The position numbers and the translations under genes were made by a program. The notes under the pieces are model-generated. The model worked only from the letters and a program-made list of their open reading frames with translations, was not told where the DNA came from and ran no database searches. A stretch of 54,415 nucleotides of DNA from Chitinophaga pinensis (GTDB taxonomy: Bacteria > Bacteroidota > Bacteroidia > SXHM01): the NCBI GenBank assembly GCA_945870105.1, contig CAMBRL010000007.1, positions 1 through 54,415 on the forward strand, in the 5' to 3' direction. Shown here in pieces: positions 1 to 54,415 of this stretch; position 1 is the stretch's first letter; each line of letters begins with the position of its first letter.

Positions 1-2712
1 AACAAAAAACTGAATATGGACACGCCTGCGGACACAAAAGTCCTCACCAAGCCTGACATTATTCAGATCATAAAATACCTCATCCAGCTTATCAATTCAA
101 AAGCGATTGTGGATGATATTGACCACTTAAGTAATCGTAGGGTTCGTACCGTTGGCGAGCAATTATATTCTCAGTTTGGAGTTGGTCTTGCACGTATGGC
201 AAGAACAATCCGTGAGCGTATGAACGTTCGTGATAACGAGGTGTTCACTCCTACAGACTTGATTAACGCGAAGACTTTATCTTCCGTTATCAATTCATTC
301 TTCGGAACCAACCAGCTTTCACAGTTCATGGATCAAACAAATCCGTTGGCTGAGATTACTCACAAGCGTAGGTTATCTGCCCTTGGCCCAGGAGGTCTTT
401 CACGTGAGCGTGCCGGTTTCGAGGTTCGTGACGTTCACTTTACGCACTACGGAAGACTTTGTACGATTGAAACTCCTGAGGGACCAAACATCGGACTTAT
501 CTCTTCTTTGTGCGTTTACGCGAAAATCAATCACCTTGGTTTCATTGAAACTCCTTACCGTAAAGTAACAGACGGAAAAGTGAATGTGAAAGAAGCGGTG
601 ATTTACCTGAGTGCTGAGGAAGAAGAAAAAAATACAATAGCACAGGCAAATGCTCCTTTTGATGAAAAAGGAAATTTCCTGAGCAAGAAAATCAAAGCAC
701 GTTTTGAAGGTGACTTCCCGCTAGTGGAGCCTGAAAAACTAACCTTGATGGACGTTGCACCTAACCAGATTGCATCGATTGCTGCTTCGTTAATTCCATT
801 TTTGGAGCATGACGATGCCAACCGTGCACTGATGGGATCAAATATGATGCGCCAGGCTGTTCCGCTGATGCGCCCTGAAGCTCCTATTGTAGGAACAGGG
901 CTTGAAGCAAGAGTAGCCAGCGATTCACGTGTGTTGTTTAACGCAGAAGGTGATGGAGTTGTTGAGTATGTAGATGCTGAAACTATAACTATCCGTTACA
1001 GCAGAACTGATGACGAAAAGCTGTTGAGCTTTGAAGATGATGTTCGCACATACCAGCTTATCAAATTCCGCAAAACCAACCAGAATACTTCTATCAATCT
1101 GAAACCAATCGTTGTAAAAGGCGAAAAAGTTTTTAAAGGACAAGTACTTTGCGAAGGTTATGCAACTCAAAAAGGTGAGCTTGCTTTAGGTCGTAACCTG
1201 AAAGTGGCATTCATGCCATGGAAAGGATATAACTTTGAGGATGCGATTGTAATTTCTGAGCGCGTAGCGAAAGAAGATATTTTCACTTCAGTTCACATTG
1301 ACGAGTATTCACTGGAAGTGCGCGACACAAAACGCGGATTGGAAGAGTTAACTTCTGATATTCCTAACGTAAGTGAAGAAGCAACCAAAGATTTAGATGA
1401 AAACGGTTTGATACGCATCGGTGCTGAAGTAAAAGCAGGTGATATTCTTATCGGGAAAATTACTCCAAAAGGAGAAACTGATCCTTCACCTGAGGAAAAA
1501 CTGTTAAGAGCCATCTTTGGTGACAAAGCCGGTGATGTGAAAGATGCATCGCTTAAGGCGCCCCCATCATTGAAAGGTGTGGTAATCGACAAAAAATTGT
1601 TCTCAAGAATTATCAAAGACAAAAAATCAAAATCTGAAGAAAAAGGATTGTTGACCAAAGTTGATGATGAGTTCGAAAAGGAGTCAATTAAACTAAAACA
1701 GAAATTAGTTGACAAACTGTTTGACCTGGTTGATGGCAAAAAAGCACAGAACGTTTCAACAAACTTCAGAGAAGTTGTAATTCCTAAAGGAACCAAATTC
1801 ACACAGAAGTTATTGGGTTCTATCAACTATAACGACATCAGCCCGAGCGGATGGACAACTGACAAAGAAACCAACGACAAGATTAAAATCCTGTTGCACA
1901 ACTACACTATTAAGGCAAATGACCTGATGGGTATTTACAAACGTAAAAAGTTTGCGATTACTATCGGTGATGAATTACCTGCCGGTATTGTTCAGTTGGC
2001 TAAAGTTTACATTGCTAAAAAACGTAAACTGAAAGTGGGTGATAAAATGGCTGGTCGTCACGGAAACAAGGGAATTGTAGCGCGTATTGTTCGTGAAGAA
2101 GATATGCCATTCCTTGAAGACGGAACACCTGTTGACATTGTATTGAATCCGCTGGGTGTACCTTCGCGTATGAACCTTGGTCAGATTTATGAGACCGTTC
2201 TTGCATGGGCAGGACAAAAATTAGGTGTGAAATTTTCTACCCCTATTTTTGACGGAGCTACGAATGATGAAATCCTGAAATACACACAGGAAGCAGGACT
2301 TCCCGAATACGGAAGAACCTACCTGTATGATGGAGGAACCGGTGAGAAATTTGACCAGCCGGCAACCGTTGGAATTATCTACATGCTGAAACTCGGACAC
2401 ATGGTGGACGATAAGATGCACGCACGTTCTATCGGTCCATACTCACTGATTACGCAACAACCATTGGGCGGTAAAGCTCAGTTCGGAGGTCAGCGTTTTG
2501 GAGAGATGGAGGTTTGGGCACTTGAGGCATTCGGTGCAGCCAACATTCTGCAGGAGATTTTGACCATCAAATCGGATGACGTAATCGGAAGAGCAAAAGC
2601 TTATGAAGCGATTGTGAAAGGTGATCCGATGCCTTCTCCGGGTATCCCTGAATCGTTCAACGTATTGTTGCACGAGTTGAGAGGACTTGGTCTGAATATC
2701 ACGCTTGACTAA
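1..2712 (+). CDS. rpoB: DNA-directed RNA polymerase subunit beta (5' truncated by window edge)
   Basis: Open frame continues upstream of the track's ATG ([15 protein letters not shown]...); RpoB signatures [44 protein letters not shown]. Confidence 0.98.
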
Positions 2713-2725
2713 ATTAATCTGTAAT

Positions 2726-2756
2726 CCCGGAAAAAGTTCAATGAGCTTTTTCCGGG
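2726..2756 (+). other. Intercistronic 11-bp perfect hairpin between rpoB and rpoC
   Basis: CCCGGAAAAAG (2726-2736) / CTTTTTCCGGG (2746-2756), 9-nt loop, no following U-tract. Confidence 0.8.
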
Positions 2757-2799
2757 TAACACAGAAAAGAAGAAACCATTTAATAATCCAAATTCAAAA

Positions 2800-5700
2800 A
2801 TGGCTTACAAAAAAGAAACAAAAATTAAAAGTAATTTCACCAGAATTACTATCAGCCTTGCCTCTCCGGAGTCAATTCTGGAGCAATCAAGAGGTGAGGT
2901 TCTGAAACCTGAAACCATTAACTACAGGACATATAAACCTGAGCGTGATGGTTTGTTCTGCGAACGTATTTTCGGTCCTGTAAAAGACTGGGAGTGCCAC
3001 TGCGGTAAATACAAACGTATCCGTTACAAAGGCATTATCTGCGACCGTTGCGGTGTGGAAGTAACCGAGAAAAAAGTTAGAAGAGAACGTATGGGCCACA
3101 TTCAACTGATTGTGCCTGTTGTTCACATCTGGTATTTCCGTTCACTTCCAAACAAAATCGGTTATTTGTTAGGTCTTCCTACAAAGAAGCTTGACACCAT
3201 TATCTACTACGAAAGATATGTGGTAATCGCACCGGGTATTGCTAATAACTCTGCCGGGGAACCATTAAAACAATTGGATTTCTTAACAGAAGATGAATAC
3301 TTAGATATTCTGGATAAACTTCCGAAAGACAACCAACATTTAGATGATACAGACCCAAGCAAGTTTATTGCTAAAATGGGAGCTGATGCTTTGCACATGT
3401 TGCTGAGCCGCATCAACCTTGATGAACTTTCTTTTGACCTGCGTCACAAAGCAAACACTGAAACTTCACAACAACGTAAAAATGAGGCGTTAAAACGTCT
3501 TCAGGTTGTGGAAGGCTTCCGTGGTTCATTGCAAAATATTGATAACAAACCCGAGTGGATGATTGTGAAAGTTATTCCTGTTATTCCACCGGAACTGCGC
3601 CCACTCGTTCCATTGGATGGCGGTCGTTTCGCTACTTCGGATTTGAATGACTTATACAGACGCGTTATTATCCGTAACAACCGTTTGAAACGTTTGATTG
3701 AGATCAAAGCGCCTGAAGTTATCTTGCGTAACGAGAAACGTATGTTGCAGGAAGCGGTTGATTCATTGCTGGACAACTCACGTAAATCAAACGCGGTTAA
3801 AACTGATTCAAACCGTGCACTGAAATCACTTTCAGATTCATTGAAAGGTAAACAAGGACGTTTCCGTCAGAACCTGTTAGGAAAACGTGTTGACTACTCT
3901 GCCCGTTCGGTAATTGTCGTTGGACCAGAATTGAAACTGCATGAGTGTGGTCTGCCAAAAGATATGGCTGCAGAGCTTTACAAACCATTCATCATCCGCA
4001 AAATGCTGGAGAGGGGTATTGTAAAAACTGTAAAATCTGCAAAGAAGATTGTTGACCGGAAAGACCCGATTGTTTGGGATATTTTGGAGAACGTATTGAA
4101 AGGACATCCTGTTCTTCTGAACCGTGCCCCAACACTACACAGATTAGGTATTCAGGCTTTCCAGCCAAAACTGATTGAAGGAAAAGCTATCCAGTTGCAT
4201 CCGTTGGTTTGTACAGCCTTTAACGCTGACTTTGACGGTGACCAGATGGCGGTGCATTTGCCACTTGGCAATGCTGCCGTTTTGGAAGCCCAACTATTGA
4301 TGCTTGCTTCACACAACATTTTGAACCCTGCTAACGGTGCGCCTATCACGGTTCCTTCTCAGGACATGGTGTTGGGTCTGTACTACATGACCAAAGGCTA
4401 CAAGAGCGATAAAGCAAGAACCGTAAAAGGTGAAGGCATGACCTTCTATTCTGCGGAAGAAGTTACTATTGCTAACAATGAAGGCAAAGCTGATATCCAT
4501 GCTTTTATTAAAGTAAGAGCTAAAGTGAAAGAAAACGGAGAATTGGTTACCAAGCTGATTGAGACTACTGTTGGACGCGTATTGTTCAACAAAGTAGTTC
4601 CTGAGCAGGTTGGTTATATCAACGAACTGTTGACTAAAAAATCATTGCGCGATATCATCGGAAATATCATGAAAGAAACCGGAATGGGCGCTACTGCTCA
4701 ATTCCTGGATGATATTAAAGGACTTGGATTTAAGATGGCTTTCAAAGGCGGTCTTTCATTTAACCTTGGTGATGTAATTGTTCCACCTGAAAAAGAAATT
4801 CTTATTGCTGCTGCCAACAAACAGGTTGACGAGGTAATGGAGAATTACAACATGGGGGTTATTACCAACAACGAGCGTTACAACCAGATTATTGACATCT
4901 GGACACATACTAACTCTAAGCTTACAAAAACCCTGATGGATAAACTCATCAGCGACAAGCAAGGATTTAACTCTGTGTACATGATGCTTGACTCAGGTGC
5001 AAGGGGTTCTAAAGAGCAGATCCGTCAGCTTTCAGGAATGAGAGGTTTGATGGCGAAGCCACAAAAATCAGGAGCTTCTTCACAGGAGATTATCGAGAAC
5101 CCTATCCTTTCTAACTTTAAGGAAGGTCTTTCGATCCTTGAGTATTTCATTTCAACACACGGTGCACGTAAAGGTCTTGCCGATACGGCTTTGAAAACTG
5201 CCGATGCGGGTTACTTAACACGTAGGTTGGTTGACGTATCACAGGACGTTATTATTTCTGATGAAGATTGCGGAACATTACGCGGACTGATTGCAACTCC
5301 TTTGAAAAACAACGAAGAGATCGTAGAATCATTATATGACCGCGTTCTTGGTCGCACTTCGGTTCACGATGTTTTTCACCCGCTTACAGGCAAACAGATT
5401 GTAAGTGCCGGACAGGAAATCGTTGAAGAGTATGCACAAATCATTGAAGATTCACCGATTGAATCGGTTGAGATACGTTCGGTATTGACTTGCGAATCTA
5501 AAAAAGGTGTTTGTACCAAATGCTATGGTCGCAGTCTTGCATCAGGCAGAATGGTTCAGAAAGGTGAAGCTGTGGGCGTAATTGCTGCACAGTCAATCGG
5601 TGAGCCGGGAACACAGCTTACATTGAGAACCTTCCACGTGGGTGGTGTTGCGGGTAACGTAACTCAGGAATCAAAAATTGAGGCTAAATATGGCGGTGTT

Positions 5701-7092
5701 ACTGAGATTGACGAGCTCCGTACTGTACCAAGTCCTGAAGGTAAATATGATGTTGTAACAGGTCGTTCTGCAGAGCTTCGCATCATTGATGTGAACACAC
5801 GCATCGTTCTGTCAACTGCCAATATCCCTTATGGTTCTGAGCTTTATATTAAAGCAGGAGACAAAGTAGAGAAAGGACAACTTATCTGCAAATGGGATCC
5901 GTTCAACGCGGTTATCATTTCTGAATTACCGGGTAAAGTGAAGTTCGATCAGATTGAGGAAGGTATTACTTTCCGTCTTGAGTCGGATGAGCAAACCGGT
6001 TTCAGTGAAAAAGTAATTATCGACAGCAGAGATAAAACCAAAAATCCGGTTATCCAGATTGTTGGAAAAGATAAAGAGGTGATGCGTAACTACAACATCC
6101 CTGTTGGTGCACACGTTGTTATCGAGGAAGGAAAAACAATTCCTGCAGGAACAATTCTTGTAAAAATTCCACGTGCAACTGGAAAATCGGGTGATATCAC
6201 GGGTGGTCTGCCAAGGGTAACGGAGTTATTCGAGGCACGTAATCCATCTAACCCTGCGGTTGTATCGGAAATAGATGGTATTGTTACTTTCGGAAAAATT
6301 AAACGCGGTAACCGTGAGGTGGTTGTTGAATCAAGAACAGGTGAGATTAAAAAATATCTTGTTTCTTTATCTAAACACATTCTGGTTCAGGAGAACGACT
6401 TTATCCGCGCAGGCGATGCCCTGAGCGATGGAGCTATTACTCCTTCTGACATTCTTGCGATTAAAGGACCTACTAAAGTTCAGGAGTATTTGGTAAACGA
6501 GGTGCAAGAGGTTTACCGTTTGCAAGGCGTGAAAATCAACGACAAACACTTTGAAGTGATTGTTCGTCAGATGATGCGTAAGGTTGAAATCGTTGATCCG
6601 GGCGATACTACATTCCTGGAAAGAGAGTTGGTTAACAAACTTGAATTCGGTCAGGAAAACGATGAAATCTTTGACAAAAAGGTTGTAATTGATCCAGGCG
6701 ATTCGGCTACATTGAAAGCAGGACAAATTCTGAATGCACGTAAACTGCGCGATGAAAACTCTATGCTGAAACGCAAAGACTTGAAGACGGTTGAATCGCG
6801 TGATGCAATTCCTGCAACATCGAATCAGATTTTGCAAGGTATTACCAGAGCATCGTTGCAAACCGAAAGCTGGATGTCTGCTGCATCGTTCCAGGAAACA
6901 ACAAAAGTATTGAACGAAGCTGCTGTGAAAGGTAAGAGAGATAGCTTATTAGGACTTAAAGAAAACGTAATTGTTGGACACCTGATACCGGCCGGAACAG
7001 GCTTGAGAGAATACGATAAATTGGTTGTAGGCTCAAGAGAAGAGTACGAAAGACTGCTGGCTGCTAAACAAGAGGCGGAAGTAGAAGAGTAA
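2800..7092 (+). CDS. rpoC: DNA-directed RNA polymerase subunit beta'
   Basis: [15 protein letters not shown] active-site motif, CHCGKYKR...CDRCGVEV zinc site, full-length 1430 aa directly after rpoB. Confidence 0.98.
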
Positions 7093-7110
7093 GCACGTAA
7101 TAAGTAATAT

Positions 7111-7163
7111 GTAAGATGTAATATTTGGTGGGTAAACCATCAAAATATTACATCTTACTTTTT
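7111..7163 (+). terminator. Intrinsic terminator after rpoC
   Basis: Perfect 16-bp inverted repeat GTAAGATGTAATATTT (7111-7126) / AAATATTACATCTTAC (7143-7158) followed by TTTTT. Confidence 0.8.
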
Positions 7164-7179
7164 AAATCTTACATATAAA

Positions 7180-7506
7180 ATGGCAGAGCAAAAACCAAAT
7201 CCACAACAAGGACAAATAAATATTGAACTGAGCGAAGAAATTGCTGAAGGACAATATTCAAACCTTGCCATTATCACGCATTCAACTTCTGAATTTGTGG
7301 TTGACTTTATCCGTGTGATGCCGGGTGTGCCTAAAGCCAAAGTAAAATCACGCATTGTTCTTACTCCTGAACATGCCAAGCGTTTATTAAACGCGTTGGA
7401 AGACAATATTGAAAAGTTTGAGCAGCAACACGGGGTTATCCGTTTTACTGAAAATCCTCCTAACGTTCTTCCTATGAACTTTGGAGGACCTACTGCGCAG
7501 GCGTAG
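7180..7506 (+). CDS. DUF3467 domain-containing protein
   Basis: 108 aa; IELSEEIAEGQYSNLAIITHSTSEFVVDFIRVMPGVPKAKVKSRIVLTPEHAKRLL is typical of DUF3467. Confidence 0.85.
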   Translation: MAEQKPNPQQGQINIELSEEIAEGQYSNLAIITHSTSEFVVDFIRVMPGVPKAKVKSRIVLTPEHAKRLLNALEDNIEKFEQQHGVIRFTENPPNVLPMNFGGPTAQA

Positions 7507-7514
7507 AAAGTTTA

Positions 7515-7961
7515 CTACCTCTTCCCCTTAAAAAACTCCTTTACAATCGCAGAACATTCTTCGTGCAGAATACCGGGCAGTATTTTGGTTTTTTGGTGTA
7601 ATATTTTCCCCTGCACAGAAGTATAACCTTTCTGTTTATCAAATGCTCCGTAAACTAATCTGCCAAGCTGAGTCCAGCCACAGGCACCTGCACACATAAT
7701 GCAGGGTTCAAGTGTAACGTAGAGCGTGCACTCGTCCAAGTATTTTCCGCCCAGGAAATTGGCGGCAGAAGTAAAGGCCTGCATTTCGGCATGAGCGGTT
7801 ACATCGATCAGCGTTTCGGTAAGGTTATGTGCGCGGGCAATAATCTGGTTGTTGCAAACTACGATAGCGCCAACAGGAACTTCATCGGCATCAAAAGCCC
7901 TTTGCGCTTCTTTCAGGGCTTCGCGCATAAAATAGTCGTCAGAGTAAACACTTAGTTGCAT
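7515..7961 (-). CDS. tadA: tRNA-specific adenosine deaminase / CMP-dCMP deaminase-fold protein
   Basis: HAEMQAF and PCIMCAGA zinc deaminase motifs, DEVPVGAIVV. Confidence 0.9.
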   Translation of the reverse strand: MQLSVYSDDYFMREALKEAQRAFDADEVPVGAIVVCNNQIIARAHNLTETLIDVTAHAEMQAFTSAANFLGGKYLDECTLYVTLEPCIMCAGACGWTQLGRLVYGAFDKQKGYTSVQGKILHQKTKILPGILHEECSAIVKEFFKGKR

Positions 7962-7984
7962 GGGGGCAAAGATAGCTTGGTTTT

Positions 7985-8096
7985 TTACTTCACCACTAAG
8001 GGCACAAGAACACTAAATTTTTTTGTGAGCATGGTATTCTTAATAATACGAGCTATATTTTTCTAAGTGAGCTTAGTGTACTTAGTGGTAAAAAAA
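7985..8096. repeat. Dispersed-type inverted repeat (ACCACTAAG ... CTTAGTGGT) between tadA and yidC
   Basis: CTTCACCACTAAGGGCACAAGAACACTAA and CTAAGTGAGCTTAGTGTACTTAGTGGTAAAAAA flank an AT-rich spacer. Confidence 0.6.
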
Positions 8097-8112
8097 GTAG
8101 CCTGTAAAATAC

Positions 8113-8120
8113 TATCTTTG
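8113..8120 (+). promoter_or_regulatory. Bacteroidota -7 promoter element for yidC
   Basis: TATCTTTG matches TAnnTTTG, 25 bp upstream of ATG at 8145. Confidence 0.6.
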
Positions 8121-8144
8121 CGCGCTTTTAAAATTACAGGAAAA

Positions 8145-10010
8145 ATGATGGACAGGAATTCGCTTATCGGTATGTTTTTAATTCTTCTCATCGTATTAGG
8201 ATATGGTTACCTGACCATGCCCAACGAAGAAGAACTGAAAGCAATGAAGCACAAACAGGATTCAATTGCGCTGGTTGATTCGCTCAGCAAAATAAAACAC
8301 GTAGAAATAAAACAAGCTGTTACTGATACCGTTGAAAAAATTCAGCAACTACCAGATTCATTACGCGATGAAACTGCAAAAAAATTATTCGGTTCGTTTT
8401 ACAAAGGTGCACTGGGAACAGAACAATTTACAACACTTGAAAACGAAAAAATAAAAGTAACACTGAGCAATAAAGGCGGAAAAATTTATTCTGTTGAGTT
8501 GAAAGAATACACAACCTACGATTCACTTCCCGTTATTTTATTCAAAGGTGATAGCGCTGTTTTTGCACTGCGTTTTCCTGGTCAGAATAAAGAAATCAAC
8601 ACTTCAGAATTTTATTTTGCTCCACAGGGAACTTCAGCTTCTGTAAAAGGAAATGAAACTACATCGGTAGCTATGCGCCTTGCAGATGAAAACAATAACT
8701 ATGTTGAATTTGCTTACAAACTAAAAGGTAACAGTTATGTGGTAGATGTAGATGTAAACGTTTCAGGCGGGCAGAGCATGATTGCTGCCGGCACCAAAGA
8801 ATTGGCTTTTGACTGGTCGTACAAGGCTGCTCAAATGGAAAAAAGCAGAGAGAACGAAGCCAACGTAACCAGCATTGAATACATGAATACTGAAGAGGAG
8901 TATGATTACCTCTCCCCTACTTCAGATGACGAAGAAAAACTGGAGGAAAAACTGAAATGGTTTGCATTTAAACAGCAGTTTTTCAGTTCGGTGTTGGTTT
9001 CAAAAGATGGTTTCAGTAATCCTACTTTAAAAGTTACCAAAGAACCTGAGACAAGCCGAAATCTGAAAACACTTTCTGCTTCGCTGACGTTGCCTTACAG
9101 CGGGAAGTCAAGTGAAACTAATTCCTTCTCTTTTTATTTTGTTCCTAATCACTACAGCACACTGAAAAGCTATGAGCTTGGAATGGAACAATTGGTTCCG
9201 CTGGGTTGGGGGATTTTTGGTTGGGTAAATAAGTTTGTGGTAATTCCTGTTTTTAATTTCCTTGGACAATTTATTTCCAACTACGGAATTATTATTCTGT
9301 TGCTCACACTCATTTTCAAAATCGGATTGTTGCCTTTGACTTACAAAGCCTATATGTCAACTGCCAAAATGCGCGTACTGAAACCGGAGATTGACGAATT
9401 AAACAAGCAGTATGAAAACAAAGATGCAATGGAAAAGCAACAGGCTACCATGGCGCTATATAAAAAAGCTGGAGTAAACCCCTTGGGCGGTTGTTTGCCT
9501 ATGGTTTTGCAGATGCCAATTTTGATTGCGTTGTTTCGCTTCTTTCCTGCTTCTATTGAGTTACGTCACAAAGCATTTTTGTGGGCCGATGATTTATCGA
9601 GCTACGATTCTATTTTCAATCTGCCATTCACTATTCCGTTCTATGGCGATCACGTGAGTTTGTTTACGTTGCTGATGACTGTTACCACCATCATCTACAC
9701 CAAAATGAACAGCGACCTGCAAGGCAGCAACCCGCAAATGGCGCAGATGAAATGGATTATGTATCTGATGCCGATTATGTTTCTTGGTTTCTTTAACAGC
9801 TATGCTTCAGGCCTAAGTTACTATTATTTCCTTGCCAACATGGTTACGTTCGGACAACAATTTTTGTTCAAATACATGGTGGATGAAAATGCTATTCACG
9901 CCAAAATGCAGGAGAACAAAAAGAAACCGGTAACCAAATCTACCTTTCAGAAAAAACTGGAAGACATGACCAAGCAAGCGCAGGCGCAACAAAAAGCAAA
10001 GAAGAAATAA
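8145..10010 (+). CDS. yidC: Membrane protein insertase YidC (start moved to the ATG after the promoter box)
   Basis: MMDRNSLIGMFLILLIVLGYGYLTMPNEEE N-terminus; KPEIDELNKQY, GVNPLGGCLPMVLQMPILIALFRFFP motifs. The track start at 8067 lies in a repeat. Confidence 0.95.
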   Translation: MMDRNSLIGMFLILLIVLGYGYLTMPNEEELKAMKHKQDSIALVDSLSKIKHVEIKQAVTDTVEKIQQLPDSLRDETAKKLFGSFYKGALGTEQFTTLENEKIKVTLSNKGGKIYSVELKEYTTYDSLPVILFKGDSAVFALRFPGQNKEINTSEFYFAPQGTSASVKGNETTSVAMRLADENNNYVEFAYKLKGNSYVVDVDVNVSGGQSMIAAGTKELAFDWSYKAAQMEKSRENEANVTSIEYMNTEEEYDYLSPTSDDEEKLEEKLKWFAFKQQFFSSVLVSKDGFSNPTLKVTKEPETSRNLKTLSASLTLPYSGKSSETNSFSFYFVPNHYSTLKSYELGMEQLVPLGWGIFGWVNKFVVIPVFNFLGQFISNYGIIILLLTLIFKIGLLPLTYKAYMSTAKMRVLKPEIDELNKQYENKDAMEKQQATMALYKKAGVNPLGGCLPMVLQMPILIALFRFFPASIELRHKAFLWADDLSSYDSIFNLPFTIPFYGDHVSLFTLLMTVTTIIYTKMNSDLQGSNPQMAQMKWIMYLMPIMFLGFFNSYASGLSYYYFLANMVTFGQQFLFKYMVDENAIHAKMQENKKKPVTKSTFQKKLEDMTKQAQAQQKAKKK

Positions 10011-10014
10011 TCAG

Positions 10015-10042
10015 CGTCATTGCGAGCGAAGCGAAGCAATCT
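10015..10042. repeat. REP-like repeat, family A (single copy)
   Basis: CGTCATTGCGAGCGAAGCGAAGCAATCT, same consensus as at 16979-17068 and 26188-26269. Confidence 0.7.
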
Positions 10043-11072
10043 GATGAAATAGTTTTACGTATTCCTGAATATTTTTTTCTACAGAATATTTTTCTGCAAC
10101 ACATTGTTGGGCTTTTGCTGTAAGTGATTTGCGCAAACTTTCATCGTTCAATAACTGATCGATATTTGCTGCCAGCGATTTAAAATCCTTAACAGAAGAA
10201 AGCAATCCGAGGCCTTCCACCGTTTCTTTTAATCCTCCTGCATCAGTTGATACCACAGGCACTCCGTGAAGAAAAGCGTCCAGCACACTGCTGCCCAAAC
10301 CTTCTTCCTGCGAACTCATTACAAATGCATCCATCACTAAAAAGAAGTCTTCAGCATCCTCTCTGAAGCCCATGAAAATATACTCCTGTTGTAAGTTCAG
10401 TTTCTGAACTTCCGCTTTTATTTCTTCCATTAATTCGCCTTCTCCAAAATGAAGAAACACAAAATCGGTTCGCAATTTCTTCAACGCTGCAATAGTCCGA
10501 ACCATTGTGTACGGGTCTTTGTGCGGAACAAAAGCTGCAGTGGTAGCAATGATTTTCTTTCCTGTAAAGCCTAATTGTTGAATTGTGTTTGCTGCATTTT
10601 CTTGATTCAACCGTTGTTGCTTTATCATAGACGGAATAACCTCAACATGTTGAACTCCCTGTCTTTTCAGTATTGCGCGTATTGCCTCCGAAATAGCAAC
10701 TACTTTATTTATTTGTTTGTATTTCCACAACGTGAAAAAGCCTTGGGGTACAAAATCAACTCTCCGTGTGTAAACAACCGGTGTAGTATGAAACAGTTTT
10801 GACAGCACTACCCATATCAGTGCTTTTGAATTCTGCACATGAATAACATCGTATTTATTTGCATTGAAAACGAGATAAAAAAATACTGCAGATTGAGAAC
10901 CTGCATCAATCAGTTTGATTCCGCTTTGTTTTGCTTTTATTGCCAGCAAGCTGTTGTGAAGACATAAGAGAGAAACGCTAATTCCTTTCTCTGACAGACC
11001 TTCCACGGTGTAAAGCGTTTGCCGTTCGCCACCTCGCCATGTTTTTTCGGTATTTATTTCAAGGATGTTCAT
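10017..11072 (-). CDS. Glycosyltransferase family 4
   Basis: GT4 pattern: VTTDAGGLKETVEG-like acceptor loop, EEGLGSSVLDAFLHGVPVV, N-terminal RGGERQT. Confidence 0.88.
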   Translation of the reverse strand: MNILEINTEKTWRGGERQTLYTVEGLSEKGISVSLLCLHNSLLAIKAKQSGIKLIDAGSQSAVFFYLVFNANKYDVIHVQNSKALIWVVLSKLFHTTPVVYTRRVDFVPQGFFTLWKYKQINKVVAISEAIRAILKRQGVQHVEVIPSMIKQQRLNQENAANTIQQLGFTGKKIIATTAAFVPHKDPYTMVRTIAALKKLRTDFVFLHFGEGELMEEIKAEVQKLNLQQEYIFMGFREDAEDFFLVMDAFVMSSQEEGLGSSVLDAFLHGVPVVSTDAGGLKETVEGLGLLSSVKDFKSLAANIDQLLNDESLRKSLTAKAQQCVAEKYSVEKNIQEYVKLFHQIASLRSQ

Positions 11073-12678
11073 CTGCCTTCAACAATGTGTTACAGAAAAG
11101 AAAGAATGAATTGAAGAACGCAAAAAAGGTAACACCTGCCTGCGATTCCAAAGTGTCTTCGCTAATGAATGAAAGCAACGTAATAATCAAAAATACGAAG
11201 TAGATATAGCCCGGTTGAAAATGGTGTGCAACCAAAGGATAGAAAAGTGAAAACAGAAACCACACCAATCCGAAGATACCGAAGGTAACTGCAATGGTAA
11301 GGTATTGGTTGTGTGCGCGCTTTCTGAAATTATCTGACAATGGTGAATTCGTTTTATTGTATTGCTCCTTATAAGAGAGCGCTACATCTCCTGTTCCAAC
11401 TCCAAAATATTTGTTCTCTTTAATAATATTTACCGCAGCTTTCCAGTATTCAAAGCGTTGCATAACCGAGTGTCCGCTGGGGTTTCCTTTTGTGCGGTAA
11501 TCTTCAAACTCCCAGAGTATTTCATAAATCCTGTCACTGAAGCTCAGTTTATCTAAATAGCGGTAATTGGCAACACCGCTTTGTATGGCAGCAATATCTT
11601 TATCTGAAAGTCGTGCAACTCCTCCGGCATCTTTGCGGTAGCCTTTTGAGGTAAGAAAACGTTCGAGTGTGAAGCAAACCAGGCTTCCGTTTTTATCTTT
11701 CTCGTCAAATTTTAAATCGCTTCGTTTGTTCCAGGCTTGTTCCAGTTCTTCCCATGAAACATAAACACCTACACGGTTTCCGTTTTCTATTCGTGTATCC
11801 TTCATCTTGTGTTGATAAGGGTTTCCAAGTGCTGTAAGGGAATCCAGTTCAGCAACATTCACTTCATTAACGTGATAAAAATCCTTAACAACGCTGCCCA
11901 GCCAAACACCTGCACCAACAACAGAAAGAATAATGACAGAGAAAAATGAAATTTTTAATGCTTTGTTATTTGTTTTTAAAATGCCATAGAAAACCGAGAA
12001 CAACGATGAAATGAAAAAGATAATCAGCCCGTTTGCGCTTTGCAACACAAAAAGGAAGAACATAAACCACAGGGCAAGTGAGCCCATCATGATTTTTTGT
12101 TGTTGACTGTATTCGTCTTTCCATTTCTCAATAAGATATGTAACAGAAAATATTCCGAGACATAACATCAGACTGAAACGGATGTGTGAAACATGTGAAG
12201 TCATTTCACGCATGTTGGTTACTATCTTGCCTGAAAAACCATACAGATTGTAAACTCCCACCATGGTTTCGCAGAAAAGTGCAAACAGAAAAATATGTAA
12301 CACCGTTCTGAATTTTTTTTCGGAAAGAACAGGTGTGCTTGACAAAATGAGCGGAAGCAACAGCAAAGGCAGTTTTGTTTTCAGGTCTTTCAGCGCGTAG
12401 GCAAAATCAGTGGTCCAGAGTAAGCCGATGAGATGCAGCAGATAAAGCGAAGCAAGTGCTACTGCAATTTTATTTTTGAAAAAGAGATTAAATTTTTCTT
12501 TCAGCCCGCCTTCAAGCAGCCAGTTGACCAGCAATACAATCATAGAAATGCTTATCAGCACCTTGGAAAGCGGCATACCAATAACAGCCATTGCCAGTGC
12601 GGCAACATAAACCTGTGGATGATATGGCCTGATAAACCCTAGTATTTTATTCATTGTCAGCGAAGATAAGTATTGCAC
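11059..12678 (-). CDS. O-antigen ligase/polymerase family membrane protein (WaaL/Wzy-like) with large extracytoplasmic loop
   Basis: Multiple TM helices; RFEYWKAAVNIIKENKYFGVGTGDVALSY motif; about 150-aa hydrophilic insertion. Confidence 0.8.
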   Translation of the reverse strand: MQYLSSLTMNKILGFIRPYHPQVYVAALAMAVIGMPLSKVLISISMIVLLVNWLLEGGLKEKFNLFFKNKIAVALASLYLLHLIGLLWTTDFAYALKDLKTKLPLLLLPLILSSTPVLSEKKFRTVLHIFLFALFCETMVGVYNLYGFSGKIVTNMREMTSHVSHIRFSLMLCLGIFSVTYLIEKWKDEYSQQQKIMMGSLALWFMFFLFVLQSANGLIIFFISSLFSVFYGILKTNNKALKISFFSVIILSVVGAGVWLGSVVKDFYHVNEVNVAELDSLTALGNPYQHKMKDTRIENGNRVGVYVSWEELEQAWNKRSDLKFDEKDKNGSLVCFTLERFLTSKGYRKDAGGVARLSDKDIAAIQSGVANYRYLDKLSFSDRIYEILWEFEDYRTKGNPSGHSVMQRFEYWKAAVNIIKENKYFGVGTGDVALSYKEQYNKTNSPLSDNFRKRAHNQYLTIAVTFGIFGLVWFLFSLFYPLVAHHFQPGYIYFVFLIITLLSFISEDTLESQAGVTFFAFFNSFFLFCNTLLKADEHP

Positions 12679-13870
12679 TGAAAAAGGAATAGAAAATAAC
12701 GCCTGCCTGTCGCTCTAACATTGATTCGGTAAAAAAGCTGATGGCAATAACTGTAAAAAATGCAGCGCCAAGAAATTGTTTTTTCTTTAGAGCGTGAGCA
12801 ATTCCAATGATGATGGAGAACAGCAAAGCAAACAAGCCGGGCAGGCCGATGGCGGCCCATGTCTGCATAAACTGATTGTGGTAGTTCAGGTTTTTTTTAA
12901 CGATGCTATCGTAATTATTTTGTTGTGCTTTTTTTAGCAGTTCATCTTTTGCATCGCCAGTACCCACGCCTGAGAGTGGGTGTTCGCGAATAACTTCTAC
13001 GCCTGTTTGCCAGATAGCCAAACGCAGGTAAGAAGAATAGTTTACTGCATTTGTATCATTTAAAAAGTGGTTCAGCTCATTTTGTGTAGTCTGAAAGCGT
13101 TGGCGGGTTGCCGGAATAAAATAAAGAGAAACAACACCTGTTATCAATACTGAAAACAAAATGAGTACTCCTTTTAATCTGTTTTCATTTTTAATCAAAT
13201 AGAAAATTGCTCCACAACTTATTACTACAAAATAGGCAACAATCTGAGCGCGTGCAGAGAGCAATATAATTACAAGGGTTAAAAAAAGAAATGCAACAAT
13301 GTAAAGTGCTTTCCTATTATTTTTCTCTTCCCCGAATAAAAAATACAACGCTACAAAAGCCGCGAATACAAGATACATAGCATAATGACCCACATGAAAA
13401 AACCAGGAGAGTTTGTAGTAATAAAAATAATTTTCGCCAGTAGTGTAAGTGAGATAGCCCGAACGAACAACGCAAACAACGGCTGAAAGTAATGCAGCAA
13501 TCAAAAATGTTTTAAGAATGAAATCTGTTTTGCCCTTCAATGTAGATGATGCAATTACCAACGGAAAAAGAAGCAACGGAACTTTAAGTAAAAGATCGGT
13601 TTGTGCGTATGCAGTATTTGATGAATAGAAAAAACCTGCACAATAAAAGAGATACAACACTGCAAAGATTAGTGCATTTCCGTTTGCAAGAACTAACTGA
13701 AATTTTGCTTTCAGATTTCCGGAAAATAACCAGACAGCAACCATGAGTGCAATACCCGGCCAAACAGGAACAGCCTGCTTCTGAAAGGGCATTACTGCTG
13801 CTGTATACAGCAGTGAAATGAGCAGCAATGTTTCAGTTGTATTACCGAAATATTTCCGGGCTTGCTGCAA
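12647..13870 (-). CDS. O-antigen ligase/polymerase family membrane protein
   Basis: Multiple TM helices; RLAIWQTGVEVIREHPLSGVGTGDAKDEL motif. Confidence 0.82.
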   Translation of the reverse strand: MQQARKYFGNTTETLLLISLLYTAAVMPFQKQAVPVWPGIALMVAVWLFSGNLKAKFQLVLANGNALIFAVLYLFYCAGFFYSSNTAYAQTDLLLKVPLLLFPLVIASSTLKGKTDFILKTFLIAALLSAVVCVVRSGYLTYTTGENYFYYYKLSWFFHVGHYAMYLVFAAFVALYFLFGEEKNNRKALYIVAFLFLTLVIILLSARAQIVAYFVVISCGAIFYLIKNENRLKGVLILFSVLITGVVSLYFIPATRQRFQTTQNELNHFLNDTNAVNYSSYLRLAIWQTGVEVIREHPLSGVGTGDAKDELLKKAQQNNYDSIVKKNLNYHNQFMQTWAAIGLPGLFALLFSIIIGIAHALKKKQFLGAAFFTVIAISFFTESMLERQAGVIFYSFFSAILIFADNE

Positions 13871-13893
13871 ATTGTTTTAGTTTAAAGTTTAAA

Positions 13894-13962
13894 CGTCATG
13901 CTGAACTTGTTTCAGCATCTTATACTAAATACTCTGATCCGCCTTAGGCGGACAGGGTGACG
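13894..13962. repeat. Dispersed-type palindromic repeat (GTCATGCTGAAC...CAGCATCT ... CCGCCTTAGGCGG ... GGTGACG)
   Basis: Internal CTGAACTTGTTTCAG and CCGCCTTAGGCGG palindromes in the gap between two minus-strand genes. Confidence 0.6.
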
Positions 13963-13975
13963 AATTACTGTCTAT

Positions 13976-15655
13976 TTATTTCTTTACCGGAGCTGCAAGC
14001 AGTGCTGTATATCTTGCTTTATCAGCCAAGACACTCAATGCTTCTTTAATGTCAGGGTCATTGTCTAACAACGATTCCACACGGCCTTTCTGGTAATAGT
14101 AGCGCGATACAATTTCTGATTTCATCAGGTCTTTTATTTCTTCTTTAAATGTTTCGAGGTCTTCGGTTTTATTGTGACTGAGTTTTGCTTTCAGTGCTTC
14201 GTATTCCGTTTCCACTTCTTTAAAATATTTTTCCTTTTCTGCAGTTTCTTTAAATGCTTTTACTACATCTTCGCTCTTGGTAGAGTATTCATACTCTTTA
14301 TCAGCAATAAAGGCAATGAACTGATTCATGATTTCATCGGTAATCTGAAAATCTTTTACCGCAGCAATTGTCGGGTTCTCACGTTTATACTTTGTTGTAA
14401 AATCAAAGATGAGACTCTTATTACTCAATGCTCTTACAATCTGTGAATACGAAACAGCTTCGAGTACTATATCGGGTAACACGCCACCACCATCAAAAAC
14501 AGGGCGTCCGTTTTTAGTTGAAAACTGTTTCATCAGCGAGTCTGGAACTTTGCCTACGCTGCCATCTTCATTGCGATGAGCATAATCCAATGCCTGTATG
14601 CAGCGGCCACTGGGGATATAATATTTTGCGGTAGTAACTTTCAGTTGTGTGTTGTAAGAAAGCGGGCGTGTGGTTTGCACCAAACCTTTTCCGTAAGAAC
14701 GTTGTCCTATGATTACTCCACGGTCAAGATCCTGAATAGTACCCGATACAATTTCGGATGCAGAAGCCGAGCCGCTGTTTACCAAAACCACCAGCGGAAT
14801 ATCAAGATCTAATGGAGTGTTTGCAGCTTTGTATGTTTTTTCCCACTCCTTTACTTTTCCTTTTGTGCTTACTACCAGTTGTCCTTTTTCAACAAAGAGA
14901 TTACTAAGACTTACCGCTTCATTCAGCAGTCCGCCCGGGTTTCCGCGCAAATCCAATACAAGCGCTTTCATTCCTTTTTTCTCTTTCAGTTCTTTAAAAG
15001 CTGCTTCTACTTCATCAGTGCATTTATCGGTGAACTGGTTGAGTTTGATGTAGCCCACTTCATTGTTCAACATATCGTAATGCGGAACAGATTTTACTTT
15101 TATCTCTTCGCGCATGATTGTTTTTTCAATCGGCTTATCAACGCCATCGCGTTTTACAACCAACTTCACTTCTGTGTTAGGTTGGCCTTTTAAAATCTTG
15201 CTGATGTCTTCGGTATTTTTTCCTTCGGTTGATTTTCCGTCCACCTGAATAATTTCATCACCCGCTTCCAGTCCTGCTTTTTGTGCAGGTGAATTTTCAT
15301 ACGGTTCGGCAATTAAAATCTTTTTTTCTTTGGTGCGGATGAGTGCGCCAATGCCTCCGTATTGTCCGGTTTGCATGAAACGGAAATCTTCAATGTCCGA
15401 TTCAGGAATGTAATTGGTGTAAGGATCCAGCGATTCCAACATGCCTTCAATACCTGTTTTCATCAGGTCGCCCGGCTTGGTTTCGTCAACGTAATAGAGG
15501 TTGAGTTCTTTGAACAGCGTAACGAAAATATCGAGGTTCTTGGTTATCTCAAAGTAGTTGTCAACGTAGGACGAGTTAAGAAATGCAATACCCGAAAAGG
15601 TGATTGCAAGAATAAGTCCTTTAGTTCTGATTGATAAATCTTTTAGTCTTTTCAT
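13976..15655 (-). CDS. S41 family C-terminal processing peptidase with PDZ domain
   Basis: PDZ: YGGIGALIRTKEKKILIAEPYENSPAQKAGLEAGDEIIQVDG; catalytic region LVNSGSASASEIVSGTIQD, GQRSYGKGLVQ. Confidence 0.93.
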   Translation of the reverse strand: MKRLKDLSIRTKGLILAITFSGIAFLNSSYVDNYFEITKNLDIFVTLFKELNLYYVDETKPGDLMKTGIEGMLESLDPYTNYIPESDIEDFRFMQTGQYGGIGALIRTKEKKILIAEPYENSPAQKAGLEAGDEIIQVDGKSTEGKNTEDISKILKGQPNTEVKLVVKRDGVDKPIEKTIMREEIKVKSVPHYDMLNNEVGYIKLNQFTDKCTDEVEAAFKELKEKKGMKALVLDLRGNPGGLLNEAVSLSNLFVEKGQLVVSTKGKVKEWEKTYKAANTPLDLDIPLVVLVNSGSASASEIVSGTIQDLDRGVIIGQRSYGKGLVQTTRPLSYNTQLKVTTAKYYIPSGRCIQALDYAHRNEDGSVGKVPDSLMKQFSTKNGRPVFDGGGVLPDIVLEAVSYSQIVRALSNKSLIFDFTTKYKRENPTIAAVKDFQITDEIMNQFIAFIADKEYEYSTKSEDVVKAFKETAEKEKYFKEVETEYEALKAKLSHNKTEDLETFKEEIKDLMKSEIVSRYYYQKGRVESLLDNDPDIKEALSVLADKARYTALLAAPVKK

Positions 15656-15668
15656 CTGTTAAAATAGT

Positions 15669-15890
15669 TTAGGGAACCGGGTCATATCCATGTCCTCCCC
15701 AGGGATTACAGGATACAACGCGTTTAATGGTAAGCCACAATCCTTTGAACGGACCGTGTTTTTGTAGCGCCTCAACACCGTATTGCGAACAGGTAGGTGT
15801 GTAGCGACATGCAGCACCCAGCAATGGTGAAATGGCTGCCTTGTAAAAGCGGATAAGAAAAATAAAAAAATTACTGAGCAGGCGTTTCAT
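15669..15890 (-). CDS. yidD: Membrane protein insertion efficiency factor YidD
   Basis: [60 protein letters not shown]. Confidence 0.95.
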
Positions 15891-16290
15891 ACTTAGATAA
15901 ACGTTGTAAAATTAGAATTATTTTATCCTCTGCTAATTTATATTCGGGCAGCTCGGCACCTACGTAAATAAGCATGATGGCCAGCTTTTTATTTTGTTCA
16001 GTCAGCGCTGTGTAAAGCGTGTGTTTATTTTTACGGTAGGCTTCGCGCATCAGGCGTTTTATGCGGTTGCGGTCTACTGCGCGCGGAAATCTTTTCTTTG
16101 GTGCAGTCATCATTACCTGTGCGGGATACTTTATTTCAGTTCCGATAGCTGTCGGGACTTCCAGTGTAATTACTTTAAAGGGATGCACCAGAAATGATTT
16201 ACCTTCTTTTGCCACTTGCTCAATAAGCTTGCGGCTGCTTAATCGTTCGTCTTTAGAGAAGGTTTGCTTTTCTTTTACCACAGATTTCAC
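15871..16290 (-). CDS. rnpA: Ribonuclease P protein component
   Basis: [37 protein letters not shown] signature; overlaps yidD; start GTG at 16290 or 16281. Confidence 0.93.
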
Positions 16291-16306
16291 AGATTAACAC
16301 AGATTA
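16277..16306. repeat. Short direct-repeat element (CACAGATT)x3
   Basis: ACCACAGATTTCACAGATTAACACAGATTA. Confidence 0.65.
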
Positions 16307-16399
16307 GTTTTGGGCTTTAATTAAAGTATGTGTGTTTCTACTGAACAAAGATAAAGGGAATGCGGGATGGTTGGTTGTTAAAAAATGTTAGTGGGTTTT

Positions 16400-16457
16400 G
16401 TCACACTGAGCTTGTCGAAGTGTCGTTTACTAAATGCTTCGACAGGCTCAGCATGAC
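16400..16457. repeat. Dispersed-type inverted repeat (CTGAGCTTGTCGAAG ... CTTCGACAGGCTCAG)
   Basis: GTCACACTGAGCTTGTCGAAGTGT and TGCTTCGACAGGCTCAGCATGAC arms. Confidence 0.75.
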
Positions 16458-16458
16458 T

Positions 16459-16953
16459 TTATTTCTCCTTCTTCTTCCACACCTTAGCACCTAAAATTGT
16501 AAACCCGTAAAACGGTTTTTCTTTCGGGGCTTGTTCTGTAAGCGTAAGCGGTTTTTTTACTTGCGTTAGTGTATCGGGCGGGGCAGCAATAAAACGGTAA
16601 ACAGGTGTTTTTGTATTGGCATCTTTTTTCAATACTCCTGAAAAATCTTTTGCATAAAAGGTGATGCTGTCGCGGATTAAAAATCCGTTTTCCTGGATTG
16701 TTTTAGTCAATACAGTATCGTTTTGTGCCCACCAGTAAAAACCTTTGCATTGTTCATTACCATCAAAATCAATGGTGCAAAAAACGCTGTCGTGAAAGGC
16801 ATAAACCGTTTTATCACTTTGATACAAATCAATTTTAGCTCTGCCCATAACAGTTTGTACCGTGTTGCGCCTCATGCCTAATTCCAGTTTGGTTGATTGC
16901 GCCAAACTTGAAACGACAGAAAGAAAGAAACAAAAGAAAAGGGTTGATTTCAT
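16459..16953 (-). CDS. Hypothetical secreted protein with signal peptide
   Basis: MKSTLFFCFFLSVVSSLAQ signal sequence; LGMRRNTVQTVMG resembles SmpA/BamE-like repeats. Confidence 0.6.
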   Translation of the reverse strand: MKSTLFFCFFLSVVSSLAQSTKLELGMRRNTVQTVMGRAKIDLYQSDKTVYAFHDSVFCTIDFDGNEQCKGFYWWAQNDTVLTKTIQENGFLIRDSITFYAKDFSGVLKKDANTKTPVYRFIAAPPDTLTQVKKPLTLTEQAPKEKPFYGFTILGAKVWKKKEK

Positions 16954-16978
16954 CGGGGACTAAATTACGGAATTGGTT

Positions 16979-17068
16979 CGTCATTGCGAGGCACGAAGCA
17001 ATCTCCTGTATGAACTACTGGTTATTATTATGAGATTGCTTCAGGGCGAAAAGCCCTTCGCAATGACG
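16979..17068. repeat. REP-like inverted pair, family A
   Basis: CGTCATTGCGAGGCACGAAGCAATCT ... AGATTGCTTCAGGGCGAAAAGCCCTTCGCAATGACG. Confidence 0.8.
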
Positions 17069-17071
17069 GGT

Positions 17072-17755
17072 CTACTCAATCACCTTCTTCTGCACCACTT
17101 CACTTAACGGACTAATCCCTTTAGCATTTCCGGCCCAGTAATAAATGTAATAAGTAACGCCTACTTCCAGATTTCTGAATACTTTTTTTCGTGTGCGGTT
17201 AAGTTCAAAAATAATAACAGAGTCATGCAAGGCAGCAGATACTTCGCTAAAAAACAATTTGCCGCTCTCAACATAAACTCCATGAGGTAATGGTTTGTCT
17301 GTTAAAATAGCTCCGTAAGAATCAGCATTCTCTACTTTGGGGCAAATGGTTAGAAGCTCGCGGCTGCTGCCTCTTTTTACGGTTACTTTGCATTGTTCAG
17401 GTACATTTTTTCTTCCTACATATTGCAGCGTAGGTTTAAACCCAGCAAGTTCAATAATAGCAGCATTGTTATTAGCCCGCTTATCTACATAATCAGCCAG
17501 CAAATCGGTTGCTTTGAACAGTTTCTTTAATTTACTTTGCAGTGCAGACATCGGATTTCTATGTCCTTTGTAGGCCGAGAATGTGTCTGTATATTCTTTT
17601 ATCACGTCTGCGTATTCTTCTTCTGTCAAGTCAGGATGAGGAAAATGTTCGGGGTGACTGTACACTCCGCTCTTAATTTTAGAAACGGCAAGGCCAACAC
17701 TACCGGGTTTAAGAAAATGGTAGTCTCTTTTGCAACGCACTTTTTTAATCTGCAT
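17072..17755 (-). CDS. Hypothetical protein with fibronectin-III-like C-terminus
   Basis: 227 aa intact ORF; C-terminal VGVTYYIYYWAGNAKGISPLSEVVQKKVIE resembles an FN3 strand pattern. Confidence 0.6.
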   Translation of the reverse strand: MQIKKVRCKRDYHFLKPGSVGLAVSKIKSGVYSHPEHFPHPDLTEEEYADVIKEYTDTFSAYKGHRNPMSALQSKLKKLFKATDLLADYVDKRANNNAAIIELAGFKPTLQYVGRKNVPEQCKVTVKRGSSRELLTICPKVENADSYGAILTDKPLPHGVYVESGKLFFSEVSAALHDSVIIFELNRTRKKVFRNLEVGVTYYIYYWAGNAKGISPLSEVVQKKVIE

Positions 17756-17849
17756 AGGCTTGTGTTAAATTGATTTATAAGTAGTTATAGTTCAACGAAA
17801 GCATAAACTGTTTGATGAAATAACTGATTTAACCTGGTTTTTTTTCGGC

Positions 17850-18290
17850 AACGTGTTGTAGCTTTATGAATTAACTTGTTCAGCAGACGAAGTAATCTGT
17901 TCAAAATAATTTAACGTTTTGTAGGTTTATGAATTAACTTGTTCATCAGGTGAAGTAATCTGTTCAAAAAAATTTAACGTGTTGTAGCTTTATAAAATAA
18001 CTTATTAATCAGACGAAGTAATCTGTTTGTAATAATTTAACGTGTTATAGCTTTATAAAATAACTTGTTCATCAGACAAAGTAATCTGTTCGAAATAATT
18101 CAACGTGTTATAGCTTTATAAATTAACTTGCTCATCAGAAGAAGTAATCTGTTCAGAATAATTTAACGTGTTGCAGGTTTTTGTTTTAACCTGCTCAACC
18201 GCTAAAGCTATTTGTTGAAGAAAATTTAACGTGTTAAATGTTTTTATTACGATTACTTGCTCTGTTAACTCGGTTTCAATGAACGATTGT
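17850..18290. repeat. Seven-unit 63-bp tandem repeat array (three about 21-bp sub-repeats per unit)
   Basis: Units start at 17850, 17913, 17976, 18039, 18102, 18165 and 18228, every 63 bp; consensus AACGTGTTGTAGCTTTATRAATTAACTTGTTCATCAGACGAAGTAATCTGTTCAAAATAATTT. Confidence 0.95.
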
Positions 18291-18412
18291 ATAACAACTT
18301 GCTCTGTACAGCAAGCTATAAGCCTACATGTAGCAGTTAATTAATGTAACGTACAAATAAATAAAGAACCGGAACTGATACTTGATGAAACGCACTAGAC
18401 TTGGTCGGCAAG

Positions 18413-18435
18413 GGTTTAGTGCTGTTTACTAAACC
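18413..18435. other. Perfect 8-bp hairpin GGTTTAGT-gctgttt-ACTAAACC
   Basis: Direct reading of sequence. Confidence 0.6.
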
Positions 18436-18576
18436 GTGGTGCTAATGTAGGGAGATTTTTGATGATTGCAAATAAGGAGGAAGAGGAAATTTATGAACGA
18501 TACGTTTATCAAGGATAATTTGTAGGTTTGGAGGAGAGAAGGATATATAAATTTCAGTGTTTAATAAAAATAAATA

Positions 18577-19134
18577 ATGAAAATTGACATTGGCAAATAT
18601 TTAAGAGAGCATCTGCCTTATAGTATTGAAACAATGTTTTCTCATCATGTTTACAAAATTAAATATCATGAAAAGATTATTGATGATAACCAAATTCTTA
18701 GAGGCGTTTTTGTTGGCTCTATAACAAAAGGAAGGATGATCTTAGAAGTCTTAGGAATTAAGCTACATGCTAATGGAGAAATCCAAGAGGATCCGAATTT
18801 GACAAAGGATAAAATAGGAGAAGATAACAAGAACACTAGTGTATATGCAGATAATCTAGGAGGTAAACTCGTTAACGTAGTAGATTTAAAAAATAATTTT
18901 CCTGACGAAATGGAGAATATTAAACATTATCTCATTGCTGCAAATAAATATGAATTACACTTAACAAAACAGCGCTATGAAGTAGATTTGAAAAAATATG
19001 ATAAAGCATTACCTTTTATATTAAAGTTAATAGATGAACACATTTACTTAAATTGCGCTGAAAATAGATTAATTAGAGAAGACCTACTAAAAAACAATAG
19101 GACTTTACGAGAATTATTTGAAGCGAATTATTAA
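18577..19134 (+). CDS. Hypothetical protein
   Basis: 185 aa intact ORF in AT-rich DNA; TAGGTTTG promoter-like box at 18523-18530. Confidence 0.6.
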   Translation: MKIDIGKYLREHLPYSIETMFSHHVYKIKYHEKIIDDNQILRGVFVGSITKGRMILEVLGIKLHANGEIQEDPNLTKDKIGEDNKNTSVYADNLGGKLVNVVDLKNNFPDEMENIKHYLIAANKYELHLTKQRYEVDLKKYDKALPFILKLIDEHIYLNCAENRLIREDLLKNNRTLRELFEANY

Positions 19135-19198
19135 CTTTTGTAACTCTAAATCTGCTTTATTAAACTGTAGTTTAATTATTAATATAATTGAAAGAAAC

Positions 19199-19864
19199 AT
19201 GAGATTTATATTTCTGTTATTTATATCCCCTATTTCACTGTTTGCACAGGATACAGAAAAGTTGCAATCAACTTTGGATAGTCTTGAAAAAGAAAAAGAA
19301 AAAGCATCCAAACAAATAGAGAATATTGATAAACAAATCAAAGATATAAATCAAGAAATATTTAAAACAGTTACCAAAAAAAATAGTGCGGATGGAGTAG
19401 TTATTAAAACCATCAATTCAACTGATATATTTGATACAAGAAATTGGACAACTAAATTGGGTACAATTCCTCCAAATTTTACATTATTAGGATATGATGA
19501 TAAATCTCCAGATTCATTTAAGTATTATTTAGTAAACTATAATGGTACGTCAGGTATTGTATTTACATCTGATGTAGAAACGATAATACAAGAACGAACA
19601 AGGTTAACAAAGGAGGAGATACTACTAAAAAATAGGCAAGAACAAATTGAATCACTACAAAAAAAATATGGGAAAGTAAACGGAGAGAGAATATATAATG
19701 AGTCCATTTGGATTGGAATGACAAAAGAAATGATAGTTGAAAGTTGGGGAAGTCCGAATGATATAAATAAAACCGTTGGTTCTTGGGGTGTGCACGAACA
19801 ATGGATTTATAATTCAACTTATTTATATATTGAAAATGGTATTTTGACTAGTTGGCAAGATTAA
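19199..19864 (+). CDS. Hypothetical secreted coiled-coil protein with C-terminal SmpA/BamE-like motif
   Basis: Start moved to ATG at 19199: MRFIFLLFISPISLFAQ signal peptide; KLQSTLDSLEKEKEKASKQIENIDKQIKDIN coiled coil; IWIGMTKEMIVESWGSPNDINKTVGSWGVHEQWIYNSTYLYIENGILTSW. Confidence 0.65.
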   Translation: MRFIFLLFISPISLFAQDTEKLQSTLDSLEKEKEKASKQIENIDKQIKDINQEIFKTVTKKNSADGVVIKTINSTDIFDTRNWTTKLGTIPPNFTLLGYDDKSPDSFKYYLVNYNGTSGIVFTSDVETIIQERTRLTKEEILLKNRQEQIESLQKKYGKVNGERIYNESIWIGMTKEMIVESWGSPNDINKTVGSWGVHEQWIYNSTYLYIENGILTSWQD

Positions 19865-19957
19865 TATAGCCCAACTAATAACATTTGTAATATCGTGTCA
19901 TCAATCTACATCTTCAAGGCCACAAACATGGTTTTGTTAATATTCTTGTAAAATTTT

Positions 19958-19990
19958 TTGTAAAAACATTTAATGACTTACATAGTTTTG
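19958..19990 (+). promoter_or_regulatory. Predicted Bacteroidota promoter driving the 20.0 kb RNA candidate
   Basis: TTG at 19958-19960, 22-nt spacer, TAGTTTTG at 19983-19990 (TAnnTTTG). Confidence 0.6.
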
Positions 19991-19995
19991 CAATG

Positions 19996-20183
19996 CATTA
20001 AATGAGGAAAGGGGCTCAATCATGTTATGCACATTATTGAAACCCCTTTCCGCCAGATTATACTGAAATACTAATTGGCTTATGAGACCATTTTCTCTCA
20101 GTCGCTGATTTGTTGCAGTGTTCATCTGACTAGCGACCAGCCATCGCATTATTATTAAAAAGCCCCACGCAAGGGGCTTTTTT
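19996..20183 (+). ncRNA. Candidate structured small RNA of unknown family
   Basis: No ORF; hairpins 20006-20051, 20052-20079, 20083-20100, 20101-20137 and a terminator hairpin 20158-20181; promoter box immediately upstream. Confidence 0.6.
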
Positions 20184-20184
20184 T
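20158..20184 (+). terminator. Intrinsic terminator
   Basis: AAAAGCCCC-ACGCAA-GGGGCTTTT followed by further T residues. Confidence 0.88.
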
Positions 20185-20360
20185 ATGACCGTAAATTTCG
20201 GCAATTAATGACCTTACATTTGGTTCAGTTTTGAACAAAAAGGAATAGTTTTCAACCTGACAGATGTCAGAAAAATATTTACTGTATTCGCACTTAAAAC
20301 CTAAAGCATCCCGATAGAATCAAAGTACATTTCCGAAATACTAATTTTGGCATCTCTGAA

Positions 20361-21190
20361 ATGAAACGCTTAGCTCTGCTTATTACGGTATGTATTCTTT
20401 CGCTGGGTATGACACCCGACAAGCAGGGCATTGTTAATGCACAGTATTATTTAAACCAGGCCTATGGTCCGCACAAGCGCAATAAAATGGATGTGTACCT
20501 GCCTGCAACACGCAAAGAAAATACACCCACCATAATTTTAATACACGGTGGCGCCTGGGTAATAGGTAATAAAACAGCTGGCCTGCAGAAATTATAAACG
20601 GCCTGGTGCAACAGGGTTTTGCAGTAGCATGTATTAATTACCGCTATGCCTGCGGTGATTTTCATGCGCAGATGGATGATATACAATCAGCCATTGATTA
20701 CCTGCGCACCAAAAGCACCGAATGGCAAACAGGCAATGGCAACATAGGACTGGCAGGCGTAAGTGCTGGCGCACATCTGTCGCTGTTGTTTGCACATAAA
20801 TATGATCCTGCACATCAGGTAAAAGCAGTGGTTTCTTTAGCCGGCCCTACCAACCTTGGTGATACATTGTTACAAAAATACCTGAACCGCCACTTTATTA
20901 ACTTTGTTATAAAACGTTTTCTGGGCACAACCGATGCACAGGTTTGTGCTGATGCCAGTCCCGCAGTTAACCCCGGCAAAGTGCCTACTTTGTTTATTAA
21001 TGGAGACAGAGATAAACTGATACCCGCAGAACAAAGCCTGCGTATGTTCAATATCCTTGCAGCCAATGCAACCCCTGCCGACACAACCGTTCTGCGAAAT
21101 ACGGGCCATTACATCTATGGTGTCCGAAACGTAAACATCCCGCAACTCAGCAGTGAGATTAATCAGTGGATGAAAACTTATTTGCAGTAA
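20361..21190 (+). pseudogene. Alpha/beta hydrolase (esterase/lipase, BD-FAE-like), frameshifted
   Basis: HGGAW in frame 1 (ends 20597), GVSAGAHLS in a second frame (open upstream of 20606 as PAEIINGLVQQGFAVACINYRYA); one missing base near 20579-20583 restores a continuous frame. Confidence 0.8.
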
Positions 21191-21229
21191 CACAGTGCAG
21201 GTGTGATGCCCCGCTCGTTGCTTATACGC

Positions 21230-22270
21230 TTAGAGAATTTTCCGTGTGCGGATTTTTAAAAACGCAACTACTTCATCATCATTTTTAAAAACAGTACCAA
21301 TATTTACAAAGTGTTTTGCGAGCACCTTGTATTGCTTCAGCATCAGCAGCAGCCAGATAAAAAAGAAATCAATTCCTTCAAACACAATGGCACGTTGCCG
21401 GCCATACTCAGCGTTGTTGGCAATAAAATCAGCAGGCATATCGGTCCAGTGCATCTTGGGTGATAAGTGATGGCCAATGTGGTAACCGTCATTAAAGCAC
21501 TTTCTGTTATAACCCGAATTGATGCAGGTAATGCTGTTGAGGTAACTGTTGCCGCTATCGCTGGCATCAATAAATGCATGTTGTCCCCAGTTACCTGCCA
21601 TCATTGCAAAACGGGTAAGAATAAACGGCATAATAAAAACAACAAGCGTTGCCTGCCAGTTTATAAAGCTGAGCGCAATACATAAAACAAAAAAAGAAGC
21701 TTCGCCTCGTATTACTTTTTTCATCAGCTTCTTGCGCTTTTTGCGGTGGAAATAATTTGCCAGTTCAATTAATCCTATGAAAAAGAATTCCAGATAATAG
21801 CGCATAAAACCACGAAAGCTGTCGCGTTGGTAGTGCATGGTGCTGCTGCAATCATCTTTAAGATTATTTTCCGCATGGTGCATACCCACATGGTGGCTGA
21901 AATAGGTTTCAGGTGATTGTCCGAAAAAAGGGCCTATAACCCAGGGAATAATGTTATTTGCCCAATCATTTGTTCTGCGAAAAAGTGCGTTGTGACTGGT
22001 ATTGTGAAGCATAAGGGTAAAAGGACCCATAAAATAAAGCAACACAGAAAGTATATAAACCAAGGCTCCTGCATTCCATGCCCATCCTTGCAGTAAGGGT
22101 GTATAAAGAATAACTGCAAGAGAAATTACAAAACAAAAAATCTGCAAACACAAATAAATAAAGGGAAGATCACGCGCATCATTTATCAGCGAACTAAAAA
22201 ATCTATCCAAAACACCCGGGTGCTCATTTTTAACAAACCCCGGATCAGTGATGGAAGAAAGCGTTTTCAT
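21230..22270 (-). CDS. Fatty acid desaturase family protein
   Basis: Histidine boxes HNTSHNALF, HHVGMHHAEN and GYHIGHHLSP. Confidence 0.88.
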   Translation of the reverse strand: MKTLSSITDPGFVKNEHPGVLDRFFSSLINDARDLPFIYLCLQIFCFVISLAVILYTPLLQGWAWNAGALVYILSVLLYFMGPFTLMLHNTSHNALFRRTNDWANNIIPWVIGPFFGQSPETYFSHHVGMHHAENNLKDDCSSTMHYQRDSFRGFMRYYLEFFFIGLIELANYFHRKKRKKLMKKVIRGEASFFVLCIALSFINWQATLVVFIMPFILTRFAMMAGNWGQHAFIDASDSGNSYLNSITCINSGYNRKCFNDGYHIGHHLSPKMHWTDMPADFIANNAEYGRQRAIVFEGIDFFFIWLLLMLKQYKVLAKHFVNIGTVFKNDDEVVAFLKIRTRKIL

Positions 22271-22343
22271 GAAGTTTTCAAAAGTAGATAAATATTTATA
22301 GCGGCTCTAATTTCAACAAACAGCTTCCATAACTATTAATATC

Positions 22344-22351
22344 TATTTTTG
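22344..22351 (+). promoter_or_regulatory. -7 promoter element
   Basis: TATTTTTG matches TAnnTTTG, upstream of ATG at 22378. Confidence 0.5.
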
Positions 22352-22377
22352 GCGTGCCTGTAAAAACCAATAGCACT

Positions 22378-23013
22378 ATGCCGCGCCACTTCGTTCACAA
22401 CAAAAATCTATCACCTCCCATGTTTGAAAATAAATTCTTCGATTATTTTTCAAGAGTTCATTTCAGCATTGTGCTTATTGTTTATGTTCCGGTGGTATGT
22501 TGGTTTTTGTACCAGTCGGTTTATAATTATAATCTTGCATTTACAATCATTATTACGTTGTTACTATTCGGACTTTTTTGCTGGTCAATAATGGAATATA
22601 CACTTCACCGTTTTGTCTTTCATTATCACCCTGTCAGCAAAGCAGGAAAACGAATTCATTTTATTCTGCACGGTGTGCACCATGATTTCCCAAGCGATTC
22701 AAGACGATTGGTAATGCCTCCCGGAGCCAGCATTCCGCTTGCAGTGGTTATCTATTATGCATGCTATGCCATTTTCGGAAGTGTGTATGCAGCACCGTTT
22801 TTTTCAGGATTTGTTATTGGATATATTATTTATGACATGAGCCATTATGCTGTTCATCATTTGAACTACAAAAACAAACTGTTTCAAACAATTAAAAAAC
22901 ACCACATGCTTCATCATTACAAAGACCCCAACGCAGGCTTTGGTTTCACCTCCAAAATATGGGATCAGGCATTTGGTACAGATTTTAAAAAGGATGGCAA
23001 CAAGGTTATTTAA
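22378..23013 (+). CDS. Fatty acid hydroxylase / sterol desaturase superfamily protein
   Basis: EYTLHRFVFHYHP, HFILHGVHHDFPSD, YAVHHLNYKNKLFQTIKKHHMLHHYKD histidine clusters; start at ATG 22378 preferred to GTG 22354. Confidence 0.88.
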   Translation: MPRHFVHNKNLSPPMFENKFFDYFSRVHFSIVLIVYVPVVCWFLYQSVYNYNLAFTIIITLLLFGLFCWSIMEYTLHRFVFHYHPVSKAGKRIHFILHGVHHDFPSDSRRLVMPPGASIPLAVVIYYACYAIFGSVYAAPFFSGFVIGYIIYDMSHYAVHHLNYKNKLFQTIKKHHMLHHYKDPNAGFGFTSKIWDQAFGTDFKKDGNKVI

Positions 23014-23136
23014 AAGATACCGCTTCTGCGGGAGCTTTTTATTGTCACATTATCTGCTTACCGTTCACATTCTTTAACACCCTACCTCAAAATAATAATT
23101 CCTATTTTCGCTCGCCTTCAAACAAAACCTGAACAC

Positions 23137-26100
23137 TTGAAACAATATAACCTCATCAACAACATAGCCGGCTGGCTCATCTTTGCCGTTGCTGCCTTCG
23201 TTTACGTTTCTACCATTGAACCTACCGCAAGCTGGTGGGATTGCGGTGAATATATCTCTGCATCCTACAAACTCATGGTAGGTCACGAGCCGGGTGCTCC
23301 CATGTTTCAGATGATAGCGCGCCTCTTCTCACTGCTTGCCGGTGATGATGTTACGCAAGTGGCAAAATGGGTAAACATTATGTCGGCACTGGCAAGTGCC
23401 TTTACTATTTTGTTTTTGTTCTGGAGCATTACCGCTTTTGCAAAGAAGATGATTTTCAAAAACGGAGAATTTACCATGCCCGGAATTATTGCCGTAATAG
23501 GCAGCGGAGTGGTAGGTGCACTGGCTTACACCTTCTCCGATTCATTCTGGTTCTCGGCAGTAGAAGGTGAAGTATATGCCATGTCATCGTTTTTCACCGC
23601 TATTGTTTTCTGGGCAATATTGAAATGGGAAAGCGTTGCCGATAAACCTCATGCCGACAGATGGATTATATTGATTGCCCTTTTGATGGGTATGTCAATC
23701 GGTGTCCACTTACTGAATTTGCTGGCCATTCCTGCGTTGGTTATTGTTTACTATTTCAAGAAATACGATTTCAGTATTCAGGGTTTTATTGCTGCACTCG
23801 GAGTCTCCGTTTTAATTCTGGTGGGCGTGCAATACGGTGTTATACCGGGAGTGGTAAAGCTGGCTTCTCTGTTTGAACTGTTGTTTGTAAACAGTTTTGG
23901 TTTGCCGTTCAACAGCGGAGTGGTGTTCTATTTCATCCTCTTAATTTCAGCAATTGTATTTGGTATCTGGTACACACAAAAACATCAGAAACATATTGCC
24001 AACACCATCATTTTGGCGCTTACCTTTTTGTTGATTGGTTACAGTGCCTACTTCTTTTCTGTCATTCGCTCCAACGCCAATCCGCCAATGGACGAAAGTA
24101 ATCCTGATAATGTATTTGCCCTCATCAGCTACCTCAATCGTGAGCAATATGGCGATCGTCCGTTGTTTAAAGGGCATTACTTCACCGCTAAAATGACCAA
24201 GACCGAAAAGGGCGGAAAGGTTTGGCACAAAGGAAAAGACAAGTATGAAGTGGTGGAAGAAAAAACAATTCCCGTTTATGATTCGCGCAACAGCGGAATA
24301 TTTCCGCGTATGTACAGTAATCAGGCGCATCATATAACAGAGTATAAAAACTGGAGCGGAACTGATGGCAAACGCAAACCAACCATGTCTGAGAACATTA
24401 ATTTCTTTGTTGACTATCAACTCGGTCACATGTATTTCCGCTACTTTATGTGGAACTTTGCTGGACGTCAAAACGATGTGCAGGGCAATGGTGCCGATGG
24501 AACAGGTGCAAGTGATTTGCTCAACGGCAACTGGATTTCAGGTATTCCATTTATTGACGAAGGGCGTCTTGGTCCTCAGGATAATCTTCCTGTTTCCATT
24601 ACTTCCAACAAAGCCAACAACAAGTTTTACATGATTCCTTTTCTCCTTGGAATTATTGGTTTAATAGGTCATTTCATGAAAGACAGAAAAGATTTTTTCG
24701 TGGTGATGTTGTTATTCATACTCACCGGTGTTGCCATTGTGGTTTACCTGAATCAGTATCCGTATCAACCGCGCGAACGGGATTATGCCTATGTAGGTTC
24801 GTTCTATGCCTTTGCCATCTGGATAGGACTTTCGGTTGCTGCTATTTACGACTGGATTTCAAAGAAAGGTCCTGCTATTGCAGCAGCAGGAATTGGAGTT
24901 GCATTGGGGCTTTCAGGTCCTTACCTGATGGCAAAAGATGGCTGGGATGATCACGACAGAAGCAACAGAACAGCAGCCCGCGACCTTGCAGCCAACTATT
25001 TAAAAACGTGTGCACCCAACGCCATTATTTTCACGAACGGTGATAATGATACATTCCCGCTGTGGTATGCGCAGGAAGTGGAAGGCATACGCACCGATGT
25101 GCGCGTTGTTAACCTCAGTCTTTTCAATACCAGCTGGTACATTGACCAGTTGCGCAGAAAAGCATATGAATCAGATCCGCTGCCGTTTTCTCTTGGCGAA
25201 GAAAAATTATTAGGCGACAGAAGATTACAGCTTCCCCTTGTTGACCGCAATATTCCGGGTTATGTTGACCTGAAAAAAGTAATTGATTTTGTTTCGCGTG
25301 ATGACAAAGAATACAAGATTGCAACCAATGGCGGTGATTTCAATTACATACCAACCCACAAATTCCGCATCCCTGTTGACTCTGCAAAAGTAATGAGCAA
25401 CGGAACTGTTTCTATTGCCGATACTGCCGGATTAGTTAAAGCAATTGAGTGGGAAGTGCAGGATAATTATATCACCCGCAATCACCTGATGATGCTTGAT
25501 ATTTTAGCCAACAATAACTGGGAACGCCCGATTTATTTTGCAGTAACTGTAGGCGATGATTTGTATCTGAATCTGCAGGATTACTTCCGTGTGGAAGGTT
25601 TTGCTTATCGTCTGGTTCCTGTTAAAAATACACCAAGAGACGGACAAACAGGAACGGTATCTTCCGACAAAATGTACGAAAACATGGTGAACACTTTTGC
25701 CTGGGGAAACATGCTTGATTCAAATGTATATCAGGGAACTGAAACGGTGCGGATGAGCATGAACTACCGCAATATGTTTGCACGTCTTGCCTTCTCACTC
25801 TTTGATGAGGGCAAAAAAGAAGAGGCCATAAAAACAATTGATAAGTGTCTGGAACAAATTCCTGCTTCTTCCATTGAGTTTAATTTTTCGGCATTGCCTT
25901 TAATGGAAGCTTACTACCGTTTTGGCGAAAATGAAAAAGCAAATAAAATAGCGGAGAAGATGGCAGATATTTACAGCCGCGAAATGGATTACTATAGTTC
26001 TCTTCCGCTTGAATTTGCACAGCGAACCGGCAAGCAGCCCCGTATTGCTTTTTCTGTATTGCAGCGTTTGGTGCAGATTACCGGCACTTACAAACAAGAC

Positions 26101-26184
26101 GAACTGAATGCTCGTTTGAAAAAAATGTTTGAGGAGAAGAAAGATGCGTTTGTAAATTCTCCGGCAGCAAAGTCGATTAAGTAA
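23137..26184 (+). CDS. DUF2723 family membrane glycosyltransferase (TMEM260-like)
   Basis: TTG start; FVYVSTIEPTASWWDCGEYISASYKLMVGHEPGAPMFQMIARLFSLLAG is the DUF2723 N-terminal signature; multi-TM; NGDNDTFPLWYAQEVEGIRTDVRVVNLSLFNTSWYIDQL. Confidence 0.9.
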   Translation: MKQYNLINNIAGWLIFAVAAFVYVSTIEPTASWWDCGEYISASYKLMVGHEPGAPMFQMIARLFSLLAGDDVTQVAKWVNIMSALASAFTILFLFWSITAFAKKMIFKNGEFTMPGIIAVIGSGVVGALAYTFSDSFWFSAVEGEVYAMSSFFTAIVFWAILKWESVADKPHADRWIILIALLMGMSIGVHLLNLLAIPALVIVYYFKKYDFSIQGFIAALGVSVLILVGVQYGVIPGVVKLASLFELLFVNSFGLPFNSGVVFYFILLISAIVFGIWYTQKHQKHIANTIILALTFLLIGYSAYFFSVIRSNANPPMDESNPDNVFALISYLNREQYGDRPLFKGHYFTAKMTKTEKGGKVWHKGKDKYEVVEEKTIPVYDSRNSGIFPRMYSNQAHHITEYKNWSGTDGKRKPTMSENINFFVDYQLGHMYFRYFMWNFAGRQNDVQGNGADGTGASDLLNGNWISGIPFIDEGRLGPQDNLPVSITSNKANNKFYMIPFLLGIIGLIGHFMKDRKDFFVVMLLFILTGVAIVVYLNQYPYQPRERDYAYVGSFYAFAIWIGLSVAAIYDWISKKGPAIAAAGIGVALGLSGPYLMAKDGWDDHDRSNRTAARDLAANYLKTCAPNAIIFTNGDNDTFPLWYAQEVEGIRTDVRVVNLSLFNTSWYIDQLRRKAYESDPLPFSLGEEKLLGDRRLQLPLVDRNIPGYVDLKKVIDFVSRDDKEYKIATNGGDFNYIPTHKFRIPVDSAKVMSNGTVSIADTAGLVKAIEWEVQDNYITRNHLMMLDILANNNWERPIYFAVTVGDDLYLNLQDYFRVEGFAYRLVPVKNTPRDGQTGTVSSDKMYENMVNTFAWGNMLDSNVYQGTETVRMSMNYRNMFARLAFSLFDEGKKEEAIKTIDKCLEQIPASSIEFNFSALPLMEAYYRFGENEKANKIAEKMADIYSREMDYYSSLPLEFAQRTGKQPRIAFSVLQRLVQITGTYKQDELNARLKKMFEEKKDAFVNSPAAKSIK

Positions 26185-26187
26185 CAA

Positions 26188-26269
26188 CGTCATTGCGAGG
26201 GTTTTTCACCCGAAGCAATCTCTTGATAATATTCAATTAGGAGATTGCTTCGCTTCGCTCGCAATGACG
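26188..26269. repeat. REP-like inverted pair, family A, between convergent genes
   Basis: CGTCATTGCGAGGGTTTTTCACCCGAAGCAATCTC ... GAGATTGCTTCGCTTCGCTCGCAATGACG. Confidence 0.8.
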
Positions 26270-26270
26270 C

Positions 26271-29200
26271 TTACGCCTTCACTCCTATAATACACATATC
26301 ATCCACCTGCTCGTGGCTGCCCATCCATTGTTTGTAGTGAGCAAGTATGCGTGCTTTCTGTTCTTCCATTGGAAGATGTCCGAGCGTTTGCAGCAGTTCG
26401 CGTAAAGAAGCCTTCTTGAATTTCTTTCCTTTCGCACCACCAAACTGGTCAACAATACCATCCGAGAACATATAAAAACTATCGCCCGGCTGCAGTTGAT
26501 ACGTGTGATTAGAAAATGATTTAGGCTCATCTGTAAATTGCCCGATTGCCATGCGGTCGGCTTTCAATTCAATCAATTCGCCCTTGCTGATAATAAACAG
26601 CGGATTGTGTGCACCTGCATATTCCAGCTCCAGCGTTTTGGTGTTAAAGTTGCACAATGCCATGTCCATACCATCGCGCACCGCTGTGCCTTCGGTGGCT
26701 TTGTGCAGCGTTTCATTCACTGAAAGGTTAAGATAATTAAGAATGATAGAAGGCTTTAATAAACGGTGTTCGTTCACTGCCTGGTTCAATCCGTTGTGAC
26801 CGATAATGCTCATAAATGCACCCGGCACACCATGTCCGGTGCAGTCAACCACCGAAAGCAAAACATTGTCGCCACGTTTTTCAATCCAGTAAAAGTCACC
26901 GCTTACTATAGCTTTGGGCATGTAGATAATGAATGAATCTTTCAGAAAATTTTTGAAAGTTTCTTGCGGAGGAAGCACTGCTTCCTGCAAAGTCTTTGCG
27001 TAGTTGATACTGTCGGTGATGTCGCGATTTTTATCTTCAATAATATCTTTCTGCGAAGAGATTTCTTCCTTCTGACGCGTAATCTGCCAGTTTGCCCTGC
27101 GTATGCTTACATAACTGTAAATAGCAGCAGCAACCACCAAAGCGATAATCAGAAAAAACCACCAGCGCTGCCAAAAAGGCGGTTCAATAATGAATTTGAA
27201 CGAAACAGATTTGGCATTCACAATGTCTTCCTCTGTACCTGATTTCACCAGAAATTCATACTCGCCTGCAGGAAGATTAGAATAAGTTTCAGACGTTTTA
27301 AATGTTACAGGCAACCATTCCTTATCAAATCCTTTCAGGTAATATTGATAAGCAATTTCGTGCGGATTGGTAAGGCTGATACCCACATAATCAAAGGTGA
27401 GGTGATTGCGGTCGAAAGGCAAAACCAGATTGATGGGAATATTTTTATCGTCAACGCTGTCGGCAAATAATTTCCATTCTACTGTTTGCGAAAACAGGCG
27501 TATGGATTTTAAAACAGTAATCGGTTCCGTATTTTTTGGCAGATCAAATTCGGGCTGATAAACCACCAGACCATTGGCAGTGCCTATCCATATTTTTCCT
27601 TTGTTGTCAATAATCAGGGCATTATTACCACAACCTCCCGGAAATCCATCGTCTTTACCATAATAGCGGTTGCGGTTGATATCATCGCCCTTCACAGTTA
27701 TGTGATTAATACCCTTAGGCATGCCCAACCACATGCTGTTATTTTTATCAAATACCAATGAATAGACAGCGCTTGATTTCAGTCCGTCTTTTTCCGAAAA
27801 ATGAGTGAGATAGCTGCGATTGTAACGGTAAACTCCGTCATTCGTGCCGAACCATAAATCCCAGTTCTCGTCTTCATCAATGCAGCGCACACGGTCTCCA
27901 ATAAAACCATTTCCCTTGTTCATATGCTGCACGCTGGTGCCATTATAACGCAAGACTCCATCTTCGTATCCAAACCATAGAATTCCCTCGCTGTCTTTGT
28001 AAATACAATAGGTTTTATCGCGAAATTTTTCGGCTTCTTTAAAGGGAATTATTTTAGTGTCTTCTACTTTAGCTATCCCTTTCCAAGTGGCCAGCCATAT
28101 TGTTCCGTTCTCCTCTACCAGAATATCTAATATCTTATTAAAATCATTTTCGTCTGAAATAATCTTAGTGAATTTTTTACCATCAAATCTTGTAAGTCCA
28201 AAATCAGTTCCGATAAGAATATTACCTTTTCTATCCTGACCAAAACACAAAACATCTTCGCTGCTCAACCCGCTTTTTTCTTTGTAAGTGCGGAATTTTG
28301 TCCCGTCAAAAGTGGTAGCTCCCCGTTTGGTTCCAATCCAATAAAGTCCCGAACTATCCTGAAAAACTGCTTCAATATTATCGTCCGGCAAACTGTCGCG
28401 GATGTTATAACTGAAAAACATTTCGCTGCTCAGCTTTGACAAACCGTTGGTTTTGGAAGCAAACCACATATTGCCTTCACGATCCTGAATAACTTTCCAG
28501 ATGTTGTTATCCACCAAACCGTTTGACTTTTTGAATTTCGTAAACTCACCGTTACGGTATTTGAAAACACCTTCGCTGCTGCCAATCCATAAATTGCCGA
28601 CATCATCTTTACAAAATTCATAGAACGGAATTTCGCTCATTGTACCAGGCACTTTTACCTGCGTTATTTTTTCGTTCTCCAGATTAAACAGGCCTTCATG
28701 TGTGGCTATCCAGTAGTTCTGTGTTCCGCGCTGAGTAATAGAATACACGTAGTTTGATTTCAATCCGTTTGCAATAGTGTAGTTCTTTACCTTATCTCCG
28801 CTGAAAAGGAACAAACCATTCTGAATGGTGCAGAACCAGGTGTTGCCTTTGCCGTCCTCTACAATGTTCAGCACTGTGGAATTATCCAGCACCGAGTCCA
28901 ACTTAAAAGGAATAACGGTATCGCCTTTCAATACACAAACCCCCTTGCCTGTGCCCAACAGAATTTTACCTTTTTTATCTTTAAAGACTTTTACAACGCC
29001 ATTGTGCGAAAGCCCTTTTTCGGTAGTATAGTTTGTAAATTTTTTACCGTCATAAACACTCAGACCTTTGTTGGTGCCGATATAAAGATTGCCTTCGTTG
29101 CCCTGTGTAATACTGTAAACAACATTGTTGGCGAGGCCATTAGTTTCAGTTAAAATTTCAGGTGTACTACCGTCATAGCGGGCAATACCACCCTGATTTG

Positions 29201-29372
29201 TTCCAATCCAAAGCCTGCCGCTTGCATCCTGAAAAATGCTGAGCACCTGTGACTGCGGCAAACCGTTTTCTACCGTAAAATTTTTGAAGAAATAGGTTTG
29301 TGAAAACAGCGGAGAAGCAAAACACAGAAGCGCGAAAAACAGAAGTGCTCTGTTAAAATAGTTAAGGCGCAT
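26271..29372 (-). CDS. Two-component-regulator-type beta-propeller + Y_Y_Y domain + TM + PP2C/SpoIIE phosphatase
   Basis: Repeated GxLWIGTxxG(L/V)xxYdG units; Y_Y_Y region YQYYLKGFDKEWLPVT...YSNLPAGEYEFLVKS; SpoIIE region YMPKAIVSGDFYWIEKRGDNVLLSVVDCTGHGVPGAFMSIIGHNGLNQ. Confidence 0.9.
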   Translation of the reverse strand: MRLNYFNRALLFFALLCFASPLFSQTYFFKNFTVENGLPQSQVLSIFQDASGRLWIGTNQGGIARYDGSTPEILTETNGLANNVVYSITQGNEGNLYIGTNKGLSVYDGKKFTNYTTEKGLSHNGVVKVFKDKKGKILLGTGKGVCVLKGDTVIPFKLDSVLDNSTVLNIVEDGKGNTWFCTIQNGLFLFSGDKVKNYTIANGLKSNYVYSITQRGTQNYWIATHEGLFNLENEKITQVKVPGTMSEIPFYEFCKDDVGNLWIGSSEGVFKYRNGEFTKFKKSNGLVDNNIWKVIQDREGNMWFASKTNGLSKLSSEMFFSYNIRDSLPDDNIEAVFQDSSGLYWIGTKRGATTFDGTKFRTYKEKSGLSSEDVLCFGQDRKGNILIGTDFGLTRFDGKKFTKIISDENDFNKILDILVEENGTIWLATWKGIAKVEDTKIIPFKEAEKFRDKTYCIYKDSEGILWFGYEDGVLRYNGTSVQHMNKGNGFIGDRVRCIDEDENWDLWFGTNDGVYRYNRSYLTHFSEKDGLKSSAVYSLVFDKNNSMWLGMPKGINHITVKGDDINRNRYYGKDDGFPGGCGNNALIIDNKGKIWIGTANGLVVYQPEFDLPKNTEPITVLKSIRLFSQTVEWKLFADSVDDKNIPINLVLPFDRNHLTFDYVGISLTNPHEIAYQYYLKGFDKEWLPVTFKTSETYSNLPAGEYEFLVKSGTEEDIVNAKSVSFKFIIEPPFWQRWWFFLIIALVVAAAIYSYVSIRRANWQITRQKEEISSQKDIIEDKNRDITDSINYAKTLQEAVLPPQETFKNFLKDSFIIYMPKAIVSGDFYWIEKRGDNVLLSVVDCTGHGVPGAFMSIIGHNGLNQAVNEHRLLKPSIILNYLNLSVNETLHKATEGTAVRDGMDMALCNFNTKTLELEYAGAHNPLFIISKGELIELKADRMAIGQFTDEPKSFSNHTYQLQPGDSFYMFSDGIVDQFGGAKGKKFKKASLRELLQTLGHLPMEEQKARILAHYKQWMGSHEQVDDMCIIGVKA

Positions 29373-29498
29373 GTTGTTTCTGTTCAAAGCAAAAGGGTTA
29401 TATAGCAGACGACAAACTTACACGAATTAATAAAAACTTAAACTAAGCGTTGTTCTGCTTAATCACAAATCCACTACTTTCGTAAATTATCATTCAAC

Positions 29499-30374
29499 AT
29501 GTCCTGGACTAATTACCACAGCCACTGCAATTTTTGTGATGGCAGCGATGAAGCAAAAGTATATGCCGAAGCAGCAGCTGAGCAGGGAATGCTTGCTTAC
29601 GGTTTTTCTTCGCACGTACCCATGCCCTTCTTTTGTGCATGGAGCATGAAAGCCGAAAATCTTGCTGTTTACGCGGAAGAAATTGAAAGGCTAAAGCTGG
29701 AATATCACGGGCGGTTGCAGATCTACCGCAGCCTTGAGATTGATTATATCCCCGGATTGATTGGTCCCGAAACATCGTTTATCAAAGAAGCCAACTTAGA
29801 TTATACCATCGGCTCCATTCATTTTGTTGACAGTTTTGAAGACGGAACGCATTGGGAAATTGATGGCACCTCTGCCATTTTTGAAGACGGTTTGCAAAAG
29901 ATTTTTGCAGGCGATATTCAGAATGCGGTAACACGTTATTACGACCTTACCCGCATGATGGTGCGCGAAGAATGTCCTGATGTTATCGGGCATATTGACA
30001 AAATAAAAATGCAAAATCCGGATAACAAATACTTTTCAGAAGATGCAGAATGGTATAAGGACGAAGTGCTGCGAACCCTTGATGTTATTGCCGGAACAAA
30101 AGCCATTATTGAAGTAAACACCCGAGGACTTTATAAGAAAAAAACTACGGAGACTTATCCCAGAAAATGGATGCTGACCGAAATTCTGAAACGCAAAATT
30201 CCGGTGATGATTAATTCAGATTCACATCATCCGAAAGAAATTACTTCAGAATTTGAAACCACTGCTGCCTTGTTAAAAGAAGTGGGTTTTGAAACGGTAA
30301 AATCCTTTGTTGATAATAAATGGCAGGATTTTAAGTTTGATAAAAACGGTTTAATTCTGCCTGTGAATGCCTGA
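29499..30374 (+). CDS. PHP-domain histidinol-phosphatase-like protein
   Basis: NYHSHCNFCDGSD, GSIHFVDSF, IGHIDKIKMQ, MINSDSHHPKEI. Confidence 0.85.
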   Translation: MSWTNYHSHCNFCDGSDEAKVYAEAAAEQGMLAYGFSSHVPMPFFCAWSMKAENLAVYAEEIERLKLEYHGRLQIYRSLEIDYIPGLIGPETSFIKEANLDYTIGSIHFVDSFEDGTHWEIDGTSAIFEDGLQKIFAGDIQNAVTRYYDLTRMMVREECPDVIGHIDKIKMQNPDNKYFSEDAEWYKDEVLRTLDVIAGTKAIIEVNTRGLYKKKTTETYPRKWMLTEILKRKIPVMINSDSHHPKEITSEFETTAALLKEVGFETVKSFVDNKWQDFKFDKNGLILPVNA

Positions 30375-31641
30375 AAATTTTATCAAGCGCTGGCTTTCCA
30401 ACTCTAACGGTTTTGTGCTTTCCTTGTACGCAACACTGGCTGCATTCTGCACTTATTCGTGCATGTATGCCTTCCGTAAACCCTTTTCAGCAGCCGGCTT
30501 CAGCGATGTAGATGATATGTGGGGATTGAAATTCAAATCCATCCTTGTCATCTCTCAGGCAGTAGGTTATATGCTTTCCAAATTTATCGGAATAAAGGTT
30601 GTTTCAGAGATGGGGAAAAATAAACGAACCTTAGGAATATTAATATCCATCGGTATTGCAGAACTTGCCTTGCTTGGTTTTGCTGTTGTTCCAACCAACT
30701 TCAAACTTATTTTTCTGTTTCTTAACGGACTTCCGCTGGGCATGGTGTGGGGTTTGGTTTTTTCTTTTCTGGAAGGCAGAAGATTTACAGAGGCAATGGG
30801 CGCTGGCTTATGCGCCAGTTTTGCTTTTGCTTCAGGATTTGTAAAAACTGTTGCCGCAAATCTTATGCTCATGGGTGTTTCAGAATTCTGGATGCCTGTT
30901 GCAACAGGCGGAGTTTTTCTTCTTCCCCTTCTATTTTTTGTGTGGATGCTTAGCAATATTCCCGAGCCCACCAAAGAAGATGAAGCCCTGCGAACCAAAC
31001 GCGAACCCATGAATGCAGAGCAGCGCTGGAATTTTTTTAAGGCATTTGCTCCAGGCTTGATTTTGTTGGTGATTACTTACATGTTCCTGACTGCCTTCCG
31101 TGATTTCCGCGACAACTTTATGGCTGAAATTTTAAATGCACTGGGCTTTGAGAAAAAGCCTGAAATTTTCACCCAAACTGAAATTCCTGTAACACTGGGC
31201 GTATTGATTTTACTTGCCTTTATCATGTTTATTAAAGACAATAAAAAAGCCTTGATGATTAACCATTTAGTAATTGCTGTTGGCTGCCTGATTACTGGTC
31301 TTAGCGCCTTTGCTTATCACAGTGGGTGGTTAAGCCCCATTGCATGGATTATGCTCAGTGGTTTTGGGGCTTATACCGCTTATATTCCATTTAACTGCAT
31401 TTTGTTTGAGCGATTGATTGCGGCTTTTAAATATGTGAGCAACGCAGGATTCCTGATTTATGTTGCCGATTCATTCGGTTACCTTTGCAGTGTTGGCGTG
31501 CTGTTTTACAAAGACTTTTTTCTTGCAGAAGTCAGCTGGCTGAGCCTTTTTACCAGTGCCTGTTACCTGATTGCTGTATTCGGAACGTTGTTTACCTTAC
31601 TTGCGCTTGGGTATTTTTACCAGAAAAAAACTGTGGTATAG
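30367..31641 (+). CDS. DUF5690 / MFS-like membrane protein
   Basis: Multi-TM, YATLAAFCTYSCMYAFRKPFSAAGF; overlaps upstream PHP gene by 8 bp. Confidence 0.8.
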   Translation: MPENFIKRWLSNSNGFVLSLYATLAAFCTYSCMYAFRKPFSAAGFSDVDDMWGLKFKSILVISQAVGYMLSKFIGIKVVSEMGKNKRTLGILISIGIAELALLGFAVVPTNFKLIFLFLNGLPLGMVWGLVFSFLEGRRFTEAMGAGLCASFAFASGFVKTVAANLMLMGVSEFWMPVATGGVFLLPLLFFVWMLSNIPEPTKEDEALRTKREPMNAEQRWNFFKAFAPGLILLVITYMFLTAFRDFRDNFMAEILNALGFEKKPEIFTQTEIPVTLGVLILLAFIMFIKDNKKALMINHLVIAVGCLITGLSAFAYHSGWLSPIAWIMLSGFGAYTAYIPFNCILFERLIAAFKYVSNAGFLIYVADSFGYLCSVGVLFYKDFFLAEVSWLSLFTSACYLIAVFGTLFTLLALGYFYQKKTVV

Positions 31642-31665
31642 TTTTGCGATTTAATCTAAATGCTG

Positions 31666-31673
31666 TAGGTTTG
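31666..31673 (+). promoter_or_regulatory. -7 promoter element for the 57-aa microprotein
   Basis: TAGGTTTG; a second box TAGTTTTG at 31639-31646. Confidence 0.5.
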
Positions 31674-31694
31674 CGGTGCAAAAAATAAAAAACT

Positions 31695-31868
31695 ATGGGC
31701 TACCTTTTTAATCCTACCGCTAAACTTATAGAAGCATCCTTTCCAATTGTTTACGGATTGGAGAATAATATGAATTATGCTATAATGGCAATTGGCGGAA
31801 TTGCCTGCATTATTTGGATAGGCTTAATGCTTAAATACGAAAAGCTGGAAGTTCCTAACAGACAGTAA
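31695..31868 (+). CDS. 57-aa single-TM microprotein (absent from ORF track)
   Basis: MGYLFNPTAKLIEASFPIVYGLENNMNYAIMAIGGIACIIWIGLMLKYEKLEVPNRQ; stop at 31866-31868 abuts purD stop. Confidence 0.7.
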   Translation: MGYLFNPTAKLIEASFPIVYGLENNMNYAIMAIGGIACIIWIGLMLKYEKLEVPNRQ

Positions 31869-33179
31869 TCAGTCTCTTTCTTCTACCACATCTTCCCGGA
31901 GGTCAAATCCAATGTCCTTGCGGTAATATTTTCCTTCATAATCTATCACACGAATAGCGCGGTATGATTTACCCAAGGCATTATTCATGTTTGCTCCAAC
32001 CGAAGTTATAGCCATCACCCTTCCACCGTTTGTAACAGGCTGTCCGTTTTGCAGTTTTGTACCTGCATGAAAAACAAGACTGTCCTCCACTTCATCCAGG
32101 CCGCTGATTATTTTTCCTTTTTCATAATTGCCGGGATATCCATCTGCCACAAGCATTACGGTAACGGCAGTATTATCTTCTATTTCTAAGTTAACCTCAT
32201 CCAGTGTTTGGTTAGCAACACCTTCAAATAGTTCCAGCAAATCGGTTTTTATGCGCGGAATAACCACTTCAGTTTCGGGGTCACCCATGCGGCAGTTGTA
32301 TTCAATCACAAAAGGCTCTCCATCCACATTCATCAACCCGATGAAAATAAAACCGGTGTAAGGAATATTATCTTTCTTCAATCCGTTCACAGTTGGAATA
32401 ACAACACGCTCTTCTACTTTTTTTAGAAAATCTTCTGTTGCAAACGGGACAGGTGAAATGGCGCCCATGCCGCCTGTATTCAATCCGGTATCGCCCTCTC
32501 CTACTCTTTTGTAATCTTTTGCTGCAGGAAGAATTTTATAATTCACTCCATCGGAAAGCACAAAAACTGAAAGCTCAATGCCGTGCAAAAATTCTTCAAT
32601 CACCACTTTGTGACTTGCTTCTCCAAATTTTTCTTCCATCAACATTTCGGTGAGTTCCAGTTTTGCCTCCACCACATCTTCGCAAATGATTACACCTTTT
32701 CCTGCAGCCAGACCATCAGCTTTTAATACATAAGGAGATTCCAGCGTATCCAGAAATTGTAATCCTTCACTAAGCGTTTCGGCAGTAAAACTGTTATAAG
32801 CAGCGGTTGGAATATTGTGGCGCTGCATAAAAGCTTTTGAAAAATCTTTACTGCCTTCTAATTGTGCCCCTTCTTTTTGCGGACCAATTACGGGAATGTA
32901 TTTCAGCACCGAATCATTAAGAAAAAAATCATGAATGCCTGCAACCAATGGTGCTTCGGGACCAACCACCACCATGTGAATTCCATTTTCACGCACAAAA
33001 ACTTTCACCGCTTCAAAATCAAGCGGGTCAATGTTTACATTGGTTCCGTATGCCGTTGTGCCTGCATTTCCGGGAGCGATGTATAGTTTTCCGAGGTGTT
33101 TACTCTGGCTCATTTTCCAGGCAAAAGCATGTTCGCGACCACCGGAACCGAGGAGAAGAATGTTGAATGTTTGTTTCAA
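31869..33179 (-). CDS. purD: Phosphoribosylamine-glycine ligase
   Basis: FNILLLGSGGREHAFAWK, VLKADGLAAGKGVIIC, NTGGMGAISP, FIGLMNVDGEPFVIEYNCRMGDPETE; TTG start. Confidence 0.95.
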   Translation of the reverse strand: MKQTFNILLLGSGGREHAFAWKMSQSKHLGKLYIAPGNAGTTAYGTNVNIDPLDFEAVKVFVRENGIHMVVVGPEAPLVAGIHDFFLNDSVLKYIPVIGPQKEGAQLEGSKDFSKAFMQRHNIPTAAYNSFTAETLSEGLQFLDTLESPYVLKADGLAAGKGVIICEDVVEAKLELTEMLMEEKFGEASHKVVIEEFLHGIELSVFVLSDGVNYKILPAAKDYKRVGEGDTGLNTGGMGAISPVPFATEDFLKKVEERVVIPTVNGLKKDNIPYTGFIFIGLMNVDGEPFVIEYNCRMGDPETEVVIPRIKTDLLELFEGVANQTLDEVNLEIEDNTAVTVMLVADGYPGNYEKGKIISGLDEVEDSLVFHAGTKLQNGQPVTNGGRVMAITSVGANMNNALGKSYRAIRVIDYEGKYYRKDIGFDLREDVVEERD

Positions 33180-33222
33180 GAAACGATATTTTTAGAAGTG
33201 CAAAATTGGAAAAAGAATTTTA

Positions 33223-34848
33223 TCAATAGTCATAATAATTGTTCATCAACGATGTTCTGATTCCTGCAAAAATATAAATACCATTATCAGCAAGACCTGC
33301 AACGCTGTGATTGCGGATAGTTACACCACCTTCCAATCGTAAATTCATTGCAGGGTTGAGCAAGTAAGACATTTTAAGTTCAGTGTAAATCATAGTGTTT
33401 CTCACTCCTTGCAAGGTTGTGTGTCCGTATTCGGAAGGGCGCAGTAAATAAGATTTAAAAACATCCTGCCCATAGCTGATGCTGTCGTTTCCATCACTGC
33501 CATAAACGGAATAAACCATTTTGCCTTCCACAAAAAATTTGTTGAAACGGTAACGGATAATTCCAATTCCTTCCATCAGGTTTGCTCCACCGGGATGTGC
33601 GAGTGGCTCATTGAAATGTCCGTAATTAGTTTCCAGTGTAATGTGTGTATACGTGTAGGGTCTGATAAAATTAAACTCACCCTGGTAATACAAATTTTTT
33701 ATTCCAAATAAATCAAAGCCTTTCAATCCCACCTGAAAAGCCTGTTTGTTGCCCCACCAGCCTGCTTTTGCACGTATCTCGGAAAGCAGGAACTCATCCA
33801 ACATCAACTGACCATACAAAAAGTTTTGCCCGAAGTGACGCACTTTTAAATTGAACCCTAACAACACGTTGTCGGGGGAGCCAATGGAGAACTCAACAGG
33901 ACGGAAAAAAATAATCGGGTTGAGGTAGCTTACATCAAAGCCACGGTCGCTGGTTGAGTCTTTGCTGTTCCAGATAATACTTTCGAACAAACCAATGGAA
34001 ACACGCTTCAGCAAAGGAATATCGAGGTAGTGAAACGTACCAAACTTTACATGGTATTTGTTGCGGTCGCCTCCGGAAGCACCCACTTCACGGAATTTGG
34101 TGTAGAGATTTACGTACTTGATTTTCCAGACGGTGGTGGTGATTTTCAGGAAATCATAATTGTTGGCGGTGTTGCCTAATAACAATGTACGATAACCATC
34201 TCCTATAAATTGTTTATCGTGACCTAACTGAACATTGAAATGTTTGGAAGGTGTGTAGGAAATATAACCAGAACCTGTGAAGTAACGATAGCCGCCATTG
34301 CTCATGGCATGCGCATATCCCTGTCCGGGAATAACGTTGGTTTGCTGAATTTTTTGGTTGATATAGTCCGGAAATTTGGAATTGGAAAACAGGATATTTA
34401 TTTCACCTCCGATTTTCTTTACAATGCTGAAACCTACACGCGCACCTATGGATGCTTCGTAGCCGTTTGTTTTGCTTTTTAGTTTGGTGTAGTTGGTATA
34501 ATTAAAAAGTGGGTCGAGAAAGAAAAGTGATTTTGGTGTTGCGAAATGAGCCGCATGTGTAGTAAGAAATCTGTTTTTTTTGAAGACTATATTTTTCTCT
34601 AACGACTGTCGTATTGAGTCTACAAGTTGTTCGCTGAAATCGGTGTAGCGATAAGGTCTTATGGAAGAATGTGCGTTGGTATTCTGATTGTAAACTGCAT
34701 TGTCGTAAATGGTCTGGGTTTGCAGGTCTGTACTGATATTTAGCTCCTGTGCATTAGCAATAGAGCCAAGTAGCCAAGTAGCCACGCAGCCAAATAGTAC
34801 GGACAATAACTTCTTAGAACAACTGTTTGACAATAGCAGCATTATCAA
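33223..34848 (-). CDS. Wzi/RemB-like outer-membrane beta-barrel protein
   Basis: SYTPSKHFNVQLGHDKQFIGDGYRTLLLGNTANNYDFLKITTTVWKIKYVNLY; terminal ...MNNYYDY. Confidence 0.65.
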   Translation of the reverse strand: MIMLLLSNSCSKKLLSVLFGCVATWLLGSIANAQELNISTDLQTQTIYDNAVYNQNTNAHSSIRPYRYTDFSEQLVDSIRQSLEKNIVFKKNRFLTTHAAHFATPKSLFFLDPLFNYTNYTKLKSKTNGYEASIGARVGFSIVKKIGGEINILFSNSKFPDYINQKIQQTNVIPGQGYAHAMSNGGYRYFTGSGYISYTPSKHFNVQLGHDKQFIGDGYRTLLLGNTANNYDFLKITTTVWKIKYVNLYTKFREVGASGGDRNKYHVKFGTFHYLDIPLLKRVSIGLFESIIWNSKDSTSDRGFDVSYLNPIIFFRPVEFSIGSPDNVLLGFNLKVRHFGQNFLYGQLMLDEFLLSEIRAKAGWWGNKQAFQVGLKGFDLFGIKNLYYQGEFNFIRPYTYTHITLETNYGHFNEPLAHPGGANLMEGIGIIRYRFNKFFVEGKMVYSVYGSDGNDSISYGQDVFKSYLLRPSEYGHTTLQGVRNTMIYTELKMSYLLNPAMNLRLEGGVTIRNHSVAGLADNGIYIFAGIRTSLMNNYYDY

Positions 34849-36446
34849 AAATCGTAATAAAGATTTCTCAAACTGGTTCGCATGCCGATATTGAAAAGGC
34901 TGTTGTTACGTTCAGCAAATTCAGTTGATTGCTTTCTGTGGGTATACTCAATAAAAATATTCCAGTTGGTTTTTGGATTTACGAGATAGGATACTCTGAA
35001 TTGTGCATAGACCAGTGTAGTTTTAACACCTTGTCCGATTGAATTACCGAAAGAATAAATTCCACCAACGGCATTATGGTCTGACAGAAAAATATTTTTT
35101 CCGTAGCTGTACATGCCGCTGTCAGCGCCATACACAGCATAATTGAATTTCAACTCTGCAGATAAATCTTTCCAGCGGTAACCAATAATTCCAACGATTT
35201 CGCGAAAGTTGGCGCCCAGCGGATGAGCAAGGGCTTCATTGTAATGCGCATAATTCTGCAACTGCTTTTTGTGTGCATAAGTGTAAGGTCGCACTTGATT
35301 GTATTCTGCTTGCACATAGAGGTTTTTTATACCAAATACGTTAAAACTTTTTAAACCAATCTGGTAACCATATTTCTGCTGAAAAAATCCTTTGCCTTCT
35401 TTTGATTTTGAAAGATTCATGTCGTCAATAACAAACTGCCCGTAAACGGAAGTGTATTTGAGCGCTTTTATTTTCAGGTTGACACCCATAATGGCATTGT
35501 CGGCAGAATTTAGAGAGAATTCAATCGGACGGTAGAAAATAATCGGGTTGATGTAATTGATATCAATGCCGCGTTTGCCTGTGCTGTCGCTGCCCTGCCA
35601 GATGATGCCTTCAAATAATCCTAACTGAATTCTTTTGGCGATAGTAATGTCTAAGTAATGGAAGCTGCCGTATTTGCGGGGATAACTGGCGAGATTATCA
35701 ACCAATGAAATGTCACTTTGGAAAGATGTGAACAGATTCATATACCTTATTTTCCAAACGGTAGTAGTGATTTTCAGGAAAGGGTAGCTGTAAGCAAAAT
35801 CAGATAATAATAAAGAACGGTAACCATCTCCTATAAAATTTTTGCCGTGACCGAACTGGAAGTTTACGTGCTTGGATGGTGTGTAGGAAATGTATCCAAA
35901 GGCTTGTGAAAAATCGAATGATGAGCCTTTGAATGTTTTGATTCTTCCCTGTCCGGGAACTACTTCTTTTTCTTTTACATATTCGCTGATGTAGTCGGGA
36001 AACTTCGCCTGATTTTCGTAGAAGGAAGAATAAAACGAGAATTTTTTTCCGATGCTACCGCTTACCTGAACACCGCGTGTATTGACAGAAAGTGAACTGT
36101 CGTTAGCGAAGTCTTTGCCGTATTGCAAATCAAAAAGCGGGCTGAGTTCCAGGAAATAATCTTCACCTTGCGTTTGAAAGAAATATTGCTTCAGAAATTT
36201 GCGGCCGATCTTGCTGTTGGCGAATTTTTTATTGTTGTAGCCAAAACGTGAGAGTGAGTCGTAGTTGGTAATTGCACGTACTTCGCTTTCGAGGAAAGGA
36301 CGGATGGAAGTGTGAAAATCATTTTCCGGTTTGTTCAGTTCAGCTTCAAAAGCATAGTAGTAGGCGTGGTTGTGAGGAATGGTTGTTTGCTGGGCAAACA
36401 GATATAACGGAAAACAAAAAAGAAAAAGTATCCAGATTTTTTTCAT
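34845..36446 (-). CDS. Wzi/RemB-like outer-membrane beta-barrel protein (tandem paralog)
   Basis: MKKIWILFLFCFPLYLFAQ signal; SYTPSKHVNFQFGHGKNFIGDGYRSLLLSDFAYSYPFLKITTTVWKIRYMNLF; 4-bp overlap with 33223-34848. Confidence 0.65.
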   Translation of the reverse strand: MKKIWILFLFCFPLYLFAQQTTIPHNHAYYYAFEAELNKPENDFHTSIRPFLESEVRAITNYDSLSRFGYNNKKFANSKIGRKFLKQYFFQTQGEDYFLELSPLFDLQYGKDFANDSSLSVNTRGVQVSGSIGKKFSFYSSFYENQAKFPDYISEYVKEKEVVPGQGRIKTFKGSSFDFSQAFGYISYTPSKHVNFQFGHGKNFIGDGYRSLLLSDFAYSYPFLKITTTVWKIRYMNLFTSFQSDISLVDNLASYPRKYGSFHYLDITIAKRIQLGLFEGIIWQGSDSTGKRGIDINYINPIIFYRPIEFSLNSADNAIMGVNLKIKALKYTSVYGQFVIDDMNLSKSKEGKGFFQQKYGYQIGLKSFNVFGIKNLYVQAEYNQVRPYTYAHKKQLQNYAHYNEALAHPLGANFREIVGIIGYRWKDLSAELKFNYAVYGADSGMYSYGKNIFLSDHNAVGGIYSFGNSIGQGVKTTLVYAQFRVSYLVNPKTNWNIFIEYTHRKQSTEFAERNNSLFNIGMRTSLRNLYYDF

Positions 36447-36574
36447 CTGCTCATAATTTGTTTTTTAGCAGCCAGATGGAATACGTAATTGGGTATTTTC
36501 ATCTGCGTTTTATAGTTTTTTGCTCATGACTATTTCATGCCGCGTAAAGGTAGAAAACCTTTTATGCAAATCTT

Positions 36575-37636
36575 TTACTTGCTGCGAGCCCGCCTAAAAA
36601 TGATATTGTAAAATGCTTTGAAGAAATATTTGATGTCGGTAATGAAAGGGGATTTATCATAGGCCTCAAAATATCTACGCTCCGATGCCAGAATTTCTTC
36701 GAAGGTTTTAGGCATATCGGCATAGAAGGGGGGAACCAGGCCGGGTTTGTATTGTATTCTGCGAGCGCGCACATCAAGTGTATAAAGGCTGAGGTAGTGT
36801 TTACTCAAGGGGCGAACACCAACTATTTTAAGATCGCCTTTGAACAGGTTGATTATCATCGGAAGTTCGTCAATCCAGAATTTGCGCATGAATTTACCCA
36901 TGGTGGTTACACGAAAATCGTCTTTTATTTTTCCGCCTTCGGCTAAGTTGTTGAGTTTGTAAACATATTCCTGAGCATATTCGGAATAGGCTGACATTGT
37001 GCGGAACTTATATACATTGATGACTTTTCCGTTTTTGCCAATTCTGCGCATTTTAAACAACGGGCCATAGGAAGCGTGTTTATCAAAAGATGGTTTGCCG
37101 CTTTTTTTGACAAAGAAGTAGAGATTGTTTGCTATTGTCTTTTCGAGGAGAAACTCAAATCCGCAGGAATAAAGACGCCCGATAATTTCGGCACGGGACA
37201 TTACGCGGTTGCGGCCTCCTGTTAAGAGAAAGTATAGTTTTTTAGTTACGGGTAATTTTGGGAATACCCTTTTTAAGAGATAGTCGAGGAAATAATAGAT
37301 GTGACCAATTCCCCATGGGAATTTTTTGAATATGCGCTGTTTACGTAAACGAGTGGTCTCAACGCAGCCAATAAAAATTCCGTCAAGGGGGAGTTTTTCA
37401 TTTACGGCTTCAAAAAATTTATTGATGTGCTGAATATCGTTTACACGCTCAAGGTTAATGTAGGTATCAACATAGGGTTCTTCAATTGACTTAACCTCGA
37501 AGCGGGAACGGGTTTGATGAACGATTGTGTGTTTGCTGCGGAGATCTGTGTAGTTGCGGATAAGCTCACAAACGTTTGGTCCAAACTCTTCTATAATGAG
37601 TTGTTCGCGTTGATTATGAAGTGCTTCCGGTAACAC
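36575..37636 (-). CDS. Bacterial sugar transferase (initiating polyprenyl-phosphate glycosylphosphotransferase) with non-canonical N-terminal domain
   Basis: VYKFRTM, GKFMRKFWIDELPMIINLFKGDLKIVGVRPLSKHY; N-terminus lacks the usual multi-TM region. Confidence 0.85.
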   Translation of the reverse strand: MLPEALHNQREQLIIEEFGPNVCELIRNYTDLRSKHTIVHQTRSRFEVKSIEEPYVDTYINLERVNDIQHINKFFEAVNEKLPLDGIFIGCVETTRLRKQRIFKKFPWGIGHIYYFLDYLLKRVFPKLPVTKKLYFLLTGGRNRVMSRAEIIGRLYSCGFEFLLEKTIANNLYFFVKKSGKPSFDKHASYGPLFKMRRIGKNGKVINVYKFRTMSAYSEYAQEYVYKLNNLAEGGKIKDDFRVTTMGKFMRKFWIDELPMIINLFKGDLKIVGVRPLSKHYLSLYTLDVRARRIQYKPGLVPPFYADMPKTFEEILASERRYFEAYDKSPFITDIKYFFKAFYNIIFRRARSK

Positions 37637-37722
37637 GTATATGTAGTTGACTTTATTGGCGGCAAATGTAGGGAATATTTGATATTAAAAGTGCCTTAAA
37701 ATGCGGTGTATGTGGTATTTAC

Positions 37723-39420
37723 CTAAAAGCCAAAATTCAATCCGAGGCTAATGGTGTTTTTCCGGCCGGTGAGGAAGGCGGGGGAATAGCGGGCTAAGTA
37801 ATAGTCTGAGGTTTGGTTATTGGTGTTTTTTGCGGTGATATTGGAGTTTGAAAAGCCTAAATTGATGCGGCAGTTGTAGGCAAATTCCCAGCTGGCAGTA
37901 AGGGAGATGGTTTGGTTTTGCCAAGATATAGTATCAAGGAATGGGTATTCATCTACGGGTGTGCCTCCGGGTATAAAGGCGTATGGGTTTTCTTTGCCTT
38001 TTAGTGCAAGCGAATATGCAAAATTAAAAATGAGTGCTCGTATTGGTTTATAGCTTATGCCTGCTGCATATTCGCGGGCATTGTCGCCAAGGTAGTGGCC
38101 CATGTTAAATCTGTTGCTTTGATAGGTGAGCGATGGGACACGGTGGGTGAAGGTGAGGGGTGTGGATTCTGTGAACTCGAAAAAGTATGCTATGTTTTTA
38201 AGGGGGAAGTTATAGACTTTAAAGCCGGCTTTGATGCTGTAGAAATTTCTACGGTCTTTGTCTTTTATGCGGGTGAACGAAAATTCGTCAATGAAGATGG
38301 AGCTGTAGACGTGGAGGTGTTTGATGGAACGAATGCTGAGGTCGAAGAAGACTTGTGAGTTTTGGTTGTCGATATTATTATTGAGGGTGTGGTCAACGGA
38401 TTTATAGAAGAGGAAGGGGATGAAGTAGGCGGGCTGGACATTTACATCGCTGTAAATAATTGAATTGCCAAGTGAGAGGGCTACGCCTTTTACGGGGCCG
38501 ATGGTGATGAAATTTGCGGCAATGTATTTATCGCGGTAAACGGTGCGGGGAACGCCCGATCCGGGATAATATGTTCTTGCGGAATCGATTTCTTGTGATA
38601 TGAGCCAGCCGTGGAAATAGTTTAATTCGAACCATTTGGTTGGTTTGACTTGCATTTTGAGCATGGCGAATGAGGGGGTGCGGCCACTGAATATGTTGGA
38701 GCCGTTGTAGTTGTTTCCCCACTGGATGTGGTCTTTTACTATTCCTATGTTGAACCATTTATAGGTGTAGGTGATACCTCCGCGCATTTCGGAGTAGTCG
38801 CCTCCGGTTCTTTTGCCTTCGTTGAATTTATAGTTGGCGCCTTGTGATTGGGTTAGGTAGGTTGGCAGGGCGAGGACTTCTTTTGCCTGATAGGCATCGC
38901 GGTAGTTGGCGTAGATGCCGATGTTTTTGAAGCCGTAGAGGTAGATGTTGCCTCCGAAGTAGCTGTTGTATATATTGCCTGAGCTGTTGGCATAGCCTGT
39001 GCCGCCTCCGAGGGGACGGAAGTTGAGGCTGAATTGTTTGCTGCTGAAGGCGTAGACGGGTGGCAGGAGGCTGAGGGTGTGGTTATTTTTTTGACGGAAG
39101 GGTTTTAGGGGTTGTGCTTGAAGATTTGCAATTGAGTCGGATTGGAGTTCGATGTAGAATTCGCGGAGGTAGAATTTTAGTTCGGCTTGCTGGCGTTTGT
39201 TTAGTTTTTCGTTTTTGGTTGTTAGTTCTTTTAGTTTTTCGGCTATCAGGATTCTTGAATATGGTTTTACGGCTGTGTTGAGGAGGATGTGTTTTTCGTT
39301 TGCCATTTCATCGAGGAAGAGGTAGATGGCTGCGGATGAGGTGTGCTCGTAAACGGTTTGGGCTTTTATGGGAAGCAGGAAATAAGAAGCAAGAAACAGG
39401 ACGCAGATGAGTTTTTTCAC
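37723..39420 (-). CDS. Wzi-like capsule-assembly outer-membrane protein
   Basis: Start moved to GTG 39420 (VKKLICVLFLASYFLLPIKAQT); AVKPYSRILIAEKLKEL N-terminal motif; beta-barrel-like alternation. Confidence 0.65.
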   Translation of the reverse strand: MKKLICVLFLASYFLLPIKAQTVYEHTSSAAIYLFLDEMANEKHILLNTAVKPYSRILIAEKLKELTTKNEKLNKRQQAELKFYLREFYIELQSDSIANLQAQPLKPFRQKNNHTLSLLPPVYAFSSKQFSLNFRPLGGGTGYANSSGNIYNSYFGGNIYLYGFKNIGIYANYRDAYQAKEVLALPTYLTQSQGANYKFNEGKRTGGDYSEMRGGITYTYKWFNIGIVKDHIQWGNNYNGSNIFSGRTPSFAMLKMQVKPTKWFELNYFHGWLISQEIDSARTYYPGSGVPRTVYRDKYIAANFITIGPVKGVALSLGNSIIYSDVNVQPAYFIPFLFYKSVDHTLNNNIDNQNSQVFFDLSIRSIKHLHVYSSIFIDEFSFTRIKDKDRRNFYSIKAGFKVYNFPLKNIAYFFEFTESTPLTFTHRVPSLTYQSNRFNMGHYLGDNAREYAAGISYKPIRALIFNFAYSLALKGKENPYAFIPGGTPVDEYPFLDTISWQNQTISLTASWEFAYNCRINLGFSNSNITAKNTNNQTSDYYLARYSPAFLTGRKNTISLGLNFGF

Positions 39421-39435
39421 AGAGCAAAAGTAGTT

Positions 39436-39480
39436 CTTAACCGCAAAGTGCGCAAAGGAATGCCGCAAAGGGGAGCAAAG
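39436..39480. repeat. Dispersed-type direct-repeat element (CCGCAAAG/GCGCAAAG)
   Basis: CTTAACCGCAAAGTGCGCAAAGGAATGCCGCAAAGGGGAGCAAAG; supplies the spurious N-terminus of the track ORF. Confidence 0.55.
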
Positions 39481-39565
39481 TTTATACTTGGATCAGGGTT
39501 ATTTTGCGTTTGTGTTCTTTGCCGGGACGGATATGGACGCCTGTTTCGGTTTTGGGTATTATAGG

Positions 39566-40702
39566 TCAATTGGTTGGTGGTTGAGTGGGTTTGGGGGAGG
39601 GTTGATTTAAATTTTCATTAAAAATATTTTTGTAGGTATTTGCTATTAACTGCCAGGTATAGCTTTTTACTACATGGGTGTATGCATTTTCGGCACGTTG
39701 TTCCATTGGAGAGGGGTTATTTAGTGCGAACATTATTTTGTCTGCTAAATCATCTGCGTTTTTGTTTTCAAAAAACAGGATTTGGGAATCATCTAAAATG
39801 GCTTTATTAGATGGAATATCGGAAGCGATAACGGGGGTTTTTTGTGAGACTACTTCAAGCAGCATCATTGACATGGCTTCGGTGAGCGATGGGAAAATGA
39901 AGAGTTTTGCCTCGCGGACATAGTTGAATAGTTTGTTTTTTTCTTTAATCAGTCCGATGTATTCGATATTGAGTCCGATGGAGAGTTGTAGTATTTTCTG
40001 TTTATAGGAGGGTACCTGGTCGATATCACCTACTACGGTTAATTTGCCCTGAAATTTTATTTTGTGGAGGGCTTGTAATAAAATGTGTAGTCCTTTTATT
40101 TCGAAAACGCGGGCGGCAGCGAACAGGATATATTCGTCTTTCCCTGTTTTAACATTTTTGGGGTGGTTGGTAATGGTTATGCCATTGGGGATGTGGGTGA
40201 TATTTTTGTTGTATTTTTTGAGTATAAATTCTGTATCGGGTTTTGAAACGGAAATGACCTGGTTGGCCCACCTGACGTTTTGTTTTTCGGACCAGGAGAA
40301 AAATTTATTCTGAAGGGAGTTGAACTTGGGGCTTTTTTCTTTGTGAACGCCATGAAAGGTTACGATGACGGGATTTTTCAGGCGAAGAAATGGGGTGATG
40401 AAGCCGCTTTCGGCATGATGAAGGTGGATTAAATGAAAACTTTGTTTGAAAAAGCAATAGAGAAGGGATTTGATGTAATAGAGAAGGGTGTTTAATCCTC
40501 CTGTTCCGTGATTTTTAAATACAATTTGTTTTACTCCATTGTAGTTACCGGTTTTTAATGAGGTGTGTGAGGCAACGCTAAAGACTGTGAAGTCGAACTC
40601 GCTTTTGAGTTCGTTAATAATGTTTTCGCCCACAGCAGCAGCACCTCCGAAAGCCGGGAGGCCCTTTAAACCGATTACCGCTATTTTAATTTTTGCTGCC
40701 AC
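39566..40702 (-). CDS. Glycosyltransferase family 4
   Basis: IAVIGLKGLPAFGGAAAVGENI; FPSLTEAMSMMLLEVVSQKTPVIASDIPSNKAIL. Confidence 0.88.
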   Translation of the reverse strand: MAAKIKIAVIGLKGLPAFGGAAAVGENIINELKSEFDFTVFSVASHTSLKTGNYNGVKQIVFKNHGTGGLNTLLYYIKSLLYCFFKQSFHLIHLHHAESGFITPFLRLKNPVIVTFHGVHKEKSPKFNSLQNKFFSWSEKQNVRWANQVISVSKPDTEFILKKYNKNITHIPNGITITNHPKNVKTGKDEYILFAAARVFEIKGLHILLQALHKIKFQGKLTVVGDIDQVPSYKQKILQLSIGLNIEYIGLIKEKNKLFNYVREAKLFIFPSLTEAMSMMLLEVVSQKTPVIASDIPSNKAILDDSQILFFENKNADDLADKIMFALNNPSPMEQRAENAYTHVVKSYTWQLIANTYKNIFNENLNQPSPKPTQPPTN

Positions 40703-41659
40703 TTAACGTATAACAGAATAGTTTACTTTCTTGGGAGAAGGGAAATAAAACAGAAATGAAAGGATTACAAATATATCTCTTAAAAACTGTGTGGGTATTC
40801 TTTCGAATATTGATTTTATATTTTTTCGGGCTACAATTATCACCGCTGTTATTAATAAAGCAACGTAGAGAGCAGGGAAAATAAAGGAGCCTGTAATTAA
40901 TAAACCGAGCAGTGTAAAAACAAGTATAGGAAAGGTTGGATCACTTTTAAAGATTCTTATAGAAGTATAGGGGTTAAAAAAGTTTTTGCGGTATAGATAC
41001 CCTCTGGAAAAACATGCATTTTTAATGAGTTGTTTTAAGCTAAGTTTTTTTTCGGTGGTATGATGAAGCACCAACGATTGGTGCTTTCTTGTTAAGAAAA
41101 AATTGTTGCCTGAAAGTCTAATTGATAAGTCGATGTCTTCTCCATAGACAAACTCCGTTCTCATGCCTTGGTATTTTTCCCACAATTTTTTTTCAATAAT
41201 AAACAACCCTCCGAAAAAAAATTCTTTTTTGTCTTTTAACAAACCGGGGTAATATTTATTTCTGCTTAACTCATTTTTAAATGATTGGTCGTAAAAGATG
41301 TTATCTATTTGACCGGAAATCAAAATATATTTTTGAATTGAATATTCTTTTTCAATATCTAACCTGAAGTCAGGGATTAATTCCATATCGCCATCCATAA
41401 AAAAAAGAATATCACCCTGAGCAAGTTCAGCGCCTGTATTGCGGGCAATGGCAGCATTGCAATCTTCTTGCAATGCTGCTACTCTTATGTTATTATTAAT
41501 TTTTAAAACATCTGCAACAGAGTTATCATTTGATTTTGAGTCAACATATATTATTTCGAAATCTTTGATGGTATTTGCAGTAACGAATGTATAGATACTG
41601 TTGATTGACAGCACTAACTTAAACCCTTCATTTTTACCAATAACAATAAAAGAAATCAT
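40703..41659 (-). CDS. Glycosyltransferase family 2
   Basis: ISFIVIGKNEGFKLVLSINSI; RNTGAELAQGDILFFMDGDMEL; C-terminal TM helices. Confidence 0.87.
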   Translation of the reverse strand: MISFIVIGKNEGFKLVLSINSIYTFVTANTIKDFEIIYVDSKSNDNSVADVLKINNNIRVAALQEDCNAAIARNTGAELAQGDILFFMDGDMELIPDFRLDIEKEYSIQKYILISGQIDNIFYDQSFKNELSRNKYYPGLLKDKKEFFFGGLFIIEKKLWEKYQGMRTEFVYGEDIDLSIRLSGNNFFLTRKHQSLVLHHTTEKKLSLKQLIKNACFSRGYLYRKNFFNPYTSIRIFKSDPTFPILVFTLLGLLITGSFIFPALYVALLITAVIIVARKNIKSIFERIPTQFLRDIFVILSFLFYFPSPKKVNYSVIR

Positions 41660-41680
41660 AATAAAACTGTTGCAACTTCT

Positions 41681-42562
41681 TTATCCCTTATACTTAAAGA
41701 AGAAGACTTTCAGGGGGCCGAGCACGATTAACAAAAAATAGATTGGTAGTAATATAATGTTACCATGTTTACGAAAGTAGTAAAATGATTTTTTGAAACT
41801 ATTAATCGAAAACTGATTAAAGTGTGAAAGCAAAAATTCTTTTGCAGACGGCTTGTTGTAGCTTGCTCCTTTTGATGTTAATTTTTCATTTTCGAAAACA
41901 TAGGATTCGAAGGAAATAAGGACTTTAATTTTTTCTTTATATGCACGGAAACTAAAATCAGTGTCTGAACCATATTGAACTAAGTTTTGGTCAAAAAGTC
42001 CTATTTTATTAACTACCTCCCTACTAAAAAACATACCCCGACCGGACAGATTGACAGAACTATTAAATCCTTTGAGCTGTGCCGGGTCAAGTTCACCAAG
42101 TTTTTTATGGTAGCTGATTTCTTTGAGCCGCCAACTAATTATGTCTTTTATACCGGAGAATGTTATACGATGAGGAACGGATTGGGTATATGAAACGGAA
42201 CCAATAACGCATGGCTCGTTTACAGTATTATTTACTTTCAAGAGCGATGATATGTATTGATCTCCAAAAACTATATCATCATTCAACGTTAAAATATAAT
42301 CTGCATTTATTTCAATTGCTTTTTTTATTCCTTCGTTAATACATTTGGTGTACCACCAATTTCCATCACCCAGTATTTTGATACAATCAGGATAACATTC
42401 ATTTATCATTTCGATGGTTCCGTCAGAAGAGCCATCTATAATTACTATGGGTTGAATTTGAACTGATTCGGCATTTTGATTTTTTAAGCAGCTTAATAAT
42501 TCTTTTAAGCATTCTCTTCTGTTGAATGTTGGAATAATCGCAGCGATTTTATTTTTTTTCAT
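41681..42562 (-). CDS. Glycosyltransferase family 2 (rhamnosyltransferase-like)
   Basis: AAIIPTFNRRECLKELLSCL; ADYILTLNDDIVF; RGMFFSREVVNKIGLFDQNLVQYGSDTDFSFRAYKEK. Confidence 0.88.
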   Translation of the reverse strand: MKKNKIAAIIPTFNRRECLKELLSCLKNQNAESVQIQPIVIIDGSSDGTIEMINECYPDCIKILGDGNWWYTKCINEGIKKAIEINADYILTLNDDIVFGDQYISSLLKVNNTVNEPCVIGSVSYTQSVPHRITFSGIKDIISWRLKEISYHKKLGELDPAQLKGFNSSVNLSGRGMFFSREVVNKIGLFDQNLVQYGSDTDFSFRAYKEKIKVLISFESYVFENEKLTSKGASYNKPSAKEFLLSHFNQFSINSFKKSFYYFRKHGNIILLPIYFLLIVLGPLKVFFFKYKG

Positions 42563-43793
42563 CGAGCGATTTATACAGATTAATATACTTATTTACCAAA
42601 AGGGATATTCCGAAATTTTGATTGACTTTGTTGATTGCATTGGTATTTAATTCTACTCCATCGGGATTGCCGAGCACCCAGTTAATTCCTGCTGCAAGGT
42701 CATTGATGTCGTTTTGTTTTGCCAAGTATCCATTATTTTTATGCTCAATCATATCAGAATTTCCGCCAACATCAAAAGCTACAACCGGGGTGCCACATGC
42801 CAACGATTCCATAATAACATTAGATAAATTTTCGACCTTGCTGGGCACAACAACAACATCAGCGGCTGAATATAAAATGCGCTTAGATAAATCATCATTT
42901 AAATAGCCTGTATAATGTGTTTTAAATTTTGAGAATAGTTCGGTTTCGGGTTTTTCTGCGCCAAACACGCATAATTCAACCTTGTCTTTTAAATCGGGCA
43001 AACTGTTTAATGCTCCCACTAACTCTTTAAATCCTTTATTTATATCCTGCGTTGCACTAACTGCACCAAACAGAATTATTTTTTTATCTGATGGCAACAA
43101 GGCACTTAATTTTGCCGATAGTTTATCAATCGGGAAATAGCTGTTCGAGTCTATTACATTGGGCAAATGAACGATGCTCTTGTTTTTTAACAACGCGCTT
43201 TCAGCCGCCAACTTTTGCATCCATTTGCTTGGTGCAATAAATGTGATGTTTGGGAGTTTGTTGTATACTTTTTTCTTTCTTTTAAAATTCCAGTTACTTA
43301 AGTCTTTCGTATTTTTTGATTTTAGCTGAGGGCAGGTGTTGCATTCTGATTTGTAATTGAGACAATCATTAACCAAATGGCATCCTCCGGTAAAAGCATA
43401 ATTGTCGTGCATTGTCCAAAGTATGGGCCGTTTAAACTTCAACAAGTCTTCGAGTCGAATCATTCCCTTGCCCACCCAATGTATGTGAATAATGTCGGGC
43501 TGTATTTTGTTAATCTCTTTGGCAATACCCGTAAACGGATACCAATTATTAGTAAAGGGGTAATCACGGGTTCTGCTTTTATAAAACAGCATCAGGACAG
43601 AATCGATGATTGCCAATAGTCTTCTTTTCAGGTAGCCGTTTTTATATGATTTTACGGCTTTGGCAGTGCCGGTTTTTTCAGCTGCAAAATAAATTGAGTT
43701 AATGTCGTAATTCAATAATCCCAAATGTAGCCTCATTGCTGATTTTGCGGCACCGCCCATTGAGTCTGAACTGCTGATGTGAAGGATTTTCAT
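42549..43793 (-). CDS. Glycosyltransferase family 4
   Basis: ILHISSSDSMGGAAKSAMRLHLGL; SKVENLSNVIMESLACGTPVVAFDVGGNSDMI. Confidence 0.9.
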   Translation of the reverse strand: MKILHISSSDSMGGAAKSAMRLHLGLLNYDINSIYFAAEKTGTAKAVKSYKNGYLKRRLLAIIDSVLMLFYKSRTRDYPFTNNWYPFTGIAKEINKIQPDIIHIHWVGKGMIRLEDLLKFKRPILWTMHDNYAFTGGCHLVNDCLNYKSECNTCPQLKSKNTKDLSNWNFKRKKKVYNKLPNITFIAPSKWMQKLAAESALLKNKSIVHLPNVIDSNSYFPIDKLSAKLSALLPSDKKIILFGAVSATQDINKGFKELVGALNSLPDLKDKVELCVFGAEKPETELFSKFKTHYTGYLNDDLSKRILYSAADVVVVPSKVENLSNVIMESLACGTPVVAFDVGGNSDMIEHKNNGYLAKQNDINDLAAGINWVLGNPDGVELNTNAINKVNQNFGISLLVNKYINLYKSLDEKK

Positions 43794-45076
43794 CTATTTA
43801 CCCTAATTAAATTCTTACTGTTTTCAATTTGGTTAAGAAAATAAACATAAAAGAATAAAATAAACCAACCGCCTGAATACCATGCATTGGCTGTTAATAA
43901 CCAAGTTGTGAAACCAATGAAAGAGCACAAAACTGCAATTTTTTCATCTGTTGCTATCGTAACTGTTTTTTGATTTAATACAGAAACTAATTTAAGTATG
44001 ATTATGCCGTAGGTTAGTGTAAAAATGCAAAATCCAATGAATCCTAATTCTACATACAGTGTAACAAAAAAATTGTGAATATCTCTTGTATACTGAAGAA
44101 TTTGGTTGTTTTCATTTACCCAAAAAGTTGTTTTAGCGGCAATGTTATTTGCGCTTTCATTTCCGAATCCTAAAAGAAAACTATTTTCATTTACATGTTT
44201 GATTAAAGGAACCCATATTCCACCTATTCTGCCTGCTAAATTACCTTCCTGATTACCTCCTTCAGTAATTTCGGAAATGCTTTTAGAGAAAATTTCATCT
44301 TTGCCAAAGAAAGCCTCTCCGCCATAAATAGATACAATGCCAAAAAAAAGTATTATTGAAATCACTTTCGCAAAATTTATTTTTTGGGCACCCTTATTGG
44401 GGTTAACAACAGTGAAATAGTATATTATTACTGCAGATAAAAGAGATGAAAATATAGCAAACCGAGAACCGTTGTAAAATATCAGTATGTATAAATACAA
44501 CATAAAAAACAAAAGGGTAATTTTTTGCAAGTTGCTTTTATCAGCAATTTTATTTTGAATTAAAAGTATGCAAAAGGGGAACGTTGTAGTAAATATTCCT
44601 GCTATTTCATTTCCATTTAGTCCACCTATTCCCATTCTAAATACTCTATATGACCAAACAAACGGATGGAGTAAAAAATAATAAAGATGTGCAACTGTTA
44701 ATATCAAAAATAAGATGTTAAAAATTTTATAAAAATGGATGATGCTTGCTTTATGTGCATACCTATTTTGAATTAGAATGATGAATAAAAGTCCCAAAAA
44801 TATTTTAAACGCACCCTTAAAATCAGTACTAAGAATAAAACTCTGTAAAAGATTATAGAAAAACAGGATTATTAACAACTTGTCTAAAGTTGAAAGCGTA
44901 AAATCGATTTTATTTTTTGTTAATCTGCTGAGAAAGATGACTAAAAAGAAAACAAATACACTGTATTTTAAAATAACATAAAGTGCAGCATAGCTATTAA
45001 CCTCTATTAAAACCAGGTTTAACAAGCTAGCAAAATAAACCAGAAAAAAAAGGGTAATTATATGCTTATCTTTCAA
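43790..45076 (-). CDS. O-antigen/polysaccharide polymerase (Wzy-like)
   Basis: Multi-TM protein in the locus; LLGFGNESANN...DIHNFFVTLYVELGFIGFCIF. Confidence 0.78.
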   Translation of the reverse strand: MKDKHIITLFFLVYFASLLNLVLIEVNSYAALYVILKYSVFVFFLVIFLSRLTKNKIDFTLSTLDKLLIILFFYNLLQSFILSTDFKGAFKIFLGLLFIILIQNRYAHKASIIHFYKIFNILFLILTVAHLYYFLLHPFVWSYRVFRMGIGGLNGNEIAGIFTTTFPFCILLIQNKIADKSNLQKITLLFFMLYLYILIFYNGSRFAIFSSLLSAVIIYYFTVVNPNKGAQKINFAKVISIILFFGIVSIYGGEAFFGKDEIFSKSISEITEGGNQEGNLAGRIGGIWVPLIKHVNENSFLLGFGNESANNIAAKTTFWVNENNQILQYTRDIHNFFVTLYVELGFIGFCIFTLTYGIIILKLVSVLNQKTVTIATDEKIAVLCSFIGFTTWLLTANAWYSGGWFILFFYVYFLNQIENSKNLIRVNR

Positions 45077-45140
45077 TTAGATTTATGTTTTATGACAACA
45101 CTACATTAAAGAGTATTACTCTGTTGTAACCTTATTATTA

Positions 45141-46067
45141 TCATACAATTTTTTTTGCAATTTTTTTAATGAAATTCGGAATTAACAATTTCCAATGTTT
45201 GTTAAAGTTATTATTTACTGAAAAATTGTTGGCATTCAGAAGCAACCAAAACGCGACTTTAAAATAGTTGGCAATTGACGGATTTGCATTGTAGTTGATT
45301 TTGCTTTTTTCGAATTTCACGTATCTTATGTCGTCAGACTCTATAATGTCCGAATAACGAATCAGTATTTCATCCAGTACTTGCAATCGTGACGTAGAGA
45401 ATTCTTTTACGTTAGCATGTGATGTCATTCCTACCCCTAAGCGATAAACAGAAGAAACTTCATTTATAAAAATAAATTTCTTGCATTTAACGACCTGATC
45501 GAAGCCAAAGAGCCAATCGCCAAACACTCCATAATTAAGTGGTATCGGGTTAATGTTGTTCCACAATTTTTTGCTAAAACCAACCTCACGATAACTAAGT
45601 CCATAGCGCAAGCGTTCTTTAAACATGCTATTTTTCCTAATTCTATAGTTATCGAAAATTACTTCTTTGCCGTTTGGATATAAGAGAACCGTATTGGTAA
45701 CAATGGAGAAACTATCGTTTACAGGATTAAGATTATTTGCTTCTATTGCTTTGTTAAGCGCATTGAATAATCCAGGCTTATAGAGATCATCACCAGCCAA
45801 ACCGGAAATTACATCTCCATTTACTTTATCCATCAAAAAATTAAAGTTTTTGAAAATGCCCTGATTCTGAGAATGCCTGATTACTTTTATTATTTCTGGA
45901 AATTTTTGTCGATAGTTTTCTAAAATTTCTGGCGTTTTATCTCTTGAGCAATCGTCACCAATAATAATTTCAAAAGGAGGAGGATTTTGTTGCAACACAG
46001 ACTCAATTGCATCTGCAATATAGTTTTCCTGGTTATAGGTAATAATAATTACACTGTGCTTATACAT
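45141..46067 (-). CDS. Glycosyltransferase family 2
   Basis: SVIIITYNQENYIADAIESVLQQNPPPFEIIIGDDCSRDKTPEIL. Confidence 0.9.
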   Translation of the reverse strand: MYKHSVIIITYNQENYIADAIESVLQQNPPPFEIIIGDDCSRDKTPEILENYRQKFPEIIKVIRHSQNQGIFKNFNFLMDKVNGDVISGLAGDDLYKPGLFNALNKAIEANNLNPVNDSFSIVTNTVLLYPNGKEVIFDNYRIRKNSMFKERLRYGLSYREVGFSKKLWNNINPIPLNYGVFGDWLFGFDQVVKCKKFIFINEVSSVYRLGVGMTSHANVKEFSTSRLQVLDEILIRYSDIIESDDIRYVKFEKSKINYNANPSIANYFKVAFWLLLNANNFSVNNNFNKHWKLLIPNFIKKIAKKIV

Positions 46068-46070
46068 GAT

Positions 46071-47549
46071 TTATTTTCTTTTATACTTTGCAAGCAGCGA
46101 TGCAATTCCTATTCGTTTATTGAGTTCAACATATGAAAAGAGTAAAGATATTGCTAATGCCAGTATTCCAAAAACATAATTAAGAGGACTTGGACAAAAT
46201 TTAACAATTATAAAACAGGCTACAGAGAGTAAAGTTTGCGTGAGAAAAATTTTAATGAACGAATTGCTGAAGTTGAAGTTATAATTAGATTTACTTATTA
46301 CAAATACCTGAATTAAATACAAAATATATCCTACTAAAAAAGCTACACCAATACCTGTTAAACCATAAAAATGGTATCCAAGTATATTGATTAATAAAAC
46401 ATATACGTTAGCGGTAAATTCGTTCCAGAAAAAAAGTTTTGCATTGCCTTTTGCTATAAACACAAATGATATAGACCAACTTGCAGCTCTGAATAACATG
46501 CCTAAAACGGCCCAATGAATCATATTTTCGATGGGTATAAATTTTTCGGAATACAATAAAATTACGGCCCATTGTATAAAAATTAAAAACAGAATGATTA
46601 AAGGAGCTAAAAGCAGAATTGCTATTTCGGCTTGTTCATTTATAGTTTTTGTACAGAACGCATTGTCATCAGCTTTGGCAGACAATCTCGGAAAATAATC
46701 TGTTGCCATGGCGCTGAACACAAGTCCAACGTAGGTATTCGTTAACGCAAAACCAGCATTATATAATCCTACCTGATCAATCCCGCCAGTATAGTTAATA
46801 AAGATACGCAGTAAATAAGATGAACCGAGTGTAACTATACCGCTGATACTTACCATAAATCCGAGGTACAGCATTCTTTTGCCTTCGGCAACAGTTCTCG
46901 CTCTTGAAATATATATTTCTTCTACTTCAATTTTTCTGGAAAAAAACCATGCTAACACGAATGAAATAGCGGAGGCAATAATCAATCCCGGAACAATCCC
47001 TGCCAGTTTAAAGTAATAATAAACGGGTATGATTATTAAAAGCCCGAGAAAACTACCCAGCAGATTAGCATTAGCCAATAATTGCATTTTTCGCATGCTT
47101 TGAAGTATTACCAAGCGCTCACTTGTTAGTTGGCTGAGCAGAAGCGTTACTGATATACATGCAAATGCAATTGTATAATCTTTGTTTCCAAATGTAATTT
47201 GACTTAGCCATGGCGCAAATACTAATGTTAAGAGCATTCCAAGCAGCCCCGTAATCCAAACCAGTCTTCTGAATACACCAATAATTGTAGCAATTCTTAT
47301 TTTATTTCCTGTTGCATTAGCGGCAGATACATCACGTACTGCACTTGTTCCTAACCCGAAGTTTGTTAAACCACTAATCAATGTAGTAGTAGCTGTAAGC
47401 AGACCAGCTATTCCCATGCCGGCAGGACCCAGAAAGATTGCAATAAACTTAGAACGAATAATGGCAATGATAATGTTAAAGATCTGCACACCTCCAAAAA
47501 GAGATGTCGCTTTCATAATCTGACGGTATGAAGATTGATCTTTTGACAT
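46071..47549 (-). CDS. O-antigen translocase / flippase (Wzx-like)
   Basis: KATSLFGGVQIFNIIIAIIRSKFIAIFLGPAGMGIAGLLTATTTLI typical of Wzx/polysaccharide flippases; about 12 hydrophobic segments. Confidence 0.88.
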   Translation of the reverse strand: MSKDQSSYRQIMKATSLFGGVQIFNIIIAIIRSKFIAIFLGPAGMGIAGLLTATTTLISGLTNFGLGTSAVRDVSAANATGNKIRIATIIGVFRRLVWITGLLGMLLTLVFAPWLSQITFGNKDYTIAFACISVTLLLSQLTSERLVILQSMRKMQLLANANLLGSFLGLLIIIPVYYYFKLAGIVPGLIIASAISFVLAWFFSRKIEVEEIYISRARTVAEGKRMLYLGFMVSISGIVTLGSSYLLRIFINYTGGIDQVGLYNAGFALTNTYVGLVFSAMATDYFPRLSAKADDNAFCTKTINEQAEIAILLLAPLIILFLIFIQWAVILLYSEKFIPIENMIHWAVLGMLFRAASWSISFVFIAKGNAKLFFWNEFTANVYVLLINILGYHFYGLTGIGVAFLVGYILYLIQVFVISKSNYNFNFSNSFIKIFLTQTLLSVACFIIVKFCPSPLNYVFGILALAISLLFSYVELNKRIGIASLLAKYKRK

Positions 47550-47566
47550 TACATTTTTCTGCCGCT

Positions 47567-48670
47567 TTAATTGGAGAAATTATTCAAACTATTTACAATT
47601 TGCGCCATCTCTTCTTCAGTCAAAACCTGACTGATCGGCAAGCTCAATATCTCATTATGAATTAGCTCAGTTAGGGGAAAACTTAACTCATGCAACTCTT
47701 TATAGGCAGTTTGTTTATAAGGAGGTATGGGATAGTGGATTAGTGTTTGTATACCATTATCGGTTAAATATTTTTGTAATTCGTTACGCTGCCTATGTCT
47801 AATCACAAAAAGGTGCCAAACGTGAGAATTTGACGCTGGAATATCAGGTAGAATTATTGTCGGGTTTTTTATATTTTTCAGGTAATAATTTGCAACATCT
47901 CTTCTACGTTGGTTATCTGAATCAAGGTGTTTTAGTTTCACAGATAATGCAGCGGCCTGAATTTCGTCTAAACGCGAATTCAACCCTTGATAGTTGTTTA
48001 CATATTTTTCTTTGCTTCCATAGTTTCCAAGTGCGCGAATTATATCAGCCAGCTTATCATCGTTGGTTGTTACTGCACCCGCATCTCCTAAGGCACCCAA
48101 GTTTTTGCCGGGGTAAAAACTATGTCCTGCAGCATGACCTATTGATCCGGTTCTTTTTTGTTGGTAAAAACAACCTTGTGCCTGAGCATTATCTTCAATA
48201 AGTTTTAAATTGTATTTCAGAACTAACCGTTCAATTTCGGGATGCATGGCATTTTGGCCATATAAATGAACAAGCATAATACCCTTGGTGCGGGGTGTTA
48301 TTTTTTCTTCAATTAAAAAAGGATTTAAGTTGTAGGTTTTAATATCAGGTTCAACCAAAACGGGCTTAAGTTTATTATCTGTAATAGCTAATACAGAAGC
48401 TATATAGGTATTGGCAGGAACTATAATTTCATCTCCTTCCTGCATACTACCCAGTTCTATGTATGCTTTTAAGATAAGTCTGAGTGCATCTAAACCATTT
48501 GCAACTCCTATGCAGTGTTTTGCTTCTATGTAAGCTGCATAGTTTTGTTCAAAAGTATTTGCTTGTTCCCCCAGTATATACCATCCTGATTTAATGACTT
48601 TTTGAATGCCTTCAGATAATTCGGGTTCATAAGCATTGTTGATTTTTTGCAGGTCTAAGAATTTAATCAT
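47567..48670 (-). CDS. DegT/DnrJ/EryC1 sugar aminotransferase (FdtB/QdtB-like)
   Basis: Start [73 protein letters not shown]. Confidence 0.88.
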
Positions 48671-49442
48671 TTTCTTTCGTTTTTTGCCATTCATCAAATC
48701 CAATTTTTTCCCAAGGCATTCCTCTTTCAAAATTATACTGCCATGGATAATAGTGTTCGATAGCATTCTTTTTTGACGGTATTTCGCGAATATCTTTTAT
48801 TCTTTTAGCCGGTGTACCTATTGCAAACGAATAGTTCTCAATATCTCTTGATATAACTGAATTGGCGCCAATCAAACAGTTTGTGCCAATAGTTACGCCC
48901 GGCAAAACACAACAATGGATAGTGATTATTGAATAATCGCCAACTTTTGCTCCTGATAACACATCAGAAGGCGGTTGAGGATCGTTGGTAAAAATGGTAT
49001 AGGGATAAATAAAGACATAGTCTCCTATTTCAGTACATTCTCCTATATGAACATTGCTGTATATTCTTGAATAATTGCCGATTTTACAATTGCCTTGTAT
49101 ATCAACCAATGTGCTAATTAAACAACTATCGCCAATAACAGATTTTTCTCTAATTGTAGCTCTATGACCGGTGATGAGTCCTGCGCCAAATGTTGATCCT
49201 GCATAAAATATGCAATGGCTTCGTATGAATGAATTTTTGCCAATAATTGTTTCGGGGTTAACATAGTTATCTATGTCTTTATAATAGGAGTAAAGTGGTT
49301 CACCTATAATACAATCGGAAGAGATAACGGTATTATCTCCGATGATAACATTATCATATATTGTAGTATTATCTCCAATTTTAACATTATTTCCAATTTT
49401 AGCAGCCGGGCTTATCCAAACATTTCTATTATTAAATTTCAT
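48663..49442 (-). CDS. Left-handed beta-helix (hexapeptide) acetyltransferase
   Basis: Hexapeptide repeats [32 protein letters not shown]...[23 protein letters not shown]. Confidence 0.88.
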
Positions 49443-49849
49443 TTTTTGTACGATTTAAATTCTTCGTAATCTCTTAAATAATCATCCGGGTCATACTTAT
49501 GAGATGCTAAAACCAAACAAATAGCTCCGGATGAAAATTCAAACAATTCACGCCATATTCCCGGCACAACTATCAATCCGAAATCTGGTCTGTTCAGTGT
49601 AATCGTTTTTTTATTTTCACCATCATCCAAGAGTATATTATATGAGCCACTTGCTGCTATAATCAACTGATGTAACTGTTTATGTGCATGCCCACCTCTG
49701 CTTTCGCCTCCCGGAATATCATACAGGTAATAGATCCGTTCAATCTTAAACGGAATATTTTTATCGCCTTCAACGATAGTAATATTACCGGCTCTATTGT
49801 GGATTTTGCTTAAGGATACTATAGAACAATCGTGAACACTACTTTTCAT
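49439..49849 (-). CDS. FdtA/QdtA-type cupin (dTDP-hexose 3,4-ketoisomerase-like), HAH copy
   Basis: IPFKIERIYYLYDIPGGESRGGHAHKQLHQLIIAASGSYNILLDDG. Confidence 0.85.
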   Translation of the reverse strand: MKSSVHDCSIVSLSKIHNRAGNITIVEGDKNIPFKIERIYYLYDIPGGESRGGHAHKQLHQLIIAASGSYNILLDDGENKKTITLNRPDFGLIVVPGIWRELFEFSSGAICLVLASHKYDPDDYLRDYEEFKSYKK

Positions 49850-50246
49850 GAGTTGTTCTGTAGTTTAAAAAATCATCGTAATCACGGATATAATCGATTC
49901 CCTCAAATTCGGTTGAACTTAACACTAATGCTAATGAATTTGTAGAAAAGTTTATCATCTGTCTCCACAACCCGGCAGGGACATATAATCCATAATAAGA
50001 TCTATTCAGAGAAAAAATTTCTTTAATTTTTCCATTATCTATCACCACATCAAAGCTACCCGAAAGCGCAATAATCAGTTCTTCTTGTTTTTTAAATGCA
50101 TGTCCACCTCTTACCTGTCCTCCAGGCACATCATAAATCCAGTAGGTACGTTTTATTTTAAAGGGAATGTGATTTTCTTCTTCAACAAAAGAAAGGTTAC
50201 CGCGCGGGTCTTCAAACTTAGGAAGATCAATTAAGGTTGCTTTCAT
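49839..50246 (-). CDS. FdtA/QdtA-type cupin, HAF copy
   Basis: IPFKIKRTYWIYDVPGGQVRGGHAFKKQEELIIALSGSFDVVIDNG; ATGA-type overlap with downstream paralog. Confidence 0.85.
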   Translation of the reverse strand: MKATLIDLPKFEDPRGNLSFVEEENHIPFKIKRTYWIYDVPGGQVRGGHAFKKQEELIIALSGSFDVVIDNGKIKEIFSLNRSYYGLYVPAGLWRQMINFSTNSLALVLSSTEFEGIDYIRDYDDFLNYRTTHEK

Positions 50247-50412
50247 TTATTATTCATTGCAAGGCTTTTTCTGATGATGCTTCGCGTTCAACATTTATTT
50301 ATGGTTGCAGTGATTGTATAGATTAAACTAATCTTTTTAACACAAACCAATTCTGAGATTTTGATTGCTTGAAAATGTTTTCAGCTAAATCTATTGAAAT
50401 GGAGCTAAAGAA

Positions 50413-52803
50413 TTATCCTTTTTTAAAAAATGTTTTAAAAGAATTAAAAAATGATTTCTCTTTTTTAACATCTTCTGAATAATAACCGTAACCGTAACCA
50501 TAACCATAACCATAACCATAACCATAATTTCCTAACTCTCTATCTATACCATTAAAAACAATGGAAAGTTTTTTCATTTTATTATTTTGATAAATATCAG
50601 CAATTGAATATAAGTAGGATTTGGGTGTTCGACTTTGTCTTACTATGTAAAGACTGGCATCTACATGTTCTGCTATAATTAAACTATCGGTTACCAAGCC
50701 AATTGGCGGGGAGTCAATAATTACAATATCAAATGCGTTTCGTAAACTTAATATTAGTTCTTTAAGCTTATCTGTCATAAGCAGTTCGGCAGGATTGGGC
50801 GGAATTGGTCCAGAAGAGATAATATAAAGATGTTCGTTTATCTCTGATTTGGTTACAATTTCATCAAGTGATGCCATTCCGATAAGATAATTGCTAATGC
50901 CAATAGGATTTCTGCTTTCAAGGCTTCTGGTGAGTTTTGGTTTTCTAAGATCCATTTCCAAAACCACTGTTCTTTTGCCGGAAATAGCAAAGGTTAATGC
51001 AAGATTTAATGATATAAAGGTTTTACCCTCTCCACTGATTGACGATGTAACCAACATGGCTTTTTCATTTACCCCTATTCCTAAAAATTGCAGATTTGTT
51101 CTGATAGATCTGAATTCTTCTGAAATTGCAGATTTAGCCTTTGTATGCACCATTATAGTTGATTCCGAATCGCTTTGACCCACTACACCAATTATGGGGG
51201 CTTTAGCTGTCGTTTCAATAACAGATTTTGAAATTACCTTGTCGTTTAACAATTCTTTTAAATAAATTACAATTATTGGTAATCCCAATCCGAGAACAAT
51301 GGCAATGAGATAGGATAACTTTTTTACAGGCTTAATTGGTTTATTTGAAAAATATGCCGGCTCAATAACCTTATTATCTGCAACTGTAGATGCAAGTGCA
51401 ATTGCAGATTCTTCTTGTTTCTGTAGTAAGTATAAATACAAATTTTCTTTAATGGTTTTTTGTCTCTGGATTTCCACTAAATCTCTTTCTATGGTAGGAA
51501 TTTGTTTTATGCTTTTTTCAAAATCATTTAACTTATTTTTTAAAATTCCATTTTTAATATTGAGTGCTTCTTTAATTCCTGAAACGTTTCTTTTTATATC
51601 TTCTCTTGTTGCAATAATTTGTTGTTTTAGAATTGTATTTAACGGGTTATCTTTGTTAAGTGTATTTTCATACTTAATTTTCAAAGATTCTAAGGTATAC
51701 AACTCACCAACCAATTTCTCCAATGCGGGGTCAGTAAATCCGGGTAATGCCGGGGCTTTATATTCTTGCATGGCAAGATTTTTATCTATTTCATTGATAA
51801 AAGTTAATTCCATATTTATTTTGGCAAGTTCCTGATCATATTGCTCAACTCCCTGCAAAAAAAACTTGGCTTCTTCACCTATATCGGCAATGCCTTTACT
51901 TTTTTTGTATTGTTCAACTTCATCCTCTATATTCGTTAAATCTCCCGTAACAAATTGTAATCGTTCTTTTATAAACTCAAGTGTATTTGCTGCCATCTCA
52001 TTCTTTTCATCCACACTATTTTGAATGTACACTTGTGCAACTTTATCCAAAAAATCTTTTCCTTTCTCTGGAACACTTGTTTTAATTGACAATTCTAATA
52101 CAGTTGCCATTTTATTAACAGCTGCTATTTTAAACTCTTCATAATAATTTTCAATCAATGCTTCCTTTGAATTTATTGAAAATAAAAAGTTTCTATCAAC
52201 ATAACTATCGTCTAAAAAGCGGCTTTGATCAAAATTTAAACTGGGCACTATTTTAAATTGTCCATAATGCGTTTTAATCGTTGTATTATATTTGACTATT
52301 GAAGATTGTTCATCATAACGCAGCTTAATTTCTCCATTTTTTTCAAAATCAAGCTCAAACATACGTTCAAACACCTCTGGCAAAAGTGTGTCATAAGTTA
52401 CCCTAAATGGCACTTTAGAATAATATTGCTCAGATGTAATAGCATCGCCAACTAAAAAATAGCTGACATTAAAATTTAAATTGTCCAGAGCTTTCCCGAT
52501 AATCGGTCTTGAGTGAATTATTTCAATTTCATTTTCTACAATTCCTCCATCTTTAAAAATATCAAGTTCTTTGAGCATCTCTGATCCGGTCGGAGACTTT
52601 TTTTCATCTTTAACAAGAATTTTACTGGACACTAAATATATTCTCTGTGAATATCTATTGAATGTATAAGCTATAACGATTGCTAATCCTAAAGATAAAA
52701 CGAAAAAATACCAGTAGCGTAAATAACGAAAAAATATCTCTCGGATATTTATTTCATTCTCAGTAGAACTGTTTAATTCATTATTGTTAGAGTCTTGTAT
52801 CAT
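50413..52803 (-). CDS. wzc: Wzc-type polysaccharide co-polymerase with BY-kinase domain
   Basis: N-terminal Wzz-like domain, coiled coil, SSISGEGKTFISLNLA Walker A, VVLEMDLRKPKL, IVIIDSPPIG, Tyr-rich C-terminal tail. Confidence 0.93.
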   Translation of the reverse strand: MIQDSNNNELNSSTENEINIREIFFRYLRYWYFFVLSLGLAIVIAYTFNRYSQRIYLVSSKILVKDEKKSPTGSEMLKELDIFKDGGIVENEIEIIHSRPIIGKALDNLNFNVSYFLVGDAITSEQYYSKVPFRVTYDTLLPEVFERMFELDFEKNGEIKLRYDEQSSIVKYNTTIKTHYGQFKIVPSLNFDQSRFLDDSYVDRNFLFSINSKEALIENYYEEFKIAAVNKMATVLELSIKTSVPEKGKDFLDKVAQVYIQNSVDEKNEMAANTLEFIKERLQFVTGDLTNIEDEVEQYKKSKGIADIGEEAKFFLQGVEQYDQELAKINMELTFINEIDKNLAMQEYKAPALPGFTDPALEKLVGELYTLESLKIKYENTLNKDNPLNTILKQQIIATREDIKRNVSGIKEALNIKNGILKNKLNDFEKSIKQIPTIERDLVEIQRQKTIKENLYLYLLQKQEESAIALASTVADNKVIEPAYFSNKPIKPVKKLSYLIAIVLGLGLPIIVIYLKELLNDKVISKSVIETTAKAPIIGVVGQSDSESTIMVHTKAKSAISEEFRSIRTNLQFLGIGVNEKAMLVTSSISGEGKTFISLNLALTFAISGKRTVVLEMDLRKPKLTRSLESRNPIGISNYLIGMASLDEIVTKSEINEHLYIISSGPIPPNPAELLMTDKLKELILSLRNAFDIVIIDSPPIGLVTDSLIIAEHVDASLYIVRQSRTPKSYLYSIADIYQNNKMKKLSIVFNGIDRELGNYGYGYGYGYGYGYGYYSEDVKKEKSFFNSFKTFFKKG
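50485..50526. repeat. Hexanucleotide repeat (ACCRTA)x7 encoding the (YG)7 tail of Wzc
   Basis: accgtaaccgtaaccataaccataaccataaccataaccata. Confidence 0.95.
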
Positions 52804-53594
52804 CGATATAAAATCGTTAGCAATACGGTAAGGGTGCTAATTCCGCTAATAATTATTGGAAGTATTCTATATATATTATCAGCATTTGCAGCTTTTCCAC
52901 CATTAGGGTCGACATAAATTATATCATTGGGCTCAAGATACATATAAGGAGAATTGAGCACCTCTTTAGACGTTAAATCAATTTTATAAATCTGATTTTT
53001 CCCATTCACTTCCCGAATTAATTTAACTCCTTTTCTTAATCCATAAACAGAAAGGTCACCCGAAAGTCCTAATGCTTCCATAATCGTAATGCGTTCGTTT
53101 GCAACTGGGTAAACGCCCGGACGAGCCACATCACCTAATATGGTAACTTTAAAATTTGAGAAACGCACACTGACTGTTGGTAATTGAAGATATTTTTCTA
53201 ACTTTTCTGTAAGCATAGATCTAATTTGAGTAGTGGTGAGTCCATCAACCTTAACATTTCCCAACATAGGTACCTGAATATTACCCTCATTATCTACTAA
53301 GAATCCTGGGGTTGCTTGCATTAATGTTTTCTCTGGAGTGGAGACGCTTTGGTTTATAAATGGATAATTAATCAGCGCATTCGATTCCGCACTCAAACTC
53401 ATCACCGTAATATTCAATATATCTCCCGGCTTAATTGTCGGCTCATAAAGTGCAGTTCTCAAACCCGAATTAGCAGCAACCGTTGCAGTATCAGATCCTG
53501 GTATATCCTGAAAATATGTTATTTGTTTACGAGTAATACATGATGAAAGAAACACCACGAGTAGCAATAACCAAAGTCTATTATTTAATTTCAT
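52800..53594 (-). CDS. wza: Polysaccharide export outer-membrane lipoprotein (Wza-like)
   Basis: LLLVVFLSSC lipobox; YEPTIKPGDILNITV; VTILGDVARPGVYPVANERITIMEALGLSGDL. Confidence 0.92.
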   Translation of the reverse strand: MKLNNRLWLLLLVVFLSSCITRKQITYFQDIPGSDTATVAANSGLRTALYEPTIKPGDILNITVMSLSAESNALINYPFINQSVSTPEKTLMQATPGFLVDNEGNIQVPMLGNVKVDGLTTTQIRSMLTEKLEKYLQLPTVSVRFSNFKVTILGDVARPGVYPVANERITIMEALGLSGDLSVYGLRKGVKLIREVNGKNQIYKIDLTSKEVLNSPYMYLEPNDIIYVDPNGGKAANADNIYRILPIIISGISTLTVLLTILYR

Positions 53595-53625
53595 TGATTT
53601 ACTAAGGACTTTTTTAAAAGCCGCG

Positions 53626-53633
53626 CAAAGGTA
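53626..53633 (-). promoter_or_regulatory. -7 element for the wza-led polysaccharide operon
   Basis: TACCTTTG on the minus strand (CAAAGGTA on plus), 32 bp upstream of the wza start. Confidence 0.55.
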
Positions 53634-53721
53634 AAAAAGTTATCTAATCCTTTTTTAATCTCTGAAATCACTCAGAATAAAGAGAAAGATTAACAAATTC
53701 TATATTCTTACTTTTGCCCTC

Positions 53722-54415
53722 ATGATAAAATCAATGACCGGCTTTGGCAAAGCAACAAAAGAAGTAGCAGGCAAAAAGATAACTGTTGAAATCCGCAGTA
53801 TTAACAGCAAACAGTTTGATTTGAATTTACGAATGCCTTCGAGTTATCGCGAAAAAGAATCCGATATCCGGAAAGAAATTCTTTCAACACTTGAGCGCGG
53901 AAAAATTGATTTTCTGCTTTTTACAGAAGCGGCTGCCGCATTAAAAAAAGTTTCGCTGGATAAAGAAGTGGCAAAAGCTTATTACCACGAAATAAAATCG
54001 CTTTCAGATGACTTAAATCTTGACCCAAAAGATATTCTTTCTGCTTTGCTGAAATTACCAAATGTTATTGCAGCCGAACGCGAAGAGCCGGATGAAAATG
54101 AATGGGAAGTGGTGAAAGAAGCATTTGTTGAAGCACTTGCAGCAGCCAACAATTTCAGGAGTTCAGAAGGAAAAGAACTGGAAAAAGATTTCAGTATGCG
54201 CATCGGAAAAATTCTGGATTTGCTGGAAAAAATTTCTGCCTGGGAAGGCGAGCGAATGGAAACTATAAAAGTACGGATTTCAAATAATCTTGCAGAAGTT
54301 GTTCCACCTGACAAAACCGATAAAAACCGATTTGAACAGGAAATGATTTACTTCTTAGAAAAGATAGACATCACCGAAGAAAAGTTGCGCCTGAAAACAC
54401 ACTGCGATTATTTTA
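53722..54415 (+). CDS. yicC: YicC family endoribonuclease-like protein (3' truncated by window edge; absent from ORF track)
   Basis: MIKSMTGFGKATKEVAGKKITVEIRSINSKQFDLNLRMPSSYREKESDIRKEI...; open to window end. Confidence 0.93.
   Translation, partial: MIKSMTGFGKATKEVAGKKITVEIRSINSKQFDLNLRMPSSYREKESDIRKEILSTLERGKIDFLLFTEAAAALKKVSLDKEVAKAYYHEIKSLSDDLNLDPKDILSALLKLPNVIAAEREEPDENEWEVVKEAFVEALAAANNFRSSEGKELEKDFSMRIGKILDLLEKISAWEGERMETIKVRISNNLAEVVPPDKTDKNRFEQEMIYFLEKIDITEEKLRLKTHCDYF

Follow-up and report, generated by a model that had tools for sequence, protein, structure and literature searches.

A candidate structured intergenic small RNA in a genus of uncultured Bacteroidota

The locus studied here raises the question of what occupies an intergenic stretch that opens with a promoter-like element, closes with a strong terminator and offers no credible gene in between. 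The window, that is, the whole 54-kb stretch of DNA that was analysed, corresponds to contig C7 in the draft genome of a member of the Bacteroidota (G000; 3.6 Mb), whose order was sampled by seven genomes of a single genus (G000–G006), among them the sister genome G006, which carries a homologue of the RNA. On the evidence described below we consider it probable (about 0.72) that this intergenic unit encodes a small RNA (sRNA) of ~190 nt that is transcribed on its own, is specific to a few species within a single genus of uncultured Bacteroidota and most likely acts in trans.

Extent and content of the unit

The preliminary description had proposed an orphan unit running from promoter to terminator through five consecutive hairpins, and both ends of that proposal hold (Table 1). 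The promoter-like element was found by sequence: TAGTTTTG is an exact fit to TAnnTTTG, the −7 consensus of Bacteroidota (PMC7366714), and it is by this consensus alone that the promoter was assigned. The terminator is borne out by both sequence and predicted fold. The transcript was taken to start ~7 nt past the −7 box and to end at the T run, and ~165 nt of folded sequence lie between the box and the terminator. In G006, the −7 box reads TAATATTG, with one mismatch to the consensus, and the terminator is retained with a slightly shorter GC stem; conservation of the −33 TTTG and of the 22-nt spacing was sought in the G006 alignment and not found.

The earlier claim that the plus strand is devoid of a credible reading frame also stands, none being conserved either. 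A prmA-like plus-strand reading (NPFPPDYTEILIGL) was treated as chance, its frame being closed by stops on both sides. The locus thus presents the anatomy of a trans-encoded sRNA: it is intergenic, has its own putative promoter and intrinsic terminator, and lacks an open reading frame.

Several features lie close by. Directly past the terminator (20209–20256), a palindromic GGTTCAGTTTTGAAC is followed by AGTTTT(C/G)AACC, an arrangement retained in G006. The 12-mer GAAATACTAATT occurs within the unit (20065–20076) and, perhaps by chance, again on the same strand at 20335–20346, shortly before the hydrolase gene that follows the unit. That gene (alpha/beta-hydrolase, BD-FAE; 20361–21190) carries a frameshift near 20590 that divides it in two, and corresponds to one 276-codon open reading frame in G003; the split reflects either an assembly error or a broken gene.

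Table 1. Features assigned to the unit (positions in the window)
Feature	Position	Strand	Description
Putative promoter	19957..19990	+	TTTG 19957–19960, spacer 22 nt, TAGTTTTG 19983–19990
Proposed sRNA transcript	19997..20190	+	~185–195 nt; inferred from promoter and terminator
H1, 18-pair hairpin	20006..20051	+	pairing probability 0.9–1.0
Long interrupted hairpin, 75 nt	20054..20128	+	most pairs at probability 0.9–1.0
Small hairpin GCGA/UCGC	20133..20147	+	pairing probability 0.88–0.97
Intrinsic terminator (H5)	20157..20184	+	AAAAAGCCCC-acgcaa-GGGGCTTTTTTT; sequence and fold

Predicted fold

The sequence from 19990 to 20190 is predicted to fold with −66.5 kcal/mol (z −6.2), a stability that none of 200 shuffled sequences equalled. 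The core has a z-score of −6.1 after removal of the terminator, and of −3.2 when H1 is removed as well (0 of 500 shuffles equally stable). When 679 segments of 160 nt were scanned across the 54 kb, five, including that of the sRNA, fell below z −5; others below this value are two with REP-like palindromes (~16976–17067 and ~26188–26269) and one with a long palindrome (~7106–7178). The REP-like inverted repeats occupy two intergenic sites, 16976–17067 and 26188–26269 (GTCATTGCGAGG...GAAGCAATCTC / GAGATTGCTTC...GCAATGACG).

The five-hairpin model survives in part. H1, H3 and the terminator are recovered, H3 (UGAGA/UCUCA, 20083–20100) now forming the tip of a long interrupted rod whose helices are CAGAU/AUCUG, AUACUG/CAGUGU and AAUUGGC/GCUGAUU. 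H2 and H4 are displaced by this rod, their pairing probabilities being just ~3e-5 and ~1e-5, respectively. Consistently, the combination of H2, H3 and H4 yields −14.4 kcal/mol (−17.2 kcal/mol when refolded around it) compared with −24.0 kcal/mol for the rod, which is thus favoured by ~7–10 kcal/mol.

Both rods are again predicted for G006, with a shorter H1 base of 7 bp. The two available sequences (G000 and G006) exhibit no compensatory pair changes: in an ungapped alignment, the helix changes disrupt five pairs and leave another as G-U, and in a gapped alignment some of the changes at the H1 base amount to a one-register slip. The predicted RNA structure is hence backed by energy and not by covariation.

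Since most of the RNA is predicted to be paired, it may alternatively serve to bind a protein. The unit might then represent an undescribed RNA family, confined to this uncultured Bacteroidota order, whose two rods bind a protein (e.g., RNA polymerase or a ribosome factor) and not mRNAs, a reading that we regard as unlikely.

Conservation, distribution and history of the locus

The homologue in G006 resides on record CANKAM010000018.1, and the alignment of the two genomes spans 19923–20283. Within 20002–20156, 7 of 152 aligned sites are substituted, four of them at the 5' edge; the ~140 nt from 20012 to 20153 contain three substitutions, and the 20054–20128 rod a single one. Divergence amounts to 18/99 just downstream of the terminator, to 18/59 upstream of the −7 box, and, in the desaturase gene next to the unit, to 22/123 (~18%) at four-fold sites. 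Compared with the RNA body, the stretch past the terminator gives a Fisher P of 8.5e-4 and the four-fold sites one of 5.7e-4, both values being approximate because the segment boundaries were picked after alignment. This comparison suggests that selection acts on the body of the transcript. Moreover, because divergence of the flanks roughly matches the silent rate and that of the RNA body does not, the tract is not simply the product of a recent transfer. As to the two genomes at large, most shared loci are 89–97% identical and some contig pairs (L055/L074, L059/L048, L061/L062) 99.9% identical, the latter suggesting mixed bins or recent exchange.

The RNA is found in 2/7 genomes of the genus (G000 and G006), of which several assemblies are incomplete (G003 is 87% complete), and a more sensitive search of G001–G005 revealed no divergent copy. 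Likewise, an RNA search model applied to 392 genomes of the class and 398 of the phylum matched only in G000 and G006, an exact 24-mer searched across GTDB species genomes matched only in G006, and the phages and plasmids searched contained no copy. Other matches were set aside. Those from a class-wide DNA search were almost all confined to the terminator; four non-terminator matches that were inspected (L034–L037) are short and isolated, and at least two of them lie within coding sequence. A minus-strand match of the model at 19962–20051 is the palindrome of H1 itself.

Neither side of the RNA has the same neighbouring genes in G000 and G006: two genes (18577–19864) lie just upstream in G000 and are missing from G006, and a 137-codon gene downstream in G006 is missing from G000. 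The RNA therefore does not belong to a single gene as its leader or trailer. G003 is collinear with the locus (98% in the left flank, 94% in the right flank), and between its flanks the RNA is absent and a REP-associated tyrosine transposase-like gene is present (NF047646; E 2.7e-14, short of the curated cut-off). At the left junction, G003 resembles G006 up to GTTGATATTTT and from there the sequence beyond the RNA in G006; these short matches suggest that the RNA was deleted in G003. The window additionally contains, upstream of the genes inserted in G000, an intergenic array of ~5–6 copies of a 63-bp AT-rich tandem unit (17850–18236), and a related array is located at the equivalent place in G003.

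This plasticity (a two-gene insertion upstream in G000, the transposase-like gene that stands where the unit would be in G003, and further REP-like palindromes in other parts of the window) might be taken to indicate that the unit is a non-transcribed DNA palindrome or mobile-element remnant (REP/RAYT-like) at a site of recurrent insertions and deletions. However, REP/BIME elements come in multiple dispersed copies and the RNA has one match in its own genome; being single-copy in each genome that carries it, it is not a dispersed repeat. Furthermore, the conserved body covers loops and internal loops as well, and the unit is flanked by a −7 box and a terminator. We consider such a remnant improbable.

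A second alternative takes up the fallback of the preliminary description, a 6S RNA peculiar to this lineage or some other housekeeping RNA, and would have it sequester RNA polymerase. A length near 190 nt and a long interrupted rod are shared with 6S RNA (RF00013), and none of the seven genus genomes contains a recognised 6S or 6S-Flavo gene, so that a diverged one is presumably located somewhere. Yet among Rfam families, which the preliminary description had named as a check, none was matched at the gathering threshold, and with the covariance models of 6S (RF00013) and 6S-Flavo (RF01685) nothing was matched when E was relaxed to 10; weak matches (STnc370, RNAI and others) were far under their cut-offs, mostly over the terminator, and were rejected. 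The predicted fold comprises two separate rods with small internal loops and is devoid of a large central bubble in a closed hairpin. Finally, 6S genes are normally retained throughout a clade, whereas this RNA is patchy, occurring in two of the seven genomes and missing at the same site of the close relative G003. An RNA that stays constant amid changing neighbours and yet may be lacking altogether is a poor fit to a housekeeping role, and we judge the fallback quite improbable.

Least probable of all is a minus-strand gene for a small protein (51–66 codons) conserved at the protein level: such a frame is open in both G000 and G006, but substitutions at 20036 and 20110 alter the amino acid (N to K and N to Y), indels shift the frame near its end, and no Pfam match exists even at E up to 1.

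Proposed function and comparison with known sRNAs

The suggestion of an undescribed structured sRNA is thus supported, as the best explanation, by the lack of an Rfam match, the stable predicted fold, the body conserved in G006 and the terminator kept there, and is corrected with respect to H2 and H4. The unit has the look of a regulator peculiar to its lineage, and less that of an RNA with housekeeping duties. In the model that we favour, the sRNA would be transcribed from its own sigma-A-type promoter, the two stable rods would protect it and expose loops and linkers, and pairing with mRNAs (or binding of a protein) would adjust the expression of other genes. A conserved apical loop, CCAUUUUC, has a start-codon-like complement (GAGAAAATGG / GAAAAUGG); for this one seed tested, GAGAAAATGG occurs 14 times in G000 versus 10 for the control, mostly inside genes and with no enrichment at start codons, and the test thus lends support to no target.

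Lineage-specific sRNAs of this kind are common, and hardly any small RNAs have been mapped in uncultured Bacteroidota. An sRNA present in some sister species and gone from the same spot in another would provide an example of RNA gene turnover.

By acting in trans, the RNA would resemble intergenic sRNAs of Bacteroides and Flavobacterium; studies in the phylum have demonstrated action in trans where homologues of Hfq or ProQ are not obvious (PMC7366714). As judged from its description, GibS of Bacteroides (145 nt; PMC7366714) is likewise (i) a stand-alone intergenic unit, (ii) provided with a promoter and an intrinsic terminator of its own, and (iii) restricted to a genus. GibS is, however, mostly unfolded and carries a conserved 5' seed that is single-stranded, whereas the sRNA described here is predicted to be highly structured, with a free 5' tail of only ~9 nt. 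In a different lineage of the phylum, the Rfp transcripts of Flavobacterium psychrophilum, likened here by description, are independent units as well; their median length is 176 bp, and 40% of those that are not antisense are predicted to be strongly structured (PMC9723704).
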